Shown one piece after another: positions 1-64,000 of a stretch of DNA of 64,000 nucleotides. The translations under genes were made by a program, and so were the position numbers. Positions within the stretch are counted from its first letter, which is position 1; each line of letters starts with the position of its first letter. Source of the DNA: Streptosporangiaceae bacterium. Its GTDB lineage: Bacteria > Actinomycetota > Actinomycetes > Streptosporangiales > Streptosporangiaceae. The DNA is taken from NCBI GenBank assembly GCA_025934375.1, contig JAICYD010000018.1, forward strand, positions 1 through 64,000. The letters run 5' to 3'. The notes under the pieces are model-generated. The model saw only the letters and a list, made by a program, of their open reading frames with translations. It had not been told where the DNA came from and did no database searches.

Positions 1-248
1 CGCGCCCGTCCACCCCTGCGGCGGATGGTCCTCCCCGAGCCCGGCGGCCCGGTATGCGGCGGGTACCGTACCGGGGCGGCCGCTGGCCCGGTATTTTCAT
101 ATTTGTTTGGTTTTGGCGGGTTTATCACCCCGCAAAAACCAAACATATATGAAAATACCGTCCCATCGGCAGCCCATGTCCGGTACCCGCCGAATCCCTG
201 GCCGCCGTGCTCTGGGATGACCATCCGCCGCAGGGCTGGAAGGGAGCG
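1..248. repeat. Ungapped imperfect palindrome, arms at least 124 bp
   Basis: Each base p pairs with base 249-p without gaps to the left edge of the window; by hand about 104 of 124 pairs match (84%). The best stretches are 57-68 with 181-192 and 89-100 with 149-160. The centre is strikingly AT-rich for this genome (GTATTTTCATAT and its complement) and could be a duplicated promoter or operator. Both arms, read outward, encode the same peptide core (DHPPQGW), so this is an inverted duplication of a gene start. It probably continues to the left of the window. Confidence 0.85.
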
Positions 249-338
249 CTGCGCACCTATGCCGGCCGCGTCCACGACATCGCGGGCGCGGGCGCGGGCT
301 TGCCGATAGTACGGCGCCCCGCGGGCCGTGTCCTCAGT
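153..338 (+). pseudogene. Remnant of a SARP/AfsR-type winged-helix DNA-binding domain
   Basis: The frame after the stop at 150-152 reads VPAESLAAVLWDD, then HPPQGWKGALRTYAGRVH, and ends in RRPAGRVLS. This follows the OmpR/PhoB-like winged helix of SARP (BTAD) regulators: V-x-x-ESL, LW-x-D-x-PP, a T-x-V-x-R-L-like helix and a PGYRL-like hairpin. There is no convincing start codon or RBS, and no BTAD domain follows. The mirror copy on the minus strand (bases 60 to 1) reads GEDHPPQGW and runs off the window. It is probably a degraded domain; the family call rests on motif recognition only. Confidence 0.5.
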
Positions 339-366
339 GGACCCTGCCCTAGCGCGGCCGGCGGAG

Positions 367-930
367 CTACCGTGGCAATCTCCGGGACTGCTGACGGTTC
401 TGCCGCAGCACCTCCGCGAGGCGGCCGGCCTCGTGCGTGATCAGCGCCGGGTCGTCGTTGAAGCGCCAGCCGCGTGACTCGCACGCCTGGCGGACCTGCT
501 GGACCCGGAACGGGTGCACGTTCAGGTAGTCGCCGGAGCCCGGGATGGTCAGCCGCCGGCCGGTGAAGTAGCCGCCGTTGCGGCGCGGCGGGAGCAGGCA
601 CGCCACGGGCGGCCCGGCAACGCCTGGCTCGCTCCAGGTGAGCATGAAGGACAGGTTGCCGCCGCGGTCCCAGTAGCGGATCTCCTGACCGGTCACCTGC
701 AGGTGCGGGCGCCGCCGGTTGCTCCGCAGCCACAGCAGCGCGCACAAGGCGATGAACACGCCGAAGAAGACTCCGGCCTGTGTTTTCCCGGTCGAGGTGG
801 GCTGAGCGTAAAGCGACTCGACCAGGCCGAGCACCAGGATCACGATGAACACGGCCCACATGACGGTTTGCTGAAAGCGTGCCGAAATAACAATATCGCC
901 CGGAACCCGGTCTATCCCCTGCCGTAGCAT
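367..930 (-). CDS. Two-TM membrane protein with a PH-like cytosolic part
   Basis: The protein has 187 residues. Two hydrophobic helices lie at about 23-42 and 52-68, followed by a basic stop-transfer (RSNRRRP). The remaining 115 residues look like a bacterial PH-type beta fold: VTGQEIRYWD, then SFMLTWSEPG, and FRVQQVRQACESRGW at the end. Such small proteins are common and uncharacterised in actinobacteria. The gene diverges from the kinase at 1008 with about 80 bp between the starts. No enzyme motif is visible, so the role is unknown. Confidence 0.7.
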   Translation of the reverse strand: MLRQGIDRVPGDIVISARFQQTVMWAVFIVILVLGLVESLYAQPTSTGKTQAGVFFGVFIALCALLWLRSNRRRPHLQVTGQEIRYWDRGGNLSFMLTWSEPGVAGPPVACLLPPRRNGGYFTGRRLTIPGSGDYLNVHPFRVQQVRQACESRGWRFNDDPALITHEAGRLAEVLRQNRQQSRRLPR

Positions 931-1007
931 TTGGCCAGCTTAGTATGGCTTTAACCCGAAACCCCAGGGAGCGCGGTCCCGTAACGGCCAGCGGAGGCGA
1001 TGACGGC

Positions 1008-2456
1008 ATGGTGGCGCAGCTGCGGCCGGCGGACCCGGCGACGGTCGGGCCATACCGCCTGCTCGGCCGGCTGGGAGCGGGCGGAATGGGGCAGGTGTTC
1101 CTGGCCCGCTCGCCCGGCGGGCGGCTGGTCGCGGTCAAGGTGATCCGGCCGGAGCTGGCCGACGAGACCGGGTTCCGGGCGCGGTTCGCCCGCGAGGTCG
1201 CCGCCGCGCGCAACGTCAGCGGCATGTTCACCGCCCTGGTCGTCGACGCCGACCCCGACGGGGCGGTTCCGTGGCTGGCCACCGCGTACGTGCCCGGGCC
1301 GTCGCTGGCCGAGCTGGTCCACGAGCAGGGGCCGCTGCCGCCGGGCGCGGTGCTGTCCCTGGCCGCCGGGCTGGCCGAGGGGCTGAGCGCCATCCACGCG
1401 GCGGGCGTCGTGCACCGCGACCTCAAGCCGTCCAACGTGCTGCTCGCCCACGACGGGCCGCGGGTGATCGACTTCGGGATCTCCCGCGCGCTGGAGGCCA
1501 CGATGATGACCACCACCGGGATGGTCATGGGATCGCCCGGCTTCATGTCGCCCGAGCAGGCCAAGGGCGAGACGGTCGGGCCGCCCAGCGACGTGTTCAG
1601 CCTCGGCGCGGTGCTCGCCTACGCGGCGACCGGCGAGGGGCCATTCGGGGCCGGGCCGACGCCGGCGCTGCTGTACCGGGTCGTCAACGAGCCGCCGCGA
1701 CTGCAGTCCCTGCCGCCGCAGGTGCGCCCGGTCGTCGAGCACTGCCTGGCCAAGGACGCGGCTGCCCGGCCGACCAGCCAGCAGCTGCTCACCCAGCTCG
1801 GCGGGGCCGACCTGTCCACCGACTGGCTCCCGGCGCAGCACACCCACGCGCTCGCGCAGTACGCCGCGCCCGTCTCCACCCCCGTCTCCGGCGAACGGCA
1901 GCAGGCGTCGTCGACGTCCGCGCCGGACTCGGCCCCCCGGGCCGTCGCCACCGACATCGCCAGCCCGCCTCCGGGTCGCTTCCCCGGCGGCCCCGCCCAC
2001 GGCAGCCCGGTCCCGGTCAGCCCGCCGGGGGGCCTCGCCCCCGCCCAGCCGGGCCAGCCGCGCCCGAGCCGGCGCAAGCCACTGATCCTGTCGGCGGCGG
2101 CCCTCGCCGTCGCCGCGATCATCGCCGTGGTGGTGATCTTCACGCTGGATTCCCCCGCCACCTTCAACGGCAACGTGAAGATCACCGACTTCAACGGAGC
2201 GCAGGCGGTCGCGTGCGGGACCCCGGCCTCGGGACCCCCCGGCGGCGGCGTGGTGATCACGCTGGTCAACAACAGCCCGGCCCCCATCACGGCCACCGGG
2301 CTCGGCAACGGTTCCGTGATCTCAGTGCCCGCCCATGACACGAAGAACGTCGGGGCCCTGGCCAACGCGATCTGGCGGGTATCGGGGCAGCAGCAGCCCT
2401 GCGTCAGCGACTTCAAGATTCTCGCCAACAGCCGGATCGTCATCGCGGCCGCGTGA
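1008..2456 (+). CDS. Membrane-anchored Ser/Thr protein kinase (PknB/AfsK type)
   Basis: The protein has 482 residues. The Gly-loop GRLGAGGMGQV lies near 20-30, the VAVK lysine at 44, HRDLKPSN near 136-143, DFG near 155 and SPEQ in the activation segment, so all catalytic residues are present. A Pro/Ala-rich juxtamembrane stretch leads to one TM helix near 358-380 and a small extracytoplasmic domain with two cysteines (CGTPAS and QPCVS) that could form a disulfide. The in-frame ATG at 1008 follows an RBS-like cggaggcg; an ATG at 945 would add 21 poor residues. The next gene starts 31 bp downstream and is probably co-transcribed, so its product may be a partner or substrate. Confidence 0.9.
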   Translation: MVAQLRPADPATVGPYRLLGRLGAGGMGQVFLARSPGGRLVAVKVIRPELADETGFRARFAREVAAARNVSGMFTALVVDADPDGAVPWLATAYVPGPSLAELVHEQGPLPPGAVLSLAAGLAEGLSAIHAAGVVHRDLKPSNVLLAHDGPRVIDFGISRALEATMMTTTGMVMGSPGFMSPEQAKGETVGPPSDVFSLGAVLAYAATGEGPFGAGPTPALLYRVVNEPPRLQSLPPQVRPVVEHCLAKDAAARPTSQQLLTQLGGADLSTDWLPAQHTHALAQYAAPVSTPVSGERQQASSTSAPDSAPRAVATDIASPPPGRFPGGPAHGSPVPVSPPGGLAPAQPGQPRPSRRKPLILSAAALAVAAIIAVVVIFTLDSPATFNGNVKITDFNGAQAVACGTPASGPPGGGVVITLVNNSPAPITATGLGNGSVISVPAHDTKNVGALANAIWRVSGQQQPCVSDFKILANSRIVIAAA

Positions 2457-2487
2457 CCGGCCCGTCGACCTCATAGCAGGAGAGCCG

Positions 2488-5004
2488 ATGACCTCGTGGG
2501 TCACGTGGGGGGTTTTCGTCGTGGTGGCCGTGGCGCTCGGCGTCGTCGGCAACTACTTCAGCATCCGCACGCTGCGCCTGTTCACCGTCGCCACCGCGCT
2601 CGTGCTGGTGGTCGCGGTCACCGAGTACGGCCTGACCCACCCGGCCAGTACCCCGCAGGCACCGCAGGACCTGCAGACGGCGTTCGCGCGGGGGGCCGAC
2701 GCGATCGCGGCGGCGCTGTTTCACCCGGTGTGGCTGGGCGACTTCCCCGCGCCCGGCCGGGTCGGGTGGATCGTGCTGGGACTGCTGCTGCTGATCGGCT
2801 ACCGGCAGCTGGAGTCGCGGGCGTTCAGGCAGCAGGCCCCGGTGATCGACACCTCGCAGCTGGACCAGGGCCAGCCGAGCATCGAGGCCGACCCGGCCGG
2901 GGTCACCGACGGGCAGCGGCACGACCAGCTCGCGGCCGAGCTGAAGTTCCGGCTCGCCGCGATGGAGGTGCGCTCGCCCGCCATCTTGCCCGGCGGCAGC
3001 CGCACCGACGGGCTGGCCTCGATCGCCGAGGACAGCGGGGTCACCGGCGCCGGCCTGGCCGGCGCGCTGATCCGCTACCTGGGCTCGCTGTGGCCGGCCT
3101 CCCGCCGGTTCCAGCTGCGCTTCTGGGTGGAGCCGTCCGCGCCGCCCAGCGTCGCCGCCGCCACCTCCGGGCACGGGACCAGCGCGGGAAGCGCCGCCCT
3201 GACCGGGGAGACCCGGGTGACCGTCGAGTTGGACGACGCGCGCGGCGGCGTGACGGTGGCGTCCAAGACCGTCGCGGCGGCCGGGCTCAACGAGACGGCG
3301 TCCATGGTCGCCGGGTACATCGCCCGGCAGGTGTTCGCCAGCGATCGCTCAACCCCGCCGTGGTGCTACGGCGCCTCCGACGGGCATGACCTGGGCGCGC
3401 TGCTCATCGCCCGGCAAGAGCGCGTCTACGCGGAGAACTGGGACTCGGTCCGCAGCTCGCGGCTCGCCCAGATCAAGATCCTGCAGACGGTCACCGGCGG
3501 CAACCGGTGCGCCGGGGTGGTCCGCTACGAGCTCGCGCAGCTGCACGACCTGGGCAGCAACCACCTGACCGCGCTGCTCATGCACGCGATCAACCGGGAG
3601 CAGTACCCCCGGTTCTTCCGCGGCCGGTACCGGCTGGGGATGTCGCTGGAGATGGCGGCCAACCGGGGGCTGACGTTCGGGAACCCGGCTGCCGTCCGGT
3701 ACATGCTCACCGAGGTGCTCGAGGTGCTGCAGCGCTGCGGGCTGACCACCACCGCCGAGTGCACCGACAAGGACATCGTCGCCTCCGAGGACGTGGCTGG
3801 CCATCACCGGATCTCCGACGAGCTGAGCATGCAGCTGCTGGAGGCCGCGCGCACCGAGCTGCGGGTCATCCGGCGGCAGCTGGCCTTCGTGGCCGTGCTG
3901 TGGGCGGGGCTGGTGCGCCGCAGCGAGCGCACGGTGTGGCGGCCGCACCGCCAGCTTCGCTACCGCCAGTCGTTCCGCGACGGCGCCTGCGTCGCCGAGT
4001 TGCTCGTCGCGGTGCGCATCCAGCTCAACGAGACCGAAAACCTGCGCCCGGTCAAGGCCTCCCACTACCGGCACGCGCTGCGGGTCGCGGAGGCGATCGC
4101 CGGCGACAGCGCCGCCATTAAGGCCGTCCTGCGAGACGGGGCCGCCGCGAAACCGCCGCCCCCCAAGCCCAATGCCCCCGCGCGCACTGCCCCCACCCGC
4201 GAGCGCGTCCGCAGGCTGCCAGGGATGCCGCACACCGCCTCCTGGCAGGCCGCTTACAACACGGCGTGCCTGTACTCGGTGCTCGCCCAGCACGGCCTGG
4301 CCACCGAGGACCGGATCGTGGTCAGCCTGCAGCGCGCCATCGACAGCAAGGACTCCGAGATGGAGCGGCCCTACGACTGGATCTCCTACGACCCGGACTT
4401 CCTGCCGCTGAAGGCCTCCGGCCGCGACCAGTACCCAGCCTTCAAGAAGTTCCTGCGGGACACCAAGCGCCGCGACTACCCGCGCCGCCCCCGCCCGACC
4501 GACGACCCGCACGAGGGTGACGGCACCAATGGGGCCAGCGACGGCCAGGAGTTACCCGGCATTGATCGCGAGCCAAACGGTGTCAAAGTTTCCTGTGTTA
4601 CCCTCGGGGAGTCAGAATATTCAAGTTTCCCGCTCCGGACGGCTTGCGGACACTTGTCCGGGGCTGCCGTCGTGGGGGAAACTTGCGGCAATTATGTCCC
4701 CTCAAAGCCGAGGCGGTGCGCGCCGTGGGTGCTGCGGAAAAGGCACGAGTTGTTCCGGTCGACGAATTCGTCCGGGAGGAATTGTATCCGGGCTATAAGC
4801 AAGCCTTCGGCAGCCAGCCGTTCGTGGCCGGCCCGCTGCGGCCGTTCAGCACCAGCGATAATTCCCGGTACTGGCTGCGGGACTCGCTGCACTTCAGCGA
4901 GGGCATGGTGCCCGCCAGCATGGCGTTCCTTGACGACGCGCAGACCTGGGGCGCGCAGCTGGGCGCGGAGATCGTCGGCGTGCCGCCCACCCTCGGATCG
5001 GTGA
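2488..5004 (+). CDS. Large membrane protein of unknown function, read-through 3' end
   Basis: The ATG at 2488 follows a clear RBS (aggaga). Three hydrophobic segments lie near residues 4-22, 27-45 and 92-105, followed by a long soluble region rich in helices and Arg (for example RRQLAFVAVLWAGLVRR). No family was recognised. It lies directly behind the kinase and may act with it. The frame stays open to 5004 (838 residues), but convincing coding character ends near base 4550; the rest overlaps the start of the next gene by 289 bp in another frame and passes through an operator-like region. The true C-terminus may have been altered by a frameshift or stop loss. About 690 residues are credible. 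Confidence 0.7.
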   Translation: MTSWVTWGVFVVVAVALGVVGNYFSIRTLRLFTVATALVLVVAVTEYGLTHPASTPQAPQDLQTAFARGADAIAAALFHPVWLGDFPAPGRVGWIVLGLLLLIGYRQLESRAFRQQAPVIDTSQLDQGQPSIEADPAGVTDGQRHDQLAAELKFRLAAMEVRSPAILPGGSRTDGLASIAEDSGVTGAGLAGALIRYLGSLWPASRRFQLRFWVEPSAPPSVAAATSGHGTSAGSAALTGETRVTVELDDARGGVTVASKTVAAAGLNETASMVAGYIARQVFASDRSTPPWCYGASDGHDLGALLIARQERVYAENWDSVRSSRLAQIKILQTVTGGNRCAGVVRYELAQLHDLGSNHLTALLMHAINREQYPRFFRGRYRLGMSLEMAANRGLTFGNPAAVRYMLTEVLEVLQRCGLTTTAECTDKDIVASEDVAGHHRISDELSMQLLEAARTELRVIRRQLAFVAVLWAGLVRRSERTVWRPHRQLRYRQSFRDGACVAELLVAVRIQLNETENLRPVKASHYRHALRVAEAIAGDSAAIKAVLRDGAAAKPPPPKPNAPARTAPTRERVRRLPGMPHTASWQAAYNTACLYSVLAQHGLATEDRIVVSLQRAIDSKDSEMERPYDWISYDPDFLPLKASGRDQYPAFKKFLRDTKRRDYPRRPRPTDDPHEGDGTNGASDGQELPGIDREPNGVKVSCVTLGESEYSSFPLRTACGHLSGAAVVGETCGNYVPSKPRRCAPWVLRKRHELFRSTNSSGRNCIRAISKPSAASRSWPARCGRSAPAIIPGTGCGTRCTSARAWCPPAWRSLTTRRPGARSWARRSSACRPPSDR
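4622..4685 (+). promoter_or_regulatory. Operator-like inverted repeats before the phosphotransferase operon
   Basis: A perfect 10-bp inverted repeat, CAAGTTTCCC at 4622-4631 and GGGAAACTTG at 4676-4685, flanks a smaller perfect palindrome CGGACA-CT-TGTCCG at 4647-4660. A third related copy, CAAAGTTTCC, lies at 4584-4593. The block ends about 30 bp before the likely GTG start at 4716, a natural place for a regulator to act. No clear -35/-10 pair was found. Confidence 0.5.
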
Positions 5005-6503
5005 ACCGGCTGGCCGGCACGCACGTCTACATCGGCACCATCGACGTGGCGACGCCGTGGCAGATCCAGGCGCGGGCGGCTCGCTTCGGCCAGTACGTGT
5101 CGCCGATCCTGGCCGACTTCGACCGCTACTGGTCGATGCGCGCCGGGGAGCTGCAGGCGGCCTACGATCATTTCGATGACCTCGACCTGACGGCGCTCGA
5201 CCCCGCGCACCTGTGGGTCACGCTGCAGGACGCGTACGCGTTCCACCGCCGCGCCTGGTTCATCCACTTCGAGGTCATGTACGTGCTGACCGCCAACTAC
5301 CTCGCCTTCTACGCCCTGGCCGAGGAGATCGGCCTAGAGGGGTCGCAGGTGTCGTCCTTCCTGGCCGGCGAGCAGACGTTCTACGGCAAGACCGACGAGC
5401 AGCTGTGGCGGCTGGCCGCGCGGGCCCGCGAGCTGGGCATCGGCGGCCCGCTGCGCGCGGCCTCGCCGCGCGAGGCCATCAGCCAGATCCAGGCGATGCC
5501 GAACGGAACGAGCTGGCTGTCGGACTTCAACTCCTTCCTGGCCACGTACGGCCAGCGGACGGAGGAGACCTGCCGGATCGACACTCCCTCCTGGATCGAG
5601 GACCCGTCCGCCGCGCTGTACACGATCGGCTCGTTCCTGGCCAAGCCCGCCGGCTTCGACTTCCACGCCGCCCGGGCGGCTGCCGTCGCCGAGCGGGACG
5701 CGCAGATCGACGCCGCCCGCGGCCAGCTCAGCGGCGATAACCTGCAGCGGTTCAACGAGGCCCTGGCTAGCAACCAGGCGGCGAACTTCGCATGGTGGAA
5801 CGAGGAGCACAACTACCTGATCGACCGGCGCGCCGCGATCCCGGCCCGGCGGGTGACGCTGGAACTCGGCGCTCGACTGGCCGCCGACGGCGTGCTGAAC
5901 GCCCCGGATGACCTGTTCTACCTGTTCAAGCCGGAGTTGTTCGGCGTGATGAACAGTGCTTCCGGAAACAATGCCGGCCCCAAATGGGCCGAGCTGACCG
6001 CGATGATCCCGGACCGGCGCGCCTACTTCGAGCACTGGCGGACCCGCGGGCCGGAGCTGCCCACCATGCTCGGCACGATCCCCGACACTGTCCCCGACCC
6101 GATCATGATCGAGGTCTTCGGGCTATCCGGGCACTTCCTGCAGACGCTCAAGGGCGCTGGCGGCGATAAGGGCGAGGCTACCGCGGAGATCCGCGGGTTC
6201 CCGGCCGCCAAGGGCGTCGTCGAGGGCACCGCGAAGGTGATCACCACGGTCGCCGACATCAGCAAGGTGGAGCCGGGCGACATCCTGGTCTGCGGCGGGA
6301 CGACCACCGAGTGGACCCCGGTCTTCGGCATCATCACCGCCTGCGTGTGCGACACCGGCGGCAGCCTGACCCACGCCGCGATCGTCAGCCGCGAGTACGG
6401 CATCCCGTGCGTCGTCGGCACCGCGATCGCCACCCAGGTGATCAAGACCGGCGACCGGATCCGGGTGGACGGCCGGGCCGGCACCGTCCAGGTATTCGCT
6501 TGA
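4716..6503 (+). CDS. PEP-utilising phosphotransferase, substrate plus phosphohistidine subunit (PpsA/CreH-like)
   Basis: The protein has 595 residues. The C-terminal 110 residues are the swivelling phosphohistidine domain of PEP synthase, PPDK and rifampicin phosphotransferase: PGDILVCGGTTTEW, then GGSLTHAAIVSREYGIPCVVG, with the phosphoryl-carrier His near residue 553. The N-terminal 470 residues form a helical region like the substrate domain of rifampicin phosphotransferase. The ATP-grasp domain is missing and is encoded by the next gene, as in phenylphosphate synthase (PpsA, about 70 kDa) and CreHI. The expected reaction is transfer of the ATP beta-phosphate to an acceptor such as a phenol through phosphohistidine, releasing AMP and Pi. 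GTG at 4716 or 4725 is the likely start. The acceptor is inferred. Confidence 0.8.
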   Translation: MRAVGAAEKARVVPVDEFVREELYPGYKQAFGSQPFVAGPLRPFSTSDNSRYWLRDSLHFSEGMVPASMAFLDDAQTWGAQLGAEIVGVPPTLGSVNRLAGTHVYIGTIDVATPWQIQARAARFGQYVSPILADFDRYWSMRAGELQAAYDHFDDLDLTALDPAHLWVTLQDAYAFHRRAWFIHFEVMYVLTANYLAFYALAEEIGLEGSQVSSFLAGEQTFYGKTDEQLWRLAARARELGIGGPLRAASPREAISQIQAMPNGTSWLSDFNSFLATYGQRTEETCRIDTPSWIEDPSAALYTIGSFLAKPAGFDFHAARAAAVAERDAQIDAARGQLSGDNLQRFNEALASNQAANFAWWNEEHNYLIDRRAAIPARRVTLELGARLAADGVLNAPDDLFYLFKPELFGVMNSASGNNAGPKWAELTAMIPDRRAYFEHWRTRGPELPTMLGTIPDTVPDPIMIEVFGLSGHFLQTLKGAGGDKGEATAEIRGFPAAKGVVEGTAKVITTVADISKVEPGDILVCGGTTTEWTPVFGIITACVCDTGGSLTHAAIVSREYGIPCVVGTAIATQVIKTGDRIRVDGRAGTVQVFA

Positions 6504-7780
6504 TCCCCGGCCCGGTCGGTGCTGGCCCGGGGGGGCGACCCCGCGGAGCATCATCCGTACCCCCCGTCCTTGACCTGCCCGGCATCCGGATCAGCGATGC
6601 CGGGCGGGTCGGCCCGAATGTCGCCCGGCTCGGCCAGCTCGCACAGGAGGGCTGGCGGGTGCCCGACGGGTACGCGGTTACCGTCGACGCGCTGGCCGGC
6701 TGGCTGCCGCCGGCCGCCCGCGCGGAGCTGGACCAGCTGCTGGCCAGCGGCCCGGAAGCCAGCACGGAGCATCCGCACCGCAGGCACCATGAGCACGAGG
6801 CGCACCACCGGCACCTCGCGCTCGTCGCCGGGCGGGCACGCGAGATCATCGAGGACCAGCCGCTCCCCGCCTGGCTGGCCGACGCGGTCGCGGCCGCGCA
6901 CGCGCGGCTGGCCAGCCGCACCGGGCGCGGGGCGGCGCTGAAGGTCGCGGTCCGGTCCAGCGCCGCAGCCGAAGACGGGGCGAGCGCCAGCTTCGCCGGG
7001 CAGTACGCCACCTACCTCGGCGTCACCGGCCTGCCGGATGTCCTCGGCGCTATCCGCAGGTGCTGGGCCAGCGGCTTTTCCGCGCACGCGCTGGAGTACC
7101 GGCGCCGCGCCGGGAGCGCTGGCAGTTCCGGGGGCACAACGATCGAGGATCACCGGCTGGCGGTCGGGGTACTGGAGCTGGTCGACGTCCGCTCGGCCGG
7201 GGTCGTGTTCACGATGGACCCGGTCTCCGGGGACCGGGACCGGCTCATCGTCGAGGCGAACTGGGGCTTTGGCGAGTCCGTCGTTTCCGGGCAGGTCACT
7301 CCCGACCACTGGGAAGTCGACCGGTCCAGCGGGCGCGTCCTGGCCGAGCACGTCTCGGCCAAGGGCTCCTGGTCGGTCTTCGACGACGACGCCGGCGTGG
7401 TGGCGCTGCGGCCGCTGCCGACGGAGCTGGCCGGGCAGGCCAGCCTGTCCGCGCAGGAGGTCGGCTACCTGTGCCAGGCGGCGGTCAGGATCGAGGCCGC
7501 CGCCGACGGCGTGCCCCAAGACGTCGAGTGGGCGATCGCGCGCGGGCTGCCGTTCCCGGACAGCGTCTACATCCTGCAGCACCGGCCGGAGACGACCTGG
7601 GCACCAGGGCAGCGAGGCGCGGTCCCGGAAGACCGGGATCCCGCTCCCCCAGCCGCCCCCGAACCGGATCCGAGGGCCCCGGATCCGACCCCGGATCCGA
7701 AAGCCCCGGATCCGAGAGCCAAGGCGTACGACCCGGTCGCCTACGCGCTGCGTAACGTCTTCCGGGTACCGGGAGCATGA
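6500..7780 (+). CDS. PEP/pyruvate-binding ATP-grasp subunit (PpsB/CreI-like)
   Basis: The protein has 426 residues. It matches the PPDK N-terminal ATP-binding fold: WRVPDGYAVTVDAL near the start, the Arg-containing VAVRSSAAAEDGASASFAGQ, LELVDVRSAGVVFTMDP, then EANWGFGESVVSGQ and DVEWAIARG. No phosphohistidine domain follows, so it must work with the preceding subunit. The only sensible start is TTG at 6500, overlapping the previous stop as TTGA, which implies coupled translation. The N-terminus (GPGGRPRGASS) derives from a palindromic repeat at 6526-6566. The last 60 residues are Pro/Asp-rich (DPRAPDPTPDP) and probably disordered. Confidence 0.8.
   Translation: MIPGPVGAGPGGRPRGASSVPPVLDLPGIRISDAGRVGPNVARLGQLAQEGWRVPDGYAVTVDALAGWLPPAARAELDQLLASGPEASTEHPHRRHHEHEAHHRHLALVAGRAREIIEDQPLPAWLADAVAAAHARLASRTGRGAALKVAVRSSAAAEDGASASFAGQYATYLGVTGLPDVLGAIRRCWASGFSAHALEYRRRAGSAGSSGGTTIEDHRLAVGVLELVDVRSAGVVFTMDPVSGDRDRLIVEANWGFGESVVSGQVTPDHWEVDRSSGRVLAEHVSAKGSWSVFDDDAGVVALRPLPTELAGQASLSAQEVGYLCQAAVRIEAAADGVPQDVEWAIARGLPFPDSVYILQHRPETTWAPGQRGAVPEDRDPAPPAAPEPDPRAPDPTPDPKAPDPRAKAYDPVAYALRNVFRVPGA
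6526..6566 (-). repeat. GC-rich palindromic element, copy 1
   Basis: Read on the minus strand, this block is nearly identical over about 40 bases to 8008-8050: CGGGGGGTACGGATGATG, then the shared GCGGGGTCGCCCCCCC core. It lies just after the TTG start and is translated. It belongs to the same family as 8008-8059 and 60484-60525. Confidence 0.75.
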
Positions 7781-8631
7781 GCCCGGACCCGCTGACCGTC
7801 GCCGAGAACGCCGCGCGGGCCGGCGGCGCGGTGCTGATGCGCTGGCTCGGGGATGACGACCTCGTAGTCGCCTACAAGGACGCCCGCGCCAACCTGGTGA
7901 CGGTGGCCGACCAGCAGTCACAGGAAGCCGTTACGCGGGAGATCCTCGCGGCCTTTCCCGGTCACGTGATCATCGGCGAGGAAGGCACGGCCGGGAGCGC
8001 CGGCTCCCCGGGGGGCACGGATGATGCCCCGCGGGGTCGCCCCCCCGGGGGATACGCCCATGAGTGGTACGTCGACCCGCTCGACGGGACCACGAACTAC
8101 ACCCACGGACTGCCGTTCTTCTGCGTCTCGGTGGCGCTGCGGGCGGCGGGGGCCACGGTGGCCGGGGTCGTCTACGACCCGCTGCACGACGAGCTGTTCT
8201 CCGCCGCGCGGGGCGCGGGCGCCTTCCGCAAGGGCCCTGCTGGCCAAAGCACTGCGCTGCGCGCGTCGGCCACCGCGCGGCTGGAGCGGTCGCTGGTGGT
8301 GGCGCAGGCGCAGTCGGTCGACCCGGCCGAGATCCGCGCGTACGCGGTGCTAGTGGAGCGGCTGATGCACGTCGCGGGAGGCGTGCGGTCCCTCGGGTCG
8401 CCGGCGCTGACGCTGTGCGCGATCGCCGCCGGACGGCTGGAGGCGTACTGCGAGTACGCGATGGACGCCTGGGACATCGCGGCCGGCCAGCTGATCCTGG
8501 AGGAGGCCGGCGGACGGCTGACGACGTTCACCGGCGCGCCGCACACCTCCGCCGACCGCGCGGACGTCGTGGCGACCAACGGGCTGATCCACGATGAACT
8601 GATCACGGCACTGAAGGGGCTACCCGCATGA
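7777..8631 (+). CDS. Inositol-monophosphatase-family phosphatase
   Basis: The protein has 284 residues and carries the family's metal-binding motifs: GEE near 67-69, the WYVDPLDGTTNY signature and a C-terminal WDIAAGQLILEEAGG. It should be a Mg-dependent, Li-sensitive phosphomonoesterase. The ATG overlaps the previous stop (ATGA), tying it to the split phosphotransferase; it may remove the phosphate from a phosphorylated intermediate, although free inositol phosphates or PAP cannot be excluded. About 18 extra residues (GGTDDAPRGRPPGG) between the GEE and DPLDGT motifs derive from the palindromic element at 8008-8059. Confidence 0.85.
   Translation: MSPDPLTVAENAARAGGAVLMRWLGDDDLVVAYKDARANLVTVADQQSQEAVTREILAAFPGHVIIGEEGTAGSAGSPGGTDDAPRGRPPGGYAHEWYVDPLDGTTNYTHGLPFFCVSVALRAAGATVAGVVYDPLHDELFSAARGAGAFRKGPAGQSTALRASATARLERSLVVAQAQSVDPAEIRAYAVLVERLMHVAGGVRSLGSPALTLCAIAAGRLEAYCEYAMDAWDIAAGQLILEEAGGRLTTFTGAPHTSADRADVVATNGLIHDELITALKGLPA
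8008..8059 (+). repeat. GC-rich palindromic element, copy 2, inside the phosphatase gene
   Basis: The sequence begins CCGGGGGGCACGGATGATG and ends CCCGGGGGATACGCCC. The first 40 bases match the minus strand of 6526-6566, and the ending CTCCCGGGGGATAC-GCCC is shared with 60484-60525. It is read in-frame as GGTDDAPRGRPPGGYA, in a loop that is shorter in ordinary family members. Confidence 0.75.
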
Positions 8632-9680
8632 GTGACTACCAGTTCCCGTCCGCGCTGGCGGTGACCACGACTGGCGGCTGGGCGCGGCCCGGCTGGTGGG
8701 ACATCATCGATGAGGCGCGCAAGGATAGAACTCCGTCTGGCCGGTTCGGCCCCGCCGACAACCGGGAGTTCCTGGACGACGCGTGCGAGCTGGCGATCCG
8801 CGACCAGGAGGCGGCCGGGCTGGACATCCTCACCGACGGGGAGCACCGCCGCGGCGGCTGGATCGAGGGGCTGACCGGGAACATGCCGGGCCTGCGCGTG
8901 AAGCCGGCGCCACGCAAGCTCGGCGCCATCGGCTGGGACCAGCTCCCGGTGTATGAGGTGATCGCGCCACTGGACGGCATCGAGTCGATCTGGGATTTCA
9001 CCGGCGAGTATGAGTTCCTGAGGGCGCGGACGTCGCGGCGCCCCAAGATCGGGATGCCGGGGCCGTACGGGATCACGACCGAGCTGGACTTCTCGCCGAC
9101 CTACCGAACCCGGCGGGAGTGCGCCGACGCGCTGGTGCCGGCGATCCGGGCTGACATCAAGAAGCTGGTCGCGGCGGGCTGCGACTACATCCAGATCGAG
9201 GAGCCGCTGACGCCCTCGCACGCCGCCGAGGACCGGACGCCGGAGAACCTCGTCGAGGTCATCAACAGCGTGGTCGACGGGATCACCGGGTGCACGTTCG
9301 TGGTGCACATCTGCTTCGGTTCGTTCCGCCGGCTCCCCTACGCCAAGCGGACGTACCGGTGGCTGTTCCCGGCGCTGCTGGACGCGAACGTGCACGGGTT
9401 CTCGCTGGAGTTCGGCGCGCGGGAGATGGCCGAGATCGACCTGGTCGGCACGTGGGACCGCGACCGGATCCTGTCGGCGGGCCTCATCGACATCAAGACT
9501 CATTACAGCGAGGCGCCCGAGGACATCATCGAGCGGGTGCGCGCCTGCCTGCAGTACCGCGATCCCGACAAGCTGGAGATCTCCACCGACTGCGGTCTGC
9601 GCCGGGTTCCCCGGTACCTGGCGATGAGCAAGATGTCGGCCGCCGCCGAGGCCGCCCGGCGGCTGCGCCAGACGGGATGA
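8628..9680 (+). CDS. Core MetE-like zinc methyl/alkyl-transferase (cobalamin-independent Met synthase II family)
   Basis: The protein has 350 residues and corresponds to the catalytic C-terminal barrel of MetE alone. Zinc ligands are visible: H227 and C229 in VVHICFG and C322 in STDCGLR; EEPLTPS provides the expected acidic stretch. The N-terminal folate-binding half of MetE is missing, so it is more like core-MetE or epoxyalkane:CoM-transferase-type enzymes than a housekeeping methionine synthase. It overlaps the phosphatase as ATGA. In this operon it may remove or transfer a methyl or alkyl group of the substrate to a thiol; that is inference. Confidence 0.8.
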   Translation: MSDYQFPSALAVTTTGGWARPGWWDIIDEARKDRTPSGRFGPADNREFLDDACELAIRDQEAAGLDILTDGEHRRGGWIEGLTGNMPGLRVKPAPRKLGAIGWDQLPVYEVIAPLDGIESIWDFTGEYEFLRARTSRRPKIGMPGPYGITTELDFSPTYRTRRECADALVPAIRADIKKLVAAGCDYIQIEEPLTPSHAAEDRTPENLVEVINSVVDGITGCTFVVHICFGSFRRLPYAKRTYRWLFPALLDANVHGFSLEFGAREMAEIDLVGTWDRDRILSAGLIDIKTHYSEAPEDIIERVRACLQYRDPDKLEISTDCGLRRVPRYLAMSKMSAAAEAARRLRQTG

Positions 9681-9687
9681 CAAGCCA

Positions 9688-11139
9688 GTGAGCGATCAGG
9701 TGGACGTGCTGATCGTGGGGGCCGGGCTGTCCGGCATCGGGGCGGCCCGGCACCTGCAGTCAGCGCTGCCCGCCCGCAGCTACGTGATCTGGGAGGCACG
9801 GGCGGCGATCGGCGGGACCTGGGACTTGTTCCGCTACCCGGGCGTGCGCTCCGACTCGGACATGCACACGCTGGGCTACCGGTTCCGGCCCTGGGCGTCC
9901 GCGGCGGCGATCGCGGACGGGCCGGCGATCTTGCGGTACGTCCGCGACACCGCGGCGGAGGCCGGAGTTGACGGCCGCGTCCGGTTCGGGCACCGGGTGG
10001 TCTCCGCCGCGTGGTCCAGCGAGCGGGCCCGGTGGACGGTGACCGGCACCCATGACGGGCAGCCGGCCAGCCTCACCTGCCGGTTCCTGTACCTGTGCAC
10101 CGGCTACTACCGCTACGACGGCGGGTACGAGCCCTCGTTCCCTGGCCGCGAGGGGTTTCGCGGCGCGATCGTCCACCCGCAGCACTGGCCCGCCGACCTG
10201 GACTACGCCGGGCAGCGGGTTGTGGTCATCGGCAGCGGCGCGACCGCCGTGACGCTGGTCCCGGCGCTGGCCGGGCAGGCCGCGCACGTGACGATGCTGC
10301 AGCGGTCGCCGTCGTACATCGCCGCCTTGCCCGCCACCGACAAGATGACCGCCGGGCTGCGACGGGTGATCGGCGAGCGCGGCGCGTACGCGGCCACCCG
10401 GTGGAAGAACATCACGCTGCAGTCCCTGTTCTACCGGCTCGCCCGCCGCCGTCCGCAGCTGGTGCGCGGGCTGCTGCGGAAGGCGACGATGGCCCGGCTG
10501 CCGCCCGGCTACGACGTCGACACGCACTTCCGGCCGCGGTACCAGCCGTGGGACCAGCGGCTGTGCCTGGCGCCCGACGGAGACCTGTTCCGCGCGATCG
10601 GCCAAGGCCAGGCGTCGGTGGTCACCGACGCGATCTCGTCGTTCACGCCCGATGGCCTGCGGCTGGAGTCCGGCGCGACGCTGGCGGCCGATATCGTCGT
10701 CACCGCGACCGGGCTGCGGCTGCTGGCCCTGGGCGGCATCACGCTGTGCGTCGACGGGCGCGAGGTGAAGCTGCCGGAGACGCTGGCGTACAAGGGCGTG
10801 ATGCTCAGCGGCGTGCCGAACTGCGCGTTCACCTTCGGGTACACGAACGCGTCGTGGACGCTCAAGGCCGACCTGGTCGCTGAGTACGTGGTGCGGCTGC
10901 TGCGCTACATGGCAAGGCGCGGCTACGACAGCTGCGTGCCGGTCAACGCCGATCCCCGGGTCACCGAGCGGCCGCTGCTCGACTTCACCTCCGGCTACAT
11001 CCAGCGCTCGCTGCACGAGTTCCCGAAGTCCGGCTCCCGCGCGCCCTGGCGGGTCGTCATGAGCTATCCCAGTGACCTGCTCAAACTGCGTTACGGACGG
11101 ATCAGCGACGGCGCGCTGCGGTTCACGCGCCGTCGCTGA
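9688..11139 (+). CDS. Flavin-containing / Baeyer-Villiger-type monooxygenase
   Basis: The protein has 483 residues. The N-terminal FAD motif is VGAGLSGIGAARHL, the NADPH motif near 174 is VVVIGSGATAVTL, and between them lies FRGAIVHPQHWP, an exact fit to the class B fingerprint FxGxxxHxxxW(P/D). It should insert one oxygen atom from O2 using NADPH and FAD, hydroxylating or oxidising a ketone, amine or aromatic side chain. The GTG start lies 7 bp after the previous stop, so it closes the operon starting at 4716. The substrate is unknown. Confidence 0.85.
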   Translation: MSDQVDVLIVGAGLSGIGAARHLQSALPARSYVIWEARAAIGGTWDLFRYPGVRSDSDMHTLGYRFRPWASAAAIADGPAILRYVRDTAAEAGVDGRVRFGHRVVSAAWSSERARWTVTGTHDGQPASLTCRFLYLCTGYYRYDGGYEPSFPGREGFRGAIVHPQHWPADLDYAGQRVVVIGSGATAVTLVPALAGQAAHVTMLQRSPSYIAALPATDKMTAGLRRVIGERGAYAATRWKNITLQSLFYRLARRRPQLVRGLLRKATMARLPPGYDVDTHFRPRYQPWDQRLCLAPDGDLFRAIGQGQASVVTDAISSFTPDGLRLESGATLAADIVVTATGLRLLALGGITLCVDGREVKLPETLAYKGVMLSGVPNCAFTFGYTNASWTLKADLVAEYVVRLLRYMARRGYDSCVPVNADPRVTERPLLDFTSGYIQRSLHEFPKSGSRAPWRVVMSYPSDLLKLRYGRISDGALRFTRRR

Positions 11140-11163
11140 CCTCGCCTGACTTACCGGATCTGG

Positions 11164-12858
11164 CTAGGCCTTCTCCGACTCCAGGGCGGCGAGCTCGGCC
11201 TGAACGGCCTTCTCGTGCTCGGCCTGGTCCTCGCGCGCCTTACGCGGGCTCCACCGTCCGGCCATGATCAAGATGAACGGCAAGAACGCGATCTCACCGC
11301 CGACGCACACCCACCACCAGGTCTTCCACTGGCCGGGCGCGTCCGTGGCGGCCTTCTGCACGGCGGGGCCGTGCTGCTGCAGGAACAGCAGGTCGGCCTT
11401 GGGCACCTTGGACACCGCGATCAGCCGGGCAGTCGCGTCGGCCGGGCTGATCTGGAACTTGGTCGCGATCTCGCCGACCGCCTTGGCCCCGGCGGCCGGG
11501 TCGGCCGGGTTGGCCTGCAGCGCGCCCAGGGTCTGGGTGTCGATCGCGCTCAGCGTCGCCAGCTGCGTCGAGTACTGCGCCGACAGCGTGGCGACCGGCG
11601 TCCCGTACTCCACCAGCGGCGTCATCGCGCTGATGACCACCGGGAGGATCCCGATCGAGATCGCGACCACCGCGCGGATGATCCAGCCCCACACGGCCAG
11701 GCCGGTCGCGGTCAGCGCCGGGTTGTGCTTTTCGACCGTCTCGGTGAAGCTGGCCATCCACGGCGCGTAGGCGATCGCCAGGAAGACCGCGTTGATGCTG
11801 ATCACCAGCGCGAACGTGCCGAGGCTGGTTCCCTTGCCGAGGCTCAGGAAGACGATCGTCATGACGATCGCGCCGAGCGCGCCGACGACCATGAATGGCT
11901 TGCGCACGCCAAGCCGGTCAGAGATGATCCCGGTGACGATGAGCGCCGCGGCGTCGAATGCCCAGAACCAGTTCCCGAGGCCGTTGGCCTGTGACAGCGT
12001 GAAGCCGTGGATCGAGGTGAAGTAAATGGTGAAGAAGCCGACGGCCGTGTAGTAGATGATCAGGAACACCGCGATCGCGAACGCCGACCCGATCACGTCC
12101 AGGTGCATCATCTGCCGCCACGGGTGCTTCAGCGACTCGGCGATGTTCAGGCCACGGGCCTTGGCCTCGATGAGCGCGCGGTCACGCATCGAGACCATGA
12201 GCTGATCTCGCAACTGCGGGGAGAGCTCTTTCAGGCCGAAGATCGCGATCACGCCCACCACGAGGCCGACGATGCCGCAGATGATGAACTGGTCCTGCCA
12301 GGCGCGCAAGCTGCCAAGGGTGTTGCTGGATACCACCGAGACGACCAGGCTGCCGATAACCGGCCCGAGCGTCCAGAAGCCCATCGCCGAGGCGCGGCCC
12401 AGCTGCGGGGAGAAGTCGCGGACCAGGGCCGGCGTGGCGACCAGGATGACGCCCTCGACGAAGCCGATGACGTAGGACAAGATGGCGAACGACCATTTGT
12501 CGTGCGCGTTCGGGATCCCGAACAGGACGAGGCCACCGGTGATGAGCAGCCCGTAGGCCACCATGTTGGCCCGGCCCCAGCGGTCGCCGAGCCCGGCGAT
12601 CAGCGAGGAGAAGGCGCCAATCGCGTTGCCGACGACCGAGATGTAGACGTAGAACGGGAACGTCATCCCGAGCCCGGCGATGATGTTCGGCGCCACCGCC
12701 CCGCCGACATAGAGCTCGTAATAGAGGATGATCGTGGCGAGAACGACGATGGCAAGGTAAAAGACGCGCGGTCGCGTTTCCGGATAATGATTTAGCTGGC
12801 GCTGCCAGAGACCGCCCAGGGCTCCGCCCGACGGCTGGTTCTCCAGGGTTGCTGTCAC
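11164..12858 (-). CDS. MFS transporter with a large extra loop
   Basis: The protein has 564 residues and about twelve TM helices. Typical MFS features are GDRWGRANMVAYG between TM2 and TM3 and SDRLGVRKPFMVVG in the second half. Between the last two helices lies a helical hydrophilic insert of about 90 residues (for example LGALQANPADPAAGAK and KFQISPADATARL), which is unusual. The GTG at 12858 has a good RBS (GGAAAGGGG); the GTG at 12900 would run into the operator. It faces the TetR gene across a palindrome, so it is probably repressed by that regulator and imports the substrate of the nearby catabolic genes or exports a product. Confidence 0.85.
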   Translation of the reverse strand: MTATLENQPSGGALGGLWQRQLNHYPETRPRVFYLAIVVLATIILYYELYVGGAVAPNIIAGLGMTFPFYVYISVVGNAIGAFSSLIAGLGDRWGRANMVAYGLLITGGLVLFGIPNAHDKWSFAILSYVIGFVEGVILVATPALVRDFSPQLGRASAMGFWTLGPVIGSLVVSVVSSNTLGSLRAWQDQFIICGIVGLVVGVIAIFGLKELSPQLRDQLMVSMRDRALIEAKARGLNIAESLKHPWRQMMHLDVIGSAFAIAVFLIIYYTAVGFFTIYFTSIHGFTLSQANGLGNWFWAFDAAALIVTGIISDRLGVRKPFMVVGALGAIVMTIVFLSLGKGTSLGTFALVISINAVFLAIAYAPWMASFTETVEKHNPALTATGLAVWGWIIRAVVAISIGILPVVISAMTPLVEYGTPVATLSAQYSTQLATLSAIDTQTLGALQANPADPAAGAKAVGEIATKFQISPADATARLIAVSKVPKADLLFLQQHGPAVQKAATDAPGQWKTWWWVCVGGEIAFLPFILIMAGRWSPRKAREDQAEHEKAVQAELAALESEKA

Positions 12859-12903
12859 CGATGACCCCTTTCCGCGCCACGCCGGGGGGGACGTGCGCAC
12901 GGT

Positions 12904-12927
12904 CTAAAGTACGGCTGTGTACTTTAG
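12904..12927. promoter_or_regulatory. Perfect palindrome, likely TetR operator
   Basis: CTAAAGTAC and GTACTTTAG form 9-bp perfect arms around the 6-bp spacer GGCTGT. It sits between the divergent MFS and TetR genes, 46 bp from the GTG at 12858 and 25 bp from the GTG at 12952, where it could control both. The AT-rich arms stand out in this GC-rich genome. Confidence 0.7.
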
Positions 12928-12951
12928 GAATTTTCCCGTTACGATAGACCC

Positions 12952-13692
12952 GTGCCCGAAGGTGCGCAAGGGGGCAGCCTTGCACGAACTCACGAGGGCA
13001 AGCCGGGTCTGCCGCGTGGTCGTAACCGGCTGCCGACCCTCGCGGTAAGCGCCTCCCAGCGGGATCGGCTGGAGCGCTCCGTTATCGCGGCCGTCGCCGC
13101 CGCTGGCTATAACGCCGTCACCGTCGCCGATATCGTCCGCCGCGCGCGCGTTTCCCGGGTCGCGTTCTACGCTCATTTCCGCGGCAAGGACGATTGCTTC
13201 CTCGCCGCCGTCAGCGCGGGCGGGCAGCTGCTGCGGGGGCGGGTGATCGCCGCGGCGCGCGGGGTGCCGCGGGAGACGCCCCCGGAGGAAATGCTGCGCG
13301 CGGGATGCCGGGCGTTCTTGTCGTTCCTGGCCGAGGAGCCCGCCTTCGCCCGGGTCTTCTACGTCGACATGCCCGCGGCGGGCCCGTCAGCGCGCGAGCG
13401 GCTGGACGTCGCGGTGGAGTGGTTCGCCGAGATCAACCGCCGGTGGCACCTGCGGGCGCGGATGCGGCACCCGGAGTGGCCCGCGGTGCCCGACGAGGCC
13501 TACCTGGCGCTGGCCGGCGCGACCGGGGAGCTGGTCCGCGCGACCGTCCGCGCCGACCGCACCAAGGAGCTCCCGGACTTGGAGGACACCTTGGTCTCCC
13601 TGCACCTGGCGGTCATGGCCGGCCGCCCCTGGGGGCATTTAAGGCCGGGGCCTAGCGGTGGCCTAGCGGACCGCCACCGCGTTGGCGGGTGA
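12952..13692 (+). CDS. TetR/AcrR-family transcriptional regulator
   Basis: The protein has 246 residues. The helix-turn-helix lies near residues 45-85: AAGYNAVTVADIVRRARVS, then FYAHFRGKDDCFLAAV, the TetR signature. The C-terminal ligand domain is typical in length. The start is GTG at 12952, close behind the palindrome at 12904-12927, suggesting autoregulation and control of the transporter. The stop lies inside the convergent cyclase gene (30-bp overlap). The ligand is unknown and is probably a substrate of the neighbouring catabolic genes. Confidence 0.85.
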   Translation: MPEGAQGGSLARTHEGKPGLPRGRNRLPTLAVSASQRDRLERSVIAAVAAAGYNAVTVADIVRRARVSRVAFYAHFRGKDDCFLAAVSAGGQLLRGRVIAAARGVPRETPPEEMLRAGCRAFLSFLAEEPAFARVFYVDMPAAGPSARERLDVAVEWFAEINRRWHLRARMRHPEWPAVPDEAYLALAGATGELVRATVRADRTKELPDLEDTLVSLHLAVMAGRPWGHLRPGPSGGLADRHRVGG

Positions 13693-14613
13693 TCCCACGC
13701 CGCCGGTCACGTTCAGCGGGACGCTGGTGAACAGGAAGTCGTAGCGGCGGTCGGCGTGGCAGGCGGCCGCCAGCGCGCTGAAGTCGAAGAGCTCGCCGAT
13801 CGCGAAGCCCAGCGACGGGATCAGCCTGCCGTGCAGGAACCCGATCGACAGGTCGGCCGGGACCGTCTCGACGGCGGGATTGTCGGCGGCCACGGCGGCG
13901 GCGCCGCTGTCCCACAGGAAGCGGCTGATCTCCTCGCTGCCCGACAGCCCGGCGCACGTGTACTCGCGCGGGTTGACCAGCGCCACCGCCAGTTCCGCGC
14001 GGGCCTGCGGCCCGAGCGCCAGGTACTTGTCCATCCACCCGGTCCGCACGCACAAGATGTCGCCCCGGCGGATCCCGACGCCCTGCGCGGCCAGCGCCGC
14101 CTCGATGTCGGCCACGGTGAAGCGCCGCGCGGTGAAGGCGTCGTAGCCGTCCTCTTCCCCCGCGGCCAGGTCGACGAGCACGCCCCGGCCGATGATGCCC
14201 GGCCGCGCCCAGTGGTGGATGCCGAGCGGGCCGGGGTCGGCCGACGGGTCGCCCTGCCAGCCGCCGTAGAACCCGTCGGTGCTCCGGATGTGCCGCAGGC
14301 CGTCCCACTGGCTGGAGCACTGCAGGTAGAAGCCGTCGAGCCAGTCATCCCAGCCGATGTCACCCATCGGGTAGAGGCTGTGCGCCATTGGCTTGCGGCC
14401 GAAGAACGGCGGCGACGGCTCATCCAGCGGCAGGCTGACCCCGATCCGCTCGCCGGTCCGCACGCACCCGGCGGCCGCGGCGACCACCCGCGGCGTGAGC
14501 CGGTTCAGCGTGCCGAGCTGGTCGCTCGCTCCCCACACGTCCCAGGAGTGCCGGTAACCCGATCCGGCCAGCCGGGGAAGCTCATCGAACATCGGCTCGC
14601 GCTCAGTTCCCAT
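13663..14613 (-). CDS. Cyclase-family (kynurenine-formamidase-like) hydrolase
   Basis: The protein has 316 residues. Features of the cyclase family are WGASDQLGTLNRLTP near the N-terminus, LDEPSPPFFGR, GIHHWARPGIIGRGVLVDL and RRGDILCVRTGW. These metal-dependent enzymes open or close amide or lactone-type bonds. The classical HxGTHxDxxxH metal motif is not obvious here; HHWARPG and DLAAG occupy its place, as in the longer actinobacterial branch. The ATG at 14613 follows AAGGGAAGG. The frame stays open further upstream, but that part is a shadow of the GMC gene. Its place in the cluster suggests hydrolysis of a lactone or ester made by the oxidases. Confidence 0.75.
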   Translation of the reverse strand: MGTEREPMFDELPRLAGSGYRHSWDVWGASDQLGTLNRLTPRVVAAAAGCVRTGERIGVSLPLDEPSPPFFGRKPMAHSLYPMGDIGWDDWLDGFYLQCSSQWDGLRHIRSTDGFYGGWQGDPSADPGPLGIHHWARPGIIGRGVLVDLAAGEEDGYDAFTARRFTVADIEAALAAQGVGIRRGDILCVRTGWMDKYLALGPQARAELAVALVNPREYTCAGLSGSEEISRFLWDSGAAAVAADNPAVETVPADLSIGFLHGRLIPSLGFAIGELFDFSALAAACHADRRYDFLFTSVPLNVTGGVGSPANAVAVR

Positions 14614-14694
14614 CCTTCCCTTGTACCTCGGGCTTGGGGATGCGGCTATAGGGCGCTGAACAACTGCCGGGGTTCCCCTTACGCTTGCGGCTAT

Positions 14695-16278
14695 ATGGAC
14701 TACGACTACATCGTCGTCGGGGCGGGCGCCGCCGGGTGCGTCGTGGCGGGCCGGCTCGCCGAGGACCCGCGCACCCGCGTGCTCCTCATCGAGTACGGCG
14801 GCGCTGACGTCAACCCCCTCCTGCACGTCCCGAAGGGGTTCTACTACACGCTGCGCGGCGACCGGTACCTGTACCGGTACCCGACCAGGCCGGTCGCGCC
14901 GGGCCGGGCGCCGGAGGCGTGGCTGCGCGGCCGCGTCCTGGGCGGCTCGGCGGCGGTGAACGGAATGATGTGGGTGCGCGGCGCGCCCGCCGACTGGGAC
15001 GACCTGGCGGCCCGCGGCAACCCCGGCTGGGGCTGGGCGGACATCGGCCCGGCCTACCAGGGGCTGGAATCCGCGCTGGGCGTGTCTGTCACCGCCACCG
15101 ATGACCCGGTCACGCAGGCAATCCTCGGCTCGGCGACGGCTTTCGGCTGGGAGCACGTCGCCGACTTCAACGCCCACGACCGCGACCGGATCGGCTTCAC
15201 CCCGTCCACCATCCGCGATGGCCGTCGCACCACCTCCTACCGCGCCTTCGTCCGGCCGCGCGGACGGAGTGCGCGCGGCAACCTCACCGTCGCCACCCGC
15301 ACCCGCGCCGGCTACCTGCTGTTCGGCGCCTCCGGCGATCGCGGTGGCCGGGTCACCGGCATTCGCGTCCGGCAGGGCGCCACGACGACCGACATCACCG
15401 CGCGGCGCGAGGTCATCATCTGCGCCGGGACCGTGGAGACGCCGCTGCTGCTGGAGCGCTCCGGCATCGGCCGCCCCGAGGTCCTGCGCGCGATCGGCGC
15501 CGACCTGCGCGTGGAGTCACCGCAGGTCGGCGAGCGGGTCATCGAGCAGCGGGGCGTGGCCCTGCAACTCCGGCTGCCGGCGGACGCCGGGGTGGCCCAC
15601 CCGGGCGCGCGGGTCGCCACCGCGCACGGCAAGGCCCGCGAAGCCTTCCGCTACCTGCGCGACCGCACCGGGCTGCTGTCCACGGCCGGCTATGACCTGG
15701 CGTGCCAGTTCCGGTCCGCCCGGGGGCTGCCCCGGCCGGACATCCACGGCCTGTTCGCGCCGCTGGCCGTCGCCACCGGGCACGCCGAGCTCCGGCTGGC
15801 CAGGCATCCAGGGATCTTGTTCCTGGGGTACCAGATGCGACCGCAGACGTCGGGCGCGATCCATTCCGGCGGCGGCCGCCCCGAGGACCTGCCGGTGATC
15901 GACGCGCGGTTCCTGGAAACGGAGGCCGACCGGGCCGCCACGGGACCGGTGCTGGGCATCGCCCGGGCCGTGCTCGGGTCCGGCCCGGCCGCCGAGCTGG
16001 CGGGCGAGGAGGAGTTCCCCGGGCCTTCGGTGGCGACGCCGGAGCAGGTCGTCCAGTACGCGCTGGACGCCGGGTCGGGGATCTACCACGCGGTCGGCTC
16101 GGCGGCGATGGGCGCCGGAGACGACGCCGTGGTGGACGCCGCGCTGCGGGTCCGGGGGATCGCGGGCCTGCGGGTCGCCGACGCCTCCGTGCTGCCGGCC
16201 CAGGTCTCGGGGAACACCGCCGCCCCGGCGATGGTCATCGGCTGGCGGGCGGCGGACCTGATTCGCGAGACGGGCTGA
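14695..16278 (+). CDS. GMC-family FAD-dependent oxidoreductase
   Basis: The protein has 527 residues. The N-terminal dinucleotide motif is VVGAGAAGCVVAGRLAED, followed by the GMC signature region RGRVLGGSAAVNGMMWVRG and a C-terminal HAVGSAAMG and SGNTAAPAMVIGWRAADLI with the catalytic His and Asn. It should oxidise a primary or secondary alcohol (choline-dehydrogenase or aryl-alcohol-oxidase type). The ATG at 14695 is chosen because the FAD motif follows at once. It diverges from the cyclase gene with 81 bp between the starts and probably belongs to the same catabolic cluster. Confidence 0.85.
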   Translation: MDYDYIVVGAGAAGCVVAGRLAEDPRTRVLLIEYGGADVNPLLHVPKGFYYTLRGDRYLYRYPTRPVAPGRAPEAWLRGRVLGGSAAVNGMMWVRGAPADWDDLAARGNPGWGWADIGPAYQGLESALGVSVTATDDPVTQAILGSATAFGWEHVADFNAHDRDRIGFTPSTIRDGRRTTSYRAFVRPRGRSARGNLTVATRTRAGYLLFGASGDRGGRVTGIRVRQGATTTDITARREVIICAGTVETPLLLERSGIGRPEVLRAIGADLRVESPQVGERVIEQRGVALQLRLPADAGVAHPGARVATAHGKAREAFRYLRDRTGLLSTAGYDLACQFRSARGLPRPDIHGLFAPLAVATGHAELRLARHPGILFLGYQMRPQTSGAIHSGGGRPEDLPVIDARFLETEADRAATGPVLGIARAVLGSGPAAELAGEEEFPGPSVATPEQVVQYALDAGSGIYHAVGSAAMGAGDDAVVDAALRVRGIAGLRVADASVLPAQVSGNTAAPAMVIGWRAADLIRETG

Positions 16279-16319
16279 CTGGCGCGCCCGCCTCTTGCTG
16301 TTATCGGCCGGGGGTTAGC

Positions 16320-16946
16320 CTAGGTATGCCCCGGCCCGAGGTGCTCCCGAGCCCACAATGCGGCCGACGTCCGGTCAGTCACCCCGATGCGGCGGAAGAT
16401 GTTGCCGGTGTGGACCTTCACCGTGCTCTCGGCGATCCCGAGCCGCCGGGCGATCTGCTTGTTCGCCAGGCCCGCCGCCACCAGCCGCAGCACCTGCTTC
16501 TCCCGGTCGCTGAGCTGCTCGGCGGGAGGCGGCTCCCGCGACGGCAGCAGGGCGCCGGCGACGCGGGGGTCGAGCGGTGCGTGCCCGCCGGCGGCGGCGC
16601 GGACCGCGGCGAGCAGGTCATCGGGCCTGGAGTCCTTCAGCAGGTAGCCGACCGCCCCGGCGGCGAGCACGTCGGTGACCCGCTGCCGGTCGGAGAAGGA
16701 GGTCAGCGCGACGACGCGCATGCCCGGGTCCTCGGCGAGCAGCTGGCTAGTTGCCGCGACGCCGTCAAGGACGGGCATCGACAGGTCCATCAGCGTGACG
16801 TCCGGGTGCACCGCGCGCGCGGCCTCGATCGCCTGCTGCCCGTCGGCGGCCTCGCCGACCACCTCGATGTCGTCGGCCGCTCGCAGCAACGTGATCAGGC
16901 CCGCCCGGACGAGCTGGTGGTCATCGACGACGAGCACCCGGATCAT
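16320..16946 (-). CDS. NarL/LuxR-type response regulator
   Basis: The protein has 208 residues. The receiver domain has the acidic pair DD at 8-9, phospho-acceptor D54 in LMDLSMP and K104-like LLKDS. The C-terminal LuxR helix-turn-helix reads LSDREKQVLRLVAAGLANKQ, then GIAESTVKVHTGNIFRR. The ATG overlaps the histidine-kinase stop (ATGA), so the pair is co-translated. Target genes cannot be read from the sequence; the secreted protein upstream is a candidate. Confidence 0.92.
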   Translation of the reverse strand: MIRVLVVDDHQLVRAGLITLLRAADDIEVVGEAADGQQAIEAARAVHPDVTLMDLSMPVLDGVAATSQLLAEDPGMRVVALTSFSDRQRVTDVLAAGAVGYLLKDSRPDDLLAAVRAAAGGHAPLDPRVAGALLPSREPPPAEQLSDREKQVLRLVAAGLANKQIARRLGIAESTVKVHTGNIFRRIGVTDRTSAALWAREHLGPGHT

Positions 16947-18385
16947 GGCGTGCTCGCCTCGTAGCGGACCACGGTGCCCGCGCCGGGCGCGGTCTGGATG
17001 GCCAGCGATCCCCCGCCGTGCCGGGCGGCGTCGGCCATGAGCCGCAGTCCGAAATGGCCTTCGGCCTGCGGGGCGGCCTCGAAGCCGCGCCCGTCGTCGG
17101 CGACGTCCAGGCGGGCACGGCCGTCCTCGGCGCCGGCCAGGCGCAGCGTGATCCGGCTGGCCCCGGCGTGCCGGACCGCGTTCCGCAGCGCCTCCTGGGC
17201 GATGCGGAACATCGCCTCCTGGTCGCGCTCCGGCGCGGCGTCGGCCACCACGTCGTCGATATCCGCGCCGGCTGGCCCGCTGTCCCCGGACGCGGTGCGA
17301 GCCAGGTCGCGCAGCGCGCCGCCCAGCCCGGCGGCCCGCAGGCTGGGCGGGTAGATGTCCACCAGCAGTGACCGCAGGCCGGTCACGCCGTCGCGCACCG
17401 TAGCGGCCGCCGACTCCAGGTCGGCCGCCTGCCGCGGGTCGCCGCCGGTGCCCGCCTGCTGTGCGTGCCCGGCCACGATGAGGGATGCCCCCACCAGTTG
17501 CTGCACCACTCCGTCATGCAATGTCGCCGCGATCCGCCGGCGCTCGTCATCGGAGGCGTCCAGGGCACGGCGCGTCAGCTCATCCTGGCGGGCGCGGGCC
17601 TGCCGGGCCCGCACCACGACCAGCCAGCCCAGCCCGGCGAGCAGGAGCATCAGGGCCAGCAGGCTGCTGAGCATGACCCCGGCGAAGCCGCGCCAGAGCT
17701 CGGTGCTGCGCTGGCTGACCGTGTCGTACTTGAAGTAGGTCTCGAAGAGCAGCGGCTGGCCATTCGGCGTCCAGACTGGCCGGTAGACCTCGAGCAGCTT
17801 GCCGTCGCCCCGCTCGTACTGGTTCTCCGGCAGCAGCAGGTCGCTGATCCCCGCGTGGGTGTGCGGATGGAGCAGCGCGGACCGGGCGTCGCTGTCCAGG
17901 GTGAACTGCTGGCCGATGAGCCGCGGCTCGTCGGAGTAAAGGATCTTGCCTTCGAGCGTCCAGATCTTCACCCGGACCATCGAGCCGGAACCGTTCACCC
18001 AGTTGCGGACCAGGGGATCCAGGACGCGCCGGGCCTGCGCCGGGTCGGCGGGCATGGTGTCGGTGAGCGCGGGCTGCACGACGCTCACCGCGAGGTCGTC
18101 GGTCAGTTCCGCGACGGCGTGCACCGCCTGCTGCTCGGCGACCCGCTGGCTGACCAGCCCCCCGGCGACGGCGACGATGATGGCGAGCACCAGCCCCGCC
18201 AGTGCGAGCGGGCCGACCATCCGCCACATCGACGGCGGCTCGTCCGCGGCGCGCCCGGCGTTCGGCGTCACCAGCACGACCCAGGCGGGTGCCCCCGGAG
18301 CGACTCCGGGGGCACCCGCTGGGCGCGGTGGTGGTGGTTCCGATGGCAGCCCGGGCGGGGCTGCGTCCGGCGGCCCGCTCGTCAC
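16943..18385 (-). CDS. Two-TM sensor histidine kinase (NarL partner, HisKA_3)
   Basis: The protein has 480 residues. A Pro-rich cytoplasmic N-terminus is followed by TM1 near 55-77, an extracellular sensing domain of about 155 residues, TM2 near 233-255, the HisKA_3 H-box RRIAATLHDGVVQQLVGASL and an HATPase with VRHAGASRITLRL, DDGRGFE and GHFGLRLMADAA. All catalytic boxes are present. The start is GTG at 18385, only 3 bp after the stop of the small secreted protein gene; that protein may be its ligand. A 16-bp perfect hairpin lies within the first 34 codons (18285-18319). Confidence 0.9.
   Translation of the reverse strand: MTSGPPDAAPPGLPSEPPPPRPAGAPGVAPGAPAWVVLVTPNAGRAADEPPSMWRMVGPLALAGLVLAIIVAVAGGLVSQRVAEQQAVHAVAELTDDLAVSVVQPALTDTMPADPAQARRVLDPLVRNWVNGSGSMVRVKIWTLEGKILYSDEPRLIGQQFTLDSDARSALLHPHTHAGISDLLLPENQYERGDGKLLEVYRPVWTPNGQPLLFETYFKYDTVSQRSTELWRGFAGVMLSSLLALMLLLAGLGWLVVVRARQARARQDELTRRALDASDDERRRIAATLHDGVVQQLVGASLIVAGHAQQAGTGGDPRQAADLESAAATVRDGVTGLRSLLVDIYPPSLRAAGLGGALRDLARTASGDSGPAGADIDDVVADAAPERDQEAMFRIAQEALRNAVRHAGASRITLRLAGAEDGRARLDVADDGRGFEAAPQAEGHFGLRLMADAARHGGGSLAIQTAPGAGTVVRYEASTP
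18285..18319 (-). promoter_or_regulatory. Strong hairpin in the histidine-kinase 5' coding region
   Basis: GCGGGTGCCCCCGGAG and its exact complement are separated by CGA: a 16-bp perfect stem with a 3-nt loop. It lies about 66-100 nt into the kinase reading frame and encodes AGAPGVAPGAPA. It could slow translation or end transcription between the small upstream gene and the kinase, lowering the kinase relative to the secreted protein. Confidence 0.5.
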
Positions 18386-18388
18386 TGG

Positions 18389-18769
18389 CTAGCCCCGGCC
18401 GCTCTTGCCGCCGCCGCTGCCGGTGCTGCCGCCGCGGTGGTGGTCATCGGACGGCTCGGCGTGCGGGGTGAGGCCACCGTGATCGTCAGTGGGCTCGGCG
18501 TGCGGGGTGAGGCCACCGTGATCGTCAGTGGGCACCGCGACGGGGGCGCCCGGCGGGGAACTAGCGTTGCCGCGGTCGTCTCCCGGTTCGACGTGCCGAG
18601 TCGAGCCGCCGTGATCGTCGAAGAAGACGGGCTGCTTGGTATTGCTCGGCGCCGGGACCGGGATCTCGTGGCTGAAGGACGGGTTTCCCGCCAGGCCCGC
18701 GACAGCGGGGGTGGCGGCGATGCCGCCGGCGAGGGCGATGCCCGCCGCGACCAGAAAGACTCGCTTCAT
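18389..18769 (-). CDS. Small secreted His/Asp-rich repeat protein
   Basis: The protein has 126 residues. MKRVFLVAAGIALAGGIAAT followed by PAVAG is a classical signal peptide. The mature part carries DDHGG units (FFDDHGGSTRHVEPGDD, then TDDHGGLTPHAEP repeated twice and a degenerate PSDDHHRGG) and a Gly/Ser/Lys-rich tail. His and Asp at regular spacing could bind metal ions; no enzyme motif is seen. A GAGGAG RBS precedes the ATG. It is the first gene of an operon with the histidine kinase and regulator, so it may present a metal or envelope signal to the sensor. No known family was recognised. Confidence 0.75.
   Translation of the reverse strand: MKRVFLVAAGIALAGGIAATPAVAGLAGNPSFSHEIPVPAPSNTKQPVFFDDHGGSTRHVEPGDDRGNASSPPGAPVAVPTDDHGGLTPHAEPTDDHGGLTPHAEPSDDHHRGGSTGSGGGKSGRG
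18453..18530 (-). repeat. 39-bp tandem repeat, two identical copies
   Basis: Two adjacent identical 39-bp units (18453-18491 and 18492-18530) each encode 13 residues, TDDHGGLTPHAEP. Identity at every base, including silent positions, points to a recent duplication inside the secreted-protein gene. Confidence 0.85.
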
Positions 18770-19099
18770 GTGTCTGCGCTCCTCGTGAGTGCGTATCCGA
18801 TACGACCTTTATGGCGTCGAACCGGTTCAGCCCGCCATACGACCTACGCACTACTACTACGAGCGGGACGCCTGCCTAGATGGCATTCACCTAGCTCACA
18901 GCGGGGACGCGTCAGCTTACCCGAAGTCAGGTCGCGACCCGGAAGTACCGCCAGGAGCTGCTGATGTTCGCGTTCGCGTTCGCGCCGTCGCTGGCGCCCC
19001 AACCCCGGGGACGCGGCCGTGGCGGCCGGCGACTAGGGGCGCTTCAGCCATGCCCGCGCCAGCCCGGCTGGCGCGGGGCATGCCATCGCGGGGCATCCG
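18770..19099. other. Intergenic region, 330 bp
   Basis: This region precedes the secreted-protein operon and follows the pseudokinase gene, both on the minus strand. It should hold the operon promoter near 18780-18860, where AT content rises (ACTACTACTACG). It also carries the terminator-like hairpin at 19049-19082. An open frame at 18789-19103 on the plus strand has no RBS and no protein-like features. Confidence 0.5.
19049..19082 (-). terminator. Hairpin terminator after the pseudokinase gene
   Basis: CATGCCCGCGCCAGCC pairs with GGCTGGCGCGGGGCATG around a 2-nt loop, with one bulged G. It lies 18 bp past the stop of the pseudokinase gene. There is no U-tract, as is usual in high-GC actinobacteria. 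Confidence 0.6.
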
Positions 19100-20773
19100 C
19101 TAGGCGAGGTGCAACGCACCCGGGCCGGGGAGGCTGGCCTGGATGTCCCGCAAGGCGGCGGCGACGTCGGCGGCGCTGCCCGGCCGGTCCGCGGGGGCTT
19201 TCAAGAGCAGGGCCAGCACCAGGTCGTTGAGTGCCTCAGTGATGGCGGGGTCGTGATCGCGGGGCGGCGCGGGCGTCTCCTCAATGTGCTGGCGGATGTA
19301 CCCCGGGAACCCGGAGTCGCTGGTGAACGGCGGCGCGCCGGTCAGCATCTCGTAGAGCACGCAGCCAAGCCCGTACAGGTCCGATGAGACGGTGTAAGCC
19401 GGGTCTTGTGAATCGAACAGCTCCGGTGCCATGTATTCCGGGACGCCCATCACGTAGCCATCCGGTGGCGGCGCCGGCTCCGCGCTGCGGTCCTGGGCGA
19501 TGGCGAAGTCAATGACCTTGACCTGGTCCCCCTCCTGGACGAAGACGTTCTGGGTGGACAGGCTGCAGTGCACGATGCCGCGCTCGTGGATCGCGACCAC
19601 GGCGTCGGCCAGCTGAATGGCCAGGTCCACCGCCCGGTGCACGGGGAGGCCCTGGCGGTAGAAGCTCATCAGCTGGGATAGGTCCCCGCCGAACAGCAGC
19701 TCCATGACAATGTAGGGCCAGCCGCCGTCCATGCCGGTGTCATAGATCGCCACGATGCCCGGATGCCGCAGCTTCGCCATGATCTGCGCCTCGCGGCCGA
19801 ACAGCTGGTGCGACAGCCGGCCGTAGTCCCAGTTCAGCAGCCACTTGACCGCGACCTCCCGGTCAAGCAGCAGGTCCCGCGCGCGCCAGACCGTAGCCAT
19901 CGTGCCCCGTCCCACGAGCTGGTCCAGGCGGTAGCGGCCCGACAGCACGGTGTCCGCCTCCGCCTCGCCGCCGGGACCGCAGATGACCGGCTCCCATGGT
20001 GGCGGGACCGTCTCCGGGACCGTCTCCGGCACCGTCTCCGGCACCGCGTCGCCGCCGGGATTCCCGGGCCCGGGGATCTCCACTTCGCCGACGACGGGTA
20101 TCGGCATCGTCGGCGGATTCAGCCAGGAGGCGGCCTGGGCGGGCCCGGGGATCACCGGCTCCGGGATCACCGTGACCCATTCCGTGGGCGGCGAGATGGA
20201 AAAGCCCGTCCCGTCCGCGTAGGTCGCGGTGACGTCCTCGCCCCGGTACCCGGCGATGTACGCGGCATGACGGGAGACTCGTCGCAGCGATACTCCCCGC
20301 AGGGCGGCGAAGATGATGTCCGCGTGATCCAGGCACGCGCCGTCCAGCACCGCGTCCGTGAGCGTGACGTCGCGGAACCAGGCGCTGGTGAGGTTGACGC
20401 CCGTGGCCTCTAGCTCGGTCAGCTCCACGCGGTCGAACGCGGCGCCCCGGAAGTCCAGGCCCGCCAGGTTCGCGCCCGCGATGGCCATGCCCTCCAGCCG
20501 GATGTAGGAGCGGACGTCGCGCGGCAGCGAGCCGAGGAGCGTCAGCGCTGCCTGCGCGTCGGGCGTGACCCGCTTCGACGGATCCGGCGATAGCTCATGC
20601 CACGCCTGGATGAAGCGGCACAGGTAATGCGTCACGGCGTCGACCTGGGCGCCGGGCCGCCGCGCGAGGGCGGCCATGTCCTCGATGGCCGCCAGCGCCG
20701 CCTCGACGTCGCCGGTGCTCGAAAGGAGCCGGCCCGCCGCTGCCCCGAGCTCACCGTCCACGGCCGCGACCAA
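19100..20773 (-). CDS. Pentapeptide-repeat protein fused to a Ser/Thr pseudokinase
   Basis: The protein has 557 residues. Residues 1-90 are helical; about 92-160 are pentapeptide repeats (AGANLAGLDFRGAAFDRVEL, then VNLTSAWFRDVTL); a Pro-rich linker contains PETV three times; a protein-kinase fold starts near 283. The Gly loop (GRGTMATV) and VAVK lysine remain, but the catalytic loop reads HCSLSTQN instead of HRDLKPxN, losing the catalytic Asp, and DFG is DFA. YMAPELF and the C-lobe are well kept. It probably acts as an ATP-binding scaffold rather than an active kinase. The start is TTG at 20773 or, more likely, GTG at 20761. No TM helix was seen. Confidence 0.82.
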   Translation of the reverse strand: MVAAVDGELGAAAGRLLSSTGDVEAALAAIEDMAALARRPGAQVDAVTHYLCRFIQAWHELSPDPSKRVTPDAQAALTLLGSLPRDVRSYIRLEGMAIAGANLAGLDFRGAAFDRVELTELEATGVNLTSAWFRDVTLTDAVLDGACLDHADIIFAALRGVSLRRVSRHAAYIAGYRGEDVTATYADGTGFSISPPTEWVTVIPEPVIPGPAQAASWLNPPTMPIPVVGEVEIPGPGNPGGDAVPETVPETVPETVPPPWEPVICGPGGEAEADTVLSGRYRLDQLVGRGTMATVWRARDLLLDREVAVKWLLNWDYGRLSHQLFGREAQIMAKLRHPGIVAIYDTGMDGGWPYIVMELLFGGDLSQLMSFYRQGLPVHRAVDLAIQLADAVVAIHERGIVHCSLSTQNVFVQEGDQVKVIDFAIAQDRSAEPAPPPDGYVMGVPEYMAPELFDSQDPAYTVSSDLYGLGCVLYEMLTGAPPFTSDSGFPGYIRQHIEETPAPPRDHDPAITEALNDLVLALLLKAPADRPGSAADVAAALRDIQASLPGPGALHLA

Positions 20774-20888
20774 AACCGGACTGTGTTGTATCCACCCCTA
20801 AGCCCCCTCCCGGTGCTGCCATTATGTGGCATAGCTGCGATTTCGCGCAGCCCGGCGGGGGGCGCGGCCGCGGCCGCGCGGCCAGTGC

Positions 20889-21251
20889 TCAGTAGCTGAA
20901 GGTAGTCGCCGGCTCGTCGCCGATCCACGCCCACATCGGGATCGTGCCGCCCAGCGCCGCGTTCTTCACCAGGTCGGCTTCGGCCAGCTTTCGCGCGCTG
21001 AAGCAGATCGGGCAGACCATGTACGTCCCGCCTGCCTCCTCATACCTCCGGACCAGGTCGGCCAGCGGCGGGCAGCCATCGCAGGCGACCGCGGTGGCCA
21101 CCCCGGCCAGGGCCAGCCGCGCCGCCTCCTTGGTGAGGAACATCAGCGTCTGTCGTCCCTGCTCGGCGGCCCCCACCGCCACCAGGAACGCCACCGTGAC
21201 CTTCTCCGTGTCCTCAAGCCCCGTCGTCAGGCTGATAACCGCCTTGCCCAT
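20889..21251 (-). CDS. DsrE/DsrF-like family protein
   Basis: The protein has 120 residues. It begins MGKAVISLTTGLEDTEKVTV, followed by FLVAVGAAEQGRQTLMFLTKEA, the pattern of small DsrE-like sulfur-relay folds. Cysteine motifs CDGCPP and CPICFSARKL could carry persulfide or bind metal. The ATG at 21251 matches the family start. It diverges from the CoA-transferase gene. Its partners are unknown, since no sulfur genes lie nearby. Confidence 0.75.
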   Translation of the reverse strand: MGKAVISLTTGLEDTEKVTVAFLVAVGAAEQGRQTLMFLTKEAARLALAGVATAVACDGCPPLADLVRRYEEAGGTYMVCPICFSARKLAEADLVKNAALGGTIPMWAWIGDEPATTFSY

Positions 21252-21473
21252 CGCGCTTGCCCGCTTCCTCGCCGCGAGGCGGCCCGGCGCCGCCCCGTCG
21301 TACTGCCGAGGATGGCTGGCGGTCACCGCCCCCCGCATGGGGCAACCGCCCCATCTTCCGCGATGAGGTCGCCCCCCACGCCTGGCCGGCCGGGCATCCA
21401 CGCGCGGCGATTACCGGCCTGGCATCGCATGCACCCACCCACTGGCCGGCGGCTCACCGCGGATGTGATGATC

Positions 21474-22646
21474 ATGCGTGTGATCAACGATGATGCTGCC
21501 GCCCCCAAGCGCGGGCCGCTGGCCGGGGTCCGGGTGGTGGAGCTGGCCGGGATCGGGCCGGTGCCGCTGGCCGGGATGCTGCTCGCCGACCTGGGCGCGG
21601 ACGTGGTGCGGGTGGACCGGCCCGACAGCGCCCCCCTCATCCCGCCGCGGAATGACATCGCCAACCGGGGCAAGCGCTCCATCGTCGTCGACCTGAAGCA
21701 CCCCCGCGGCGCGGGCGTCGTGCTGGACCTCGCGGCGCGGGCGAACGTGCTGCTGGAGGGACTGCGCCCGGGGGTCACCGAGCGGCTCGGCATCGGCCCC
21801 GACGACTGCTGGGCGCGTAACCCGGGCCTGGTGTACGGGCGGATGACCGGCTGGGGCCAGGACGGGCCGCTGGCCCAGGCGGCCGGGCACGACATCGGGT
21901 ACATCGCGATCACCGGGGCGCTGCACGCGATCGGCCGGGCCGGGGGCCCGCCGCAGCCGCCGGTCAACTACCTGGGCGACTTCGGCGGCGGGTCGATGTT
22001 CCTGGTGCTCGGCGTCGTGGCCGCGCTGTGGGAGGCGCGCGAGTCCGGGCGGGGCCAGGTGGTCGACGCCGCGATCGTCGACGGCACCGCGGCGCTGGCC
22101 ACGATGACCTACTCGATGCTGGCCGGCGGGGCGTGGCGGGACGAGCGGGGCGTGAACCTGCTCGACACCGGCGCCCCGTACTACGACGTGTACGAGACGG
22201 CGGACGGGCGGCACATGGCGGTCGGCGCGCTCGAGGCCAGGTTCTACGCGGCGTTCATCACGCTGCTGTTCGACGGCGAGCCGCCCGCTGGGTTGCCGGC
22301 CCAGCACGACATGGCCGCCTGGCCGGCGCTGCGCGCTGCGATCGCCGCCCGGTTCGCCGCCCGCACGCAAGCCGAGTGGGCCAAGGTCTTCGAGGGCAGC
22401 GACGCCTGCGTCTCCCCCGTCGTGTCACTGTCGGAGGCGCCGGCGCACCCGCACCTGGCCGCCCGCGGCACCTACACCGAGGTCGACGGGATCACCCAGC
22501 CGGCGCCCGCGCCGCGCTTCTCGCGCACCCAGGGCCAGCCGGGGCGCATCGCGACGCCCGGCGCGCACACGCGCGAGATCCTCGACGCCTGGAACGTCCC
22601 CGACCCCGCCACCCTCCTCGCCGACGGCGTCGTCGCCCAGGCCTGA
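21474..22646 (+). CDS. CaiB/BaiF-type CoA-transferase, AMACR-like
   Basis: The protein has 390 residues. It is a family III CoA-transferase: LAGVRVVELAGIGPVPLAGM at the N-terminus, NRGKRSIVVDLKHPRG, RLGIGPDDCWARNPGLVYGR, then GALHAIGRAGGPPQPPVNYL and LGDFGGGSM with the catalytic Asp near 169. The GRAGGPPQPP stretch is typical of alpha-methylacyl-CoA racemase, so 2-methylacyl-CoA epimerisation is the best guess; CoA transfer remains possible. Starts at 21468 and 21474 are both feasible. A long plus-strand extension upstream to 21312 is not protein-like. Confidence 0.85.
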   Translation: MRVINDDAAAPKRGPLAGVRVVELAGIGPVPLAGMLLADLGADVVRVDRPDSAPLIPPRNDIANRGKRSIVVDLKHPRGAGVVLDLAARANVLLEGLRPGVTERLGIGPDDCWARNPGLVYGRMTGWGQDGPLAQAAGHDIGYIAITGALHAIGRAGGPPQPPVNYLGDFGGGSMFLVLGVVAALWEARESGRGQVVDAAIVDGTAALATMTYSMLAGGAWRDERGVNLLDTGAPYYDVYETADGRHMAVGALEARFYAAFITLLFDGEPPAGLPAQHDMAAWPALRAAIAARFAARTQAEWAKVFEGSDACVSPVVSLSEAPAHPHLAARGTYTEVDGITQPAPAPRFSRTQGQPGRIATPGAHTREILDAWNVPDPATLLADGVVAQA

Positions 22647-23190
22647 TCCCCTCCCACCCCGGCATGTACGCCGCCCCCCGGGTGGGTGACCCTCCAGACC
22701 GGCACTCGCCCACCCGAGCCAGGTCACTGGCCCTCCCGCCCCGGCACCCACCCCACCCGGACCAGGTCACCGGCCCTCCCGCCCCGGCACCCACCCCACC
22801 CGAACCAGGTCACCGGCCCTCCCGCCCCGGATAGTTCCGGGGCGGTGTCCCTTTAGGCACGGAACTCCTGGCGGTCGTTGGCCCTCTAGACACGGTTAGA
22901 GCAGGTCGTTGGCCCTTCCGCGCCGGAATCACTTCGGGGCGATGGCCCTCGCGCCATGGAACGAGACCGGCTTGATGGCGCCAGCGCCCCGCGATCTCCC
23001 AGGACGCTGACGAGCGTGTCGCCGACCGGGCCAAGTCCGGGCGCCGGCGCGGTGAGCACCGCGGTATGCGGCCAGCCGCTGGGCTCGCTGACACCGCGCA
23101 GCTGGCATTCCGGCTGCGCCAGTTCGCCGACCAGCCGTCGCAGCGCGAAGGCCAGCCTGCCCCGTGAAGCCGGGGCGACTGGCCTTGCGG
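22647..23190. other. Non-coding region with repeats, 544 bp
   Basis: The region holds three 43-bp tandem units (22711-22831), then a looser series around GGTCGTTGGCCCT at about 22868-22880 and 22905-22917, mixed with GCCCCGG and CACGGAACT-like words. Bases about 22990-23187 read on the minus strand give an open, protein-like but start-less stretch (GRLAFALRRLVGEL, then SGWPHTAVLTAPAPG), possibly an old gene fragment. No promoter or RNA gene was recognised. Confidence 0.45.
22711..22831. repeat. 43-bp tandem repeat, nearly three copies
   Basis: Units begin CACCCGAGCC, CACCCGGACC and CACCCGAACC at 22711, 22754 and 22797, and share AGGTCACTGGCCCTCCCGCC with few changes. The period is exactly 43 bp. 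There are no unique spacers, so it is not CRISPR. Confidence 0.8.
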
Positions 23191-23592
23191 TCAGCGCGTG
23201 CGCGCTAGCGGTTGAACATGCCCTTCAAAGTTCTTCGCGCCCTGCGCGAGCGGGTCGCTGGACGGCACCTTGCCGCTCGGCGTCACCTGGTCGATCAGGC
23301 TCGGCAGAGCCTGCGCGACGTGGTTAGCGATCTGGTCGGGCGACATGCCGGTCTGCTGCGCCATCTGCGCGAGCGCGGCCGGGTCCATCGCCTGCTGGAT
23401 CTGCTGGCCGGAGACGGGCTTGTTCTCCCCGTTGCCGATCCAGGACTGGACCTGCTGGCCAAGGCCGGCGCTGGTGAGCTGCGACACGATGCCCTGCAGG
23501 CCGCCGCCGCCGAACAGGCTCTGGATGTTGTCCAGGCCACCCTGCAGGCCGGCCTGACCACCCAGCTTGTTCAGGACGTCTTGCGTTCCCAT
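23191..23592 (-). CDS. YidB-like (DUF937) protein
   Basis: The protein has 133 residues and is rich in Gln and Gly: MGTQDVLNKLGGQAGLQGGL, then GIVSQLTSAGLGQQVQSWIG and a helical tail with MDPAALAQMAQQTGMSPDQI. This is the YidB/DUF937 pattern, cytosolic and of unknown function. The start is fixed by a strong RBS (GGGGAGAAGC) ahead of ATG 23592; upstream extension is implausible. The SARP-free, repeat-rich intergenic DNA follows its stop. Confidence 0.8.
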   Translation of the reverse strand: MGTQDVLNKLGGQAGLQGGLDNIQSLFGGGGLQGIVSQLTSAGLGQQVQSWIGNGENKPVSGQQIQQAMDPAALAQMAQQTGMSPDQIANHVAQALPSLIDQVTPSGKVPSSDPLAQGAKNFEGHVQPLARTR

Positions 23593-23711
23593 GCTTCTCC
23601 CCCCGTTGGGCTTTGCGTTTCGGAACGAGGCAGTTAGCAACTGCCAGGCTCCCTCATTCCCGCCCGCCCCGGGGGTAACCGCGCCGCCCCCGAAAACTTC
23701 ACGCTCCGTGA

Positions 23712-24524
23712 TCACAGCCCCACCATCTGCGCCATCTGCGCCACCGCGTAGCGGAACAACTCGTCAGCCGGGTCGAAACTGCCCACGTACTGGCCGAACA
23801 GCTCGAAGCTGATCAGCCCGAACAGCTGCCCCCAGGCCACCGCGCCTCGCACCAGCACATCCGGCCGCACCGGCACGTCCGGTTGCACCGCGTCCCCGGC
23901 CGTGCCCTCGATGGCGGCCGCCAGCGCCGCCGCCTGCTCGTTGAGCACGCCGCCGACCTCCGGGCCGCCGACCTCCGGGCCGTCGGCAGCATCGGGGCGG
24001 CCGGCAGCATCGGGGGCACCGGCAGCATCGGGGGCACGGCGCGGCCCGGCGCCCGGCCGGGCCTCGCGCAGCAGCCCGATCAGGGCGAGCGGCACCCGGG
24101 CGGCCGGGCCGATGGTCGCCTCGGGGGCGCGGTACCCGGGTACCGGCGAGCCGTAGATCAGCGCGTACTCATGCGGGTGGGTGCGCGCCCAGCCGCGGAT
24201 CGCCTGGCATGCGGCCACCCACCGCTCCCGGGCGCCCCCGCCGCCGGCCACGGCCTGTTCCGCGACCTCGCCGACCGCGTCGTAGGCGTCGATGATCAGC
24301 GCCGTGAGCAGGTCCTCCTTGCTCGGGTAGTAGCGGTACAGCGCCGAGGAGACCATGCCGAGCTCGCGGGCGACCGACCGCAGCGACAGCGCCGCGGCGC
24401 CCACCCGCGCGAGCTGGCGCCGCGCTTCCACTTTGATCTCCCTGGTCAGCTCCGCGCGGGCGCGCTCCCGGGCGGTCGCTGTCCGGTTCGCGGGCCTCGC
24501 GGCCGTCCCTTGGCTCATCGCCAT
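23712..24524 (-). CDS. TetR-family regulator with an expanded linker
   Basis: The protein has 270 residues. The helix-turn-helix is clear: LARVGAAALSLRSVARELGM, then SSALYRYYPSKEDLLTALI. The C-terminal domain is of the TetR_C type (FGLISFELFGQYVG). A low-complexity stretch of about 35 residues, built on PDAAG and PEVGG units, interrupts it and comes from 18-bp repeats at 23985-24037. The gene diverges from the Ddn-like reductase, with two matching palindromes between them, so it probably represses the reductase and itself. Confidence 0.85.
   Translation of the reverse strand: MAMSQGTAARPANRTATARERARAELTREIKVEARRQLARVGAAALSLRSVARELGMVSSALYRYYPSKEDLLTALIIDAYDAVGEVAEQAVAGGGGARERWVAACQAIRGWARTHPHEYALIYGSPVPGYRAPEATIGPAARVPLALIGLLREARPGAGPRRAPDAAGAPDAAGRPDAADGPEVGGPEVGGVLNEQAAALAAAIEGTAGDAVQPDVPVRPDVLVRGAVAWGQLFGLISFELFGQYVGSFDPADELFRYAVAQMAQMVGL
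23985..24037 (-). repeat. 18-bp tandem repeat inside the TetR gene
   Basis: Three units related to GGCAGCATCGGGGGCACC run from 23985 to 24037, next to a shorter pair (ACCTCCGGGCCG). They code for repeated PDAAG and PEVGG. The linker position suggests tolerated expansion. Confidence 0.75.
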
Positions 24525-24568
24525 CCCTAGCCACCTCCGGAGGCAATAATCAGATCACCAGACAAAAT

Positions 24569-24585
24569 CGAGAGCACTGCTCTTG
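24569..24585. promoter_or_regulatory. TetR operator copy 1 (CGAGAGC-N3-GCTCTTG)
   Basis: The 17-bp imperfect palindrome has one mismatch to the second copy at 24622-24638. It lies 45 bp upstream of the TetR start. The two centres are 53 bp apart, close to five helical turns. Confidence 0.65.
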
Positions 24586-24621
24586 ACAAGCTATCCGCTC
24601 CTGGTGTTCACTGATCTTACA

Positions 24622-24638
24622 CGAGAGCGTTGCTCTCG
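24622..24638. promoter_or_regulatory. TetR operator copy 2 (CGAGAGC-GTT-GCTCTCG)
   Basis: A perfect palindrome of 7-bp arms around GTT, in the region between the divergent regulator and the reductase, 72 bp before the reductase ATG. Spacing to copy 1 suggests binding of two dimers on one face of the DNA. Confidence 0.7.
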
Positions 24639-24709
24639 AAAAGGATCGGTGCACCGCAAGGAGCGCCGACCACGAGAGGGGCCGCGAGGCACCCGGAGGA
24701 GGGGCCGAC

Positions 24710-25222
24710 ATGAACGCCACCGCCGACAACACCGCGAACGCGAGCACCAGGCCGGCCGGCACCAGCCCGGCGAGCACAGCGCGCTACGTCAAGCCGTCCA
24801 AGTCCGACAACGTCTTCAACGCCACGGTCGCCCGGCTGACCAGGATGGGCATCAGCGTCTGGGGATCCCGCGTCCTGTACGTCCGCGGCCGCAGCACCGG
24901 AGAGCTGCGCAGCACCCCGGTCAACCTGCTGACCGTCGACGGCACCCGGTACCTGGTCGCGCCGCGGGGCGTCACTCAGTGGGTCCGCAACGTCCGCGCC
25001 GCGAACGGCGAGGCGCAACTGCGCGTCGGCCGCCGCACCGAGGACGTGCGCCTGGTCGAACTGGCCGACGAGGCCAAGCCGGCGCTGCTGCGCGCCTACC
25101 TCAAGCGCTGGTTCTTCGAGGTCGGCGTGTTCTTCGACGGCGTGAACGCCAAGGCCCCGGAGTCCAAGCTGCGCGAGATCGCGCCCGGCTACCCCGTCTT
25201 CCGCGTCGAGCCGCGCCGCTAG
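24710..25222 (+). CDS. Ddn/Rv3547-type F420-linked nitroreductase family protein
   Basis: The protein has 170 residues. The split-barrel pattern is visible: VLYVRGRSTGELRSTPVNLL, then GTRYLVAPRGVTQWVRNVRA and RRTEDVRLVEL. This is the deazaflavin (F420)-dependent quinone or nitro reductase family, DUF385. An ATG at 24710 has GGAGG upstream. Its regulation by the divergent TetR through two operators suggests a role in detoxifying quinones or similar small electrophiles. The first 25 residues are polar and disordered. The convergent TPR gene overlaps by 4 bp. Confidence 0.85.
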   Translation: MNATADNTANASTRPAGTSPASTARYVKPSKSDNVFNATVARLTRMGISVWGSRVLYVRGRSTGELRSTPVNLLTVDGTRYLVAPRGVTQWVRNVRAANGEAQLRVGRRTEDVRLVELADEAKPALLRAYLKRWFFEVGVFFDGVNAKAPESKLREIAPGYPVFRVEPRR

Positions 25223-26490
25223 CCGGGCACCTGGCCGCGTGCCTCCTCGATGGTCTCCCGGTACCAGGCGACGTTCGGGTCGTCGGGTGCGAAGAGCGGA
25301 GCGAGCCCGGTGACGGCGGCCTCCATGAGCTTGATTCCCTCCGCTACCCGGCCGACTTCGGTATAGACCGCGCCCAGGTCACCCCGCACGGCCAGGGTGC
25401 TGTGGTGCCCGGCTCCCAGGACGCGCTCATCGTCGGCCAGCAGCTCGGTGTACTCCCTGGCCGCCTCGTGGAACCGGCCGGCGCTCAGGAACGCGTTCGC
25501 GAACTGGTAACGGGTCGCCAGGACCTCGCCGTCATCGGCGGGGAGGGCACGCTCCACGTCCGAGCGCAGCCGGGCGAGGATCTCGATGGCCTCGTCGTGC
25601 CGCCCGTACCGCTGGTAGACGCGCGCCATGTTCCGCCGCGTCTCCCAGGCGTCCGGGTGGCCCGCCCCGAGCGCCAGCTCGTAGTCCGCGACCAGCTTCT
25701 CGCCGAACTCGGTCATCCCCGCCTCGCTGACATCGGCATAGAAGGTCAGGGCGTGCAGGCCCCAGCCGCGCATGGCCAGCAGGTCCTTGACCAGGTCGTC
25801 GTCGGCCGCGCCAAGGTGCGGCAGCAGCTGGTCCCAGCAGGCGGTCATGCCGTCGGCGAGCAGCCCGTAGTCGATGTCAGCCCCGGATCGCGCGGCCTCA
25901 TCCAGCAGCGCGCAGGCCCGGGCGCCGAGCTCGGCGAGGGTGCCTGCCATCACGTGCCGCGCCAGGATGATCGGCCCGGCGTCCGGGTTCACGGTCACGG
26001 TGTCGAAGGCTGAGTCGTCCAGGTCATCGTCATCCGGGTCATCGCCGTCGAGGTCATCCTCATCCAGGTCATCGGGATACTCGGCCTCCTCGCCGGCGTC
26101 GGGGTCGCTGTCCGCGGTGCCGTCGTCCGCGGTGCCGTCGTCATCGAGGTCGCCGTCATCGAGGTCGCCGTCATCGTCGGCCTCCTCGAACTCGGCTTCG
26201 TCGACGGTGACCAGGCCCGTCTCGGCCAGCTCGCCGAGCGCGGCGTCGATGACCTCGCCTGCGAAGGGCTCATGGAAGCCGTATCCGCCCGGCGCGGCGA
26301 TCAGCGCCAGGTGCCCGGCCCGGTGCATGAGCCACCGGGCGGCGCCGACGTCCGACAACAGCGCCAGCACGTCGAGCAACCCGGCGCACAGCCCCGAGTC
26401 GTCACCCGCCAGCATGTCGTCCAGCGTCTGGGTGACCGGCGCGTCATCCGCCCGCTCGCCGACAACATCCTGCTCGCCACCGCCGCCCAT
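25219..26490 (-). CDS. TPR protein with a long acidic linker
   Basis: The protein has 423 residues. A helical N-terminal domain of about 100 residues (DDMLAGDDSGLCAGLLDVLA) is followed by an Asp-rich run from about 103 to 163 (for example DDDGDLDDGDLDDDGTADD), then TPR-type helices: HPDAWETRRNMARVYQRYGR, DEAIEILARLRSD and HSTLAVRGDLGAVYTEVGR. The TPR part resembles the C-termini of NB-ARC/TPR signalling proteins, but no NTPase is present. The acidic run comes from short CGAGGTCGCCGTCAT repeats. ATG 26490 has a good GGAGG. Likely a protein-interaction scaffold; function unknown. Confidence 0.75.
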   Translation of the reverse strand: MGGGGEQDVVGERADDAPVTQTLDDMLAGDDSGLCAGLLDVLALLSDVGAARWLMHRAGHLALIAAPGGYGFHEPFAGEVIDAALGELAETGLVTVDEAEFEEADDDGDLDDGDLDDDGTADDGTADSDPDAGEEAEYPDDLDEDDLDGDDPDDDDLDDSAFDTVTVNPDAGPIILARHVMAGTLAELGARACALLDEAARSGADIDYGLLADGMTACWDQLLPHLGAADDDLVKDLLAMRGWGLHALTFYADVSEAGMTEFGEKLVADYELALGAGHPDAWETRRNMARVYQRYGRHDEAIEILARLRSDVERALPADDGEVLATRYQFANAFLSAGRFHEAAREYTELLADDERVLGAGHHSTLAVRGDLGAVYTEVGRVAEGIKLMEAAVTGLAPLFAPDDPNVAWYRETIEEARGQVPG

Positions 26491-26506
26491 CGAAGGACCT
26501 CCCGCG

Positions 26507-27499
26507 CTAGCTCACCCCGAAGTCCGCGGCGAGCTTGTCCATCGTCGCGTCAAGCTCGGGGCTGACGACCTGCCGGGCCGGATCCGCCAGGTGCCAGTCG
26601 ATGATCTCCCGCGCCCCGCGCTCGAAGGGAACCCGGGCGTGCCACCCCGGGACCACCGATCGCAGCTTGGAGTTGTCGAAGATCATCGAATGCGTCTTGT
26701 CACCCAGCAGGCCCGCGCCCCACTCCGGGTCCACCGAGTTGATAACGTCCGACGGCACGTGAACGATCCTGGGGGTTACGCCCATCGCCGCGGCCAGCGC
26801 GTGCGCGATCTGATCCCAGGTCAGGAAGTCATCGGAGGTGATGTGGAATGCCTCCCCCACCGTCCGCGGGTGCCCGAGCAGGGGGACGAACGCGCGGGCG
26901 AAGTCGGTGTTGTGCGTCACCGTCCACAGCGAGGTCCCGTCGCCGTGCACGATGACCGGCTTGCCGGCCCGCATCCGCGCCAGCGATGTCCAGCCGCCCG
27001 ATAGCACCGTCTTCGTCTCGTCGTAGGTATGCGACGGCCGCACGATCGTCGCCGGGAACCCGTCCTCCCGGTACCGCGCGATCAGCAGGTCCTCGCACGC
27101 GATCTTGTCCCGTGAGTACTGCCAGTACGGGTTGCGCAGCGGCGTCGACTCGGTCACCGGCAGCCGCGACGGCGGCGTCTGGTATGCCGACGCCGTGGAG
27201 ATGAACACGTACTGCCCGGTCCGCCCCTGGAACAGCTCCAGGTCAGCCCGCACGTGCTCGGTCGTGAAGGCGACGAAGTCCACCACGCAGTCAAAGTCAA
27301 GGCCCTTGATCGTCTCTCTAACGGCCCCGGCGTCCCGTACGTCGCCCCGCACCTGCCGGACGCCGTCCGGGAGCGGCCGGGCAGCCGTCTGCCCCCGGTT
27401 AAGGACGGTCAGCTCGATCCCGGACTCGACCGCGACCCGCGCGCACGCCGATGAGATGACGCCAGAACCACCGATGAAGAGAACCCTGAGCTCGCTCAC
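26507..27499 (-). CDS. NAD-dependent epimerase/dehydratase (extended SDR)
   Basis: The protein has 330 residues. Rossmann start LRVLFIGGSGVISSACARVA, then DVRDAGAVRETIKGLDFDCV, VFISTASAYQTPP and a YSRDKIACE that supplies the YxxxK pair. The second half has the substrate lid (LLGHPRTVGEAFHITSDDFL). It resembles the isoflavone-reductase-like/mRNA-binding-protein branch of sugar-nucleotide epimerases. It probably modifies an NDP-sugar or similar; the exact substrate is not readable. 14-15 bp separates it from the TPR gene on the same strand. Confidence 0.85.
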   Translation of the reverse strand: MSELRVLFIGGSGVISSACARVAVESGIELTVLNRGQTAARPLPDGVRQVRGDVRDAGAVRETIKGLDFDCVVDFVAFTTEHVRADLELFQGRTGQYVFISTASAYQTPPSRLPVTESTPLRNPYWQYSRDKIACEDLLIARYREDGFPATIVRPSHTYDETKTVLSGGWTSLARMRAGKPVIVHGDGTSLWTVTHNTDFARAFVPLLGHPRTVGEAFHITSDDFLTWDQIAHALAAAMGVTPRIVHVPSDVINSVDPEWGAGLLGDKTHSMIFDNSKLRSVVPGWHARVPFERGAREIIDWHLADPARQVVSPELDATMDKLAADFGVS

Positions 27500-27631
27500 G
27501 CATCCACCCTATTCCCCGGCGGGACGCTCCTTCGCCTCCCGCGCCAGCCGGCGGTCGCCCGCCGTCCTCGCCGTGCGCGCTCCCGTTTCCTCCAGGCCCC
27601 CGCCGCCGCCCCGGCCCCCGGGCTCCCGGCC

Positions 27632-28090
27632 TCAGTCGCGGGCATTCCCGCGGTTGACGTACTGGTCGTCACCCGCAACGTAGACGTCGCGGCCCGCCTG
27701 GACGTTCTGGGCGACGCCGAAGTAGTTGGTCTGGGTGTTGCCGTCGCCGATCTGGACGCCCTGGGCGTGGGGGATGCTCACCGTGTACGTGCCCGCCTGG
27801 GACCCCCTCGGGTCCAGCATCCTCATGAGCTCCCCGGCCGCGGCCACGAGGTCGCGGTCGCTGGCCGCGCCGGCCTCGACAAGCTCGCCTTCCAGCGGGG
27901 CCCGCCACAACTGCGGCGCGGCGGCGTGCTTGTCCAGCACGTACTCGCCGTTGGCCGGGTCCTTGAACCGCTTCTTGGCCAGTTCCCGCAGCCGCGCGTA
28001 CGCCGTCTTGACCACCGACTTCGCGCCATCCTGGAGCGCGGCCTCGGCCCCGGCCGCGAGCGCCGTCACGATCAGCGTGACCGGATCCAT
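27632..28090 (-). CDS. Small protein with amyloid-signalling (RHIM/BASS-like) motifs
   Basis: The protein has 152 residues. Residues 1-45 form a helical region (DGAKSVVKTAYARLRELAKK), and the C-terminus carries two beta-type motifs: GVQIGDGNTQTNYF near 111-124 and NVQAGRDVYVAGDDQYV near 129-145. The core VQIG fits the (I/V)Q(I/V)G signature of RHIM-type functional amyloids found in bacterial NLR-like systems. ATG 28090 has GGGGAGG at good distance; a TTG 9 bp upstream is less likely. No partner gene with the same motif lies next to it. Role in signalling or death-fold assembly is inferred. Confidence 0.7.
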   Translation of the reverse strand: MDPVTLIVTALAAGAEAALQDGAKSVVKTAYARLRELAKKRFKDPANGEYVLDKHAAAPQLWRAPLEGELVEAGAASDRDLVAAAGELMRMLDPRGSQAGTYTVSIPHAQGVQIGDGNTQTNYFGVAQNVQAGRDVYVAGDDQYVNRGNARD

Positions 28091-28238
28091 TCCGCCCAAC
28101 CTCCCCAGTTAGCGGGTGCTGGTCACATACTGCCACGCCCGGAGCGGACCGGGTAATCACGGCGCGTCCCGCCGTACCGGTGAGTCCGGCCGGGCCAGAG
28201 CGTCCATCCTTAGGCGAAGGCGCCAATGAAGGAGGGTC

Positions 28239-29117
28239 ATGAACGTCATTACGCTGCTCACCGACCGGGGACTGGTTGAATCGCCCCGCTGGCACCGCGG
28301 CCGGCTGTACTTCTCCGACTGGTCGGCGGGTGAGGTGCTGGCGCTCACGCCGCCCGGGCCCGACGGCCCCGGTCCCGACAACACGGCCCACGACGGGGAC
28401 GCCGAGGTGATCGCGCGGGTCAAGTCGCTGCCGCTGTGCACGGCGTGGCTGCCCGACGGCCGGCTCCTCATCGTCGACTCCGCCCGCGGCACGCTGCTGC
28501 GCCGGGAGGCTGACGGGACGCTGGTCACGCACGCGGACCTGGGCAGGCCCGGCTGGAACGACATCGTGGTCGACGGGCGCGGCAACGCCTACGTCAACGG
28601 GGCTGGCTTCAGCCCGACCGCCGGGGAAGCCCCCAGGCCCGGCCAGGTGTCGCTGATCACGCCGGACGGCCAGGTCAGCCAGGTCGCCGACGGGATCCAG
28701 TTCCCGAACGGGATGGCGGTCACCCCCGACAACGAGACGCTGATCGTGGCCGACTCCTACGGCCGCTGCCTGCTCGCCTTTGACATCGCGGCCGACGGCC
28801 GGCTCTCGGGCGAGCGAGTGTGGGCCAGCCTGGGCGACGGTACCCCCGACGGCATCTGCGTTGATGCCGAAGGGGCGGTCTGGTACGCCGACGTGCCGAA
28901 CAAGCGGTGCGCCCGGGTGACCGAGGGCGGCGAGGTCACCCGGGTCGTGGACCTCGACCGCGGCGGCTTCGCGTGCGCGCTCGGCGGGCCCGGCGGCACC
29001 ACGCTCTACATCACCGCCGCCACCTGGCAAGGGATGACCGCCGCCGAGATGGTACGGCCCGGCAGCGGCCAGGTCCTCGCGGCCGAGGTCGGCGTCCCCG
29101 GCGCCGGCTGGCCCTGA
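28239..29117 (+). CDS. SMP-30/gluconolactonase-family hydrolase
   Basis: The protein has 292 residues. A six-bladed beta-propeller with the family metal ligands: E in LVESPRW, N in GWNDIVVD, N in FPNGMAVTPDNETLIVAD and D in GTPDGICVDAEGAVWYAD. The enzyme probably opens a sugar lactone in the cytosol. The ATG follows GGAGGGTC. The gene seems to stand alone; a GNAT gene follows at 46 bp on the same strand. Confidence 0.87.
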   Translation: MNVITLLTDRGLVESPRWHRGRLYFSDWSAGEVLALTPPGPDGPGPDNTAHDGDAEVIARVKSLPLCTAWLPDGRLLIVDSARGTLLRREADGTLVTHADLGRPGWNDIVVDGRGNAYVNGAGFSPTAGEAPRPGQVSLITPDGQVSQVADGIQFPNGMAVTPDNETLIVADSYGRCLLAFDIAADGRLSGERVWASLGDGTPDGICVDAEGAVWYADVPNKRCARVTEGGEVTRVVDLDRGGFACALGGPGGTTLYITAATWQGMTAAEMVRPGSGQVLAAEVGVPGAGWP

Positions 29118-29163
29118 CCTCACGGGAAACATCCCGGCAACGAGCGTCGCGTATCATCCTCGG

Positions 29164-29670
29164 ATGACTGAGGGTAACGGGGTGACGGGCGGCATCGGCC
29201 TGGCGAGCGGCGGGGTCGTCATCGACGATCCGCGCCGGCCAGACGTAATGTCGCTGCTGGAGCGGCACCTGGCGTTCACGGCGTCGGAGACGCCGCCGGA
29301 GCACTCGTTCGCGCTGGACGTCTCGGGGCTGCTGGACCCGGCGATCACGTTCTTCAGCTACCGCGACGGCTCCGGGGAGCTGCTGGGCGTCGGGGCGCTG
29401 AAGCGGCTCGGCGACGGGACCGGCGAGCTGAAGTCGATGCACACCTCGGCCGAGGCGCGCGGGCGAGGCGTCGGCCAGTCGATCGTTGCGCACATCATCG
29501 GCGTGGCGCGGGCGCGGGGCCTGACCCGCCTGTACCTGGAGACCGGGACCACGGACGGGTTCGCCGCCGCCCGCAGGCTCTACGCGCGCGCGGGCTTCGA
29601 GCCATGCGGGACCTTCGGCGGCTACCCGATCACGGGCGACAACACGTTCATGACCCTCGCTCTCCCCTGA
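29164..29670 (+). CDS. GNAT-family N-acetyltransferase
   Basis: The protein has 168 residues. Acetyl-CoA motif A is clear: LKSMHTSAEARGRGVGQSIV, then RGLTRLYLETGTTDGFAAA and LYARAGFEPCGTFGGYP at the end. It acetylates an unknown amine. It is convergent with the membrane protein gene, 8 bp apart. Confidence 0.85.
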   Translation: MTEGNGVTGGIGLASGGVVIDDPRRPDVMSLLERHLAFTASETPPEHSFALDVSGLLDPAITFFSYRDGSGELLGVGALKRLGDGTGELKSMHTSAEARGRGVGQSIVAHIIGVARARGLTRLYLETGTTDGFAAARRLYARAGFEPCGTFGGYPITGDNTFMTLALP

Positions 29671-29678
29671 CCGGCAGG

Positions 29679-30284
29679 CTAGGCGGCCCAGGGCTTGGAC
29701 AGGGCACGGGCCTCGGCGTTGGCGCGGGACAAGATCGGGCCGACGCCTATGTACTGGAAGCGGCGCACCTGGGAGCGGACAACGAGAGCCCAGGCGATCA
29801 CCGCGACCAGCAGCAGCCAGAAGAACAAGCCGGCGAACAGGCCGAGCAGCAGCCGGTCGAAGCCCGGGGAGGCGATTCGCCACAAGGCGCGCTCGTTGTA
29901 GAACTGCTCGCCGGTCGAGTCGTTGATCACGGCGATGTACTCGGCCCGGTGGCCGCTGATCGCCTGGCACACCGTCGCCACCTGGCCCGGCTGCAGCCAC
30001 ACGTCGAAGTCCTCGACCTCGACGGTGTACTCCATCGTCCCGTCGGTGAGCCGCAGCTGGTCGGTCACCCGGGCGAAGATCGCGCCCTCGCCGTAGCCGT
30101 AGGCGTCGGTATGCGAGCGGGCCGCGCTCACGTAGCCGGTGAACGTGTAGATCTCCCAGCCCGCGTTCACACCGGTGAAACGGCTCCCGGTGGCGTCGGC
30201 GGCGAGCGGCGCCTGGGCGCGCACGATACTAGCGACGACCGGGATGATGAGCAGCAGGTTCACCAGCAGGTAGGCAGCAATCAC
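29679..30284 (-). CDS. Two-TM membrane protein, unknown function
   Basis: The protein has 201 residues. An N-terminal anchor (AAYLLVNLLLIIPVVASIV) is followed by about 125 extracytoplasmic residues and a second strong TM helix near 143-167, then a basic cytosolic tail. The middle part (GWEIYTFTGYVSAARSH, EYTVEVEDFDVWLQPGQ) looks like a beta-rich domain. No family was recognised. About 220 bp upstream lies non-coding DNA with no clear promoter. Confidence 0.65.
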   Translation of the reverse strand: MIAAYLLVNLLLIIPVVASIVRAQAPLAADATGSRFTGVNAGWEIYTFTGYVSAARSHTDAYGYGEGAIFARVTDQLRLTDGTMEYTVEVEDFDVWLQPGQVATVCQAISGHRAEYIAVINDSTGEQFYNERALWRIASPGFDRLLLGLFAGLFFWLLLVAVIAWALVVRSQVRRFQYIGVGPILSRANAEARALSKPWAA

Positions 30285-30503
30285 GCTTCCCCCCCGTGTC
30301 CGGGCAAGCCGCGCCGTGTTGAACGCGGCGTCCGGGTGCGCGGCTGCTGGGGATCCTGGACACCTTCCCTCTGCCAGGACACGCTGCCCGCAGCGTCGCG
30401 CCTTACTCTTGCTTAGCGTTGAATACCCGCCGTAACCCGACAGTAACCCGCGGGGCGAGTGCGACGGGAATCCCCTAGGGGTCAGCCCGTGCGATCGCTC
30501 GGG

Positions 30504-32321
30504 TCACGCGCGGGCGGCCTGCTCGGCGGCCAGCGCGAGCAACTCGGCCGCGTGCGCCTGGCCGAACTCGGAGTCCTCCAGTCCGGCCAGCATCCGGGAC
30601 AGCTCCTTGACCCGGGCGTCGTGGTCGAGCCGGATCACGCCGCTGGAGGTGATCGTCCCGTCGCTGGCCTTGGCGACCACGAGGTGGTTGTCGGCGAACG
30701 CCGCGACCTGCGGCAGGTGGGTGACCACGATGACCTGGGCCATGCGGGCCAGCTTCGCCAGCCGCCGGCCGATCTCGACCGCCGCCTTCCCGCCAACGCC
30801 CGCGTCGACCTCGTCGAACACGAACGTGGGAACCGGGTCCGCCCCGGCGAACACGACCTCGATGGCCAGCATGACCCGGGACAGCTCGCCGCCGGAGGCG
30901 CCCTTGTGCAGCGGCAGCGCGGGAGCACCGGGGTTGGAGGCCAGCCGGAGCTCCACGTCATCGATGCCGTGCGGCCCTGGCTCGTCGAGCCGGGCCAGGA
31001 CGGCGGTGATCCGCGCGTGCGGCATCGCAAGGGCGGTGAGCTCGGTGGTCACGTCCCGGGCGAACCGCTCGCCGGCCTGGGCGCGCAGCGCCGACAGCTG
31101 CTCGGCGAGCCGGGCCACCTCGGCGGCCAGCTGCGATTCCTCCGCCGCCAGCTCGGCGATCGTCTCGTCATCGTTGTCCAGGTCGCCCAGCCGCAGCGCG
31201 GCCTTGCCCGCCCAGTCCAGCACGGCCGCCACCGTCCCCTGCATGGCGACGGCCTCCCCGGGCTCCCCGGCCTCCTGGGACTCGGCCGCCTGGCCGGCGG
31301 GCGGGGCCTGCGCCACGGCATCGCTGAGCCCGTACGGGCCGCCGTAGCCGTAGGCGCGGATCAGGCGGCCCAGCGCGGCGCGCCGCTCCTGGACGGCGGC
31401 CAGCCGGGCCGGGTCGGCGTCCACCGACTGAACGTAGGACGCCAGCTCGCCGGCGATGTCGGCCAGCAGGTAGGTCGCCTCCGATAGCCGGGAAGCGAGC
31501 CCGGCCAGCTCCGCGTCGAACCGGGCGACCCCGTCCAGCGATGAGCGCGCGTGCCCGAGCAGGGTCAGCGCGTCGGCCCCCTCGCTGCCCGCCGACGGGT
31601 CACCTTGCAGCGCCTCGTGCGCCAGGGACGCGCCGCCGTGCAGCGCGTCGGCGTTGGCCAGCCGCTCCTCCTCGGCGCGGAGCGCCGCGTCCTCCCCGTC
31701 GCCGGGCTGCAGCCTGTCGATCTCGCCAAGCCCGGTGCGCAGCACCTCCGCCTCGGTAGCGCGCTCCCGCGCGGCGGCGGTGATCTCGGCCAGCGACGCC
31801 TTCACCGACCGGTGCCGCTGGTAGGCGCGCTGGTAGTCCGACAGCACCACGGCCAGCTCCCCGCCGGCGTACTTATCGAGGGCCTCGCGCTGGCGGCCCG
31901 GCTTGAGCAGCTGCTGCTGGTCGGATTGCCCGTGCACGGCGACTAGGTCGTCGGCCAGGTAGGTGAGCAGCGACACCGGGACGGAGCGGCCCCCGGCCGA
32001 CGCGCGGGAGCGTCCCTCGGCGGACACCGAGCGGGTGAGCACCAGCGTGCCGTCCTCGTCCAGCTCGCCGCCGGCCTCCTCCACCTGCTGGGCGACCTTG
32101 CCGTCGGCGCCCGTGCGCAGCCGGCCCTCGACGGTGGCCCGCTGCGCGCCCGGCCGGATCCGCGCCGGGTCCGCCCGCCCGCCGAACAGCATGCCAAGCC
32201 CCGTCACGACCATCGTCTTGCCCGCGCCGGTCTCACCGGTCAAGGCGGTGAAGCCGGGCGAAAGCTCAAGCAGGGCATCATCGATGACCCCGAGCCCGGT
32301 GATGCGGACTTCCTCAAGCAT
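30504..32321 (-). CDS. recN: DNA repair protein RecN
   Basis: The protein has 605 residues. Walker A is GETGAGKT at 29-36, the middle is coiled coil, and the C-terminus has the ABC signature SGGELSRVMLAIE and Walker B FVFDEVDAGVGGKAA. RecN is an SMC-like ATPase in double-strand break repair. The ATG at 32321 matches the MLEEVRI family start. It is third in the conserved tlyA-nadK-recN order; spacing to nadK is 54 bp. A Gln/Ala/Glu insert near 355-370 (PPAGQAAESQEAGEPGE) is low complexity. Confidence 0.95.
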   Translation of the reverse strand: MLEEVRITGLGVIDDALLELSPGFTALTGETGAGKTMVVTGLGMLFGGRADPARIRPGAQRATVEGRLRTGADGKVAQQVEEAGGELDEDGTLVLTRSVSAEGRSRASAGGRSVPVSLLTYLADDLVAVHGQSDQQQLLKPGRQREALDKYAGGELAVVLSDYQRAYQRHRSVKASLAEITAAARERATEAEVLRTGLGEIDRLQPGDGEDAALRAEEERLANADALHGGASLAHEALQGDPSAGSEGADALTLLGHARSSLDGVARFDAELAGLASRLSEATYLLADIAGELASYVQSVDADPARLAAVQERRAALGRLIRAYGYGGPYGLSDAVAQAPPAGQAAESQEAGEPGEAVAMQGTVAAVLDWAGKAALRLGDLDNDDETIAELAAEESQLAAEVARLAEQLSALRAQAGERFARDVTTELTALAMPHARITAVLARLDEPGPHGIDDVELRLASNPGAPALPLHKGASGGELSRVMLAIEVVFAGADPVPTFVFDEVDAGVGGKAAVEIGRRLAKLARMAQVIVVTHLPQVAAFADNHLVVAKASDGTITSSGVIRLDHDARVKELSRMLAGLEDSEFGQAHAAELLALAAEQAARA

Positions 32322-32375
32322 GACCGCCAGCGCTCTCCTTCCAAGCCCCGCCGTTGCGGGGCCCATCCCGGGCCG

Positions 32376-33455
32376 CTACCGCGCGGAGCGGCCCCGCCAG
32401 CCGGCGACCGGCAAGCCGAACTTGGCGACCATCCGGTCGGTGAACTCCCCACCGCCGGCCGCGGCACTGCTCTCAGCGACACTGCTCTCAGTGGCACCGC
32501 TCCCAGTGCCACCGCTTCCAGTGCCACCGCCTTCAGCAGCACCGCTGTCGGCCGCGTGCACCCGCGCCAGCAGGACGGGCAGCGAGCCGCGCCGGACCTC
32601 GACCCTGGCCCCGGGGGGCAGGTCAACCTTACGACGACCATCGCACCACATAACGGCACCGCCTGTCTCGACCGCCAGGCGGCCGGTGTCGCTATGAGCA
32701 GCGCTTGCATCCGTGTCATCGCGTTCGCCGCCTTCTCGGGCACCCTCGTACATAAGTTCTACCGCAAGGACCGAGCCCGGCGATACTACCATCGGGGGGG
32801 CGAATAGCGCGTGCGCGCTGATCGGCACCATCAGCAGGGCCTCTACCTGCGGCCACACCACTGGCCCGCCGGCGGAGAAGGCGTAGGCGGTGGACCCGGT
32901 CGGCGTGGCGCACACGACGCCGTCGCAGCCCCAGCGCGACAGCGGGCGGCCGTCGATCTCGATGACCACCTCGACCATGCGCTCGCGGGCGCCCTTCTCC
33001 ACGGTGGCCTCGTTCAGCGCCCATGTCCGGGCCAGCTCCGTGCCGTTCGAGCGCGCCACGACATCGACGGTCATCCGTTCCTCGACGGTGTAGCGCCGCT
33101 CGATGAGGCGGTCCACGGTCTCGGCCAGCCCGTCCAGCTCGGCCTCGGCGAGGAAGCCGATGTGGCCCAGGTTCACGCCGATCAGCGGGGTGCGGACCGG
33201 CCGGGCGAACTCGGCGGCGCGCAGCAGCGAGCCGTCGCCGCCCAAGACGATGACCAGCTCCGCGCCGTCCGCCGCCTCAACGCCCGCCGGGACGACGGTC
33301 ATGCCCGGGCAGGCGATCGCGTCCGCCTCGGCGTCGATGACCCGGGCCGTGATCCCGGCCACTCCCAGCCGGTCGATCACCCGCCGGGCACTGTCGAGCG
33401 CCTGCTTGCGGCCGGTATGCACCATGACGAGCATCGTCCGCTGCGCTTCACCCAC
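32376..33455 (-). CDS. nadK: NAD kinase
   Basis: The protein has 359 residues, longer than the usual 290-310. The core is intact: VLGGDGSLLRAAEFAR, GVNLGHIGFLAE, NEATVEKGARERMVEV, CDGVVCATPTGSTAYAFSAG. It phosphorylates NAD to NADP with ATP or polyphosphate. Two extra stretches account for the length: about 22 polar residues (GAREGGERDDTDASAA) and about 34 Gly/Ser/Glu residues from 15-bp repeats at 32465-32554, placed just before the conserved C-terminal FTDRMVAKFGLPV. GTG at 33455 is used; ATG at 33434 is possible. It lies between tlyA and recN. Confidence 0.95.
   Translation of the reverse strand: MGEAQRTMLVMVHTGRKQALDSARRVIDRLGVAGITARVIDAEADAIACPGMTVVPAGVEAADGAELVIVLGGDGSLLRAAEFARPVRTPLIGVNLGHIGFLAEAELDGLAETVDRLIERRYTVEERMTVDVVARSNGTELARTWALNEATVEKGARERMVEVVIEIDGRPLSRWGCDGVVCATPTGSTAYAFSAGGPVVWPQVEALLMVPISAHALFAPPMVVSPGSVLAVELMYEGAREGGERDDTDASAAHSDTGRLAVETGGAVMWCDGRRKVDLPPGARVEVRRGSLPVLLARVHAADSGAAEGGGTGSGGTGSGATESSVAESSAAAGGGEFTDRMVAKFGLPVAGWRGRSAR
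32465..32554 (-). repeat. 15-bp tandem repeat inside nadK, six copies
   Basis: Six units of 15 bp related to CACCGCTCCCAGTGC run without gaps (boundaries at 32480, 32495, 32510, 32525 and 32540). They encode a Gly/Ser/Ala/Glu-rich insert. The period keeps the frame. Confidence 0.8.
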
Positions 33456-33478
33456 GGGCTGCCTTGTCCTCTCGCACA

Positions 33479-33569
33479 GTGTCCTTCAGGCCGGCGGTGT
33501 CCTTCAGGCCAGCAGTGTCCTTCAGGCCAGCAGTGTCTTGCCGGCCAGTCACAGTGTCTTCCGCGCCAG

Positions 33570-33574
<5 letters not shown>
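33479..33574. repeat. 18-bp tandem repeat at the tlyA 3' end
   Basis: Three 18-bp units GTGTCCTTCAGGCC(G/A)GC(G/A) at 33479-33532 are followed by two 21-bp relatives at 33533-33574. The last unit includes the tlyA stop (complement TCA at 33570). The array fills the gap between tlyA and nadK. Confidence 0.8.
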
Positions 33575-34384
<810 letters not shown>

Positions 34385-34388
<4 letters not shown>

Positions 34389-34675
34389 CTCCCCAGCTTC
34401 CCTTGCTCGCCGTGCTGGCCCGGGCGCCCGGGCCGGGGCTCGGCAGGCCGCGCGCCGGCGTCGCCGAGCTCGCCGAGGACCTCGCGGAGCTTGTCGTGGA
34501 CGGACTCCAGCACCGCCGGGTGCTCATCGAGGGGCAGTCCCCGGAGCCGGTCCAGGCCTGCCACGGCCTCGTCGACGCGGGGGTCCCCCGTGGGCTGCGT
34601 GGCCTGCGCTGGCATCCCCGCTGGCACTTCGGACGACGCTCCGGATGACGCTGCGCGGGGTGGTTCCGTATCCAT
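34385..34675 (-). CDS. Conserved small protein upstream of tlyA
   Basis: The protein has 96 residues. A disordered N-terminus leads to GDPRVDEAVAGLDRLRGLPL, then EHPAVLESVHDKLREVLGEL, a helical hairpin seen in the small actinobacterial proteins encoded beside tlyA. The stop overlaps tlyA, indicating co-translation. Start ATG 34675 or GTG 34714. The N-terminal DNA (34645-34676) resembles the GC-rich palindromic element seen in the phosphatase gene, in degraded form. Function unknown. Confidence 0.7.
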
Positions 34676-34773
34676 GTCTTGATTCTGCCTTAGCGCTGCC
34701 TCTGGCGCGGCCACGCACCCGGCCGTGCCTGCCCTTCCTTCTGCTAGTCTCCGCTGAACGAAACCGTCTACGA

Positions 34774-35130
34774 GTGAGCGAGGCGCACGTGCACAGCGCG
34801 CAAGAGTGCCAGGAAGCGCTGCAGAAGCTGGCCGGGCGGCTCGGCGAGCTCAGTGAGGCCGAGCGGCGGGAATACTTCGGCGACCGGTCGATGAGCGTCA
34901 CGGTCCCCGACCTTGGCGTCACGTTCGTGACGGTACTCGGGGCGGGCAACGACCCGGTGCGTGAGGCTCACCCCGGTGAACCGCAGGCGGATATCCGGAT
35001 CACCGGCGACAGCGACCAGGTCATCGCGCTGGCGGAACAGCCGATGAACGTCGCGCGCGCCTGGATGGCGCGCAAGGTCAAGATCGAGGCGAGCATGAAG
35101 GACCTGATCCGCCTGCGCCGCCTGCTGTAG
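34774..35130 (+). CDS. SCP2-like sterol-binding-fold protein
   Basis: The protein has 118 residues. QECQEALQKLAGRLGELSEA, then VPDLGVTFVTVLGAG, ADIRITGDSDQVIALAE and WMARKVKIEASMKDLIRLRR match the SCP2 alpha/beta fold, which binds hydrophobic ligands. GTG at 34774, or GTG at 34789 with a closer GCGAGG. It diverges from the tlyA operon with about 100 bp between. Ligand unknown. Confidence 0.82.
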   Translation: MSEAHVHSAQECQEALQKLAGRLGELSEAERREYFGDRSMSVTVPDLGVTFVTVLGAGNDPVREAHPGEPQADIRITGDSDQVIALAEQPMNVARAWMARKVKIEASMKDLIRLRRLL

Positions 35131-35134
35131 GCGG

Positions 35135-36484
35135 CTACCCGATCAGGTCGTCCCCCGGCGGCCCGGCCGGCGGCGGGAACAGGGTCATCTCCATGCCAGC
35201 AGCCGGGCGGCGGGGCCGCCGGGCCAAGACGATCAGCGCCGCGAGGCAGATCGCGGCGAGCACCGCGGCGCCCGTCGCCGCCGCCGCGTAGGCGGTGATG
35301 ACGCGGTGGTCGCGGTGCACGACGACGATCGGCGGCAGCGGGCGCGCGGCTGTGGCTCCCGGTGCGGCCGTACCCGGCACTGTGGTACCCGGCACCCCCT
35401 TACCTGGCACCGTGTTACCCCGCACCGTGGCCGCCGTTCCCGGGAGCAGCCCCCGGGCCGGCGACTGGGCCGCCAGGGTGCCCGCCGCGGTGAGGGCGGC
35501 CGCCGCGTCCACCTCGCCGAATCCGACTTCGACGCTGTAGCCGCCCGGCGGCCTGCGGGTGGCGGAGTTGATGAGGGCCTGCTCGACCAGCACGGGGGAC
35601 AGTGTCGGGTAGCGGGACCTGATCAGCGCGGCGACGCCGGAGACCAGGGCCGCCGCCGGGCTGGTGCCGTCGGCGTCGATGTACTCGCCACCAGGTCCCG
35701 CGCCGAGGACGGCGACACCGGGCGCGGAGACGACCACGGAGGCGTTCTGCTCGGAGAAGTCGGCCCGCGCGCCGCTCACGTTCACCGCCGCGACCGCGAC
35801 CACCCCCGGGTACGAGGCCGGGTAGATGTAGGGGGCGAAGTCATGGAATGCCCCGTTGTTGCCCGCCGCGGCCACCACCACGACCTTGTGGGTGAGCGCG
35901 TACGCGACGGCGGTGCGCAGGTAGGCGGTCGGCTGGTTGGAGCCCAGGGACATGTTGATGACGCCGGCATGATGCCGGACGGCGTAGTAGATGCCCTTGC
36001 CGATGGCGTCGGCGTAGGCAGGGCGGGTGTTGTAGGCATCGACTCCCGGCTCGGTGTCGTCCGGGATGACCCGCACCGACAGCACCTTCGCCTGCGGGGC
36101 GACGCCGACGACGCCCTGGGCGTGGCCTAGCCCCTGGCCGTGGCCGGCGATCAGCGAGGCGATGTACGTTCCGTGGTTCAGCGGTGGCTTGTAGCCGGGC
36201 GGGTCCACCCCGGCCACGTAGTCCGGGCCGACGGTGACCTTGCCCGTCAGGTCGGGCGCGGTGGTATCGACGCCGCTGTCCAGCACGGCCACGGTCACCC
36301 CGCCGCCCTTGGAGATGTCCCAGGCGCGCGGCACGTTGACCTGCTGGAGCACCGTCATCTCGGCCGGGCGGACCATCGCGAGCTCAGCGGGCGGCGGAGG
36401 CAGTCCCGCCAGCGCGGTCGCCAGCAGGCCGCCCGCCGACAAGGCGCACGCGGCGGCTAGCACGAGAACTCCGGGGTCGCGCAC
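35135..36484 (-). CDS. Mycosin-like subtilisin-family protease (S8), membrane-anchored
   Basis: The protein has 449 residues. A signal peptide (VLVLAAACALSAGGLLATAL), then a catalytic triad: D in VAVLDSGVD, H in NHGTYIASLIAGHG and S in DGTSPAAALVSGVAAL, with Asn in AAAGNNGAFHD. A Pro/Thr/Gly linker from 15-bp repeats precedes a C-terminal TM helix and RR-rich tail. This is the layout of mycosins (MycP) of type VII secretion, but no EccB-EccE or WXG100 genes are seen here. It overlaps the gene at 36457-37173 by 28 bp. Secreted, outward-facing enzyme. Confidence 0.85.
   Translation of the reverse strand: MRDPGVLVLAAACALSAGGLLATALAGLPPPPAELAMVRPAEMTVLQQVNVPRAWDISKGGGVTVAVLDSGVDTTAPDLTGKVTVGPDYVAGVDPPGYKPPLNHGTYIASLIAGHGQGLGHAQGVVGVAPQAKVLSVRVIPDDTEPGVDAYNTRPAYADAIGKGIYYAVRHHAGVINMSLGSNQPTAYLRTAVAYALTHKVVVVAAAGNNGAFHDFAPYIYPASYPGVVAVAAVNVSGARADFSEQNASVVVSAPGVAVLGAGPGGEYIDADGTSPAAALVSGVAALIRSRYPTLSPVLVEQALINSATRRPPGGYSVEVGFGEVDAAAALTAAGTLAAQSPARGLLPGTAATVRGNTVPGKGVPGTTVPGTAAPGATAARPLPPIVVVHRDHRVITAYAAAATGAAVLAAICLAALIVLARRPRRPAAGMEMTLFPPPAGPPGDDLIG
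35371..35430 (-). repeat. 15-bp tandem repeat in the mycosin linker
   Basis: Four exact-length units of 15 bp beginning TACC(C/T) at 35371, 35386, 35401 and 35416. They encode the five-residue VPGT(T/K)-like linker repeat before the TM anchor. Confidence 0.75.
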
Positions 36485-37173
36485 CTGACTCGTTGCGGGG
36501 CAGCTAGCGGTGCCATCACCGCGGCCGCGAGCGCGGCGGCGGGCGAGAACGCCGAGTCCCGCCGTTCGGAGGCGGCGCTGGCGGGCCGGCCGTCGGCGTA
36601 ACCGGCCACCGCGAGGATCACGTAAGGGCCGGTGACCTTAACGGCGGCGGCCTGCCGGGCCTGGTCGTTGAACAGCGCCGCCGCGGTGCCCCGCAGTTCC
36701 AGGGCGCGCAGCCCGACGGCCGGGTACCTGCCCTGCGGCACCGCCCCGGCGAACTGGTGCGCCGCCGCGCCGCCCGGGAACGCCACCACGCCCACCGTGT
36801 ACACGGTGCCGCTCAGCTCATCGGCGTAGTCGGCGCGCAAGACGCCGACGCACCCCGCGGCGCGGGCCGCGCCCTGCAGCACCACGTCCAGCGCCTGGCC
36901 GCAAGGCAGTGCGGCGCCGATGCCGAGCCTGCTGGCGGCCTCCGTGGTCAGCAGCTCAGAGCGGTACCCGATGGTTGCGGGAAAGATCTGGCCGACGGGC
37001 AGTCGCTCCCATCGCTGGGCCAGGGCCGTCGTCGCGGCCGCGGCCAGCTCGGCCGGCGTGGCGCCGCGAGTGGACTCGGCGTTCGCGTGCCGGGCGGCCT
37101 GGACCGCGACGGCCAGGCTGGCGACGGCAATCATCCCGCAAACGATCATCCACGCCGCGCGAGCACGCCTCAC
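36457..37173 (-). CDS. Single-TM secreted/anchored protein of unknown function
   Basis: The protein has 238 residues. An N-terminal anchor (MIVCGMIAVASLAVAVQAA) is followed by a soluble extracytoplasmic domain with paired cysteines (LPCGQALD and AGCVGVLRAD), a pattern that could form a disulfide. The start is GTG 37173; RBS is weak. The stop overlaps the protease start by 28 bp, so the two are translationally linked and may act together in the envelope. No family was recognised. Confidence 0.65.
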   Translation of the reverse strand: MRRARAAWMIVCGMIAVASLAVAVQAARHANAESTRGATPAELAAAATTALAQRWERLPVGQIFPATIGYRSELLTTEAASRLGIGAALPCGQALDVVLQGAARAAGCVGVLRADYADELSGTVYTVGVVAFPGGAAAHQFAGAVPQGRYPAVGLRALELRGTAAALFNDQARQAAAVKVTGPYVILAVAGYADGRPASAASERRDSAFSPAAALAAAVMAPLAAPQRVRCATPEFSC

Positions 37174-37212
37174 AGTGCGAGGGTAGCTGACCGTCAGCGG
37201 GGCCGATAGGCC

Positions 37213-37836
37213 ATGATGGGCACCATGGGCGACCTGATCTTGCTGCGGCACGGCCAGACGCAGTGGAGCGCCGCTGGCAAGCACACGGGCCGAAGTGATA
37301 TCCCGCTGACGGCGGCCGGGCACGCGGGGGCGGCCGCGCTCGCGCCGGTGCTCGCCGCGCGCGCCGCCGCGGGCCATCCGGTCGCGGCGGTCATCACCTC
37401 CCCGGCCGCGCGGGCCGTGCGGACGGCGGAGCTGGCCGGGCTCGGCGCGGCGATGAAGCCCGACCCTGACCTGTGGGAATGGGATTACGGCGGCTACGAG
37501 GGGCTGACGACCGCGCAGATCCAGCAGGAGCGGCCCGGCTGGTACCTGTGGCGGGACGGGGTGGTGCCCGGCGACGCCGGCCATCCGGGCGAGACCGTGG
37601 AGCAAGTCGGCGCGCGAGCCGACCGCGTGCTCGCCCGCGCGGCGAGCCCGCTGGCCGATGGCGACGTCATCCTCGTCGCCCATGGCCACGTGCTGCGCGT
37701 GCTGACGGCCCGCTACCTGCGGCTGCCCGCGGCCGATGGGCGATTGTTCCGGCTGGATACCGGCACGCTGTCCGTCCTCGGCGCCGAGCATGGCTATCCG
37801 GTGATCGGTGGCTGGAACATCCCGCCGTCGGCGTGA
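37213..37836 (+). CDS. Histidine-phosphatase (phosphoglycerate-mutase-like) family protein
   Basis: The protein has 207 residues. LILLRHGQTQWSAAGKHTGR carries the RHG motif, and VILVAHGHVLRVLTARYL the second catalytic His; the central ELAGLGAAMKPDPDLWEWDYG supplies the acid. It is a cytosolic phosphomonoesterase of unknown substrate. Start at 37213 or ATG 37225. It is convergent with cutA, stops adjacent. Confidence 0.88.
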   Translation: MMGTMGDLILLRHGQTQWSAAGKHTGRSDIPLTAAGHAGAAALAPVLAARAAAGHPVAAVITSPAARAVRTAELAGLGAAMKPDPDLWEWDYGGYEGLTTAQIQQERPGWYLWRDGVVPGDAGHPGETVEQVGARADRVLARAASPLADGDVILVAHGHVLRVLTARYLRLPAADGRLFRLDTGTLSVLGAEHGYPVIGGWNIPPSA

Positions 37837-38274
37837 CTACTCGGGGCGGGACTCAGTCGCGACGGCCACGCCTTCCGCGGCGCGGGGCGCGGGCACGCCA
37901 TTATCGGCAGGATCGGTCTCATCGCGCAGCCACGCCAGGTAGGCCGCCGAGCCGCCCACGATCGGGACGGCGATGACCTCCGGCTCGTCGTAGCTGTGGC
38001 GTTCCAGCAAGAACGCCGCGAGCTGCTCGTAGCGCCCGGCGGTCGTCTTGAAGAAAACGAACCACTCCTCGGACCGCTCGACCTCGTCGTTCCACCAGTA
38101 CGTCGACGCCACCGGTCCCGCCACCTGGCCACACGCCGCCAGCCGCGCCTCGACCGCGGCCCGGACGAGCTCCATCGCCTCGGCCCGAGAGTCGGTGGTG
38201 GTCTGCACCTGCAGGAACTCACTCGCCTGCGGACCAGCCCCGTAACCCGCCATGATCACAGATGGTACGCGCAT
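37837..38274 (-). CDS. cutA: CutA1-type divalent-cation tolerance protein
   Basis: The protein has 145 residues. FLQVQTTTDSRAEAMELVRA, then CGQVAGPVASTYWWNDEVE, EEWFVFFKTTAGRYEQLAAF and HSYDEPEVIAVPIVGGSAAYL follow the CutA1 trimer family throughout. The C-terminal 30 residues are extra and disordered. Function is loosely tied to metal tolerance; in bacteria it is often uncertain. Confidence 0.87.
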   Translation of the reverse strand: MRVPSVIMAGYGAGPQASEFLQVQTTTDSRAEAMELVRAAVEARLAACGQVAGPVASTYWWNDEVERSEEWFVFFKTTAGRYEQLAAFLLERHSYDEPEVIAVPIVGGSAAYLAWLRDETDPADNGVPAPRAAEGVAVATESRPE

Positions 38275-38448
38275 GCCCTCCCCTTGCGTAGGGCCGGCCA
38301 GGCCAATCTGACCTACGGAGTGCTCTACGGAGCGCTATCCGGAGCATCACCGCGGTGCCATCCGCAGTGCCGGGGCGCAGCGCGTTGCGCAGGCCGCTCG
38401 GTAAGAGTGCCTTTGTCACCCGCGACGCGGTTCCGGCATCATGGTCAC

Positions 38449-39828
38449 GTGGACGAGGAGGGCACCGAGACGGCGCCGGCCCGGACCGGTCAGGCCAGTC
38501 AGGTGCACCGGCCAGCGCCGCGCCCCTTCCCGGCGGTCGACCCCGAGCCCGCGCACCGCTACACCTGGCGAACCGCCCGCCCGGCCGCGATGACGCTGGC
38601 GGCGCTGGCCGTGGCGACCGGAGCGGTCGTGCTCGGCACGCGCCTCGCGCAGGCCCCGGCGCCGGCGCCGGGGAGGCCAGCCCCGGCAGCGGCGCCGTTC
38701 ACTGATGGTGACGGGGTCGTCGTGTTCGAGCAGCAGCCCAGCGGCCTGCTGGGCACCGCCCGCCCCGATGGCCGCGGTCCTGCGCTCAGCAAGGCAGCCG
38801 GCGCTCTGCAGGGCAACGACCTCCCGATCGCCTCCCCGGACCGGCGGTACCTCCTCAACGCCGAAGGGCAGCTCGTCACCCTGGGCGCGGCGGGCCCGGC
38901 GTCGGTCGCCGTCATGGGCCAGTTGCAGAGCGCCGTGTCCGGGGCGGCCTACCCGGCAAACCTGACCTTCGCCGACGGCAGCCGGTCGGTCGCCGCCTTG
39001 CAGTGCGACACGATAACCAACGGCCCGCCCAGCGACGACGGACAGAAGTGGATCGCTCACCTGTACCCGACCAGCGGGGCGCAGGGCGCCACGCTTGGCC
39101 TGGCCACCTCTGTGGCAGGCGACCCCGCCGGGCCTGGCGCGGTCGTGGCGGTACCGGTCAGCACGGCCGCGGCACCAAGCTGCGAGTCGCCGACACCGGC
39201 CGACTCGGCGATCAAGCTGATCGCCGCGGGCAAGCCGGCGCGGGTCGTCGTCACCGCGGTCACGCTGCTGCGCGCGGCGGGCTGGAAGCCGGGAACGCCC
39301 GTGGACCTATCGGCGACCCCTAGCCCGGACGGCAGCCGGCTCGTCGTCGCCATGGAGCGGAAAGTGCCGCAGCCGGCGGGCGCGGTCACCACCGGTCCCC
39401 GGCCGGCGCCCCAGACCGCCTGGTTCCTGGTCGCCCGCTCGGGCGCGGCCCTTTCTCAGGTACCCGCGTTCCCGGGCGGGGGCCTGGTGGCGTGGTCGCC
39501 CGATGGCACTCAGGTCGCCACCTGCGCCGCTGGCGACCGGCAGTCGTCTTCGGTGTCGGTGCTGGACGTCTCGGCGGCGGCCGCGGGCGGGACGGCCCGC
39601 ACGATCAGGCTGCCCCGGCGCCACGACGTTTACTGCGATCAGCTGCTGTGGTCCCCCGACGGCACCCAGCTCATCTACTCGGCCGTGGCGACCACGAAGG
39701 GACTCACCGAGGCCGCCGACCTGCAGCACGGATGGACGGTGATCGACTTGCGCACTGGCGCGGTTCACGAGGTGGCGGCGCCCGGGCAGCCCGCCGCGTG
39801 GCTGCCCGGCCGGGGCCAGGCCGCGTGA
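38449..39828 (+). CDS. Membrane-anchored beta-propeller protein of the exporter operon
   Basis: The protein has 459 residues. A cytoplasmic stretch (DEEGTETAPARTGQASQ), a TM anchor near 46-64 (AAMTLAALAVATGAVVLG) and an extracellular domain with propeller-type repeats (PSPDGSRLVVAME, AWSPDGTQVATCA, LWSPDGTQLIYSA). GTG 38449 is in a weak context. The stop overlaps the FtsX-like permease start (GTGA), making it the first gene of a four-gene operon. It may gather an envelope signal or hold the substrate for the transporter. Confidence 0.75.
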   Translation: MDEEGTETAPARTGQASQVHRPAPRPFPAVDPEPAHRYTWRTARPAAMTLAALAVATGAVVLGTRLAQAPAPAPGRPAPAAAPFTDGDGVVVFEQQPSGLLGTARPDGRGPALSKAAGALQGNDLPIASPDRRYLLNAEGQLVTLGAAGPASVAVMGQLQSAVSGAAYPANLTFADGSRSVAALQCDTITNGPPSDDGQKWIAHLYPTSGAQGATLGLATSVAGDPAGPGAVVAVPVSTAAAPSCESPTPADSAIKLIAAGKPARVVVTAVTLLRAAGWKPGTPVDLSATPSPDGSRLVVAMERKVPQPAGAVTTGPRPAPQTAWFLVARSGAALSQVPAFPGGGLVAWSPDGTQVATCAAGDRQSSSVSVLDVSAAAAGGTARTIRLPRRHDVYCDQLLWSPDGTQLIYSAVATTKGLTEAADLQHGWTVIDLRTGAVHEVAAPGQPAAWLPGRGQAA

Positions 39829-42800
39829 GGGGCGGCATCGGCGGGATATGGCGCGCGCTGCGGCAGCGGGCCGGGGTGTCGATCGGCATCCTGGTCGTCG
39901 CGGTCGTGGCGGCCGCCGCCGCCACGACCGGCCCGGTGTATGACGCGGCGGCGCGCACTTCCATCCTGCGCGACGCGCTCGCCACGCCGACGGTGCTCGA
40001 CCGGTCCGTGGAGGCGACGTCCACGGGCTCGGTCAACGACCTCGTCGGCAACCTGACCAAGCCGGCCAGCGGCGTGCTCGCCGATCACCTCGGCGGCCCC
40101 GCGCAGCTGAGCAGGCTGTTCCAGCCGCCCCTCCAGGACGTGCTCGCGCAGGTCCTCACCGGCCAGCAGGGGCTGCAGGTCCCCATCACCTGGCATTCCG
40201 GCCAGTGCGCGCACCTTCGGATGACGGCCGGGACCTGTCCCGCCGCGGCCCGGCAGGTAATGATCTCCGCGTCCTTCGCGGCCCAGCGGCACCTCAAGCC
40301 GGGCGACACGATCACCATGCGGCAAGCGGCGCTCAGCCCGCTGACCGTGACCGGGGTGTACGCACCGCCATCCCTCGACGAGCTCAACTCCGCGTACTGG
40401 CTGGCGGACCCGTGCGACCATTTCGCGCACGAGTCCTACTGCATCGCCTCCGTTGACGTCAACGCGGCCCCGCCTGGCCCCGACGCGCTGTTCACGCCCG
40501 CCGCCACGTTCGCCGCCCTGCCCCCCTCGGTCCAGGGGCAGGCAGCGGCCTGGTGGGTGCTCAACCCTCAGAGCGCGCACGCCCGCGACCTGGGCACGTT
40601 GACGGCGGCGGCGCAGGCGTTCCTCACCGACTCGTCACTGGCCGGCGCGAACGTGGCCACGAGCAGCACGATCCCGCAACTGGCGGCCCAGGCCCAAAGC
40701 GACTGGTCGGCGCTGGACGTGCCGGTCCTGCTGGTCACCGTCCAGTTGCTGCTGCTGGCGTGGCTGCTGCTGTTCCTTATCGCGACCGACGCCGCCGAGG
40801 CGCGGGCGGCCGAGGTGGCCCTGGCCCGGCTGCGCGGGTACGGGCGGTTCCGCACCGTGGCGTTCGGGCTGTCCGAGCCGGCTCTGCTGCTGCTGTTCGC
40901 CTTCCCCGCCGGAGCGCTGGCCGGCTGGGCGGCCACCTGGGCGCTGAGCCGGATCTTGCTGCGGCCCGGCACCCCCGTGGCCCTTCCCTGGCTCGCGGTC
41001 GCCGCGGCCGCCCTCGCGACGCTGGGCGGGTTCATCGCGATCGGCGCCGCCAGCCGTCGCGCGCTGACCCGCCCGGTCACCCAGCAGTGGAAGCGCACCT
41101 CGCGGGACGCCGCCCGGCGCGGCTGGGTGCTGGACGCGGTCCTGCTGACCGGCGCGGCGGCGGGCCTGGCCGAGTTGTTCACCGGCGGGTACGCGACCGG
41201 CGCGCGCTCGGGCTCCCTCGGGCTGCTGGTCCCCGGGCTGCTCGGGCTGGCCGCCGCCGTGGTCGCCTCACGGCTGCTGCCGCTGGGGTGCCGGCTGGCA
41301 TTCGGCGCGACCCGGCGGGGCGGCGGGACGGCGCTGTTCCTGGCCGCGCGGCACATCGCCCGGCGGCCGGGCGGAACGCGGACCACGATCGTCTTGGCCG
41401 CCGCGTTCGCGCTGGCCACGTTCGCGGTCAGCAGCTACGCGGTCGGGCAGCGGAACATCGGCCGTGTCGCCGCCGCGCAGGTCGGCGCCGACGCGGCGCT
41501 GACCGTCCAGGCGCCCCCGGGCCAGGACCTCGGAGCGATCGTGGACCGGATCGACCCGGACGGCACCCAGGCCGTCGTGGTCGACCAGTACCCCGGGGCG
41601 CCGAAACAGGCGCTCCTGCTCGCCGTCCAGCCGAAGCGGTACGCGAGCGTCGCGTCCTGGCTGCCCGGCTTCGTCGCCGTGCCGCCGCGGACGCTGGCCG
41701 CCGCCTTGTCCCCGCCGGCCGCCGCGCCCGTGCAAATCCCCGCTACCGCGACCGGCCTGCGCGTCAAGGTCAGCGCCCTGACCGGAGTCAAGCCGGGTAC
41801 GGCGCTCACCTTCTGGATCTCGCAGACGGCCAGCGGGGGGCAGACCCCGGTGGCGGTGAGCAGCCTGCGCGACGGCTGGATGACGGTGCCGATGTCAGGG
41901 TGCCCCTGCCAGGTGACGATGATGACCATCGACGGGCCGCCGGCCGAGCCCGCCAATGGCCGCCTCACGCTGTCGGACCTGCAGGCGCGAGCAGGCGGGT
42001 CCTGGGTGCCCCTTTCCGGCGCGCTGGCGAACCCGGCGCTGAGCTGGCTGGCCGGGCCGGAATCCCCGGACCCCTCGTGCGCCGGCCCCAGTGGCCAGGT
42101 GACGGGCGGCAACGGCGGGCAGCACATTGACTGGAAGTTCAGCGCGCCCAGCGGGTGCGGCCCGGCGCTGAAGCGAAACGACGTGCCCAGCCCGATGCCC
42201 GCCCTGGTCTCCGCCGGCGTGACCAGGTCGATGGACCCGCTGACGACGCTTGGCCTAGATGGGCGCGGCGTGAGCGTGAAGCCGGTCGCGCTGGCGGCCG
42301 CGGTGCCCGGTTCCCCGACCCGCGGGATCGTGGTGGACCGGACGTTCGCGCTGCGCGCCGCCTACCTCACCACCGGAGGGCTGGTGACCGAGCAGGTGTG
42401 GACCGCACCGGGCGCCCTGACGCGGATCCGGTCCCAGCTGGCGGCCGCTCACGTGGCGATCACTAGCGTCGCCACGACCGGGGACGCGCGGGCAGCCCTC
42501 CAGCGGCAGGGCCCCGCGCTGGCCAGCGTCCTTTTCCTGGCGATCGCGGGGGCCGCCGCGCTGCTGGCCGCCGGGGCGGCGGTGCTCGGCCTGTACCAGG
42601 CGGGGCGCCGGCGGCGGCACGAGTACGCGGCACTGCTGGCGGGGCGGGTGGCCCGCCGGTCCCTGCGCGCGTCGCTGCTGATCGAGCAGGTGGTAGTCCT
42701 CGGTTTCGGGGCGCTCACCGGGATCGCCGCCGGGCTGGCGGCGGCCGCACTGGTGCTGCGGTACGTGCCGGAGTTCAGCTCCGGGGTGCCGACGCCTCCG

Positions 42801-42941
42801 CTGCTGTACGCGCCGCCACCCGGCCCGGTCGGCGAGGCGCTGCTGGTGGTCCTGCTGGCGATCAGCGCGGCCGCCACGCTGGCCGCCCTCGCCGTGGTCC
42901 GCGCCGCCCGCCCGGAACTGCTCAGGCAGGCACAGCCGTGA
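39825..42941 (+). CDS. FtsX/MacB-type ABC transporter permease
   Basis: The protein has 1038 residues. TM helices lie near 19-38, then four or so between about 305 and 500, with large extracellular domains, and a final FtsX domain near 895-1030 (ALLAGRVARRSLRASLLIEQ, GFGALTGIAAGLAAAALVL). The FtsX signature EYAALLAGR is visible. Two ATPases follow directly, so it exports or transfers a substrate across the membrane. GTGA overlaps link it to both neighbours. The substrate is unknown. Confidence 0.85.
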   Translation: MRGGIGGIWRALRQRAGVSIGILVVAVVAAAAATTGPVYDAAARTSILRDALATPTVLDRSVEATSTGSVNDLVGNLTKPASGVLADHLGGPAQLSRLFQPPLQDVLAQVLTGQQGLQVPITWHSGQCAHLRMTAGTCPAAARQVMISASFAAQRHLKPGDTITMRQAALSPLTVTGVYAPPSLDELNSAYWLADPCDHFAHESYCIASVDVNAAPPGPDALFTPAATFAALPPSVQGQAAAWWVLNPQSAHARDLGTLTAAAQAFLTDSSLAGANVATSSTIPQLAAQAQSDWSALDVPVLLVTVQLLLLAWLLLFLIATDAAEARAAEVALARLRGYGRFRTVAFGLSEPALLLLFAFPAGALAGWAATWALSRILLRPGTPVALPWLAVAAAALATLGGFIAIGAASRRALTRPVTQQWKRTSRDAARRGWVLDAVLLTGAAAGLAELFTGGYATGARSGSLGLLVPGLLGLAAAVVASRLLPLGCRLAFGATRRGGGTALFLAARHIARRPGGTRTTIVLAAAFALATFAVSSYAVGQRNIGRVAAAQVGADAALTVQAPPGQDLGAIVDRIDPDGTQAVVVDQYPGAPKQALLLAVQPKRYASVASWLPGFVAVPPRTLAAALSPPAAAPVQIPATATGLRVKVSALTGVKPGTALTFWISQTASGGQTPVAVSSLRDGWMTVPMSGCPCQVTMMTIDGPPAEPANGRLTLSDLQARAGGSWVPLSGALANPALSWLAGPESPDPSCAGPSGQVTGGNGGQHIDWKFSAPSGCGPALKRNDVPSPMPALVSAGVTRSMDPLTTLGLDGRGVSVKPVALAAAVPGSPTRGIVVDRTFALRAAYLTTGGLVTEQVWTAPGALTRIRSQLAAAHVAITSVATTGDARAALQRQGPALASVLFLAIAGAAALLAAGAAVLGLYQAGRRRRHEYAALLAGRVARRSLRASLLIEQVVVLGFGALTGIAAGLAAAALVLRYVPEFSSGVPTPPLLYAPPPGPVGEALLVVLLAISAAATLAALAVVRAARPELLRQAQP

Positions 42942-43012
42942 GCGGCACTGAGGCAGGCACAGCCGTGAGCGGCACAGAGTCAGGCACAGCCAGCGGCACG
43001 GAGTCAGGCACC
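42925..43012 (+). repeat. 27-bp tandem repeat across a stop/start junction
   Basis: Two 27-bp units at 42925-42951 and 42952-42978 (AGGCAGGCACAGCCGTGAGC in both), then a 24-bp third and a partial. Each of the first two contains GTGA, so the start codon of the ATPase is duplicated in-frame 27 bp apart (42938 and 42965). Confidence 0.8.
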
Positions 43013-43945
43013 GTCTTGGGCGGGAGGGAGCCCGCGGTGGCCGCGGCGCCCGCCGCCCCGGCGGTGCGGTGCGAGAACCTGGTGCACGTCTTCGGCACTC
43101 CCGGCAATGAGGTGGCCGCGCTGCGCGGCGTGGACCTGGTCATCGAGCCCGGCGAGATGGTGGCGCTGCTCGGCCCCTCGGGGGCCGGCAAGACCACGCT
43201 GCTGTGGCACCTGGCAGGCCTGCTGGCCCCCACGGCGGGCATGGTCGAGATCAACGGCCTTCCGCTGGCCGGGCTGAGCGGGCGGGCACTGACCAGCATG
43301 CGCCTGCGCGAGGTGGGCCTGCTGCTGCAGAACCCCGCGAGTAACCTGCTGCCCAGCCGGACCGCGCTCGGGAACGTGCTGTTCGCCCAGTCCCCGACCA
43401 GGCGCACCCGCGTGATGAAGCGCAAGCGCGCCAGTGACCTGCTGGACCGGGTGGGGCTGGCTGAGGCGGCCCGACGGCCCGCGGGCTTGCTGTCCGGGGG
43501 CGAGCAGCAGCGGCTGGCGCTCGCGGTGGCCCTGGCCAACGGGCCGCGCCTCCTGCTGGCCGACGAGCCAACCAGCCAGCTCGACCCGGCGTCGGCGGCC
43601 GACGTGATCGAGCTGATCCAGGCGGCCAACGCCAGCCTCGGCACGACGGTCGTCGCGGTCACGCACGACCCCGAGGTCGCGGCGGCGCTCGGCCGGACGA
43701 TCACCATCCGTGACGGCCGGGTCGGCGGGGCCGGGCATGGCGGCCGGGAGTTCGTAGTGATCGGCAAGGACGGCACGCTGACCCTCCCGGCCGACGTCCT
43801 CGATGAGCTCCCGCCGGGGTCGCTGGCCGAGGCGACCCGCGCCGAAGGCGGAGGAATCCTGCTGCGCCGTGCTGACCTGGGCGGCACTGACCTGAGCGGG
43901 ACTGGCGGCCTCGGCTCTGGTGGCGCCGGGAAGGAGCATCAGTGA
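42938..43945 (+). CDS. ABC transporter ATP-binding protein (MacB/LolD type)
   Basis: The protein has 335 residues. Walker A LLGPSGAGKTTLL, Q-loop LLLQNPASNLLPS, signature LLSGGEQQRLALAVAL, Walker B LLLADEPTSQLDP, H-loop VAVTHDPEV. The N-terminal 25 residues are repeat-coded (SGTEAGTAVSGTESG). A C-terminal extension of about 80 residues (KDGTLTLPADVLDELPPGS) lies beyond the ATPase core. Start at GTG 42938 or 42965. It pairs with the permease and the second ATPase. Confidence 0.88.
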   Translation: MSGTEAGTAVSGTESGTASGTESGTVLGGREPAVAAAPAAPAVRCENLVHVFGTPGNEVAALRGVDLVIEPGEMVALLGPSGAGKTTLLWHLAGLLAPTAGMVEINGLPLAGLSGRALTSMRLREVGLLLQNPASNLLPSRTALGNVLFAQSPTRRTRVMKRKRASDLLDRVGLAEAARRPAGLLSGGEQQRLALAVALANGPRLLLADEPTSQLDPASAADVIELIQAANASLGTTVVAVTHDPEVAAALGRTITIRDGRVGGAGHGGREFVVIGKDGTLTLPADVLDELPPGSLAEATRAEGGGILLRRADLGGTDLSGTGGLGSGGAGKEHQ

Positions 43946-44586
43946 GCCCTGCGCTGGAAGCCGACGGGCTGCGGGTGGAACGCGGCGGCCGGATCCTCTT
44001 CGACGGCATCGGGCTGGTCGTGGGCCCCGGGGAGCGGGTCGCCGTCACCGGCCCGTCGGGCTCGGGCAAGACGAGCCTGCTGGCCGTCCTGGCCGGCCTG
44101 GCCGCCCCCGACGCGGGCCGGGTGCGGCGCGCCGGGCAACCGGTTACCCCCGGCCGCCTCCCGGACAAGACGGCGGCCGTGCTGCAGGGCTACGGGCTGG
44201 TCTCGCTGCTGACCGCGGCGGAGAACATCGAGATCACGCTGCGCGGGGCGGGCACGCGGGCCAGGGAGGCGATGACCATCGCAGCCGACGCCCTGGCCGA
44301 GCTCGGCCTCGGCGAGCACGCCGATCACCTGATCCAGGAACTGTCCGGCGGCCAGCAACAGCGCGTCGCGGTGGCCCGCGCGCTGGCATCCGGCCCCGAC
44401 TTGCTCATCGCTGACGAGCCCACCGCCGAGCAGGACGCCGTCACCCGTGAACTCGTCCTCGCCCGCATGTTCGCCGTCGCCGCCGACGGCGGCTCGATCG
44501 TGTTGGCCACCCACGACCCGGAAGTATCCGCCCGCTGCGACCGTGTCCTGTCCCTCGCCCACCACCTGCCCGCGCACGCCCCATGA
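43942..44586 (+). CDS. ABC transporter ATP-binding protein, second subunit
   Basis: The protein has 214 residues. Walker A VTGPSGSGKTSLLAVL, Q-loop VLQGYGLVSLLT, signature ELSGGQQQRVAVARAL, Walker B LLIADEPTAEQD, H-loop LATHDPEV. The GTG overlaps the previous stop (GTGA). Two different ATPases with one permease suggest a heterodimeric motor. It closes the operon. Confidence 0.87.
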   Translation: MSPALEADGLRVERGGRILFDGIGLVVGPGERVAVTGPSGSGKTSLLAVLAGLAAPDAGRVRRAGQPVTPGRLPDKTAAVLQGYGLVSLLTAAENIEITLRGAGTRAREAMTIAADALAELGLGEHADHLIQELSGGQQQRVAVARALASGPDLLIADEPTAEQDAVTRELVLARMFAVAADGGSIVLATHDPEVSARCDRVLSLAHHLPAHAP

Positions 44587-44623
44587 CGTGAGGCCTCATG
44601 ACATGATGCCGCCTTCACGTCTG

Positions 44624-44647
44624 TTCGCCTGGCACCCACCGGGCGAA
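44624..44647 (+). terminator. Possible terminator after the exporter operon
   Basis: TTCGCCTGG pairs with CCGGGCGAA (one mismatch) around a 6-nt loop, 38 bp after the last stop, followed by TAAAC. The stem is short, so this is tentative. The following 180 bp up to 44829 are non-coding with a repeated GAGCCAAT. Confidence 0.35.
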
Positions 44648-44829
44648 TAAACGTCCCCATTTCCGCGACTTACGCCAGAAGGCGCGGGCCAGGCGCGAGC
44701 GTGATCATGAGCCAATTTGCGAGCCAATCACGTGGAGATACCCGGGCGCGGTGACCGCAACGGGCCGGTAACATTTTGTCCGGCACCGGCCACGACAAAG
44801 CAGCACTTCACCGACCCTGAGGGGGCCCC

Positions 44830-46038
44830 GTGGTATCGCAGGCGTCACGACTGGCGGACGTTCGTTATGACATCCGGGGACCGGTGCTGCAGCGAGCGCG
44901 GGAGCTTGAGGCGCAAGGGCACGAGATCATCAAGCTGAACATCGGGAACCCGGCGCCGTTCGGCTTGTTTTCCCCGGACGCGGTGCTTGAGCACGTGACC
45001 GCCTCGGTCGCGGGCTCGCAGGGGTACTCCGACGCGCGCGGCATCCTGGAGGCGCGCGAGGCCGTTACCCGCTACTACACCCGGCGCGGCGTGCACGGGG
45101 TCACCCCCGACCACGTGTACCTGGGCAACGGCGTGTCCGAGCTGATCGTGATGTCGCTGCAGGCGCTGCTCAACCCGGGCGACGAGGTGCTGGTGCCCAG
45201 CCCGGACTACCCGCTGTGGACCGGCGCGGTCAGCTTGTGCGGCGGGCGCGCCGTGCACTACCGGTGCGCCGAGGACCTGGACTGGAACCCCGACGTCGAG
45301 CACGTCGCGTCGCTGGTCACCCCGCGCACGCGGGCCCTGGTGATCATCAACCCGAATAACCCGACCGGCGCGGTCTACTCCCGCCAGACGCTCCTGGCCC
45401 TGCTGGACATCGCCCGGCGGCACGACCTGCTCGTGCTCGCCGATGAGATCTACGACCAGATCCTCTTCGACGGCTCGGTCCACTACCACGTGGCCGAGCT
45501 CGCCCCCGACCTGCCGATCCTGACCCTCGGCGGCATGTCCAAGACCTACCGGCTGGCCGGCTTCCGGTCCGGCTGGCTGGTGGTGACCGGGCCGCGCGAG
45601 CCGATCGCGGAGTACCTGGAGGGCCTGGAGCTGCTGGGCAACATGCGAATGTGCCCCAACGTGCCGGCCCAGCACGCGATCCCGGCCGCGCTGGACGGCG
45701 GGATCGACATCACGCCGCTGCTGCTGCCCGGAGGCCGGCTGCGCGACCAGCGCGACCACGCCTGGGAACTGCTGACCGCGATCCCCGGCGTTGAGTGCTA
45801 CAAGCCCGCCGGCGCGCTGTACCTGTTCCCGAGGCTGGACCCTGAGGTGCACAAGATCTCCGACGACCAGCGGATGTGCATCGACCTGCTGGAGCAGCAG
45901 CACGTCCTGCTCACCCACGGCACCGGGTTCAACCTGCCGTCCACCGACCACCTGCGGGTGGTGTTCCTCGCGCCGGTCGAGACGCTCGCCGACGCCATCG
46001 GCCGCCTGGGGACCTTCCTGGCGACCTACCGTCAGTAA
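44830..46038 (+). CDS. Alanine/aspartate aminotransferase (class I, AlaA-like)
   Basis: The protein has 402 residues. LNIGNPAPFG, NPGDEVLVPSPDYPLWTGAV, IINPNNPTGAVYS and the PLP lysine in GGMSKTYRLAGFRSGW match the AlaA/AlaT branch of class I aminotransferases, which transfers amino groups among alanine, pyruvate and glutamate. The GTG has GAGGGGG upstream. No operon partner. A housekeeping metabolic gene. Confidence 0.9.
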   Translation: MVSQASRLADVRYDIRGPVLQRARELEAQGHEIIKLNIGNPAPFGLFSPDAVLEHVTASVAGSQGYSDARGILEAREAVTRYYTRRGVHGVTPDHVYLGNGVSELIVMSLQALLNPGDEVLVPSPDYPLWTGAVSLCGGRAVHYRCAEDLDWNPDVEHVASLVTPRTRALVIINPNNPTGAVYSRQTLLALLDIARRHDLLVLADEIYDQILFDGSVHYHVAELAPDLPILTLGGMSKTYRLAGFRSGWLVVTGPREPIAEYLEGLELLGNMRMCPNVPAQHAIPAALDGGIDITPLLLPGGRLRDQRDHAWELLTAIPGVECYKPAGALYLFPRLDPEVHKISDDQRMCIDLLEQQHVLLTHGTGFNLPSTDHLRVVFLAPVETLADAIGRLGTFLATYRQ

Positions 46039-46117
46039 CGTCCATGCCCCGGGCGCCCGCAGCGGCCTGCTCACCCCGCTGACCGCCTGAGCGCCCTCGC
46101 CCGTTAGAGTTCGGCAA

Positions 46118-46870
46118 ATGGGTCAGCGCGCGGTTCTTGTCACCGGCGGATCTCGCGGGATCGGCGCCGCCATCGCGCGCGCGTTCGCCGAGCGGGGCGA
46201 CCGGGTCGCCGTCCATTACGGGAGCGCTGGCGAGCTGGCCGAGCAGGTCGCGGCGAGCCTGCCGGGCCACGGGCACGTCACGGTGCGGGCCGACATGGCC
46301 AGCCCCGGGCAGGTGCGCGCGATGGTCGATTCCGCCGCCGCGCAGCTGGGCGGGCTGGATGTCCTGGTGAACAACGCGGGCGTGTACCTGGAGCACTCGG
46401 TGCTGGGGTCCTCCTATGAGGAGTGGCAGGAGGCCTGGCGGGCCACGCTGGACGTCAACCTGGTCGGGGCGGCCAACGCGACCTGGTGCGCGGTGCGGCA
46501 CATGACGGCCACCGGCGGGGGCGGGCGGGTCGTGAACGTGGGGTCGCGCGGGGCGTTTCGCGGCGAGCCGCGGCACCCGGCGTACGGGGCGAGCAAGGCG
46601 GGGCTGCACGCGTTCGGCCAGTCCCTGGCGCGGGCCCTGGCCCCGCACGGGATCGCGGTGGCCTCGGTCGCCCCGGGATACGTGGCCACCGACATGACCG
46701 CTGAGGAGCTCGCCACCCCGGCTGGCGAGGTGATCCGGGGGCAGTCGCCGTTCAACCGGGTCGCCACGCCGGAGGAGATCGCGGCGGCGGTCGTGTACCT
46801 GGCCTCGCCGCAGGCGGAATGGGCCAGCGGCGCCGTCTTGGACCTGAACGGGGCGTCCTACCTGCGCTAA
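46118..46870 (+). CDS. Short-chain dehydrogenase/reductase (FabG-like)
   Basis: The protein has 250 residues. AVLVTGGSRGIGAAIARAFA (TGxxxGIG), NNAGVYLEH, the active-site SRGAFRGEPRHPAYGASKAG (Ser, Tyr, Lys) and VAPGYVATDM. An NAD(P)-dependent oxidoreductase of unknown substrate, close to 3-oxoacyl reductases. It is convergent with the VOC protein gene. Confidence 0.88.
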   Translation: MGQRAVLVTGGSRGIGAAIARAFAERGDRVAVHYGSAGELAEQVAASLPGHGHVTVRADMASPGQVRAMVDSAAAQLGGLDVLVNNAGVYLEHSVLGSSYEEWQEAWRATLDVNLVGAANATWCAVRHMTATGGGGRVVNVGSRGAFRGEPRHPAYGASKAGLHAFGQSLARALAPHGIAVASVAPGYVATDMTAEELATPAGEVIRGQSPFNRVATPEEIAAAVVYLASPQAEWASGAVLDLNGASYLR

Positions 46871-46896
46871 GCCGCCCCAGGGCAGCCGCCACCGGG

Positions 46897-47292
46897 CTAC
46901 GGAAGGGCCAGCTGCCAGCTCACCCCGAACCTGTCGCTGACCCAGCCGAACTTCGCCCCGATGCCGTGGCTGCCCAGCGGCATGAGCGCGCCGCCCCCGT
47001 CGGCGAGCGCGGCGTACAGCCGGTCGATCTCCTCCTCATCGTCGCACTCGACGTACAGCGAGATCGCCGGGGTGAACGTGAAGTCGTGCTGGACGGCGCT
47101 GTCGATGCACATGAATTCCTGCCCGGCCAGGGTGAACCGCGCGTGCTTGACCGAGCCAGGCGCGCCCGGCTCGCCGGGCCCGTAGCGGGTGACCGACAGC
47201 ACCGCGCCGCCGGAGAACAGCGACGTGTAGAACTCCAGGGCCTCCCCGGCCCGGCCCTCGAACATCAAGAACGTGGTGATCTTCGCGGTCAC
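46897..47292 (-). CDS. VOC-family protein (PhnB / 3-demethylubiquinone-methyltransferase-like)
   Basis: The protein has 131 residues. KITTFLMFEGRAGEALEFYT, ARFTLAGQEFMCIDSAVQHD, and GGALMPLGSHGIGAKFGWVS and DRFGVSWQL are the PhnB-like glyoxalase-fold pattern. Likely dimeric. Function not defined for the family. It diverges from the DUF1697 gene with 107 bp between. Confidence 0.87.
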   Translation of the reverse strand: MTAKITTFLMFEGRAGEALEFYTSLFSGGAVLSVTRYGPGEPGAPGSVKHARFTLAGQEFMCIDSAVQHDFTFTPAISLYVECDDEEEIDRLYAALADGGGALMPLGSHGIGAKFGWVSDRFGVSWQLALP

Positions 47293-47398
47293 CGGCCCGC
47301 TCCCCTCGTCATGCCCCGTCCGCCGCGAGGTGCGCGGCTCACCTGGAACTTACCAGCCTTGCCGTCACCGGCACCGCCGCTGGCGGCACAATGGGAGC

Positions 47399-47968
47399 AT
47401 GCCCACGCACATCGCGCTGCTGCGAGGGATCAACCTGGGCGGGCGCAACAAGGTGGCCATGTCGGACCTTCGCGCGCTCGTCTCCGGGCTGGGCCACGCA
47501 GAGGTCACCACCTACATTCAAAGCGGGAACGTGCTGTTCACTCCGAGCCCCGGCGCGGATGACACCGCGCTGGCCGAGGAGATGAAGGCCGTCATCGGCG
47601 CCAAGCTCGGCGTGACCGCCCCGGTCATCGTCGTCAGCCGCGACGAGCTTGCCCGCATCGTGGCGGACACGCCGTTCCCGGACGAGCCCGATCCCCGGCG
47701 GGTGCACGCGGTGGTCCTCACCCAGCCGCCCTGGCCGGACCTGACCAGCCGGCTGGAGGCGGCCATCGCCGCCTGCGCTGCGAAGGGCTCGCGGGACGAG
47801 CTGCGGGCGATCGGCCGGGTGCTGTACCTGCACACGCCGGACGGCTACGGGAGAAGCGACCTCGCCCAGCAGCTGATGCGGGTGGTCAGCGCGCCGAAGG
47901 CCGGCGCGACCGGCACCGCCCGGAACTGGGCGACGATGACCAAGTTGCTCTCACTGTGCTCTGAGTGA
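47399..47968 (+). CDS. DUF1697 protein
   Basis: The protein has 189 residues. IALLRGINLGGRNKVAMSDL, then TYIQSGNVLFTP and GTARNWATMTKLLSL at the C-terminus are hallmarks of DUF1697. The family has no known reaction. ATG 47399 is set by the family start; an ORF extension to 47273 is antisense to the VOC gene. Confidence 0.88.
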   Translation: MPTHIALLRGINLGGRNKVAMSDLRALVSGLGHAEVTTYIQSGNVLFTPSPGADDTALAEEMKAVIGAKLGVTAPVIVVSRDELARIVADTPFPDEPDPRRVHAVVLTQPPWPDLTSRLEAAIAACAAKGSRDELRAIGRVLYLHTPDGYGRSDLAQQLMRVVSAPKAGATGTARNWATMTKLLSLCSE

Positions 47969-48074
47969 GCGCGGGGACACCTGATGCCTTAGCCGCTTTG
48001 GCATGACCGAAGCGGTAAAGGCGCGCAGAATGGGAACCGCACAGCCAACGGCGGCCGATTGCGCAGGAGGACCG

Positions 48075-49280
48075 ATGCCGGACCGGATACTGACCAGCCA
48101 CGCGGGGAGCTTGCCCCGCCCTGAGGACCTCATCACCTTGAACAGCCAGCGGGCGGAGGGCACGTTCAGCGACGAGGCGCAGTACCAGCGGAAGCTGAGC
48201 GAGGCCGTCACCGACGTGGTCCGCAGGCAGCGCGACATTGGAATCGACCTCCTCAATGACGGCGAGTACGGCCACTCGATGGGCGTGCGCTACGACTACG
48301 GGACCTGGTGGACCTACGTCTTCCCGCGCCTTTCTGGCCTGGAGCTGGCGGAGCTGACGCTCCTCGACATCCCGCAGGCGGCGCCCAAGCCCGGAGCGGT
48401 CAAGCTGGGCAGCTTCGCCGACCGGCGCGACTGGAACGAATTCCTAGACGCCTACTCCGACCCCCAGTCGGGCGCCGCGCTGCCGAACCCGCCGACGCTC
48501 GCTCCCGTCTGCCGGGGTCCCATTAGCTACGTCGGCCACGCTGACGTCCAGCGGGACATCGACGACATGAAGACCGCGATGGCGGCGGCGGGGCTGACGC
48601 AGGGATACCTGAACTCGGTCGCCCCGGCCAGTTGCGCCCGGATCGGCAACACGTTCTACGCCGACGACGAGGAGCTCATGTACGCCTGCGCGGACGCGAT
48701 GCGCGAGGAGTACCAGGCCATCATCGACGCCGGACTGATCTTGCAGCTTGATGACCCCGCGATCGCCGAGAACTGGGATCAGGTCAACCCCGCGCCGACC
48801 GTCGAGGACTACCGGCGGTTCACCCAGGTCCGGGTGGACGCGCTGAACCACGCGATCCGCGGGCTGCCCGCCGAGCGGATCCGCTTCCACCTGTGCTGGG
48901 GAAGCTGGCACGGCCCGCACACCACCGACATCCCGATGGCCGACATCGTCGACCTGATGCTGGCGGTCAATGCCGGCGGGTACTCCTTCGAGGCGGCCAA
49001 CGTGCGGCACGGCCACGAGTGGAAGGTCTGGCGGGACGTCAAGCTCCCCGAGGGCAAGGTCATCCTGCCCGGCATCGTCAGCCACTCCACCAACGTGGTC
49101 GAGCACCCGGAACTGGTGGCCGACCGGATCTGCCAGTTCGCGGAGGTGGTCGGCCGGGAGAACGTCATCGCCTCGACCGACTGCGGCCTCGGCGGCCGCG
49201 TGCACCCGCAGATCGCCTGGGCGAAGCTGGACACCCTGGCGAAGGGCGCCGAGATCGCCACCCGGCGCCTGTGGGGGTAG
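48075..49280 (+). CDS. Second core-MetE-type protein (cobalamin-independent Met synthase II family)
   Basis: The protein has 401 residues. ILTSHAGSLPRPEDLITLNS at the start; zinc ligands are H272 and C274 in FHLCWGSWHG, and C370 in STDCGLGG. The folate-binding half of true MetE is missing. The fold is shared with epoxyalkane:CoM transferases, so alkyl transfer to a thiol is likely. RBS GCAGGAGG lies before the ATG at 48075; upstream extension to 48003 is unlikely. It stands alone and is closed by a strong terminator at 49307-49337. It is a distant relative of the 8628 gene. Confidence 0.82.
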   Translation: MPDRILTSHAGSLPRPEDLITLNSQRAEGTFSDEAQYQRKLSEAVTDVVRRQRDIGIDLLNDGEYGHSMGVRYDYGTWWTYVFPRLSGLELAELTLLDIPQAAPKPGAVKLGSFADRRDWNEFLDAYSDPQSGAALPNPPTLAPVCRGPISYVGHADVQRDIDDMKTAMAAAGLTQGYLNSVAPASCARIGNTFYADDEELMYACADAMREEYQAIIDAGLILQLDDPAIAENWDQVNPAPTVEDYRRFTQVRVDALNHAIRGLPAERIRFHLCWGSWHGPHTTDIPMADIVDLMLAVNAGGYSFEAANVRHGHEWKVWRDVKLPEGKVILPGIVSHSTNVVEHPELVADRICQFAEVVGRENVIASTDCGLGGRVHPQIAWAKLDTLAKGAEIATRRLWG

Positions 49281-49306
49281 GCGGCCCCGGCTAGCGGACG
49301 CCGATT

Positions 49307-49337
49307 GCGCCTGGGCGGCGGACCGCCGCCCAGGCGC
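49307..49337 (+). terminator. Strong terminator after the second MetE-like gene
   Basis: GCGCCTGGGCGGCG and its exact complement form a 14-bp stem with a 3-nt loop (GAC), 26 bp past the stop. No U-run follows, in keeping with high-GC actinobacterial terminators. Confidence 0.75.
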
Positions 49338-49353
49338 GTAGCATCAGGCAGCG

Positions 49354-49420
49354 CAGGAACAACGACAGCACAGGAACGATGACAGCGCAGGAACAACGAC
49401 AGCGCAGGAACACGACAGCG
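49354..49420. repeat. 17-bp tandem repeat before the DUF3291 gene
   Basis: Three 17-bp units CAGGAAC(A/G)A(C/T)GACAGC(A/G) and a 16-bp fourth run from 49354 to 49420 and end 14 bp before the ATG at 49434. They may affect the leader of that gene. Confidence 0.8.
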
Positions 49421-49433
49421 TAGGATCACCGCA

Positions 49434-49952
49434 ATGGACTACGTGCTCGCGCAGGTCAACATCGGGCGCCTGCTCGCCCCGCTCGACAGCCCCCCGATCG
49501 GCGGCTTCGTCGCCGCCCTGGACGCGGTGAACGCGGTCGCGGACGCCGCGCCCGGCTTCGTCTGGCGGCTGCAGACCGAGGACGGGAACGCCACCGCGTT
49601 GCGCGGGTTCGAGGAGGACGCCGACGGCGCCGCTGGCGGCATCCTCATCAACATGTCCGTGTGGGAGTCGGTCGCGGCGCTCGGCGCGTTCGTGTACGGG
49701 GCGGCGCACATCGCCGTGCTGCGCCGCCGCCGGGAGTGGTTCGAGCACATGACCGTCGCCTACACGGCGCTGTGGTGGGTGCCGCGCGGGCACCTCCCGT
49801 CGATCGCCGAGGCGGAGGACCGGGTGCGCCACCTGCGCCGGCACGGCCCGACGACGTACGCGTTCACGCTGCGGACCCACTTCCCCCCGCCGGGCGAGGC
49901 CGAGGCGGGCGTGCCGCGGATGAGCCCCGAGGACTGGGCCTGTACCGTCTGA
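49434..49952 (+). CDS. DUF3291 protein
   Basis: The protein has 172 residues. LAQVNIGRLLAPLDSPPIGG, FVWRLQTEDGNATAL, INMSVWESVAALGAFVYG and MTVAYTALWWVP follow DUF3291 closely; the domain resembles the antibiotic-biosynthesis monooxygenase fold. No catalytic activity is known. Its leader holds the 17-bp minisatellite and it is convergent with the hydrolase pseudogene. Confidence 0.85.
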   Translation: MDYVLAQVNIGRLLAPLDSPPIGGFVAALDAVNAVADAAPGFVWRLQTEDGNATALRGFEEDADGAAGGILINMSVWESVAALGAFVYGAAHIAVLRRRREWFEHMTVAYTALWWVPRGHLPSIAEAEDRVRHLRRHGPTTYAFTLRTHFPPPGEAEAGVPRMSPEDWACTV

Positions 49953-49955
49953 CGC

Positions 49956-50738
49956 CTACTGGCTGACGCGCAGGACGAAGTCGGCGACGGTCGCGGCGAC
50001 CTCGCGGTGCACGGCCTCGTTGAGGATGTCGTGCCCGCTGCCGGGGAACTCGGCCACGCGCAGCGACTTCAGCCGGTCCCGCCAGCCGAGCACCCCGCCG
50101 ATCGGAGCGATCTGGTCCTCGCCCCCGTGCACGGCCAGCACTGGCAGCGGCGCCAGCCCGGGCAGGTCGCGCTCCAGCCGCCGCCACGCCGGCGGGAACG
50201 CCGCGCCGAACAGCCCGGCCACGTCCGCGCCGGTGAACGCGAGCGGGTCGTTCTGCAGGGAGTCGAGGTAGAACGGGTCCGCCGACAACGCGCCCGGATC
50301 GAGGTCAACCTCTTCCTGGCCGTTGGCGAGCGCGTCCGCCAGCCATTGCAGGGGCGCCAGCGGCGCCCCGGAGATGACGACGCCGCGAAAGCGCGCCGGA
50401 TCGTCCAGGGCCAGGTACAGCGCGGCCAGCGACCCCAGCGAGTGTCCCGCGATCACCAGAGGCAACCCCGGCGCCGCCGCCAGGCCCGCCAGCATGCCGC
50501 CGTTGGCGGCGAGGTCCTCGATCGAGCCGAAGTTCCCGCGCTGTCCCTCGCTGAGGCCGTGCCCGATCTCGTCCAGGGCCCACAGGTCGATGTCGCGGGC
50601 GTTCAGCGCCGCGCCGTACCGGTGGTACAGCCGGTGTGCTCGCCAAAGCCGTGCAGGAAGACCGGCGCCGCGCGCGGCTGGGCGGCCGCCCAGTGACGGT
50701 AGTAGACACGGCCAGCCTGGCCATCGAAGAACGGCATG
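49956..50738 (-). pseudogene. Alpha/beta hydrolase (monoacylglycerol-lipase-like), frameshifted
   Basis: Reading from ATG 50738 gives MPFFDGQAGRVYYRHWAAAQ, then PVFLHGFGEHTG and an early stop. From about base 50631 the protein continues in another frame as YHRYGAALNARDIDLWALDE, then the nucleophile GHSLGSLAAL, acid in VHGGEDQIAP and His in GSGHDILNE. One missing C near 50629-50632 (GGCTG for GGCCTG) would repair it. All triad residues remain, so the defect is recent or a sequencing error. The intact gene would be about 260 residues, like serine aminopeptidase S33 lipases. Confidence 0.8.
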
Positions 50739-50791
50739 AGCCCATCCTCACCGGGCTGTGAAACTTGTCAATAAGGCGGGCGCCCGGGAAT

Positions 50792-51490
50792 TCAGGTCAT
50801 GATCACCAGCATGACGGCCATCGTCAGGCCCATGAGGGCGCGGCAGCCGACCCGGCTGGCGTGCGACAGCAGCAGCGCGGCAGGGGCCGCCACCGCGCGG
50901 GGGACGCGGTAGGGCCGAGACGACAGGTGGCCGACATCCCGGGCGCAGTACCCGACCACCACCAGCGCGCCCAGCACCGCCAGGACGTGGTACAGCGCCG
51001 AGGGCCCGGCCACGCTGGGCATCGCGGACATCGTCATGCCGCCCGGGCCCGGGCCGCCGGCGCCGGGCACGGCGGGCACGGCGGGCACGGCGGGCACGGC
51101 GGGCACGGCCAGGAACATGTACAACATCGCCGCGCAGTGCACCAGGTGCGGCGCGCAGTTGGGGGCCGCGAGCGCCCGGGCGCTGGCGGACCTGGTAGCG
51201 GCGCGGCGCGCCGCGCGGACCGAACGGACGGCGAACCAGGTGGTCAGCCCGGCGAAGACCACCTCCCAGGCGGAATCGGGCAGCGTGCGCAGTGCCGGCA
51301 CCAGCATCCCGGCCGTGGCCACGGCCATGAGCGCCAGCGCCGCGTCATCGATCACCGCGGCGCCGGCCAGGCCGGCCGGCCGCGGTCGCCTCGTGGTGAT
51401 CCGGGCGGCGCTGGCCAGCGCGACGGCCAGCATCAGCATGGCCAGCGGCTCCAGGAGCCACCGGCCGCCCAGCACGGCGACTTGACCCAC
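50792..51490 (-). CDS. DUF5134 membrane protein
   Basis: The protein has 232 residues with about five TM segments (LLEPLAMLMLAVALASAARI, ALALMAVATAGMLVPAL, YHVLAVLGALVVVGYC, RALMGLTMAVMLVIM) and the family HCAAMLYMFLA motif. A VPAVPAVPAVPAVPG stretch is coded by 9-bp repeats. GTG 51490 fits an AGGAG RBS better than GTG 51514. DUF5134 has no known function; it often sits near copper genes, none of which are seen here. Confidence 0.8.
   Translation of the reverse strand: MGQVAVLGGRWLLEPLAMLMLAVALASAARITTRRPRPAGLAGAAVIDDAALALMAVATAGMLVPALRTLPDSAWEVVFAGLTTWFAVRSVRAARRAATRSASARALAAPNCAPHLVHCAAMLYMFLAVPAVPAVPAVPAVPGAGGPGPGGMTMSAMPSVAGPSALYHVLAVLGALVVVGYCARDVGHLSSRPYRVPRAVAAPAALLLSHASRVGCRALMGLTMAVMLVIMT
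51065..51109 (-). repeat. 9-bp tandem repeat in the DUF5134 gene
   Basis: Five consecutive copies of GGGCACGGC encode Val-Pro-Ala repeats (VPAVPAVPA) in a loop between TM helices. Confidence 0.75.
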
Positions 51491-51506
51491 CAGGTGCGCT
51501 CCTCGC

Positions 51507-51570
51507 TGCCTCACCTCAGCACTGCCTCACCTCAGCACTGCCTCACCTCAGCACTGCCTCACTTCAGCAC
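51507..51570. repeat. 16-bp tandem repeat upstream of the DUF5134 gene
   Basis: Four 16-bp units TGCCTCACCTCAGCAC (last with one change) from 51507 to 51570, plus a partial. It lies between the DUF5134 start and the amylase stop and would be in the leader of the DUF5134 transcript. Confidence 0.85.
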
Positions 51571-51600
51571 TGCCTCGCCCTCGGCGTGAAAATACCCTGG

Positions 51601-52944
51601 CTATGCCAGGATGGTCCAGCTGTGCGGAGGCACCAGGAGCGGGACGGCGGGCGGGTCGCCGGGGTCGGGGACCTCGGCGACTTCCAGCGACCCGGCGTCC
51701 ACGGGGAACTTGACCGGGTCATCGCCGGTGTTGAGCAGCAGGAGGACCTGGCGGCCCTCGCCGGCCGCCCCCGGCGCGGCGACGACGCGCAGCGCCAGCG
51801 CGCTGGAGGTGATGTGCTCGGTGACGGTGCGCGCCCGGACCAGCCACGGATGCCGGCTGCGGAACCCGGTCAGCCGCTGGTGCAGCCGGTACGTCGGCCA
51901 CCCGTAGGGGGCCAGGTCGCCCGGCGCGGGCGGGAACTCGGGGCGGATCTCGTCATCGCCGCCGGCGCGGTGCTCCTTCAGGCCGGTAAAGCCCTGCTCG
52001 TCGCCGTAGTAGATGCTGGGCACGCCGGCCACGCAGAACAAGACGGCCAGCGCGTGGCCCAGGTGGCGCGGGTCGTGCACGGCGCTCGCCAGCCGGGTCA
52101 CGTCGTGGTTGCCGACGAACGTCTGCGGCAGCAGGCCCGCGTCGCAGAACGCGTTGTGCCGGCCGAGCGCGTGGTCAAGCTCGAAGAAGTTCCGCTCGTT
52201 CAGGCAGGACCAGATCGCCTTCCACGTCTCGTACTGGGTGATCGAGTCCAGCCCGGCGCGGTCGGCATAGGCAGCGTAGTCGCCATGGATCATCTCGCCG
52301 AGGAACCACGCGTCGGGGTAGGACCGCCGCACCGCCGGTATCACGTCAGCCCAGAAGGCCGGGGGCACCGCGTAGGCGGCATCCAGCCGCCAGCCCGCCG
52401 CACCGCGGCCCAGCCAGTAGCGCATCACCTCGGTGACGTACGCCACGACGGCGGGCTCGCCGTGATTGAGCTCGACCAGCTGCTGGTGGCCCTCGAAGAC
52501 CGCCAGGGCCCCGCTGGCCTCATCCCGCTTGAACCACCGCGACGCCGGCGTGCCGGGACCGTCAAGCGCGGCCGACTGCGCCGCCACCAGCGGCGGGAAC
52601 GCCCGGCCGACGTGATTGAACACGCCGTCCAGCGCGATCCGCAGGCCCCGCGCCGATGCGGCCGCGACCAGCGCGTCGAAGTCATCGTCATCGCCGAGGC
52701 GCGAGTCGATCCGGAAGTGGTCGGTGGTGTCGTAGCCGTGGGTCTGGCTCGCGAAGACCGGGCCGAGCAGCAGCCCCGAGCAGCCCAGTTCCACCGCGTA
52801 ATCCAGCCACGCCGTTAGCCGGCCGAGCCGGTGCCGGGCAGGAGATCCTGGCGGCAGCGCCGCCGGCTCCGCGCCAGTGAAGCCGAGCGGGTACACATGC
52901 CACCAGATAGCGTGCTCAGCCCACGGTGCCACCTGCCCCACCAT
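51601..52944 (-). CDS. GH13 alpha-amylase-family glycoside hydrolase
   Basis: The protein has 447 residues. WHVYPLGFTGAE, GLLLGPVFASQTHGYDTTDH, LDGVFNHVGRAFP, nucleophile D in AGWRLDAAYAVP, acid E in WFLGEMIHGDY and FVGNHDVTRL give a complete GH13 active site. It has no signal peptide, so it acts on cytosolic glucans, maltosides or related sugars. ATG 52944 is chosen over 52992. It diverges from the kinase at 53132. Confidence 0.87.
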   Translation of the reverse strand: MVGQVAPWAEHAIWWHVYPLGFTGAEPAALPPGSPARHRLGRLTAWLDYAVELGCSGLLLGPVFASQTHGYDTTDHFRIDSRLGDDDDFDALVAAASARGLRIALDGVFNHVGRAFPPLVAAQSAALDGPGTPASRWFKRDEASGALAVFEGHQQLVELNHGEPAVVAYVTEVMRYWLGRGAAGWRLDAAYAVPPAFWADVIPAVRRSYPDAWFLGEMIHGDYAAYADRAGLDSITQYETWKAIWSCLNERNFFELDHALGRHNAFCDAGLLPQTFVGNHDVTRLASAVHDPRHLGHALAVLFCVAGVPSIYYGDEQGFTGLKEHRAGGDDEIRPEFPPAPGDLAPYGWPTYRLHQRLTGFRSRHPWLVRARTVTEHITSSALALRVVAAPGAAGEGRQVLLLLNTGDDPVKFPVDAGSLEVAEVPDPGDPPAVPLLVPPHSWTILA

Positions 52945-53131
52945 AGCCGCTGCGCCGCTCCCCCGCCCACGGTGCCCGCCATCAGGCCCCATTGGTGTTT
53001 ACCCTAATTTTGCCCGCCAATATCCCGAAATGATTGCCCTGCGCCTAGGCTTGCGGTTGGGAGCGTCGTGGCCTGTTCACCCAGGGGGTAACCACCCCTT
53101 CCATCCGCAGGACGGGAGCGCAAGACAAGCG

Positions 53132-54205
53132 ATGGATCCGCTGCAGGCTGGGGACCCGCGCCAGGTTGGCGCCTACCGCGTCGTCGGCAGGCTCGGCGGC
53201 GGCGGGATGGGCCAGGTATTCCTGGGCCTGTCGCCAGGCGGGCGCCCGGTGGCGATCAAGGTGGTGCGGCCGGACCTCACCGCCGACTCCGAGTTCCGGC
53301 AGCGGTTCGCGCGCGAGGTGGACGCCGCCCGCCGGGTGGGCGGATTCCACACGGCGTCCGTCGTGGACGCCGACCCCCGCGCCGACCCGCCGTGGATGGT
53401 GACCGCCTACATCGCCGGGCCGTCGCTGCACGCGGTCGTCGCGGGCAAGGGGCCGCTGACCGAGGAGGCGGTCGGCGCGCTGGGCGCGGCGCTGGCCGAG
53501 GGGCTGGCCGCCATCCACGCCTGCGGTCTGGTCCACCGCGACCTCAAGCCGGCCAACATCATCATGGCCAGCGACGGCCCGCGGATCATCGACTTCGGCA
53601 TCGTGCGGCCCGCCGGGGCCACCGCGCTGACGACCCCGAGCACGGTGCTGGGGACGTACGCGTTCATGTCGCCCGAGCAGTTCCGCGGCGAGGCCGCCAC
53701 CCCGGCCAGCGACGTGTTCTCCCTCGGCTGCGTGCTCGCCTACGCCGGGATGGGCCGGGTGCCCTTCGACGCCGCGTCGGTGCCCGCGATCATGTACCGG
53801 GTCCTGGAGGCCGAGCCGGACCTCAGCGAGGTCGCCCCCGGGCTGCTGCGCGACGTCCTGGAGGCGTGCCTGGCCAAGGAGCCGGGCCGCCGCCCCTCGC
53901 TGCCCGACCTGGTCACCCGGTTCACCGCCCACGCCGAGCTCATCCCTGGCGCCTGGCCGCAAGAGCCGGAAGACGGCGGCACCCCGACGGGCACCGTCGT
54001 GGCGCCGCACCACCACCGGGCGGAGGGTCGCGGCCCCGGCGCTGGTGCGGAAGTGGCGGTTCCCGGCGCGCCACCCGAGGCGGGGGCGCCGCAAGTCCAC
54101 GCGGAACGTCACGAATCAATCACAATCACTCAGCAAGCGAACGCTTCCCCCGGCAGCGTCGTAATCCAGGTGGCGGGCAACGCGAAGATCGGCGACGACG
54201 CGTAA
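53132..54205 (+). CDS. Soluble Ser/Thr protein kinase with a C-terminal VVIQV motif
   Basis: The protein has 357 residues. All kinase motifs are present: GRLGGGGMGQV, VAIK, HRDLKPAN, DFG, SPEQ. There is no TM helix. A disordered Pro/Gly/Ala/His stretch leads to a C-terminal tail ITITQQANASPG, then SVVIQVAGNAKIGDDA, which resembles VVIQVGGDLYL in the next gene. A plus-strand frame extends back to 52877 but ATG 53132 fits a GGGAGCG and kinase start. The nSTAND1-WD40 gene follows 100 bp later, so they are likely partners in signalling. Confidence 0.88.
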   Translation: MDPLQAGDPRQVGAYRVVGRLGGGGMGQVFLGLSPGGRPVAIKVVRPDLTADSEFRQRFAREVDAARRVGGFHTASVVDADPRADPPWMVTAYIAGPSLHAVVAGKGPLTEEAVGALGAALAEGLAAIHACGLVHRDLKPANIIMASDGPRIIDFGIVRPAGATALTTPSTVLGTYAFMSPEQFRGEAATPASDVFSLGCVLAYAGMGRVPFDAASVPAIMYRVLEAEPDLSEVAPGLLRDVLEACLAKEPGRRPSLPDLVTRFTAHAELIPGAWPQEPEDGGTPTGTVVAPHHHRAEGRGPGAGAEVAVPGAPPEAGAPQVHAERHESITITQQANASPGSVVIQVAGNAKIGDDA

Positions 54206-54305
54206 GCGGACCCCGATACAGCGGCACGCATCACGGCGATACGGCACTGAATAGCGACAGGCACTGCCTCCAAGGCATGCGGACACGTAAGGCGGGCGTG
54301 GCCAT

Positions 54306-57300
54306 ATGAGCATCGAACCTGAGCAGGCACAGCCACCGGTACCCCCGGGCGCGCCCGTCGCGGCCGCGCCCTGGCCGGCCGACCACGACGCGAGCCAGCG
54401 TGGGGGGCTTCAGCCTCCCCCGGGGGGACCGGGGGGACTGGTCCCCCCGGGCTGGGGGCCACCGGGGGGCCGGATGGAGTATCCCCGGGGGGAGATACTG
54501 CAGACCGCGACGGCGGCCGAGTCCGCGGTGGTGATCCAGGTCGGCGGGGACCTGTACCTGTCCGACGCCGGCCTGAGCGACCTGTGGGCGCCGAGGGTGG
54601 CCACCACGCCCGGCGAGTGCCCGTATCCCGGGCTCGACGCGTTCGGGCCTAGCCAGGCCAAGTGGTTCCACGGCCGCGAGAGCGTGACCGGCGACCTGCT
54701 CGGCTACCTGGACCAGATGTCGCGCGGCGGCCCTGGCGGGCCGCTGCTGGTGGTCGCCCCCTCCGGAACCGGCAAGTCCTCGCTGCTCGGCGCGGGCCTG
54801 CTGACCGCGCTGGCCGAGGGCCGGCTGGCGGCCGCCGGGGCGGCCACCTGGCCGCGCGTGATGATCACCCCCGGGCCGCGGCCCGGCAAGACCCTCCGCG
54901 CGGCGCTGGAGGCGCTGGCCGGCAGCCAGACCGCCAGCTCGGACGCGCGCATCGTGCTGGTCATCGACCAGCTGGAGGAGATCTTCACCCTGTGCGAGTC
55001 CGAGACCGAGCGCGTGGCCTTCCTCGACGAGGTCGCCACCCTGGCGGCGGACGCCGGGCCCGGCAGCGCCCTGGTGGTGCTCGGCATGCGAGCCGACTTC
55101 TACGCGCGCGCGACCGCATACCCGGTGCTGCGCCAGGCGATGCAGTCCCGGCAGGTCGTGCTGGGCGCGATGACCGCCACCGAGGTGCGGCAGGCGATCG
55201 TCCGCCCGGCCCGGGCGGTCGGCCTGACGCTGGAGGCGGGCCTGGTCGAGCGGCTGCTCAACGACCTGGGCGTGGACGAGTCCGGTGATTCGGCCGGCGG
55301 CACCAGCGAGAGCACGCGGGCCGGCGGCTACGAGCCGGGACGGCTCCCGCTGCTCGCCCACGCCCTGCGCGCGACCTGGCAGCGGCGTGAGGGAAACCGG
55401 CTGACGATCGCCGGGTACCTGGCGACCGGCGGGATCGCGGGCGCCATCGCGCAGACCGCCGAGGATGTCTACGCCACGCTGGGCGAGCCCAGCCAGGTGG
55501 CGGCCCGGCAGCTCTTCCTCGCCCTTGTCCGGGTCGGCGCGGCCGCCGGCGACAGCGACAGCGACGCTACCGCCGACACCCGCCGCCGGGTCGCGGCCGA
55601 CAGCCTGCTCGGCCAGTCCGGCGACCCCGCGGGAACGCGGACCGCCCTGGACGCGTTCACCGCCGCCCGGCTGCTCACCTCGGGCGGCCAGGCGGTGGAG
55701 ATCACCCACGAGGCGATGCTGCGCCGCTGGCCCCGGCTGCGCACGTGGATCGACGAGGATCGCTCCGGCCTGCTCACCCGCCAGGAGCTCGAGGCGGCCG
55801 CCGCCACCTGGGCACGGGAGGGCAAGGACACGGCGGCCCTGTACGGCGGCGTGCGGCTGGCCGCCGCGCAGGCGTGGAGCGCCGTCCCCGACCGGGCCCG
55901 CGAGCTTACCCAGGTGGCCCGGGACTTCCTGGCCGCCTCCGAGCGCCGCCGCCGCCGCGGCACCCGGCGGCGCAACGGCATCATCGCCGTCCTGGCGGCA
56001 CTGTCGCTCGTCCTGGCGGGCCTGGCGGTCTTCGCGCAGAACCAGCGGGACGAGGCGCAAAGCCAGCGGGCCGCCGCGCTCACGAGCTTCCGGAAAGCCG
56101 AGGCCAGCGCACTGGCGGCCGTGTCCGGGCAGGCATGGGCGGACTTCCGCCCGGACACCGCGCTGAAGTTCGCGGTCCAGGCCGACCGCCTCGACCCGGG
56201 CTCCCCCCAGGTCCGCAACGCGCTGCTGGCCACCCAGACGCTGCCGATGACCGGGCGGCTGCTGCAGCCCGACGGCTCGCCTGAGGGCTTCGACTTCGCC
56301 GGTGCGGCCTACAACCCGGCGGGCACCCTCATCGCCGGGACCACCCAGGATGACCGGGTGCAGCTGTGGAGCGCGGCCACTTACCGGCAACTGTGGAACT
56401 TCAAGTTCCCGTCCCCCGACGGGCGCACCGGCCAGGCCGACGCCGCCGTGTTCACGCCCGACGGGCGCACGCTGATCGTCACCCAGCGGGGCGGCCCGTG
56501 GCTGTTCAACGTGGCCGACCCCACGCATCCGGTGCACGCCGGCACGCTCGCCGTGCCCTCCTTGCCAGGCCTCAAGCTCCCCCCGGTCATCAGTATCGCC
56601 ATCAGCCCCGACGGGACCACGCTGGCGGCGGGTGTCTCGACGTCCGACACTGTCATCGGGGCCGGGATGGTGATGATATGGAACCTGCCCGCCCGCACGC
56701 TGGCCGGCGCGGTGCCCGTACCCTCCCTGCCCGGCAGCCTCGCCTTCACTCCCGACGGCAAATCGCTGGTGACGGCGTCGGACGACGGCGAGATCGACCT
56801 GTGGGACGTCGCCCGGCGGGTCAAGGCCGCGACGGTGAACCCGGCGAGCACCTCTCCCAGCGCCCCGCTGGCGGCGGTCGCGGTGAGCCCGGACGGCAAG
56901 GCCATTGCGTTCGGCTCCGGAAGCCTGCAAGGCAGTGGCCCCACCGTCAAGTTGTGGTCCACCGCGACCAGCCAGGTCACCCAGACGCTCAAGGTAGGCA
57001 CCAACGGGGTGAGCTCGGTGGCGTTCTCCCCCAATGGAAAGCAGCTAGCCGCCGGCGTCCTCGACGGGACGGTCCGGCTGTGGGACCTGCATGTCCCGTC
57101 GGCCCCCATCGAGACGTTCGCCGGCCACCGCTACCCGGTCGAGCACGTCACGTTCTCCCCCGACGGCAAGACGGTGGCCAGCGCGAGCGACGACGGGAGC
57201 ATCGGCTTGTGGGACACTCAGGCCAGCACGCTCGGCGGCCTCGCCAACTCCTCGATCGCCACCGCGTTCTCCCCCGACGGCGCGACCCTCGCGATCAGCA

Positions 57301-58286
57301 CCTCGAGCGCCAGCGGCCCGGCCATCGCCTTGTACCGCATGCCCGCGCGGACGCTGGCCGGGTTGCTCCCGATCAAGGGCATCGCGGCGCTCGCGTTCTC
57401 ACCCGACGGCAAGACCCTCGCCGTCGCGTCCACCAAGACCGGCGACGCCGTCCAGCTGTGGGACGTGGCCACCCAGAAGCTGGCCGGGACGCTGCCGACC
57501 GGGATGTCCACCCGGATCAACAGCATGGCGTTCAGCCCGGACGGGAGCATGCTGGCCATCTCCGCGGTGCAGGATACGAGCATGCAGGTGTGGTCGGTGC
57601 CGCGCCAGACGATGCTCAAGAAGTTCGGCGTCACCCTTGAGACGCAGTACCCGCCGCAGCTCGGCGGCGGCGTGTTCATGGTCACGTTCTCGCCCGACGG
57701 ACGGCTGCTCGCCGTGGCCGGCATCGACGGCGACGTCCGGCTGTACAGCGCCCCCGCCTTCACGTTCCTTGGCAAGTTCCACCCGTTCGACTCGACCAGC
57801 TCGCTCAGCTTCTCCCCCGACGGGCGGCTCTTGGCCGTGGGCAGCTCTGATGGCAACGTGTACATCGACTCGATGCCCCCGGAGGGCAAGCTGTCCGACA
57901 ACAACCCGCCGTCGCTGATCATCACCTTGTCGGGGAGCAGCAAGCAGATCTTCGACGTGCACTTCCTCACCAGCGACTCGCTGATCGCCGGCGGGATCGA
58001 CGGCGTCGTCCGGTTCTGGAGGATTCCCCCCGGGGCCGGGAAGACGGTATTCAGCGCGACCACGCCGACTCAGCTGGTCGCTACCCACGCGGGCCAGATC
58101 TCCTCCATCTCCTACAGCGCGCCGCTGCGACTGCTCGCCACCGCCTCCCCGTCCGGCACCCGTGTGTGGGACACCGACCCGTCCCGGGTGGCGGCCCACA
58201 TCTGCCAGGCCCTGAAGGCCCCGGTGCGCACCAGCCTGTGGCGGGAGTACCTGCCGGATGTCCCGTACACGCCCGTGTGCGAGTGA
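54306..58286 (+). CDS. nSTAND1 NTPase with WD40 beta-propeller repeats
   Basis: The protein has 1326 residues. A disordered Pro/Gly-rich N-terminus partly coded by GC-rich palindromes, motif VVIQVGGDLYLSDAGL near 74-89, then the nSTAND1 entry CPYPGLDAFGPSQAKWFHGR, Walker A VAPSGTGKSSLL near 150-160, Walker B LVIDQLEEIF, a helical arm, a TM-like helix near 558-577 followed by QNQRDEAQSQRAAAL, and about 14 WD40-like blades (SPDGKT, LWD). Such proteins act as NLR-type switches that sense a ligand with the propeller and activate an effector. Here the neighbour kinase is the candidate effector. Confidence 0.87.
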   Translation: MSIEPEQAQPPVPPGAPVAAAPWPADHDASQRGGLQPPPGGPGGLVPPGWGPPGGRMEYPRGEILQTATAAESAVVIQVGGDLYLSDAGLSDLWAPRVATTPGECPYPGLDAFGPSQAKWFHGRESVTGDLLGYLDQMSRGGPGGPLLVVAPSGTGKSSLLGAGLLTALAEGRLAAAGAATWPRVMITPGPRPGKTLRAALEALAGSQTASSDARIVLVIDQLEEIFTLCESETERVAFLDEVATLAADAGPGSALVVLGMRADFYARATAYPVLRQAMQSRQVVLGAMTATEVRQAIVRPARAVGLTLEAGLVERLLNDLGVDESGDSAGGTSESTRAGGYEPGRLPLLAHALRATWQRREGNRLTIAGYLATGGIAGAIAQTAEDVYATLGEPSQVAARQLFLALVRVGAAAGDSDSDATADTRRRVAADSLLGQSGDPAGTRTALDAFTAARLLTSGGQAVEITHEAMLRRWPRLRTWIDEDRSGLLTRQELEAAAATWAREGKDTAALYGGVRLAAAQAWSAVPDRARELTQVARDFLAASERRRRRGTRRRNGIIAVLAALSLVLAGLAVFAQNQRDEAQSQRAAALTSFRKAEASALAAVSGQAWADFRPDTALKFAVQADRLDPGSPQVRNALLATQTLPMTGRLLQPDGSPEGFDFAGAAYNPAGTLIAGTTQDDRVQLWSAATYRQLWNFKFPSPDGRTGQADAAVFTPDGRTLIVTQRGGPWLFNVADPTHPVHAGTLAVPSLPGLKLPPVISIAISPDGTTLAAGVSTSDTVIGAGMVMIWNLPARTLAGAVPVPSLPGSLAFTPDGKSLVTASDDGEIDLWDVARRVKAATVNPASTSPSAPLAAVAVSPDGKAIAFGSGSLQGSGPTVKLWSTATSQVTQTLKVGTNGVSSVAFSPNGKQLAAGVLDGTVRLWDLHVPSAPIETFAGHRYPVEHVTFSPDGKTVASASDDGSIGLWDTQASTLGGLANSSIATAFSPDGATLAISTSSASGPAIALYRMPARTLAGLLPIKGIAALAFSPDGKTLAVASTKTGDAVQLWDVATQKLAGTLPTGMSTRINSMAFSPDGSMLAISAVQDTSMQVWSVPRQTMLKKFGVTLETQYPPQLGGGVFMVTFSPDGRLLAVAGIDGDVRLYSAPAFTFLGKFHPFDSTSSLSFSPDGRLLAVGSSDGNVYIDSMPPEGKLSDNNPPSLIITLSGSSKQIFDVHFLTSDSLIAGGIDGVVRFWRIPPGAGKTVFSATTPTQLVATHAGQISSISYSAPLRLLATASPSGTRVWDTDPSRVAAHICQALKAPVRTSLWREYLPDVPYTPVCE
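54408..54502. repeat. Cluster of GC-rich palindromes at the nSTAND1 5' end
   Basis: Contains CCGGGGGGAC-TG-GTCCCCCCGG (54429-54450, perfect 10-bp arms) and GTATC-CCCGGGGGGA-GATAC near 54479-54498. Read in-frame as GGPGGLVPPGWGPPGG. It shares CCCCGGGG and GATAC words with 8008-8059 and 60484-60525 but is more diverged. Confidence 0.55.
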
Positions 58287-58303
58287 CTTGTAGTCTCGGG
58301 GGC

Positions 58304-61300
58304 GTGCCGGACGACCCGTTTAACACCGCCGAATTGCGTGCCCGCGTCCTTGACGCGTGGGCGGCCTCGCCCGCCCGCTTCCGCGAGGACGCCAACGCCG
58401 AGGAAGACTACGCGCTCGGCGGCTACCGCGACCGCGTCGTGGTGGAGCTGGCCCAAAACGCCGCCGACGCCGCCGCGCGGGCCGGCGTCCCCGGCACGCT
58501 GCGGCTGACGCTGGCGACCGGCGGGCACGGCGGGGCCGCGCTGACCGCCGCCAACACCGGCGCGCCGCTAGACGCCGCCGGGGTGGAGTCGCTGTCCACG
58601 CTGCGGGCCTCCAGCAAGCGGGATGACGACGGCGACGCGAGCGTCGGCCGGTTCGGCGTTGGCTTCGCGGCGGTGGCGGCGATCAGCGATGAGCCGCGAA
58701 TCGTTACACGGGGCGGGGCCGTTGAGTGGTCACGGGCGCGCTCAGCCGCGCTGGCGGCCGGGCTGCCCGGGCTCGCTGGCGAACTGGCCGCCCGGTCCGG
58801 CCACGTGCCGGTGCTGCGGCTGCCGTTCCCGACCAACGCCGCATCGCCTCAGAGCGCACCGCCGGACGGGTTCGACACGGCGGTGGTCTTGCCGCTGCGC
58901 GACGAGGCCGCGGTGACGCTCACCGAGCGGCTACTGGCCCAGGCCGGCCCGGCGCTGCTGCTCGCGCTGCCCGCGCTGGCCGAGGTCACCATCGACACGC
59001 CCGCGGGCACGCGGGTCCTGGCCGCGCGGCGCGCGGGCGATTCGGTCACGATCACGATCACATCCATCCCCAACGGTCCGGGAGTCCCCGCTGACTCACC
59101 GGTGACCGCGACAACGTGGCGGACGGTCGCCGCCGGCGGCGCGCTGGACCCGGCACTGCTCGCCGACCAGCCCGCCGAGGAACGTGCCCGCGCCACCTGG
59201 TCGGTGCGCTGGGCCATCCCGGTGGCCGGCGACGACGAGCCGGCCCGGCTGCCCGACGGGGTGCCGGCGGTGGTGCACGCGCCGACGCCCTCCGACGAGC
59301 CGCTGGGGCTGCCCGCCCTGTTGCTCGCGTCGTTCCCGCTGTCACCCGACCGGCGGCACGTCGCGCCCGGCCCGCTGACCGCCTTCCTGGTCGAGCGGGC
59401 CGCGGACGCCTACGCGCGGATCTTGCCGGAGCTGTCCGCCGGCGGCGGGCTGCTTGACCTGGTGCCCGGCCCGGTCGCCGCCGGGGAGCTGGACGTGCGG
59501 CTCCGCCAGGCGATCCTCGACCGGCTGCCCGGCGTGGCATTCCTGCCCGCCGCGGCTGACCGGGGAACGGGGCAGTCGCCCCGGCCCGTTCCGGATGAGA
59601 GCCCGCGCGTCGCCCCCCGGGAGGCGCTGCTGCTTGACGTGACGGCCCCGCCGGGGCTGGCCGGCTACCTGGCGCCGCTGTGGCCGGCCCTCATCGGCGG
59701 CCCCCGCAGGCACCCGGCGTACGCGGCGCTGGGGATCCGGCGGCTGCCGATGGCCGAGCTCGCTGACCAGCTCACCGAGGTGGATCGCCCGCCGTCGTGG
59801 TGGCGGGGCCTGTACGCGGCGCTGGCCGACGTCGACCCGGCGGCGCTCGGCGAACTGGGGGCGCTGCCGGTGCCGCTGGCCGACGGGCGGCTGATCCGCG
59901 GCCCGCGCGGGGTGCTGCTGCCCGGCCCGGGGCTGGGCGACCCGGCGCGGCTGGCGCCGCTGCGGCTGCGGGTCGCCGCCGCCGACGCGGCGCACCCGTT
60001 GCTGGCCCGGCTCGGCGCGCTGGAGGCGACGCCGCGCAGCGTCCTGGATCACCCGGCGACGCTCGCCGCCGTGGACGCGTCGGTGGATGAAGACGATCCC
60101 GCGCCCATCGTGGAGGCGGTCCTGGGGCTCGTGGCCGCGGCCGGGGTGCGGCCGGGTGAGTTCCCGTGGCTGGCGGACCTGGCGCTGCCCACCGACGACG
60201 GCGAATGGGATCCCGCCGGCGACCTGCTGCTGCCCGGCGGGGAACTGGCCGGGGTGGTGACCCCGGAGGCGTTCGCCACCGTCGAGCCGGCCCTGGCCGC
60301 CCGGTACGGGGCGGGCGTGCTGGGGGCCGTGGGCGTGCTGGCCTCGTTCGGCCTGCTCACCGCGAGCGACGTTGACCTCAGCGATGACCTCGACCTCGAC
60401 CTCGACGGGGCCGGGGACTGGGCGGCGTGGGCGGGCGAGCTGCTCGTCGGCACTGGCTCGTCGTCGGCACTGGACGGGCCGGGCGGGGGGTACGGGGGGT
60501 CGTCCTCCCGGGGGATACTGCCCCCGGCCGCGGTCGAGGTCATCGCCATCCGCGACCTGGATCTCGTCGACACTGGCCGGTGGCCGCGGGCGCTGGAGAT
60601 CATCGCGACGCGGCCGGCGCTGCGGGCCGCGCTGGCCACCCCGACGCGGATCCGGCTGGCCGACGGGCGGCACGCCGACGTGCCGTCCTATACCGCCTGG
60701 TGGCTGCGGACTCACCCGGTGCTCGGCGGCCACTGCCCGGCGGACCTGCGCACCGCGGCCGCCGATCCGCTGCTTGAGGGCCTGTACGACGATGCCGCCG
60801 GCATCGCCGCCGCGGACCCGCTGCTGGCCCGGCTGCTGGCCGACCGGGTGCTGGCCCGGGCCCTGGGCGTCCGTGATTCGCTCGCGGCACTGCTGGCCGA
60901 GCCCTGTGGCGCGGACGAGCTGCTGGGCCGGCTGGCCGACCCCGCCCGGGTGGTGAACCGCGCCCAGCTGCGGTCGCTATGGGCGGCCCTGGCCGCCGCG
61001 GACCCGGAGGCCACCCCGCCGGAGCGGGTCCGCGCGGTCCTCGGCGACGCTGTCGTCGTGGCCAGCGCCTCCGACGCCCTCGTCCTGGACTCCCCCGACC
61101 TGTGGCCGCTGGTCGCCGGCCGGCCCCTGGTCCTCGCCCCGTATGACCGGTCGCTGGTTCTCGCCGAGCTGCTGGACATCCCGGTGGCGTCGGAGTCGGT
61201 GCCGGGCATCGTTGAGCGCACGGCCGGCGGCGCGGGCGAGCGGCGGCCGGTGCCCGCGATCGTCGCCGCGGTGCTCCCCGATGCCCCCGAGTCCTACCTG

Positions 61301-61507
61301 GCCCACGACAAGCTCGTCGTGGACGGCGGGCCGGTGCCGTGGCGCTGCGCGGACGGGGAGGTGCACGCCGGGACCGCGGCTGGCCTGGCGTGCGGCCTGG
61401 CGTGGGCGGCGGGCCAGTGGAACGCCCGGCACCTGCTGGCGAGCCTGCTCGTCGCCCCCGAAGACGCCCCGCGCCTGCTCGCCGAGGCCGACCTCGACGT
61501 GCTCTAG
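58304..61507 (+). CDS. Sacsin-like GHKL ATPase, very large
   Basis: The protein has 1067 residues. The N-terminal 190 residues are a GHKL/Hsp90-like ATP-binding domain of the sacsin type: RDRVVVELAQNAADAAARAG, then LTAANTGAPLDAAGVESLST, and GRFGVGFAAVAAISDEP. The long rest is Ala/Leu/Asp-rich with no recognised domain. Actinobacterial homologues are commonly listed as Hsp90-like chaperones. GTG 58304 lies 15 bp after the nSTAND1 stop, suggesting co-transcription. In-frame element 60484-60525 gives GGGYGGSSSRGILPP in an otherwise conserved region. Confidence 0.8.
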   Translation: MPDDPFNTAELRARVLDAWAASPARFREDANAEEDYALGGYRDRVVVELAQNAADAAARAGVPGTLRLTLATGGHGGAALTAANTGAPLDAAGVESLSTLRASSKRDDDGDASVGRFGVGFAAVAAISDEPRIVTRGGAVEWSRARSAALAAGLPGLAGELAARSGHVPVLRLPFPTNAASPQSAPPDGFDTAVVLPLRDEAAVTLTERLLAQAGPALLLALPALAEVTIDTPAGTRVLAARRAGDSVTITITSIPNGPGVPADSPVTATTWRTVAAGGALDPALLADQPAEERARATWSVRWAIPVAGDDEPARLPDGVPAVVHAPTPSDEPLGLPALLLASFPLSPDRRHVAPGPLTAFLVERAADAYARILPELSAGGGLLDLVPGPVAAGELDVRLRQAILDRLPGVAFLPAAADRGTGQSPRPVPDESPRVAPREALLLDVTAPPGLAGYLAPLWPALIGGPRRHPAYAALGIRRLPMAELADQLTEVDRPPSWWRGLYAALADVDPAALGELGALPVPLADGRLIRGPRGVLLPGPGLGDPARLAPLRLRVAAADAAHPLLARLGALEATPRSVLDHPATLAAVDASVDEDDPAPIVEAVLGLVAAAGVRPGEFPWLADLALPTDDGEWDPAGDLLLPGGELAGVVTPEAFATVEPALAARYGAGVLGAVGVLASFGLLTASDVDLSDDLDLDLDGAGDWAAWAGELLVGTGSSSALDGPGGGYGGSSSRGILPPAAVEVIAIRDLDLVDTGRWPRALEIIATRPALRAALATPTRIRLADGRHADVPSYTAWWLRTHPVLGGHCPADLRTAAADPLLEGLYDDAAGIAAADPLLARLLADRVLARALGVRDSLAALLAEPCGADELLGRLADPARVVNRAQLRSLWAALAAADPEATPPERVRAVLGDAVVVASASDALVLDSPDLWPLVAGRPLVLAPYDRSLVLAELLDIPVASESVPGIVERTAGGAGERRPVPAIVAAVLPDAPESYLAHDKLVVDGGPVPWRCADGEVHAGTAAGLACGLAWAAGQWNARHLLASLLVAPEDAPRLLAEADLDVL
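60484..60525 (+). repeat. GC-rich palindromic element, copy 3, inside the sacsin-like gene
   Basis: CGGGGGGTACGGGGGGTCGT, then CCTCCCGGGGGATACTGCCC. The beginning (CGGGGGGTACGG) matches 6526-6566 and the ending (CCCGGGGGATAC-GCCC) matches 8008-8059. Read in-frame as GGYGGSSSRGILPP. Confidence 0.7.
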
Positions 61508-61610
61508 CGGTCGCTGGCCGCGATGCTCCGCGGCTCTCGTAGCGGGCTGCGGGCCAGCGGGCCAGCGCTGACAGCCGATTGTGCGCGGGCTGGCAGCGGG
61601 GCCGGCCACT

Positions 61611-62609
61611 ATGGGCGACATGAACGGACAAACCCCCGCCACAGGCAACGATGGCATCGCGATCGAGGTGCGTGGCCTGGTCAAGCGGTTCGGCAAGACG
61701 ACGGCGCTGGACGGGGTCGACCTCACCGCCCGCACGGGCACGGTGCTTGGCCTGCTCGGGCCCAACGGCGCGGGCAAGACCACGGTGGTCCGCAGCCTCG
61801 CCACGCTCATCCGCGCGGACGCGGGCACGGCCACCGTCTTGGGCTACGACGTGCAGCGCGACGCGCACCCGGTCCGCCAGCTGGTCGGCCTCACCGGCCA
61901 GTACGCCTCCGTGGACGAGTTGCTGAGCGGGTTCAACAACCTGGTCATGATCGGCCGCCTGCTCGGCATCTCCCGCGGTGAGGCGAAGGCCCGCGCCGCC
62001 GAGCTGCTGGAGCGCTTCGACCTCGCCGAAGCCGCCCGGCGGCCGGCCAAGACCTATTCCGGCGGCATGCGGCGGCGCCTCGACCTGGCCGCGAGCCTGG
62101 TTGGCCGCCCGCGCGTGCTGTTCCTCGACGAGCCGACGACCGGCCTGGACCCGCGCAGCCGCAACGAGCTGTGGTCCATCGTCCGCGGGCTGACCGCCGA
62201 CGGCGTCACCGTGCTGCTGACCACGCAGTACCTGGAAGAGGCCGACCAGCTGTGCCACGACATCACGGTGATCGACAAGGGCCAGGTCATCGCGACCGGT
62301 ACCCCGGATGAGCTCAAGGCCAAGGTCAGCGGCCAGGTCCTCGCGGTCACCCCGGCTGACCCCGGACGGATACCGCAGATCGAGGACATCCTCACCCAAC
62401 GGCACCGCCTGGCTCCGGCGACCTCCCCTGACTCGGGCGCGGTTACCGTCGCGGTGCCGGACTCCGCGCTGGTGCCTGCCCTGATCCGCGAACTGGACGA
62501 CGCGGGCATCGTGATCGAGGAGCTCGCGCTGCGCAAGCCGAGCCTCGATGAGGTCTTCCTGGCGCTGACCGGCAATCGTGCCCCTGAACCCGAAGGGATC
62601 CCCCAGTGA
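61611..62609 (+). CDS. DrrA-type ABC transporter ATP-binding protein
   Basis: The protein has 332 residues. Walker A LLGPNGAGKTTVVRSL, Q-loop LVGLTGQYASVDELLSG, signature TYSGGMRRRLDLAASL, Walker B VLFLDEPTTGLDPRSR, H-loop LLTTQYLEEADQL and a C-terminal DrrA-type extension. The TTQYLEEADQL and GQYASVDE words are diagnostic of the daunorubicin-resistance family. ATG 61611 or 61620. The permease starts inside its stop (GTGA). The pair probably exports a drug or lipid. Confidence 0.9.
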   Translation: MGDMNGQTPATGNDGIAIEVRGLVKRFGKTTALDGVDLTARTGTVLGLLGPNGAGKTTVVRSLATLIRADAGTATVLGYDVQRDAHPVRQLVGLTGQYASVDELLSGFNNLVMIGRLLGISRGEAKARAAELLERFDLAEAARRPAKTYSGGMRRRLDLAASLVGRPRVLFLDEPTTGLDPRSRNELWSIVRGLTADGVTVLLTTQYLEEADQLCHDITVIDKGQVIATGTPDELKAKVSGQVLAVTPADPGRIPQIEDILTQRHRLAPATSPDSGAVTVAVPDSALVPALIRELDDAGIVIEELALRKPSLDEVFLALTGNRAPEPEGIPQ

Positions 62610-63415
62610 CCGCGCTCGCCCCGGCCGTTACCGTTGCCCCGTCGCGCCGGCTCAGCCCGCTGACCGCCGTGGCCAACACGTTCACGCTGACCTGGCGCAG
62701 CCTGCTGAAGCTGCGGACCAACCCGGAGGACATCTTCGGGCTGGTGCTCACGCCGGTGATGTACCTGCTGCTGTTCACGTACCTCTTTGGCGGGGCGATC
62801 TCCGGGAACGTCCATAACTACCTGCAGTTCGAGTTGCCCGGCATCCTCGTGCTCGCGGTGATCTTCTCCACCCTGGGCACCGGCCAGGCGCTGAGCGAGG
62901 ACATCAGGACGGGGGTCTTCGACCGGTTCCGGTCGCTGCCCATCGCGCGGTCGGCGCCGCTGGCCGGCGCGGTCCTCGGCGACGTGACCCGCTACGCCCT
63001 GTCGGTGGCGATCACGCTGGCGTTCGGGATGCTGCTGGGCTTCCGGATCCAGGCCTCCCCGCTGGCGGCGGCCGCCGCGTGCCTGCTGGTGCTGGGCTTC
63101 GCACTGTCGATGTGCTGGCTGTCGGCGTTGCTGGGCCTGATCTCGGGCAGCGCGCGCGGCGTGCAGTGGATCGGGTCGCTGATCTACTTCCCGCTGACAT
63201 TCGGCAGCAACGTGCTGGTGCCGACGGATAAGCTGCCCGGCTGGCTGCAGGCGTTCGTCAAGGGCAACCCGCTGACGTTCTTGACCGAGGCCGAGCGCGG
63301 CCTGCTGGTCGGCGGCCCGGTGACGGCCGCGGTGATCCGGACCCTGCTGTGGTCGCTGGGCCTGTTCCTGGTCTTCGCGCCGCTCGCCGTCCAGGTCTAT
63401 CGCAGGCGCACGTAA
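62606..63415 (+). CDS. DrrB-type ABC-2 permease
   Basis: The protein has 269 residues and about six TM helices: IFGLVLTPVMYLLLFTYLFG, LPGILVLAVIFSTLGTGQAL, then the conserved EDIRTGVFDRFRSLPIARSA and a final TM pair ending YRRRT. This is the ABC-2 permease paired with DrrA. The GTGA overlap confirms the operon. The stop lies in a 17-bp minisatellite. Confidence 0.9.
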   Translation: MTALAPAVTVAPSRRLSPLTAVANTFTLTWRSLLKLRTNPEDIFGLVLTPVMYLLLFTYLFGGAISGNVHNYLQFELPGILVLAVIFSTLGTGQALSEDIRTGVFDRFRSLPIARSAPLAGAVLGDVTRYALSVAITLAFGMLLGFRIQASPLAAAAACLLVLGFALSMCWLSALLGLISGSARGVQWIGSLIYFPLTFGSNVLVPTDKLPGWLQAFVKGNPLTFLTEAERGLLVGGPVTAAVIRTLLWSLGLFLVFAPLAVQVYRRRT

Positions 63416-63472
63416 GCGAGGACCGCACTTACGCGAGCACCGCACTTACGCGAGCACCGCACTTACGCGAGG
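63410..63472. repeat. 17-bp tandem repeat between convergent stops
   Basis: Units ACTTACGCGAGCACCGC at 63427 and 63444, with diverged copies before (63410) and after (63461). It spans the stop of the DrrB permease and the stop of the convergent BTAD gene (TTA at 63463-63465). Confidence 0.8.
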
Positions 63473-64000
63473 ACAGTCCGGACCAGCGCCAGTGCGGCCT
63501 CCTTGCCGAGGCCGCGGCCTCGCTGGTAGGCAGCGTCGAAGGCGGGCTCGCCGAGTTGCTCGCGGGCAGCGGCCCGGGCGCCGGGGGCGTCCGGGCTGCT
63601 CTCGTCGAACGCGCCGCGCACCGCGTGCGCCGCGCCGAGCAAGGTCGCGGCGGCGGCCGGGTCGCGGGCGAGCGCGAAGACGGCCGTGGCGTCGATCACG
63701 ATCGCCAGCGGCGGCCGTTCCACCCACCCGGTCGCGGCGGCCAGCGCCTGCCCGAGCAGGTCGCGGGCGCGCCGCGCGTCCGCCTGGGCCAGGGCCACCA
63801 TCGCCAGCCTGGCCTTCACCTGGGCGCGCAGCCCCTGCCACCAGGCCGCCTTGACGTCCTTGATCGCGCTGAGCACATCCGCGCAACAGCGGGTCACCTC
63901 GGCCAGGTCGCCCGCCCGCCACGCGATCTCGGCCCGCATGAGGCTGAGCCAGCGATAGGAGTCGGTGTTGCTACTGAGGCTGGCCGCCCGCTCCGTCGCG
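63463..64000 (-). CDS. C-terminal part of a BTAD/AfsR-type regulator (partial)
   Basis: The frame is open to the right edge; only the last 178 or so residues are in the window. TPR-like helices: YRWLSLMRAEIAWRAGDLAE, then DARRARDLLGQALAAATGW and a C-terminal GEPAFDAAYQRGRGLGKEAA, which is the typical end of BTAD/SARP-NB-ARC-TPR regulators (FDAAYARGRALS-like). The N-terminal DNA-binding domain would lie beyond 64000. The stop lies in a minisatellite. Family assignment is moderate since no DNA-binding or NTPase part is visible. Confidence 0.65.
   Translation of the reverse strand, partial: ATERAASLSSNTDSYRWLSLMRAEIAWRAGDLAEVTRCCADVLSAIKDVKAAWWQGLRAQVKARLAMVALAQADARRARDLLGQALAAATGWVERPPLAIVIDATAVFALARDPAAAATLLGAAHAVRGAFDESSPDAPGARAAAREQLGEPAFDAAYQRGRGLGKEAALALVRTVLA

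Follow-up and report, generated by a model that had tools for sequence, protein, structure and literature searches.

The locus described here raises the question of which small-molecule pathway is encoded by five consecutive genes (A to E) of a Streptosporangiaceae bacterium, and which of the five belong to it. The genes lie within a 64,000-nucleotide stretch of contig JAICYD010000018.1 (assembly GCA_025934375.1), referred to below as the window. A sequence-only reading had taken all five as one catabolic unit, in which a split phenylphosphate-synthase-like kinase phosphorylates a substrate that is then oxidised by a flavin monooxygenase and dephosphorylated. Its coordinates, protein lengths, couplings and 7-bp gap all proved exact on re-reading; the start codon of A is corrected to GTG. 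All five reading frames are open (595, 426, 284, 350 and 483 aa for A to E), the A/B coupling is TTGA, the B/C and C/D couplings are ATGA, and 7 bp separate the stop of D (9680) from the GTG of E (9688) on the same strand. The features are as follows.

4716..6503, + strand: A, 595 aa, the chain of a two-component dikinase that carries the phosphohistidine (swivel) domain and binds the substrate
6372-6374, + strand: phospho-acceptor His553 of A, in the phosphohistidine motif
6500..7780, + strand: B, ATP-grasp subunit, 426 aa; its TTG start overlaps the stop of A
6617..6619, + strand: Asn40 codon (AAT) of B; homologues have the ATP-binding Lys (Lys22 of RPH/PPDK) here
7777..8631, + strand: C, inositol-monophosphatase-family phosphatase, 284 aa
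8628..9680, + strand: D, core-MetE-like zinc alkyl/methyltransferase, 350 aa
9688..11139, + strand: E, flavin monooxygenase (type-I Baeyer-Villiger-like), 483 aa; neighbour specific to the window, outside the conserved module

Architecture and relationships of the kinase subunits

A and B are separate, adjacent proteins, a phosphohistidine/substrate-binding chain and an ATP-grasp chain, with an RPH-like fold; the split-kinase architecture proposed earlier is thus borne out by Pfam, by the PDB relatives and by the model of A. Pfam placed PEP-utilizers alone on A (PF00391, 5.7e-21, residues 519-589) and PPDK_N on B (PF01326, 2e-70), the best solved relative of B being HpeI (PDB 9goj, E=3.8e-52). 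The AlphaFold2 model of A matched RPH (5fbt) with Z 23.8 over 439 residues at 20% identity and aligned to its RIF-binding and swivel domains; the same RPH-like domain match has been published for HpeH. The GGxxxH phosphohistidine motif of A is intact (DTGGSLTHAAI), and its phospho-acceptor His553 was invariant (48 homologues). HFE and E-x-H motifs are common to A and the phenol kinases and absent from RPH; the YGxR motif of RPH type is kept in A and lost in the phenol kinases. RPH-Lm shares this motif and the swivelling phosphohistidine domain with A but is a single chain, and at the position of its catalytic REXXK (Arg666-Glu667-Lys670) A reads NEEHN, with Asn for both Arg and Lys.

Among characterised systems HpeHI and (by fold) RPH stand nearest, not a true PEP synthase. 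No PEP-utilizers C-terminal domain (the PEP/pyruvate-binding barrel) was found in A or B by Pfam, the phosphohistidine domain being C-terminal; on this ground, and with HpeI as best solved relative, a PEP synthase, pyruvate phosphate dikinase or housekeeping role was rejected. A/B does not match rifampin phosphotransferase (RPH) itself, having NEEHN in place of REXXK and two chains instead of one. HpeHI (hydroxyphenylethanone kinase, Rhodococcus rhodochrous GD02), a two-component phenol kinase (PMC12167813), has the same split and fold and is followed by a dedicated phosphatase. Against the Hpe-type pair tested, A is 30% and B 34% identical; compared with the hpe operon, the window operon has no biotin carboxylase, carries an IMPase instead of the HAD phosphatase and adds the MetE-like D. 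PpsAB (phenylphosphate synthase) and CreHI share the split and the phosphohistidine motif with A/B, but A is only 26% and B 36% identical, the DPWF motif is absent from A, and the window operon lacks the ppc carboxylase, P450 and HD-domain phosphohydrolase of those systems. A separate cluster of hpe type lies on contig C148 of the host genome (L046), and cre-type gene order was found among the compared loci.

A scored 273, 219, 190 and 170 bits with the PpsA/CreH/HpeH PRK08296 models, below all cut-offs (578, 693, 650 and 723 bits, respectively), whereas HpeH-, CreH- and PpsA-type proteins passed one or more of them (785, 1168 and 1300 bits). In the A tree it falls into a separate 11-row clade, sister to the PpsA/CreH/HpeH kinases (support 96/89) and therefore outside their clade; in the B tree a nine-row clade lies among the PpsAB/CreHI/HpeHI kinases with weak support (84/92 and 91/94). 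The family cut-offs and the A tree speak against direct membership in PpsAB/CreHI/HpeHI; of the likeness to PpsAB and CreHI suggested earlier, the common split stood. In the trees A and B appear as a deep, uncharacterised clade, which for A is the sister group of these kinases and for B lies among them. Since they lie outside the phenol-kinase clade in the A tree and below the cut-offs, a phenolic substrate is a guess.

Alignment to homologues places Asn40 of the window B where the ATP-site Lys is expected. This Lys is kept in 39 of 39 homologues covering the region, including the four Trebonia orthologues of B; the loss is therefore a feature of the window copy rather than of the lineage. The Lys22Ala variant of RPH-Lm has no activity (PMC4844700), and, lacking this residue, the window copy of B may be inactive.

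Phosphatase, zinc enzyme and conserved gene order

C matched Inositol_P in Pfam (PF00459, 9.5e-60) and 5zhh best in the PDB (1.5e-47), and it carries the DPLDGTTNY and WDIAAGQLILEEAGG motifs, in agreement with DPxDGT and WDxxAG of the inositol monophosphatase family; domain and metal motifs thus confirm the IMPase-like phosphatase first read from the letters. D matched Meth_synt_2 (PF01717, 5.8e-21), and its model aligned to MesD (3rpd) with Z 31.1 over 317 residues. All four zinc ligands of the MetE-fold enzymes are kept (His227, Cys229, Glu261, Cys322). The homocysteine contacts of MesD (Ser/Glu/Asp) are Trp18, Glu72 and Glu191 in D, so that D has the fold and ligands of MesD but differs at two contacts; Trp18 is fixed in 5/5 D orthologues. 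D scored 109.4 bits with the MesD model (cut-off 392), and no MesX (DUF1852) or MTHFR gene lies beside it. An assignment as MesD was rejected on both substitutions, the missed cut-off, the tree and the lack of MesX. EtnE, at about 28% identity to D, is likewise a zinc alkyltransferase of the MetE fold, but it has Asn and Lys in the thiol site and forms a separate branch (96/97), on which grounds this assignment was rejected too; no alkene monooxygenase genes occur at the window operon. The proteins of the JS614 and NBB4 plasmids are taken by us to be EtnE from their alkene-monooxygenase neighbours.

The order A-B-C-D is no chance arrangement: it recurs in Trebonia kvetii (L036) and two Trebonia MAGs (L037, L038), with 54-84% identity by gene. 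These four genes are under purifying selection (dN/dS 0.12-0.52; D 0.12-0.20, A 0.22-0.31). E is a flavin monooxygenase as noted earlier, of type-I Baeyer-Villiger-like kind: Pfam found FMO-like (8e-11), the fingerprint FRGAIVHPQHWP was read in the sequence in accordance with FxGxxxHxxxWP/D, and BVMOs head its list of PDB matches. In L036, L037 and L139, D is not followed by any homologue of E, and the nearest one (70%) occurs in a genome (G093) that has no A-D orthologues. E was rejected as part of the module on this synteny, and the five-gene set is reduced to the four genes whose order recurs.

Among clade relatives, an IMPase gene (43% to C) adjoins those of two Acidimicrobiia MAGs (L040/L041), and a HAD phosphatase lies beside those of two others (L042, L103). 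Linkage of the four genes is not obligatory: in G536, C-D stands with no A-B next to it, and in L040/L041 A and an IMPase occur without B. MetE-like genes of three other subfamilies lie within 2 kb of such kinases in three further lineages, the expectation being 0.16 (P ~6e-4, a small and rough count). Phosphatase and MetE-like genes do share an operon with the kinase in several genomes, which had been asked of the earlier interpretation; D is a MetE-fold protein with zinc ligands as proposed, but its novelty in this context is lessened by the MetE-like neighbours in other lineages. No description of a dikinase with a MetE-like gene turned up in the literature searched. A-clade members were absent from all 66 genomes of the class of G536 in a class-wide search, and at a looser level ten were found in 299 genomes of the class of G261, mostly in other contexts. 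LigAB occurs in L035, which is only a weak hint of an aromatic operon given the unrelated genes that lie between.

A candidate phosphorylate, transform, dephosphorylate pathway

The operon is real, represents a new form of the module built on two-component small-molecule dikinases, and hints at a new pathway of phosphorylation, transformation and dephosphorylation. By homology to HpeHI and RPH, B would bind ATP, His553 of A would accept the beta-phosphate with release of AMP and Pi, and the swivelling histidine would then pass it to a hydroxyl of a small organic compound, giving a phospho-ester; the compound is probably a growth substrate, aromatic or otherwise hydrophobic. D would most likely act with the phosphate still on, passing a methyl or alkyl group to a thiol acceptor bound differently from homocysteine in MesD, and C would then take the phosphate off. 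We give this scheme, with D acting on the phosphorylated compound, a little less than an even chance: the operon itself holds no clue to the substrate, and the missing DPWF, the 26-30% identity of A to characterised phenol kinases, the window B without Lys, the loose linkage of the four genes and the abundance of MetE-like genes (17 copies in the host genome) all count against it. A more specific form is improbable, in which an aromatic or related compound with a hydroxyl group would, once phosphorylated, lose a methyl or other alkyl group to a MetE-fold zinc-thiolate enzyme that needs neither cobalamin nor folate and uses a non-homocysteine thiol, and would then be dephosphorylated, different MetE-like subfamilies having been recruited repeatedly by two-component dikinases.

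Oxidation by E of a phenol phosphorylated by A/B, followed by D and then C, would fit the position of E just past D and the precedent of CreHI, which starts a cresol pathway and whose gene clusters hold a P450 (PMC12167813). However, with E absent after D in the relatives and a 70% homologue in a genome without A or D orthologues, the oxidation step proposed earlier is not supported, and this route is very unlikely. It is also unlikely, though less so, that A/B is an antibiotic or secondary-metabolite kinase that confers resistance, protects its own producer or activates a compound for biosynthesis, in the manner of RPH or the PigC/RedH ligases, C and D then being tailoring enzymes. The fold and YGxR of A point that way, as do the scores of B with the PigC and RPH models and a large PKS-like gene (identity by reading) about 10 kb downstream of D at L140, on the same contig as L037; but the catalytic Arg/Lys of block 9 differ, A groups with the phenol kinases against RPH (96/89), a dedicated operon phosphatase would undo a resistance modification, and no conserved biosynthetic genes lie nearby.

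With comparably low probability, D may serve one-carbon salvage, using methyl groups freed elsewhere to form methionine (or some methylated thiol) and leaving the phosphorylated intermediate alone. Methionine synthesis is the function of both MesD and MetE (PMC7857596), and a D-like paralogue of the same genome (C144) stands between an MTHFR-like gene and metK (L072; gene identities by reading); the changed homocysteine contacts, with Trp fixed in the orthologues, and the lack of MesX and MTHFR genes beside D speak against salvage. The favoured reading remains action of D on the phosphorylated substrate.

Two-component small-molecule dikinases are a recently recognised subfamily, and the characterised ones named in the cited papers act on simple phenols. 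What the operon adds is a deep branch, uncharacterised so far, that has a phosphatase type of its own and whose MetE-like partner shows a changed thiol site. As the named strain Trebonia kvetii carries A-B-C-D, the pathway is testable there. Should D indeed act on a phosphorylated intermediate, the chemistry of the MetE fold would be extended by a new role, and there would be a new explanation for the ATP that catabolic pathways invest in phosphorylating their substrate.

Gene layout and conservation

The window's contig (C111) belongs to a 7.4-Mb Streptosporangiaceae genome (G000) near Trebonia. The five successive same-strand ORFs of the sequence-only reading were all confirmed, including the overlaps at the junctions A/B (TTGA), B/C (ATGA) and C/D (ATGA) and the 7-bp gap between D and E.

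Genes of the window (domain assignments from Pfam and NCBIfam).
A, 4716-6503, same strand as B-E, phosphohistidine swivel domain only
B, 6500-7780, same strand as A and C-E, ATP-grasp domain only
C, 7777-8631, same strand as A, B, D and E, inositol monophosphatase (IMPase) family
D, 8628-9680, same strand as A-C and E, MetE catalytic domain
E, 9688-11139, same strand as A-D, flavin monooxygenase

Compared with the near-identical genome G137 (locus L039, 1584-2176), the window lacks about 480 bp upstream of A, at 4534-4645, so that the upstream ORF 2335-5004 runs through into the start of A.

The order A-B-C-D was kept in Trebonia kvetii (L036) and two MAGs (L037, L038), with identities to the window genes of 77-78% (A), 54-60% (B), 64-67% (C) and 82-84% (D); in a fourth Trebonia MAG (L035) A-B is followed by the contig end. 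The dN/dS values were 0.12-0.20 for D, 0.22-0.31 for A, 0.22-0.35 for C and 0.30-0.52 for B. Orthologues of D were present in five of the eight genus members searched (window's genome counted), and none was found among the other family members searched. A further orthologue occurs in one distant genome, G536 (L070 8486-11330, on contig G536:C31), where it is paired with C, A-B are missing and a second MetE-like gene, from another subfamily, comes next; this D nests near the Trebonia D, which suggests horizontal transfer.

The proposed phosphatase partner of the split kinase was upheld: C is part of the A-B-C-D order in the relatives, and phosphatase genes recur beside more distant A-clade members (IMPase with 42-43% identity to C in loci L040 and L041, HAD phosphatase in L042 and L103). 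Regarding the monooxygenase E, supposed to oxidize the phosphorylated compound, a place in a conserved route was not borne out, as E was not found after D in L036, L037 and L139, and a 70% homologue lies in genome G093, in which no orthologue of A or D was found. A DUF6918 gene stands upstream of A in L037 (9222-9704, Pfam) and L038 (7654-8106, read by eye), and a membrane-like protein gene without Pfam match follows D in the Trebonia relatives L037 (14825-15463) and L139.

Relation of A and B to phenol kinases

The best solved relative of B was 9goj (E 3.8e-52), described by its authors as HpeI of a two-component hydroxyphenylethanone kinase (PMC12167813). The best full-length sequence matches of A were PRK08296 models, all well under cut-off. 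A was modelled with AlphaFold2 from an eight-row alignment (mean pLDDT 68.7, with the first 110 residues poorly modelled); the model matched the rifampin phosphotransferase (RPH) 5fbt (Z 23.8, 439 residues), and the same relation to RPH has been reported for HpeH. The phosphohistidine motif DTGGSLTHAAI of A is intact.

Reference clusters were taken from annotated plasmids: ppsAB-type genes adjoining ppcABGD in Azoarcus, cre-type genes with P450 and ferredoxin in two Rhodococcus, and hpe-type genes with biotin carboxylase and HAD phosphatase in Rhizobium. The three reference proteins share 43-45% identity for A and 41-51% for B, whereas identities to the window proteins were only 26-30% and 34-36%, respectively. 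In the A tree, with RPH-like proteins as outgroup, window A falls within an 11-row clade (100/100) that is sister to a 31-row clade holding all reference phenol kinases (96/89); for B, the tree unites the window type with its relatives in a single clade (100/98), whose position amid the partners of the phenol kinases is weakly supported. The HFE and E-x-H motifs are common to both two-component clades; DPWF occurs in the phenol clade, and YGxR at the same place in the window clade and RPH. The catalytic Arg of the RPH REXXK motif is absent, and its Lys mostly absent, in both two-component clades. NCBIfam cut-offs likewise set the window type apart. A and B thus have the build of HpeHI, and probably its mode of action, but do not count as members of the characterized phenol kinase family. 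The split kinase of the sequence-only reading stands, with a phenol substrate unproven.

The window B carries Asn40 (AAT, 6617-6619) where 39 of the 39 other aligned B proteins covering the region have the ATP-site Lys; the equivalent Lys22Ala exchange in RPH-Lm abolished activity (PMC4844700). Since window B shows no increase in dN/dS over its orthologues, Asn40 could reflect an error in the assembly, a compensated change or a recent loss (inactive copy).

Genome G000 also has an hpe-type cluster (L046, G000:C148 9000-24224) with genes for kinase subunits, carboxyl carrier, biotin carboxylase, carboxyltransferase and HAD phosphatase (mostly by reading); the search match of its B-type gene contains one internal TGA.

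D and other MetE-like proteins

The model of D (mean pLDDT 67.5, five-row alignment) fitted the core methionine synthase MesD 3rpd (Z 31.1, 317 residues) and has a zinc site of His227, Cys229, Glu261 and Cys322. Homocysteine contacts are Ser, Glu and Asp (Price and colleagues, PMC7857596), whereas D and four orthologues carry Trp18, Glu72 and Glu191; in EtnE of alkene plasmids, Asn and Lys occupy the first two of these positions. D forms its own branch (100/100), separate from MesD and EtnE, and we infer a putative zinc-thiolate transferase in which the acceptor, or its pose, is changed.

Outside the window, two-component kinase genes have MetE-like neighbours of three other subfamilies, 68 bp away in G488, about 0.1 kb in G470 and 1.4 kb in G011. 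MetE-like gene counts per genome predict 0.16 such loci for the genomes other than that of the window (P about 6e-4). The estimate is a rough Poisson one, on a sample collected for similarity to A, but suggests a recurring functional link.

G000 shows a strong expansion of MetE-like (Meth_synt_2) genes (17 copies), with one more in the window at 48663-49211. A row of MTHFR-like, unknown, MetE-like and metK genes (by reading) in L072 6152-10969 (contig G000:C144) is likely an alternative methionine/SAM cluster. Another catabolic setting for the MetE-like fold is pUSP2 of Aminobacter sp. MSH1 (L125), where the gene lies between a hydrolase gene and genes for citryl-CoA lyase, CoA-transferase and extradiol dioxygenase.

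Proposed reactions

By homology to HpeHI and RPH, ATP bound by B would phosphorylate His553 of A, from which the phosphate would be passed to the hydroxyl of a small substrate. Operon structure alone points to the later steps, in which D would take a methyl or alkyl group off the phosphorylated compound and pass it to a thiol, and C would release the phosphate. For the substrate class, LigAB in L035 and, in the window, the Baeyer-Villiger-like monooxygenase (BVMO) E and a transporter give no more than hints. The partner enzyme of the module is unusual and testable.
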